Shown piece after piece: positions 1-13,205 of a stretch of 13,205 nt of DNA. The position numbers and the translations under genes were made by a program. The stretch comes from Clostridia bacterium (GTDB lineage Bacteria; Bacillota_A; Clostridia; Oscillospirales; CAG-272). Position 1 is the stretch's first letter. Each line of letters starts with the position of its first letter. The notes beneath the pieces were generated by a model. It made no database searches. It had not been told where the DNA came from and saw nothing but the letters and a program-made list of their open reading frames with translations. Location: contig JAGBGV010000353.1 in assembly GCA_017935805.1 (NCBI GenBank), positions 1 through 13,205 of the forward strand, written 5' to 3'.

Positions 1-112
1 CACCCTTCTTACCGTCCAGCATTACATTGTTTACAAGCTTTGTAACAAGCTTGGAGTTGTAAAGAGGATCCGGCAGAACATCTCTTTTTGAAATTTGACC
101 TCTTCTTGACAC
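1..112 (-). CDS. rpsG: 30S ribosomal protein S7, N-terminal part (runs off the window)
   Basis: The first 37 codons read as the conserved S7 N-terminus, with [15 protein letters not shown] followed by a Leu-Tyr-Asn-Ser-Lys-Leu-Val stretch and [12 protein letters not shown]7 binds the 3' major domain of 16S rRNA and nucleates assembly of the 30S head. The start is GTG at 110-112; a strong AAGGAGGG ribosome site lies 5-6 bases upstream of it. It is the second gene of the str operon, 139 bases downstream of rpsL and on the same strand. The remainder of the gene, and presumably fusA and tuf, lie beyond base 1. Confidence 0.95.
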
Positions 113-251
113 TGTACTTCCCTCCTTCATTAAAAATATGAATTCATAGGTACTCGAAAGATAACCTCCCGTTCGTGCTGTCGGTCATATAAACATTTAT
201 CACTTATATGGGGACACTACACAAACGTCTTATCTGTGAGCTGTTTGCGTC
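113..251 (-). other. rpsL-rpsG intercistronic spacer
   Basis: This 139-base gap separates S12 from S7 on the same transcript. It is long for a ribosomal-protein operon. It contains the rpsG ribosome site but no clear promoter, terminator or small gene that I can support. In E. coli the equivalent spacer is the target of S7 autoregulation; whether that applies here cannot be judged by eye. Confidence 0.4.
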
Positions 252-665
252 TTATTTCTTAGGACGCTTTGCGCCGTACTTGGAACGGCTCTGCTTACGG
301 TTAGCAACACCCTGAGCATCAAGTGTGCCGCGGATGATGTGGTAACGTACACCAGGCAGGTCACGTACTCTACCGCCGCGGATCAGTACTACAGAGTGTT
401 CCTGCAGGTTGTGACCAACGCCGGGGATGTATGTGGTAACTTCCATACCGTTTGTAAGTCTTACTCTGGCGATCTTACGAAGAGCAGAGTTAGGCTTCTT
501 CGGGCTTGTGGTTGTAACCTTGGTGCAAACACCACGCTTCTGGGGAGAGCTCTGGTCTGTAGGATGGTTCTTCAGAGTATTGAAACCCTGCTGAAGCGCC
601 TGAGACTTGGACTTGTAAGGCTTGTCCTGTCTGCCCTGCTTAACAAGCTGGTTAAAGGTTGGCAT
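252..665 (-). CDS. rpsL: 30S ribosomal protein S12
   Basis: This 137-residue protein is a full-length S12 of the longer Firmicutes type. It has extra residues around 15-40 before the [12 protein letters not shown] block, which E. coli S12 lacks. S12 sits at the decoding centre of the 30S subunit and contributes to tRNA selection accuracy. The [10 protein letters not shown] loop (residues 55-64) and the [17 protein letters not shown] block (84-100) are intact. Asp102, the position that RimO methylthiolates in many bacteria, is present. Residue 101, equivalent to the streptomycin-determining Lys88 (Lys87 in mature numbering) of E. coli, is Arg (codon CGT). The ATG is preceded by AAAAGGAGG. It is first in the str operon and has its own promoter at 798-826. 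Confidence 0.98.
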
Positions 666-790
666 GATTGTCCTCCTTTTCTTAAGTAATAAATGTTTAT
701 ATACAACCGGGATCGCTCCCGAAAGTATGCAAAAATTTACGTTTTACGGTCATTTTCGGGCATAGCTAAAACATACCCAAAAATTGCGTA
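666..790 (-). promoter_or_regulatory. Structured 5' leader of the rpsL operon
   Basis: About 125 transcribed bases separate the predicted start site from the rpsL start codon. Two hairpins are visible on the minus strand. One at 758-778 has arms GGGTATG and TATGCCC (two G-U pairs). One at 708-721 is CGGGA-GCGA-TCCCG, a five-pair stem capped by a GNRA-type GCGA tetraloop. The leader ends in the rpsL ribosome site. Leaders of this kind often mediate ribosomal-protein feedback, but I do not recognise a named motif. Confidence 0.5.
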
Positions 791-797
791 CGCAGAT

Positions 798-826
798 ATT
801 ATAGCATCAGCATACTCATTTGTCAA
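798..826 (-). promoter_or_regulatory. Consensus sigma-A promoter for rpsL-rpsG
   Basis: On the minus strand TTGACA (821-826) and TATAAT (798-803) are separated by exactly 17 bases. Both hexamers match the housekeeping consensus perfectly, as expected for a highly expressed ribosomal operon. The predicted start is near 790. Confidence 0.9.
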
Positions 827-948
827 TAGGAAATGGAAAAGACTTTCTCGGGATAATATAATATTCTCCCACTTGCACAATAAAAAATTCAAAAAATGCT
901 GTTTTATTGGAGTATTTTTTGCACTCCCAACAAAGCAAAAGCTCCCTT

Positions 949-990
949 TATAATATAATGTAGAAAAGCGCATGATTTCACATGGCTTTT
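949..990 (+). promoter_or_regulatory. Weak promoter candidate and leader hairpin of the Rieske oxidoreductase gene
   Basis: Overlapping TATAAT hexamers occur at 949-954 and 954-959, but no good -35 element lies at a suitable distance, so the promoter is tentative. Directly after it is a hairpin: AAAAGC (964-969), one bulged G, CATG (971-974), a six-base loop, CATG (981-984) and GCTTTT (985-990) followed by another T. It would sit near the 5' end of the mRNA and could act as a stabiliser or an early terminator. The rest of 827-1086 is AT-rich and holds no supported gene. Confidence 0.35.
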
Positions 991-1086
991 TGAAAAAATT
1001 ACACCTCAATTTCGCCTCACCCGCAGACAAAAATGCATAATTCCCCCTCTTCTCGGCAATCATATACAAAAAACGGGAGAAGAAAT

Positions 1087-2514
1087 ATGCACGAAATATG
1101 GAGCTTGAGCCGCGAAGCATACCCTCAAGTCGGCGGCAATATAAAATGCGGCGTGGCAGTAGTAGGCGGAGGACTTACGGGAGTGATCCTCGCATACCTG
1201 CTCTCAAAGCGCGGAATGGATGTAGCTCTGTTTGAAGCGAATAAGATCGCATCAGGCAAAAGCGGCCGCAGCACAGCCAAGGTCACCGTGGCTCACGGTT
1301 ACAAATATGCCGAATTACACAGCAATCTTTCTGCGGATGTCGCACGAAAATATGCCGCTGCAAATATGGACGGTCTGCGATTTTTCAGGGACCATCTTGG
1401 CGAGCGCGAGAAAAAGATCATGCTGCTCTATTCCCTCTACGGTCAGCGGCGGCTGATGAAGGAATACTCCGCAATGAGAGAATGTGGAATCCCCTGTCAG
1501 TGGATGGATGCAGCAGAGGTTCCCCTGCCCTTCAAAACAGAGGGCGCCATCAAGTTAACCGATCAGTATGCCATTGATCCTGTCAGGTTTGCCGACAGTC
1601 TTTGCCGACTCGGTCGGTTTAAGGTATACGAAAACAGTCCTGCAGAGGTGGTTGATTCACATCTTCTTGTTTGCGGCGGACACACGATCACAGCGGACTG
1701 CGTTGCGATTTGCACCAATTACCCCACCCATGTTCCCACATCCGCTGCACCCATCAAGCTTTCCCGCAAAACCTCCCTTGCGGTCAAGATGCACAGCGAT
1801 AGCGGATTCTCTATCCCGTTTGGCGTAATGGCATACGGAGTTGACGGCGGGTACGGCTACAGGCACGGCGACGATCCGCGGGAGATCATCATAAGCGGCG
1901 AGACATCCAGAGAAGCGCCTACTCCACTTGCGGAAGAGCGTCTGATACGCGCCGCGTTAGCTATTGCACCGGACGCAAAAATTGTGGACATCTGGACCAA
2001 CAACGACACCTACACCCACGACGGTCTGCCGTACAGCGGTCGTCTGAGCTCAGGAATATGGGTTGCCTGCGGCTACTCTGCCTGGGGAATGACCAACTCC
2101 GCCGCTATGGCAATAGTCGCCGCCGAGCAGATCAGCGGGCACGATCCGTGGTACGCCGACGTGTTCTCGCCCGGACGCAACATTCTCCGCGGTGGGTCAC
2201 GCGAGCTTGCAACTCATATGCAGACAGCCGTCAGCGGCATGGTGAAGCAGATGTCCTCCCCACCACAGGTGTCCCCCGCCGAGATCGAAGCAGGTCACGC
2301 GGCAGTTGTGTCCTCCCGCGGAAAACGTGCAGGTGCATACAGAGATACCGACGGTTCGCTCCATCTGGTAAGCCTCAAATGTCCACACCTCGGATGCGAG
2401 CTTCAGTGGAATCCTGCGGACAAGACCTGGGACTGCCCGTGCCACGGCTCCAGATTTACCTACACAGGCGAGTGTGTATCAAATCCTGCAAACAAAAGTA
2501 TCCGGATTGAGTAG
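1087..2514 (+). CDS. FAD-dependent oxidoreductase with C-terminal Rieske [2Fe-2S] domain (YhfW-like)
   Basis: The 475-residue protein begins with a DAO-type FAD domain. A Rossmann fold runs CGVAVVGGGLTG at 21-32 (GxGxxG dinucleotide loop) to an acidic strand end at Glu50, and the following GKSGRSTAKVT stretch resembles the TTAKVT motif of YhfW/GlyA-oxidase-like proteins. The last 50 residues form a Rieske cluster site: CPHLGC (Cys432, His434, extra Cys437) and CPCHGSRF (Cys450, extra Cys452, His453). Both cluster ligand pairs and the extra disulfide cysteines are present. Electron transfer between FAD and the iron-sulfur cluster is expected; the substrate is unknown. I chose the ATG at 1087 because GGGAGA lies just upstream and the similarity starts there. 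No signal peptide is seen, so it is probably cytoplasmic. It is divergent from rpsL. Confidence 0.88.
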   Translation: MHEIWSLSREAYPQVGGNIKCGVAVVGGGLTGVILAYLLSKRGMDVALFEANKIASGKSGRSTAKVTVAHGYKYAELHSNLSADVARKYAAANMDGLRFFRDHLGEREKKIMLLYSLYGQRRLMKEYSAMRECGIPCQWMDAAEVPLPFKTEGAIKLTDQYAIDPVRFADSLCRLGRFKVYENSPAEVVDSHLLVCGGHTITADCVAICTNYPTHVPTSAAPIKLSRKTSLAVKMHSDSGFSIPFGVMAYGVDGGYGYRHGDDPREIIISGETSREAPTPLAEERLIRAALAIAPDAKIVDIWTNNDTYTHDGLPYSGRLSSGIWVACGYSAWGMTNSAAMAIVAAEQISGHDPWYADVFSPGRNILRGGSRELATHMQTAVSGMVKQMSSPPQVSPAEIEAGHAAVVSSRGKRAGAYRDTDGSLHLVSLKCPHLGCELQWNPADKTWDCPCHGSRFTYTGECVSNPANKSIRIE

Positions 2515-2526
2515 GATAATTACACA

Positions 2527-2555
2527 TTGACTTAATCAAATTATTCTGATACAAT
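2527..2555 (+). promoter_or_regulatory. Sigma-A promoter of the NERD-domain gene
   Basis: TTGACT (2527-2532) and TACAAT (2550-2555) are separated by 17 bases, one mismatch each from consensus. It starts 13 bases after the Rieske gene stop, so the NERD gene is an independent transcription unit. Confidence 0.8.
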
Positions 2556-2593
2556 AGTGGTATAAAATCCCTGCACAATGTGGAGAATATTGC

Positions 2594-3913
2594 ATGAATC
2601 AGAATGAAGAATTATATCAAAATCTAACTGGAGTGGACATAAATAAACAAAAACACTTATGGGACGAGCGAGGCAAAGGATATTATGGTGAATACTGCGT
2701 CTTCAAGGAATTATTAAACAATATTCCTGGTTGCGCCAAATTTCTTATGAACCTAAATGTTCCTGTACAAGAAGGAAAAACCACTGAGATTGATTTATTA
2801 ATGGTCCACGAAACGGGTATATATGTCTTTGAAGTAAAGCATTATAAAGGGACCATATATGGGGATGAAAACGGCCGCATTTGGACACAATATTTCCGCA
2901 CCTCATCAAACAACACTTTCAACAATCCAGTAGCCCAAAACAACTATCATATTTTTGCTCTTGCAAAATTATTTCCCGAAATGCCAATTCACTCTGTTAT
3001 AGTTTTTTCGAATCCAGAATGTGATTTGAGAGTTAATATATCCAGTCCGAGAATCCTTGTAACCAGACTGGATACATTGTGCGAAGATTTATCAAAAAAA
3101 TTCTTATCTGTACATGATTGTTTGTTTGACATTAAACGCATCGATGAAGTATTCAACAATTTAAAAATTTACTCTCCTCTCACAGAAATTACTGTCCAAG
3201 ACTCTAACGATACTATTATTCCCTTTAATAACTATCTGTCCAACATTCGCATTGATGTACAAAACAAAATAAACGATTTACAGAGTCAAGAAGAATTACT
3301 AAAAAAAGGTTATAAAACAAAAATTATAACACATTCAATTGCTTTGCTCGTTGTGATTTTGCTCAGCATAGCGATCTCAGTATTTATATGTACTAAGTAT
3401 ATAGAATACGAAACAAATGAGATGAGCATAAAAATTGATATCGCCGAAAAAGAAATGCAAGAAGCGATTGATACTCTTGAAGAGATGAAACAAAAATTCA
3501 AGCAAGTCAATCCAGTGAAAGATTCATACAGCAAATGGATAGCGGAATATATCGGCATATCCGGAATAAAGCTTGAAATGTCGAAAGACCACCCAAATGT
3601 CGCATTATTCACTTGTAAAATTAAGAATTCAAGCTCTCAATATGGTCTTCAATTGACAAAAGACACCTCTTACATCATTCATTTCACCGACGGAACAATA
3701 AATGAATACCCAATGTTTGGCGAACGGCTTAAATACAGCAGTGATCAAAGAATAGAGGCAAAATCAACGGCAAGTTTGGTTGTTCTGGAAATATTAAATA
3801 TTGATAACATTGAGAACATTGAATATATAAAAATCAACAATATTTCAATATATGACAAAAGCGGAACAATAATTAAAGAAAAGGCTGAAGTGGAATTATA
3901 CGCCCATCCCTAA
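2594..3913 (+). CDS. NERD-domain (nuclease-related) membrane protein
   Basis: The 439-residue protein has an N-terminal NERD domain, about residues 28-180. The endonuclease-like motif is visible: Glu33 (YGEYCVFKEL), Asp67 (EIDLLMVHETGIYVFE), then Glu80-Val-Lys82 followed by HYKG. This D...ExK arrangement is the PD-(D/E)xK active-site pattern. A single hydrophobic segment at about 244-267 is followed by a charged, probably coiled-coil stretch (271-303) and a C-terminal region of about 130 residues resembling an extracellular beta-domain. The ATG is preceded by GGAG. The gene is visibly richer in A and T, and uses more AT-ending codons, than its neighbours, which suggests acquisition. NERD proteins have unclear roles, with DNA processing or phage defence proposed for some. 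It is flanked by its own promoter and terminator, so it stands alone. Confidence 0.8.
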   Translation: MNQNEELYQNLTGVDINKQKHLWDERGKGYYGEYCVFKELLNNIPGCAKFLMNLNVPVQEGKTTEIDLLMVHETGIYVFEVKHYKGTIYGDENGRIWTQYFRTSSNNTFNNPVAQNNYHIFALAKLFPEMPIHSVIVFSNPECDLRVNISSPRILVTRLDTLCEDLSKKFLSVHDCLFDIKRIDEVFNNLKIYSPLTEITVQDSNDTIIPFNNYLSNIRIDVQNKINDLQSQEELLKKGYKTKIITHSIALLVVILLSIAISVFICTKYIEYETNEMSIKIDIAEKEMQEAIDTLEEMKQKFKQVNPVKDSYSKWIAEYIGISGIKLEMSKDHPNVALFTCKIKNSSSQYGLQLTKDTSYIIHFTDGTINEYPMFGERLKYSSDQRIEAKSTASLVVLEILNIDNIENIEYIKINNISIYDKSGTIIKEKAEVELYAHP

Positions 3914-3927
3914 ACAAATCATCAAAT

Positions 3928-3962
3928 ATCCGCAGGACAACTTGCAGTCTTGCGGATTTTTT
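3928..3962 (+). terminator. Rho-independent terminator of the NERD-domain gene
   Basis: The arms ATCCGCAGGAC (3928-3938) and GTCTTGCGGAT (3947-3957) pair over 11 positions with one G-U. They enclose an 8-base loop and are followed by a run of six T ending at 3962. Confidence 0.9.
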
Positions 3963-3970
3963 GGTATAAT
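3942..3970 (+). promoter_or_regulatory. Promoter of the XRE/zinc-ribbon gene, embedded in the terminator
   Basis: TTGCAG (3942-3947) and TATAAT (3965-3970) are 17 bases apart. The -35 element lies in the loop and 3' arm of the preceding terminator hairpin, and the spacer covers its 3' arm and T-run. The predicted start near 3977 leaves a leader of about 110 bases. That leader contains CTCAACCG twice (near 3989 and 4023), a possible tandem operator. Confidence 0.75.
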
Positions 3971-4087
3971 CATAGGGTAACTTTCCCCTCTCAACCGTCA
4001 GTTCTGCTGTTTTTTCTCCCACTCAACCGGCGGTATGTGGACTTATACCCCCCAAAAAGCTACAATGATATCGAAAGGAGACCACAT

Positions 4088-4699
4088 ATGGATCAGATAA
4101 AAATTGGATGCTTCATTGCCGAGCGCCGAAAAATGAAAAAGCTCACTCAGATGCAGCTTGCGGAGATGCTGAACATCACCGACAGAGCAATATCCAAGTG
4201 GGAATGCGGCAAGGCAATGCCTGACTCGTCGATAATGCTGGAGCTATGCGGCATACTCGACATAACAGTAAACGATTTATTAAGTGGGGAGGTTGTTACA
4301 GTGGAAAACTACAGCAAGGAAATGGAAAACAAGCTTATTGAAATGGTGAAACAAAAGGAAGAGGCAGACAAAAGGCTTCTGGTTCTTGAGGTGTTCATCG
4401 GCATTACAGTAACGGTAGTTCTTTTTGCCCTGATTTTTGTTGCCGCTTTTGTGGAGATGCAGACCTGGCTGAGAGTTTCTCTCATCGTGTTCGGCTTCGC
4501 TTTGTTCCTCGCAGGTTGCTTCTATGCAGTCCGTATAGAACAGGTTGCGGGATATTACGAATGCGGTCACTGCGGTCACAGGTACGTTCCGACGTACAAG
4601 GCAGTTAACATGGCAATGCACATGGGCAGAACAAGATACATGCGTTGCCCGAGTTGCGGCAAAAGATCTTGGCAGAAAAAAGTCATCAGCAAGGACTGA
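4088..4699 (+). CDS. XRE-family membrane-anchored regulator with C-terminal zinc ribbon
   Basis: The 203-residue protein starts with a Cro/C1-type helix-turn-helix, about residues 5-60 (RKMKKLTQMQLAEMLNIT, then AISKWECGKAMPD). A short charged linker follows, then two hydrophobic segments at roughly 96-120 and 127-147. The C-terminus carries a four-cysteine zinc ribbon, CGHCGHRY and CPSCGK. The layout places the DNA-binding domain and the ribbon on the same, presumably cytoplasmic, face of a membrane hairpin. Such proteins are common and mostly uncharacterised in Clostridia. I chose ATG 4088 because AAAGGAG lies seven bases upstream; the longer in-frame extension has no homology-like content. 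It has its own promoter and a bidirectional terminator, so its target genes are not obvious; autoregulation is an inference. Confidence 0.82.
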   Translation: MDQIKIGCFIAERRKMKKLTQMQLAEMLNITDRAISKWECGKAMPDSSIMLELCGILDITVNDLLSGEVVTVENYSKEMENKLIEMVKQKEEADKRLLVLEVFIGITVTVVLFALIFVAAFVEMQTWLRVSLIVFGFALFLAGCFYAVRIEQVAGYYECGHCGHRYVPTYKAVNMAMHMGRTRYMRCPSCGKRSWQKKVISKD

Positions 4700-4716
4700 G
4701 TCCTAAACAACAAAAT

Positions 4717-4755
4717 CCCCGACAGATTTTCGTCCGTCGGGGTTGTTTTTATTTT
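4717..4755. terminator. Bidirectional terminator between convergent genes
   Basis: CCCCGAC (4717-4723) pairs with GTCGGGG (4736-4742), extended by an inner GA/TC pair. A T-rich tail (TTGTTTTTATTTT) follows on the plus strand. The A-rich left flank (AACAACAAAAT) gives a T-tail for minus-strand transcription. It serves both the XRE gene and the GH127 gene. Confidence 0.9.
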
Positions 4756-6553
4756 ATCTGTACCACATGAATACTGTCATGTCGGCTGATCCACGGTTCG
4801 CGTATGCGTAGTAAGGGATAAGGCTGATACGCGCAGGTTCAAGGCTTTCGTCGAGCTCTGAGTAAAGACCTTCGCCCCGTCTTACCTTACGGTATCCGTT
4901 CACGGAAAGCTTCATGCAACCGCAAGTGTCGCAGAATTCTACCGACCAATCGGGGGACTCTGTATTGATCACAAGAGAATGAACATCGCCACCGTTGTCA
5001 ATTCCCTCAGCGCAGTATACAACGGGACCGTACTGTACAGCAGCTCTGCCGCGGTTTGCACGAACTCTGTCGTCAGTGCAGATAAGTACAGGTCTCATCT
5101 CAAACTCTACAGTAATCTCGCCCTCTCCCACAAATACCGCGTAACCCTTATCCATCGTGTATTCGCGGCTTGCAGTAAACTTGTCGCACCAACCGGGCAC
5201 ACGAACTCGAACGGTCTTTGTTCCCTCGGCTGTGATGACTACCTTACCGCTTCTGGGGTAATCCGTCTTCTGCGTTACCTTAATGCCGCCGTCATTAAGA
5301 ACGCTGTCGCCAAACTGGTTCACCCAAACGTCGCCCCCATCCCACAGGTAGAAGTACTGACCCATAGATGAAAGTGTGCGGTTAAGGTTAGGTGGGCAGC
5401 AAGAGCACTCGAACAATGTTGCACGTTTTTTGGTGGTGTGCTTGTTGATCACATCGGAAGGACCTCCGAATTCAAGCACATTCTGATAGAAGAATGCGTC
5501 TCCGGAAAGAGAAAGTCCCGCAATCATGCCGTTATACATCTCGCGCTCGATAATATCGGCGTATTTTGCTTCCAGCTCCATTTTGTTCATTCGGTGGGCA
5601 AAAAGCATCATCGCAATAGACGCGCAAGTCTCGTTATACGCAGTCTCGTTCGGCAGATAGTATCTCTCGCCGAATCTCTCCCCCTGGGGTACTGCACCGA
5701 CGCCGCCTGTTACATACATCTTGCCCGTCACGATATCATCCCAGATGGCGCGGCAGGCTGTTTTCAGTGCTTCGTCACCGGTTTCATTGGCAATATCAGC
5801 CATCGCTGTGTACAAATATCCCGCACGAACAGAGTGTCCCACAGCCTCGTGCTGATCTCTCACCGGTAGCCATGACTGGGTATACTGATCCCTTCCCTCA
5901 GCTTCGATCTCGTTTGCTCCACGCTGGTCAACAAAGAATCTTGCAAGATCAAGCCAATCTTCATTCCCCGTGCAGCGGTACAAACGGTACAGAGCAAGCT
6001 CTATCTCCTGATGTCCCGGAGTGAGGAACTTGGGTTTGATGTCCGCTGTGCCGTCCATAAACACAGATTTGATATATCCCGCATACTTTTCCGCAATGTC
6101 AAGGAAGCGTCTCTTCCCTGTTGCCTCGTAATATGCCACTGCCGCCTCGAACATATGACCCGCACAGTAAAGCTCATGATGACTGCGGTAATCAAATCTT
6201 GCTTCCGGCTCTACTACGGTGAAATATATATTGAAGTAACCGTTCTCGTCCCGGTTTTTTTCGATCTCGTCAATTATGGCTTCAACCTTTGCTTCGAGCT
6301 CCGGATCCGCCTTGCGAGATAAGCAGTACGCCGCACCTTCTATCCATTTCACAACGTCGGAATCCCAGAAAAAGTGAGGCTTCTTTGGCTCCCCCTCTTT
6401 CCAGTCGCAACGAAACGCATCAATTCTGCCGCTTTCAGAAAATCTCTCATAAACCGCCGGAATGGTAACGTCACGGTTAAGATCCTCTTTTGCTTTCCAA
6501 AATCCGCCGGTCAGAGTTATTGCGCGATAGTCGGTTTTTTTACTTGATTTCAT
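4754..6553 (-). CDS. GH127 family glycoside hydrolase, probable beta-L-arabinofuranosidase
   Basis: The 599-residue protein matches the GH127 (HypBA1-like, DUF1680) pattern over its whole length. The (alpha/alpha)6 catalytic part comes first and beta-sandwich modules fill about the last 170 residues. Expected active-site residues can be placed against HypBA1: Glu292 as acid/base (GERFGERYYLPNETAYNETC), Glu308 and Cys310 as zinc ligands (ETC), and Cys385/Cys386 (FECSCCPPN), the first of which is the nucleophile in HypBA1. HHELYC and AGHMFEAA at 125-138 are also family hallmarks. There is no signal peptide, so it likely acts in the cytoplasm on imported arabino-oligosaccharides. The ATG is preceded by GGAGG. 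It has its own promoter and terminator with no transporter or other CAZyme adjacent. Related families such as GH146 share this fold, so substrate linkage is not certain. Confidence 0.9.
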   Translation of the reverse strand: MKSSKKTDYRAITLTGGFWKAKEDLNRDVTIPAVYERFSESGRIDAFRCDWKEGEPKKPHFFWDSDVVKWIEGAAYCLSRKADPELEAKVEAIIDEIEKNRDENGYFNIYFTVVEPEARFDYRSHHELYCAGHMFEAAVAYYEATGKRRFLDIAEKYAGYIKSVFMDGTADIKPKFLTPGHQEIELALYRLYRCTGNEDWLDLARFFVDQRGANEIEAEGRDQYTQSWLPVRDQHEAVGHSVRAGYLYTAMADIANETGDEALKTACRAIWDDIVTGKMYVTGGVGAVPQGERFGERYYLPNETAYNETCASIAMMLFAHRMNKMELEAKYADIIEREMYNGMIAGLSLSGDAFFYQNVLEFGGPSDVINKHTTKKRATLFECSCCPPNLNRTLSSMGQYFYLWDGGDVWVNQFGDSVLNDGGIKVTQKTDYPRSGKVVITAEGTKTVRVRVPGWCDKFTASREYTMDKGYAVFVGEGEITVEFEMRPVLICTDDRVRANRGRAAVQYGPVVYCAEGIDNGGDVHSLVINTESPDWSVEFCDTCGCMKLSVNGYRKVRRGEGLYSELDESLEPARISLIPYYAYANRGSADMTVFMWYR

Positions 6554-6583
6554 ATTGACCTCCGTCAGTACATAGTCATACTC

Positions 6584-6612
6584 ACTATACCAAATCCCGC
6601 CGCGTTTTGCAA
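6584..6612 (-). promoter_or_regulatory. Sigma-A promoter of the GH127 gene
   Basis: On the minus strand TTGCAA (6607-6612) and TATAGT (6584-6589) are separated by 17 bases. The leader of about 23 bases contains only the ribosome site. Confidence 0.75.
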
Positions 6613-6621
6613 TAGAAAAGC

Positions 6622-6667
6622 TAGAAAAAACAAAAAATATCCCACCGATTTTGTCGGCAGGATATTT
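6622..6667 (-). terminator. Terminator at the left end of the MutS-like module
   Basis: On the minus strand AAATATCC (6660-6667 arm) pairs with GGATATTT (6635-6642 arm) over eight perfect pairs, with an inner TCGG/CCGA-type stem. A long T-tail (TTTTTTGTTTTTT) covers 6622-6634. It ends minus-strand transcription from the membrane-protein operon. Confidence 0.88.
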
Positions 6668-6705
6668 GTCATAGCTTTGTCACAAATCTTTTCAGCGTTT
6701 AATAT
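6668..6705. repeat. Direct repeat, left copy (beside terminator)
   Basis: TCATAGCTTTGTCACAAAT (6669-6687), an extra CTTT, then TCAGCGT and TTAATAT. The same elements occur at 11134-11167 with one substitution and two small gaps. The core TTTGTCACAAA is an odd palindrome. The repeat abuts the 6622-6667 terminator. On the minus strand it forms the last part of the 3' UTR. Confidence 0.85.
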
Positions 6706-6740
6706 TGTTCTTCACCAAGTTCTTCACAAGATATGCCCTA
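6699..6740 (-). pseudogene. Relic of a second MutS-like C-terminus
   Basis: Read in the frame of the 174-aa gene, the bases past its TAG stop encode GISCEELGEEQY and a TAA. The intact MutS-like gene ends NKYGISCEGLIGK. At DNA level the stretch around CTTCACAAGATATGCC (6722-6737) matches 7337-7352 exactly and continues with two mismatches over the next ten bases. The TAT (Tyr) codon of the intact copy corresponds to the TAG that now ends the membrane protein gene. The simplest reading is the tail of a lost MutS-like paralogue. Confidence 0.7.
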
Positions 6741-7262
6741 TTTGCTCTCATATTTTCCAGTAATTTCTCTTCGTGATTTTTGTCTTCTTTTTCCACCCAT
6801 TATATATCCTATCGCCATTGTGGGTATGAAAGGAACAGTTTGTATAAGCATGGAAATAAACATATAGTTGCCATACTCTTCTACCAAAGTACTTAAACCC
6901 GTATTCTCATGGGCCCCGGATATTATCATTGCCAACAAGCTAATATTTGTTGCGGCCCCAAAAGTTCTGTATCTAAAGATCACTGTAACAATGCAATATG
7001 TTAACCATGCAAGGCACATAGAAACTACGTTTTTCATATCGATAAGTTTGCTACTTGAAATGTTAGCCTTATAACCGTCCCTCAAGCACATTAGAAAAAG
7101 TGAAATCATTGAGGCAAGCAAACATACTATACACAACGCAATTGATTCTGCAGGGTTATCAAACAAAAATTTTATTGGTATGTTAGTTACAATCATAATA
7201 ACCAACCCAATAAATGCTGCACTGAAAACATTTAATAAGTTTTTATAATATAGGTTTTTCAT
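6738..7262 (-). CDS. Four-helix membrane protein downstream of the MutS-like gene
   Basis: The 174-residue protein has about four membrane segments, near 10-30, 40-60, 78-96 and 132-156. A short basic loop (LRDGYKANISSSK) separates the two halves and the tail is strongly basic (GGKRRQKSRR). I recognise no family. The ATG is preceded by GGAGG. It lies 58 bases after the MutS-like stop with no promoter or terminator between, so it is probably the last gene of that operon. Its stop codon falls inside a relic of a MutS-like C-terminus, so the natural 3' end may have been altered. The overall layout (two helices, polar loop, two helices) resembles the 198-aa protein upstream, but sequence similarity is too weak to call them paralogues. 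Confidence 0.75.
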   Translation of the reverse strand: MKNLYYKNLLNVFSAAFIGLVIMIVTNIPIKFLFDNPAESIALCIVCLLASMISLFLMCLRDGYKANISSSKLIDMKNVVSMCLAWLTYCIVTVIFRYRTFGAATNISLLAMIISGAHENTGLSTLVEEYGNYMFISMLIQTVPFIPTMAIGYIMGGKRRQKSRREITGKYESK

Positions 7263-7320
7263 TTATCCTCCTAGCTTTTGATTATTTGCTAATGAATATG
7301 CAAGAAATAAATATATTACT

Positions 7321-8883
7321 TTATTTGCCGATAAGACCTTCACAAGATATGCCATATTTGTTCGCGATATTCTTTGCGTAACTCTTTCCGTCAGGAGAAC
7401 GTCGATTGATTTTGTAAGTACATTCCATTGTTCCCTCAGCCACTTCAGCAACCAGATGATCTATCTTAGATTTCGAGTTTTCGTCAGAATTTATACCCTC
7501 CGCATCTTCGGACAAAGCGTGGAAATGAGTGGTGTAGATTCCTCTTGCCCCAATATAACTTATAGCGCGCAAAACCTCCCCCGACAGGGTAACGGATTCA
7601 AGCGGGTCGGTAGACGAGAACAATTCGTCAAGCAAAATCAAAGAATACTCATCAACCTCCGCAAACATACTCTGTATCTTTTTGCATTCCTCAACCAGTC
7701 TGCCGTCTTGATTGATAGAGCGATACCCCGGAAGTTCAATAAATATGCCGCTTACAGGGCTAATTTCAAGCTTACTTGCGGGCACGGGCAGTCCGACTTG
7801 CGCCATAATCTGAATGAGTCCAACAGCGCACATATATACAGATTTACCGCCGTTATTTGCGCCTGTGAGAAGAAAGATGCGACCGTTTTCATCAAATGTT
7901 AAATCGTTTTTTACAACCTCTTTTTTATCCTTTGACAGCGCCATATTAATCGCAAGCACAGGATTATACAAGTTGACGGCACGAAAAGCTTTTTCTTCCA
8001 TTGGTCGATAAACCGGCTTAGATATATTCAACTTCAGCTTTCGCATGTTTGATATTATCTTAGTGCCACTCGCAATAAACTTCATATCGGGTAATGCAGC
8101 AATAAGAAAATCAATATGATCCTTCAAATACTTATCAAGCTCCGGCTCCCACTGCTTTATCTCGCGTTTGAATATCTTATTAAGCGCAGAATACAACGCA
8201 CCGTTTAAGATTTCATAATCCCACTCACCGCATACTCTCTTGGGAGCAACAAGTGGAGCTATTGAAAGAAGAGGATCTCCCTCAATCACATCTGCTCGGA
8301 GTATTCTGTCTATAAGTGCACCCGATTTAACATATCTGTCATTCACCGACAGTATTCCGGACTCATATGGAGCAAACGATGCGTCAAAGTTGAACCCTAT
8401 AGAGATGCTTTTGACATTGCTGATTTTTGAAAGAAGTTTTGCTGTTCCGTCTTTCAGTTTTGCATATTCATCTGAATTCTTTATAAATGATACCTCATTG
8501 AACCACTCTATGTAGTCGCCGGAAGTAAACTTACTATTGTTTTCATCAAAGAAAGCTGCCAATTTGTCAATAACTTCGAAATATAGCTCAAGCTCTTTTA
8601 CGGAATAAAGACCGCGTTCACTATCTGTCACGCTATTCTGCAGTCTGATCATCTCATAGATATGATCAAGCATCTTTATAGCGTCATTCAGCAACTTGTC
8701 AAGACCGTTAATTGAGGCAGTGTCTACAAACATCTTGCTTCTGCGTTCCAAAACTTTTTCGTCAACAGTCAAATAGTCAAGAATATTATATCCGCGATAA
8801 TACAGTATTGTTTCAGCACCAAGTATTTTCAGTATATCCGGAGTGTATTTTACATCATTTGTTTTCTCGACCAAGCTTCTCAT
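7321..8883 (-). CDS. Truncated MutS-like ABC ATPase (no mismatch-recognition or Smr domain)
   Basis: The 520-residue protein carries a MutS-family ATPase domain in its C-terminal 200 residues. Walker A is TGANNGGKS (340-348, versus TGPNMGGKS in MutS), Walker B is LILLDE (415-420), a D-loop-like SSTDP follows at 423-427, and the His switch is TTHFH (451-455). PDGKSYAKNIANKYGIS at 497-513 matches the family's SYGIxVA-type C-terminal helix. Residues 1-320 are mostly helical and correspond to a core/lever region. There is no N-terminal mismatch-binding domain with Phe-x-Glu and no C-terminal Smr nuclease, so it is neither MutS1 nor MutS2. The ATG is preceded by GGGAGG. It lies 13 bases after a small membrane protein gene, in an operon otherwise composed of membrane proteins. 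Function unknown; an ATP-driven clamp acting with the membrane partners is an inference. Confidence 0.85.
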   Translation of the reverse strand: MRSLVEKTNDVKYTPDILKILGAETILYYRGYNILDYLTVDEKVLERRSKMFVDTASINGLDKLLNDAIKMLDHIYEMIRLQNSVTDSERGLYSVKELELYFEVIDKLAAFFDENNSKFTSGDYIEWFNEVSFIKNSDEYAKLKDGTAKLLSKISNVKSISIGFNFDASFAPYESGILSVNDRYVKSGALIDRILRADVIEGDPLLSIAPLVAPKRVCGEWDYEILNGALYSALNKIFKREIKQWEPELDKYLKDHIDFLIAALPDMKFIASGTKIISNMRKLKLNISKPVYRPMEEKAFRAVNLYNPVLAINMALSKDKKEVVKNDLTFDENGRIFLLTGANNGGKSVYMCAVGLIQIMAQVGLPVPASKLEISPVSGIFIELPGYRSINQDGRLVEECKKIQSMFAEVDEYSLILLDELFSSTDPLESVTLSGEVLRAISYIGARGIYTTHFHALSEDAEGINSDENSKSKIDHLVAEVAEGTMECTYKINRRSPDGKSYAKNIANKYGISCEGLIGK

Positions 8884-8896
8884 AGGTTACCTCCCG

Positions 8897-9202
8897 TTAA
8901 ATGAAGTTGTTGATTAAAAGAAATGTTAGCACACCAATAGAAAACTGTGTCCCCGCTATTATTATAAAAACGATTCTTGAATAATAGCATTTCCAGAAAT
9001 TATAGACGAACACCGTCCATGCAACACCGCCAATAAAAGCAAATATGCTCCAGATAATATATGCACCCTTAAAGAAAAAGCCCGCAAACCACCATATAAA
9101 GCCGAGAAACAGCATATATACGACAAGCCGCAGGCGTGGAATCTGAATATGCTGCTCACCCCTCGGAGCAATAATTTCCATCATTTGCTCAAAAGTTTTC
9201 AT
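8897..9202 (-). CDS. Small membrane protein of the MutS-like operon
   Basis: The 101-residue protein has an amphipathic, charged N-terminus (MKTFEQMMEIIAPRGEQHIQIPRLR) and about three hydrophobic segments (27-44, 48-68, 76-98). No family is recognised. The start is ATG 9202, which overlaps the TGA stop of the 198-aa gene as ATGA; this implies translational coupling. A TTG twelve bases upstream is a possible but less likely start. The stop is 13 bases before the MutS-like start, so the three genes form a tight operon. Confidence 0.78.
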   Translation of the reverse strand: MKTFEQMMEIIAPRGEQHIQIPRLRLVVYMLFLGFIWWFAGFFFKGAYIIWSIFAFIGGVAWTVFVYNFWKCYYSRIVFIIIAGTQFSIGVLTFLLINNFI

Positions 9203-9795
9203 AAATCCCACCAAGTCATTTCTTTTTCTTCGGTATATCCTTTTGTTAAATACTTCGGGCGGTTTCTATTCCATATAAGAATAACTATTAATACCAGGAT
9301 ATAGTAAAACACCATAAACATCGGTATTGATACAACATGCCCGCCCGGACTCATTGTAACCTTACCGAGTATTCTTCTTTCCATACCGCCGCCGAACACG
9401 AATGATGCAGGAATATAGCAGATGCAATAGTACAGAAGGTCACTTTTCATATGCTTTTTGCAGTAGTACGAGGCTTCCTTAAAGAGAGAAAAATGTTCTT
9501 TGGAATGAAGCTGAACATCGTATTTTCTCTCAGTATCGCGGTGAAGATACATAACGGCGAATATTGCGTAAAACACAACAACATAGCAAATATTCATTGC
9601 GGTAAATACCGGCATATATGAGTCTGCCACAACATAGTTTTCTCCGAAAAGCCATATGAGAATATCAGTAGCCAACGGCATTGCAAAAACGGTTGGAATA
9701 TACCCAACGGCAAATGCGACTATCTGAGCGAGGATATATGCCGTTATGAACTCTCCGAAATTGGAAAAGGATATTTTGCTTTTTTGCTTTTTCAA
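9199..9795 (-). CDS. First gene of the MutS-like operon: four-helix membrane protein
   Basis: The 198-residue protein has about four hydrophobic segments, near 15-40, 62-86, 118-138 and 155-175. A polar segment rich in His, Lys and Asp (LHRDTERKYDVQLHSKEH) lies between the two halves. The C-terminus is charged and ends MTWWDL. No family is recognised. The start codon is TTG at 9793-9795, justified by GAGGAGG seven to eight bases upstream and by the absence of an alternative in-frame start nearby. Its stop overlaps the next gene's ATG. It is the promoter-proximal gene of the operon, divergent from the XRE-TPR gene. Confidence 0.78.
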   Translation of the reverse strand: MKKQKSKISFSNFGEFITAYILAQIVAFAVGYIPTVFAMPLATDILIWLFGENYVVADSYMPVFTAMNICYVVVFYAIFAVMYLHRDTERKYDVQLHSKEHFSLFKEASYYCKKHMKSDLLYYCICYIPASFVFGGGMERRILGKVTMSPGGHVVSIPMFMVFYYILVLIVILIWNRNRPKYLTKGYTEEKEMTWWDL

Positions 9796-9818
9796 GTCGC
9801 CACCTCCTCACTGTATTT

Positions 9819-9847
9819 ATTATATACCATCTGCAAAGATCAGTCTA
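9819..9847 (-). promoter_or_regulatory. Promoter of the membrane/MutS-like operon
   Basis: On the minus strand TAGACT (9842-9847, four of six consensus) and TATAAT (9819-9824) are separated by 17 bases. The predicted leader is only about 17 bases and consists mainly of the ribosome site. Confidence 0.65.
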
Positions 9848-9865
9848 TATTCAAAAAAGCGACTA

Positions 9866-9883
9866 AAACTAACCAAATAGTTT
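9866..9883. promoter_or_regulatory. Probable XRE operator in the divergent promoter region
   Basis: A perfect inverted repeat, AAACTA-ACCAAA-TAGTTT, with imperfect extension to CT...AG on each side. It lies between the -35 regions of the two divergent promoters, where one bound dimer could affect both. Its size and placement fit a Cro/C1-type site. The adjacent XRE-TPR protein is the obvious candidate ligand (inference). Confidence 0.65.
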
Positions 9884-9914
9884 AGCCAAAGAGAGTGCTT
9901 TTTTGCAAAATATA

Positions 9915-9923
9915 TGTTATAAT
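9915..9923 (+). promoter_or_regulatory. Extended -10 promoter of the XRE-TPR gene
   Basis: TGTTATAAT (9915-9923) is a perfect -10 hexamer with the TGn extension. No good -35 is present at 17 bases (GTGCTT), which the extension could compensate for. The start site is near 9930; the leader is about 22 bases and holds GTAGGAGG. Confidence 0.65.
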
Positions 9924-9951
9924 TAATAATAACTCTTGTAGGAGGAAACCT

Positions 9952-11100
9952 ATGACCATCGGAAAACGCATCAAGGAGCTGCGCCATAAAAACGGCGTTA
10001 CACAAGATAAGTTAGCAGAGTATCTTGGCGTAACATATCAGGCAGTATCAAAATGGGAACGTGACGTAACTTCCCCTGACGTGACTATGCTCGTTCCTAT
10101 CGCTACATTCTTTGGCATTGATCTAAACGAGTTGTTTGATTTTGACGGTACCCGCGAGCAGACGGACGTAGAAGCATACATAAGAGAAAGTAATTCATAC
10201 CCCGGCGAGGATAATCTGCGAAACGTTCTTGCAGTATGGAGACGCGCCGCCGCTAAATATCCGCGCAACTTCACCTGCCTCAGTAAGCTTGCCTGGGCAG
10301 TCTATATAAATGCGCTGTACTCAGATCCCGCCTTCGGAGGTGCAACTGATGCAACATTTGAAGAAGCGGAAACTATATGCAAACGGATAATAGATGACTG
10401 TACCGACGACCGCATAAGAACCTTTGCACTGTCAACTATGGTCAAAATATATTCGGAGCCATCATCCCCTCTTTGCAATGAAGCTGAAGCTTTGAGAATA
10501 GCTGATATCCTTCCGGGAATACAAAACACCAGCCAGTATTTACGTCGATATGCCCTGCGCAACAATTATGAGAAGAGAGAGATTGAGCGGCGCAAATGCA
10601 CGGTCATGTTTATGCATTATCTGATTGAAAATCTGTCTCTTTGGGGGTACGGAGATGCACAAACACAAATTTGCTCAATCGATGCAGTTATAGCCTTGAT
10701 AAAAGCGATACTGTCTGATGGGAATTATTTGAATTTCAATGATTATATGGCAGGCGCACATATTAACCGCGCAGTTTTGCTTGTTAAACTCGGTAAGCTT
10801 GACGAAGCTATGGATGACTTGCATGAGGCAAGACGTTGGTCAAAAGAATACGAGAAGTTACCCGAGGGCAAGCTGACTCATTCATCTCCTCTTGTGAAGG
10901 GTGTGGAGATCAACTTTGTTCATCCCCGAAGCAACGCAACTCCTGCCGAGTTCATTCTCCGTGACCTTGAAAGAGATTGCTTCTCTCCACTGTTTAAGCG
11001 AGATGACTACAAAACTCTTATCGGCGAGATCAGACAAGAGGTGGGAAAAGAACATGCAAGTGAAGAATGCTATAGGGATACTCCAAGGGTATATAAATAA
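9952..11100 (+). CDS. XRE-family regulator with TPR-like helical body
   Basis: The 382-residue protein starts with a Cro/C1 helix-turn-helix, about residues 4-60 (IGKRIKELRHKNGVTQDKLAEYLGVTYQAVSKWE), ending with the common GIDLNELF. The remainder is all-helical with TPR-like repeats, clearest near 90-130 (LRNVLAVWRRAAAKYPRNF) and 270-300 (AHINRAVLLVKLGKLDEAMDDLHEARR). This layout is common in Clostridia regulators that sense a peptide or protein ligand. I chose ATG 9952 because AGGAGG sits seven bases upstream; the longer in-frame extension overlaps the promoter. It is divergent from the MutS-like operon and shares a palindromic operator with it, so it likely controls both that operon and itself. 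Confidence 0.85.
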   Translation: MTIGKRIKELRHKNGVTQDKLAEYLGVTYQAVSKWERDVTSPDVTMLVPIATFFGIDLNELFDFDGTREQTDVEAYIRESNSYPGEDNLRNVLAVWRRAAAKYPRNFTCLSKLAWAVYINALYSDPAFGGATDATFEEAETICKRIIDDCTDDRIRTFALSTMVKIYSEPSSPLCNEAEALRIADILPGIQNTSQYLRRYALRNNYEKREIERRKCTVMFMHYLIENLSLWGYGDAQTQICSIDAVIALIKAILSDGNYLNFNDYMAGAHINRAVLLVKLGKLDEAMDDLHEARRWSKEYEKLPEGKLTHSSPLVKGVEINFVHPRSNATPAEFILRDLERDCFSPLFKRDDYKTLIGEIRQEVGKEHASEECYRDTPRVYK

Positions 11101-11132
11101 AAAACGCACCTTCTCTCAGGAAGATGCGTTTT
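11095..11132. terminator. Bidirectional terminator between the XRE-TPR gene and rny
   Basis: AAAACGCA (11101-11108) pairs with TGCGTTTT (11125-11132), plus an inner CTTC/GAAG stem across one mismatch. It starts right after the XRE-TPR stop. On the minus strand the T-tail is stronger (TTTTTTATTTA), so it also ends rny transcription. Confidence 0.88.
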
Positions 11133-11133
11133 C

Positions 11134-11167
11134 TCATAGCATTGTCACAAATTCAGCGTATTAATAT
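11134..11167. repeat. Direct repeat, right copy (beside terminator)
   Basis: TCATAGCATTGTCACAAAT (11134-11152), then TCAGCGT, A, TTAATAT. It matches the left copy at 6669-6705 in order, orientation and position relative to a terminator. On the minus strand it lies in the 3' UTR of rny, just before the terminator. The remainder of the gap to rny (11168-11231) shows only a short GCC-GCAA-GGC hairpin. Confidence 0.85.
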
Positions 11168-11231
11168 CTTATCAAATATGTTATTTGGTTTATATTAAGC
11201 CGCAAGGCATTGTTTTCTCTGTAACTCTATG

Positions 11232-12776
11232 TTATTTTGCGTAGTCGATTGCTCGGCTCTCGCGAATGATGTGGACTTTGATCTGTCCGGGGTATTCGAG
11301 GTCGTTTTCGATCTTCTTAACGATATCTCGTGCGATGATAGTCATCTGGTCATCATCAACAACATCGGGCTTAACCATGATTCTGATCTCACGTCCCGCC
11401 TGAATAGCGTAGGACTTTTCAACGCCGTCAAATTCGTTTGCGATCTCTTCAAGCTTGGTAAGTCTCTTGATGTAGTTTTCCAGATTTTCACGTCTTGCAC
11501 CGGGACGGGCTGCGGAAATTGCGTCTGCCGCCTGGACAATAAGAGCTGTGATGGACTGTGCTTCCACGTCGCCGTGGTGAGCTTCTATTGCGTTAATAAC
11601 TTCCTTGGATTCTTTATACTTGCGTGCAACCTCAACACCGAGCTGAACGTGTGAGCCTTCAACTTCCTGTGTGAGTGATTTACCAACGTCATGGAGAAGA
11701 CCTGCGCGCTTTGCGAGAGTGCTGTCTACGCCCATTTCGTCTGCGATGATACCGGCGAGAAGTGCAACCTCAATGGAGTGAGCAAGCACGTTCTGTCCGT
11801 TGCTGGTTCTGTACTTGAGTCTGCCGAGGAGCTTGACCATTTCGGGGTTGATACCGTGGATACCAACATCGTATGTTGCTCTCTCACCCGCCTGCTTGAT
11901 AGTTGTTTCAACTTCGCGGCGTGCCTTTTCAACAGTTTCTTCAATTCTTGTGGGGTGGATTCGTCCGTCGCTGATGAGCTTTTCAAGCGCAAGTCTTGCA
12001 ACCTCGCGGCGAACAGGGTCAAAGCTGGATACTGTAATTGCTTCAGGTGTATCGTCAATGATAAGGTCAACACCGGTGAGAGTCTCAATAGTTCTGATAT
12101 TGCGTCCCTCGCGTCCGATGATCCTACCCTTCATTTCCTCGCTGGGAAGAGGAACAACGGAAACGGTGATCTCAGATACATGGTCTGCGGCACATCTCTG
12201 TACTGCAAGTGCGATGATCTCGCGTGCCTTTTCGTCTGCTTCCTCCTTGAACTGCGCTTCAAGCTCAGTGATCTTCATTGCCTGCTCATGCTTGATCTCA
12301 CTCTCAAGCTTTGCGATAAGAGACTGTCTTGCCTCATCCGCAGTCATGCCGGATATCTTCTGGAGTAATTCGAACTGCTCTGACTTGATCTTCTCGATCT
12401 CAGCTTTCAGCTCGTCAGTTTCCTTAATTTTCTTGTTTAATGTTTCGTCCTTTTTCTCAAGTGCTTCGGTCTTACGGTCAAGTGTTTCTTCCTTTGTCTG
12501 TACACGGCGTTCCTGACGTGTCAGCTCGTTACGTCTTTCCTTGAGTTCAAGCTCGAACTCGTTTTTGGTCTGGAGAATTTCTTCTTTTGCTTCCAGCAGA
12601 GCTTCCTTTTTCTTGGTCTCCGCTGCTTTTATTCCGTCCTCGAGAATTCGTCTTGCCTGCTGTTCAGCGTCACCAATGGTCTTCTCTGCGGACTTTTTGC
12701 GATATATTATTCCGATGGCAATGCCTACTATCAGGCAAGCAACACCGGATATAACAGCTGCTAAAATTGGGCCCAT
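11232..12776 (-). CDS. rny: Ribonuclease Y
   Basis: The 514-residue protein has the full RNase Y architecture. An N-terminal membrane anchor (3-24) is followed by a long charged coiled coil (about 30-190), a KH domain with the GxxG loop IIGREGRN (219-226), and an HD hydrolase domain (His333, LLHDVGK with His362-Asp363, HHGD at 400-403). Rny is the membrane-tethered endonuclease that starts mRNA decay in Bacillus and relatives. Length and motifs are typical. The ATG is preceded by AAAGGAGGTG. It is monocistronic here, with a consensus-like promoter and a bidirectional terminator. Confidence 0.97.
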
Positions 12777-12968
12777 ACCGCACCTCCTTTGTGTTGTGGT
12801 ATTGTCTTGATTTGATTGTTATTCGTTTGTGTTTGTGGATTTGCTTATTTGTAAGTTGTCGCAATATTTAAGATTCCGTGGAAGTTAATATGTCAATATC
12901 ATACTGATTCGTTCAGAAAATAAAAACACACTACTTAATATTATAACGCGAATATGCCTCAAAGTCAA
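12777..12968 (-). promoter_or_regulatory. rny promoter and 5' leader
   Basis: On the minus strand TTGACT (12963-12968) and TATAAT (12940-12945) are 17 bases apart. The start near 12933 gives a leader of about 157 bases. Its last 70 bases are A/C-rich and probably unstructured, ending in the ribosome site. No riboswitch or small gene is recognised. Confidence 0.8.
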
Positions 12969-13020
12969 GACAAAATTGCTCTGTATATAGGGATATTGTT
13001 TATTTTTTTGTGAATTTTCC

Positions 13021-13043
13021 TCCACATATTGTGGACTTTCCAC
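13021..13043. repeat. Three overlapping inverted-repeat arms in the rny/tRNA spacer
   Basis: TCCACA (13021-13026), TGTGGA (13030-13035) and TCCAC (13039-13043), each separated by three bases, so that the middle arm can pair with either neighbour. It lies between the divergent rny and tRNA promoters. It could be a protein-binding site. The rest of 12969-13102 shows nothing I can identify. Confidence 0.4.
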
Positions 13044-13102
13044 TCTGAGTCGGGCAATAAACCTCATGCTTGGGAAATCAAAGGTTTTTTGTGCGCACCC
13101 CC

Positions 13103-13131
13103 TTGACAAACGTCCAAAGTAGTGGTATAAT
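13103..13131 (+). promoter_or_regulatory. Consensus sigma-A promoter for the tRNA gene
   Basis: TTGACA (13103-13108) and TATAAT (13126-13131) are a perfect match to consensus with a 17-base spacer. A 5' precursor leader of about 30 bases precedes the tRNA. Confidence 0.9.
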
Positions 13132-13168
13132 AATTAGGCAACAAGAGGAAGCCCCCAGGGGAATAAGT

Positions 13169-13205
13169 GCCGGAGTGGCGGAATTGGCAGACGCCCGGGA
13201 CTTAA
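13169..13205 (+). tRNA. tRNA-Leu (anticodon UAA), 5' part, cut by the window end
   Basis: GCCGGAG acceptor strand, TG, then the D-arm GCGGAATTGGCAGACGC typical of bacterial tRNA-Leu. The anticodon arm begins CGGGA with loop CTTAA, which places UAA at positions 34-36. The variable arm and 3' half lie outside the window. Confidence 0.88.

Follow-up and report, generated by a model that had tools for sequence, protein, structure and literature searches.

MutS proteins are DNA-repair clamps and belong to the ABC class of ATPases. In two related systems the MutS engine has already been seen in other work: KOW and SMR recruit MutS2 to ribosomes, and KamB/KamC is the reactivase of lysine 5,6-aminomutase, expelling its damaged cofactor. 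An earlier note on the DNA considered here started from the premise that MutS2 acts on DNA; taken to mean DNA alone, this is out of date, since B. subtilis MutS2 splits stalled ribosomes (PMC10897456). Our analysis of a locus within a 13,205-nucleotide stretch (the window) suggests that an ATPase and a small membrane protein, which occur together in several gut-bacterial lineages, make up an undescribed ATP-driven membrane machine that is not mismatch-directed. We found no description of this pair in open-licence PMC articles; it might be covered by the classification of ABC ATPases by Krishnan et al.

Layout of the locus

The genes are laid out as the earlier note had them, with TM198, TM100, the MutS-like gene and TM174 in a leftward operon and the XRE-TPR gene divergent from it, and open reading frames together with Pfam confirm its two small membrane proteins with an ATGA overlap, shortened MutS-family ATPase, third membrane protein and divergent regulator. 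The features are:

6635..6667, minus strand: terminator-like hairpin ending the operon (14 pairs, then a T-rich tail)
6665..6705, no strand: left repeat copy, about 40 nt, adjoining the leftward terminator-like hairpin of the operon
6738..7262, minus strand: TM174, membrane protein by hydropathy, downstream of the ATPase gene
7321..8883, minus strand: MutS-like ATPase, 520 aa (PF00488, E 1.2e-23; model pLDDT 85.7)
8897..9202, minus strand: TM100, small three-helix membrane protein (phmmer matches to L001 and L002 neighbours, alignments, model)
9199..9795, minus strand: TM198, membrane protein by hydropathy, TTG start
9796..9951, no strand: divergent promoter region and possible operator (short inverted repeats; consensus matches only, not above shuffles)
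9952..11100, plus strand: XRE-TPR regulator (Pfam HTH_3, E 2.4e-14; TPR weak)
11099..11134, minus strand: terminator-like hairpin at the 3' end of rny (15 pairs, then a T-rich tail)
11130..11167, no strand: right repeat copy, adjoining the leftward terminator-like hairpin at the rny end

The ATGA overlap of the TM198 and TM100 reading frames places these two in the same operon; 13 nt separate TM100 from the MutS-like start, and 58 nt separate the MutS-like gene from the start of TM174. None of the three membrane proteins has a Pfam match under E 0.05. The XRE-TPR frame is called mechanically from a GTG at 9895, and we take as its start the ATG at 9952, which is preceded by a good ribosome site (by eye). 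Between the divergent TM198 and XRE-TPR genes lie an inverted repeat at 9916-9933 (11/12), a pair of arms at 9852-9860/9897-9905 and, by eye, a further repeat formed by CTAAAACTA (9863-9871) and TAGTTTAG (9878-9885). Over 6550-11300, promoter-like sites are not enriched relative to shuffles (18, where 14.3 are expected).

The sole significant Pfam domain of the ATPase is MutS_V. Its predicted fold is the MutS core/lever followed by the ATPase domain, with MutS and MutS2 as the top structural matches and an alignment starting near E. coli MutS residue 264. The mismatch-recognition domain (I) and the connector domain (II) are absent, both by Pfam and when the model is compared with E. coli MutS. 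Walker A (GxNxGGK) and the DE of Walker B are invariant or nearly so in an alignment of 35 rows.

The earlier note took the whole module to be a self-contained cassette bounded by near-identical repeats. The repeats are real and not due to chance: the copies at 6665-6687 and 11130-11152 are identical at 21 of 23 positions and extend with gaps to about 40 nt, with a local score of 48, where 1000 shuffles reach 30 at most. They fall short of proving that the cassette is mobile, however, because both copies directly adjoin leftward terminator-like hairpins (6667-6635 and 11134-11099), of which the right one lies outside the module at the rny 3' end and starts from the stop codon that XRE has on the opposite strand. 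Hairpins of this kind are no less common in shuffled sequence (3.5 expected against 4 found), and the two at the edges have the longest stems of the four. Moreover, Pfam finds no recombinase or transposase among the five genes, and no empty site could be demonstrated: the nearest rny is only 73% identical to that of the window, and in the six loci examined rny is followed by a ymdB-like gene (by eye) in L159, L161, L162 and L164 and by other genes in L160 and L163. The exact repeat core was found neither in 158 loci nor in viral contigs, and local alignment of the repeat with later loci scores at most 29, against 48 for the window's own pair. A phage or plasmid origin is likewise rejected, with no relative in the viral contigs and with the matched plasmid (117) and phage (30) records all below 60% identity. 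Of three such records inspected, two plasmid ones carry tandem MutS-like pairs within fluoride-riboswitch operons, and the third, from a phage, is unannotated.

The outer genes also make weak candidates for conserved parts of a cassette. Homologues of TM198 were found only at 85-99% identity, making it lineage-specific, and its homology probabilities with the other membrane proteins are 0.1-9.5%; TM174 is nearly an orphan, with one 94% copy and one homologue at 39%. We claim no homology between TM174 and the L005/L006 membrane protein that it matches in hhalign (E 0.0042, probability 8%), nor between the TM100 profile and another L005/L006 membrane protein (probability 15%). In L013 and in the single clade made up of L014 and L044, the gene that immediately follows the one for the ATPase encodes a protein like the XRE-TPR regulator, yet this adjacency is weak evidence because genes of the XRE-TPR type are abundant in most of 12 genomes (0 to 51 matches per genome at E 1e-12).

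Pairing of the ATPase with TM100

If these genes did not belong together, one might expect, as the earlier note put it, random neighbours around the ATPase or membrane genes kept without it. TM100 behaves otherwise on both counts. A TM100-type gene directly adjoins the ATPase gene in 19 of the 23 loci that were reached through the ATPase and lie outside the widespread clade B, which was counted apart and has such a partner in none of 64 loci; by one mechanical criterion the pairing is found in 17/23 loci, compared with 5/423 control genes. L156 was left out of this count because it was reached through the TM100 profile (its inclusion gives 20/24), and the tree was rebuilt with later loci. The pairing recurs in about 11 divergent lineages and persists where the ATPases share 28-49% identity with that of the window. 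Conversely, a TM100 profile run over 398 genomes gave six strong matches, one of them new, and all six lie beside a MutS-like gene. The idea that a MutS-type ATPase works with membrane proteins is thereby upheld for TM100 and not for the cassette as a whole.

By phmmer, TM100 matches the proteins neighbouring the ATPase in L001 (E 2.4e-5) and L002 (E 5.9e-5). Its model (pLDDT 86.5) has helices at 2-11, 23-42, 46-70 and 76-100, with a PR element before helix 1 and a W-x-x-YYS stretch linking helices 2 and 3. The best-conserved positions in the alignment are P22 and Y74, and with an N-terminus on the inside both elements, along with these residues, would face the cytosol.

Several observations speak against a two-component unit. 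The partner is missing at four loci outside clade B (L013, L014, L044 and L117), and L013, at 55% identity, is the closest relative with known context. The window's TM100 is a divergent member, reaching E 0.015 once its whole group is left out of the profile and then being outscored by two background ORFs (E about 0.001), and profiles built on one group at a time fail to find some partners or place them among the background ORFs. Clade B, whose MutS-like proteins (from Clostridia, about 33-39% identical to the window's ATPase and of similar length) often adjoin genes for an Lrp/AsnC regulator and an aminotransferase, manages without a membrane partner; since this large clade has none, such an ATPase can exist without the membrane gene.

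Possible roles of the pair

How could a MutS-type engine serve at a membrane? We tentatively favour a two-component unit in which TM100 recruits a remodelling ATPase that has lost mismatch recognition. The ATPase, presumably a dimer like MutS2, would act as an ABC ATPase to remodel proteins or complexes; TM100 would be its membrane dock, recruiting or controlling it through the PR and W-x-x-YYS elements, much as KOW and SMR bring MutS2 to ribosomes; and the core/lever clamp, driven by ATP binding and hydrolysis, would open and close around a client, probably other than DNA, on the membrane's inner face. The window's lineage has gained two further membrane proteins and a divergent XRE-TPR regulator, whose genes probably have accessory or control functions. 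If this reading holds, a MutS-like ATPase conserved together with a membrane partner of its own would mean that the MutS engine has also moved to the membrane, and the pair would offer a minimal two-gene system for probing the clamp's job there. A clostridial gene with a MutS domain is not necessarily one for mismatch repair.

The predicted fold is that of the DNA-clamping MutS, and one might instead suppose that the ATPase clamps DNA and that TM100 holds this DNA at the membrane in segregation, uptake or repair. We consider such a tether unlikely: the mismatch and connector domains are gone, no recurring DNA-processing neighbour was seen (by eye), and only five basic columns before the ATPase domain are at least 85% conserved, a count made in this family alone. 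Residues 1-300 are mildly acidic (mean net charge -3.0 over 29 proteins), which says little about DNA binding because MutS2 proteins span -13 to +5.

Somewhat less likely still are two readings that we rate alike. In one, the ATPase would drive a conformational change through TM100 across the membrane, in transport or mechanotransmission, working like an ABC transporter or FtsEX while having arisen separately; the ABC class of MutS speaks for it, as would the cytosolic placement of P22 and Y74. PMC10897456 also gives that class for MutS2. Against transport, TM100 has three helices only, and no recurring substrate-binding gene was seen beside the ATPase; were this reading true, it would be a second origin of ATP-driven membrane coupling in the ABC superfamily, besides ABC transporters. 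In the other, the ATPase would rid a membrane-bound enzyme of its damaged cofactor, as KamB/KamC does for lysine 5,6-aminomutase. KamC is indeed the second NCBIfam match (NF052383, E 3.5e-25) and of similar size, but the 88.8 bits lie below its cut-off of 300, and by eye no cofactor enzyme recurs beside the ATPase gene.

An anti-phage defence or toxin-antitoxin cassette under the XRE protein is improbable. The distribution is patchy (in one order the centre genome alone, among 394, has matches at E 1e-105), which with the regulator and edge repeats would suit it; against it, PADLOC 2023 gave no family at E 1 for the ATPase and three membrane proteins and HTH-region matches only for the regulator, viral contigs held no relative and the neighbours are ordinary by eye. 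Nothing in the analysis favours the defence role raised in the earlier note, and nothing emerged for DNA uptake. That these are unrelated genes merely sharing an operon, as the near-orphans TM198 and TM174 might suggest, is most improbable of all and for TM100 already contradicted, its pairing being kept at 28-49% ATPase identity and standing far above the control rate; it may yet apply to TM198, TM174 and the regulator.

Comparison with known MutS-type systems

With MutS1 the window's ATPase shares domain V with Walker A and B; it differs in lacking the mismatch-recognition and connector domains and in its replaced ST signature. The clade-B proteins belong to the same family and have a similar length but, unlike the window's, no TM100-type partner. 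KamC, also a MutS ATPase, has a model length of 508 against 520 aa here; the window's protein scores below the KamC cut-off and is a single gene with a membrane partner, and no KamB/KamC pair or aminomutase was seen by eye among the window's ORFs.

Against MutS2 (TIGR01069) the window's ATPase scores 114.8 bits, far under the NCBIfam cut-off of 400, and by the predicted model the two share a core/lever and ATPase without domains I and II. The window's ATPase has no Smr or KOW match in the Pfam search; it ends about 173 aa past the Walker A lysine and does not have the length for both KOW and Smr. Where MutS has the ST signature, most of the 35 rows carry GR, four carry SR and two GC or GS, and the window's ATPase, itself with GR, has beside it a gene for a membrane partner.

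The module and its edge repeats

The earlier note had described three membrane proteins, two of them with an ATGA overlap, a shortened MutS-family ATPase and a divergent XRE-TPR regulator, and this description of the genes is accurate. The operon runs leftward in the order TM198-TM100-MutS-like-TM174 (TM denoting membrane proteins), the overlap joins the TM198 and TM100 genes, and 13 nt separate TM100 from the start of the gene for the MutS-like ATPase. The module is flanked by a glycoside hydrolase gene and rny; window neighbours by eye are rpsL, an FAD oxidoreductase, the glycoside hydrolase (family-127-like) and rny (RNase Y). Pfam matches in the window include:

2594-3913, NERD-domain protein (E 1.1e-25), in which inspection by eye shows a hydrophobic segment
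4085-4699, XRE protein

The repeats proposed as module boundaries are real and far exceed chance similarity. Each abuts a leftward terminator-like hairpin, one ending the operon and one ending rny, so that their simplest reading is a repeated 3'-end element. Insertion of the module next to rny is possible: the gene that comes next after rny looks ymdB-like by eye in 4 of the 6 relatives that were inspected, and in the window the module occupies this place.

The MutS-like family and the TM100-ATPase pair

Scanning the family alignment against genome contigs gave 593 candidate stretches, at least 552 of them confirmed, and the best 80 loci were kept. In a first tree (FastTree, 146 rows), whose deep joins are unsure because long branches meet, 64 of these 80 form clade B, a widespread clostridial clade; outside it fall the window, L001-L009, L013, L014/L044, L020/L031 and L061/L067. 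A second tree with later loci places L088 and L095-L097 inside clade B and L100, L107, L113, L114, L117, L118, L119 and L156 outside, and one genome may hold both kinds. The window's kind is rare: the centre genome was the sole match among 394 genomes of its order at E 1e-105, and again among 295 genomes of an overlapping draw at E 1e-100.

Testable non-clade-B loci reached via the ATPase number 23 (the window, 16 from the set of 80, and L100, L107, L113, L114, L117 and L118); L119, whose contig does not include the start of the gene, was excluded. The ATPase gene directly adjoins a TM100-type gene in 19 of the 23, which are not all independent and amount to about eleven lineages:

window, L001-L009, L020, L031, L061, L067, L100, L107, L113, L114, L118

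L107 carries two copies, downstream of the ATPase gene, and the L006 gene is masked by an over-long gene start. In its close relative L005 the gene (7702-7938) is cut short after 78 codons by an in-frame stop, where L006 reads on. No TM100-type gene lies beside the ATPase in L013, L014, L044 and L117. Near the 64 clade-B ATPase genes, with at least 400 nt upstream covered in 61, there was no TM100 profile match (best E 0.073, opposite strand); L024 and L079 have another small membrane ORF upstream.

Tabulating neighbours, as the earlier note had suggested, shows that for TM100 they are not random. A same-strand ORF of 70-160 aa that has at least two hydrophobic stretches and whose end lies between -160 and +80 nt relative to the start was found in 17 of 23 non-clade-B loci (18 of 24 with L156) and 2 of 64 in clade B, against 5 of 423 other genes of at least 300 aa.

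Of the note's claim for the whole module, the link between the ATPase and a membrane protein is supported for TM100. TM198 homologues were found only at 85-99% identity, and TM174 has one 94% copy and one homologue at 39%. In three loci (L013, L014, L044) an XRE-TPR protein comes after the ATPase, but regulators of this type are common; the core unit is therefore TM100 plus the ATPase, and the other three genes may be local additions.

Several relatives have settings of their own:

L013:6841-7824 (closest relative with context, without TM100), divergent XRE protein that adjoins the ATPase gene and has about six hydrophobic stretches
L044:7896-12183, ATPase and XRE-TPR genes directly ahead of spoIIAA-, spoIIAB- and sigF-like genes (by eye)
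L061:697-3767, tandem MutS-like pair separated by about 2.4 kb from the TM100-ATPase unit, scoring 55-58 bits against the model of KamC (lysine 5,6-aminomutase reactivase ATPase), below its cut-off; similar adjacent pairs occur in genome stretches G001, G002, G007 and G008
L061:5129-5261 and L067:829-964, c-di-AMP riboswitch, opposite strand, upstream of the unit
L138:3177-8324 (Klebsiella pneumoniae) and L139:3888-6754 (Burkholderia cenocepacia), tandem, overlapping MutS-like genes in plasmid operons, preceded by a fluoride riboswitch, with ion-transport genes nearby (in L138 also crcB and eno); the pair may have a part in the fluoride response

TM100 as a family

Members share only 10-25% identity with the window's TM100. 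Alignments and the model nevertheless give a common plan: P, mostly PR, ahead of helix 1, two helices, an aromatic/basic stretch frequently ending in YS, and a third helix. Leave-one-group-out profiles regained the omitted members with E-values from 4e-17 to 2.6e-5, in each case ahead of every background ORF in that run, with the exception of the window's own TM100 (E 0.015, below two background ORFs). The top background ORF, L157, reached 3.6e-6 in one run, having originally been fetched by the same profile. Single-group profiles perform less well, some partners not rising out of the background; phmmer links the window's TM100 to the L001 and L002 partners at 2.4e-5 and 5.9e-5.

Run through 18 genomes, a 14-row profile matched at 15 places, each adjoining a MutS-like gene and two previously unknown. 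A sample of 398 genomes from the phylum yielded six strong matches and two weak ones, the latter containing in-frame stops. All six strong matches adjoin a MutS-like gene, so that in this sample the outcome that the earlier note would have taken as refuting, membrane genes conserved without the MutS-like gene, was not seen for TM100. Five of the six had served in building the profile, and the new one is G431, whose ATPase gene is truncated by the contig end.

A proposed role and its rivals

TM100 and the MutS-like ATPase are a real, conserved gene pair, of which no description was found in the literature that could be searched; the mechanism is a proposal. We suggest that the ATPase could be a membrane-recruited remodelling enzyme. 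The pair might instead form a DNA tether, couple ATP hydrolysis to transport, or act as a reactivase. A link of MutS-like proteins with adenosylcobalamin enzymes has also been reported (PMC9164220). The remodelling reading takes MutS2 as its model: recruitment domains bring MutS2 to collided ribosomes, which its ABC ATPase splits (PMC10897456). Whereas MutS2 is recruited through its KOW/SMR domains, here TM100 would take that role.
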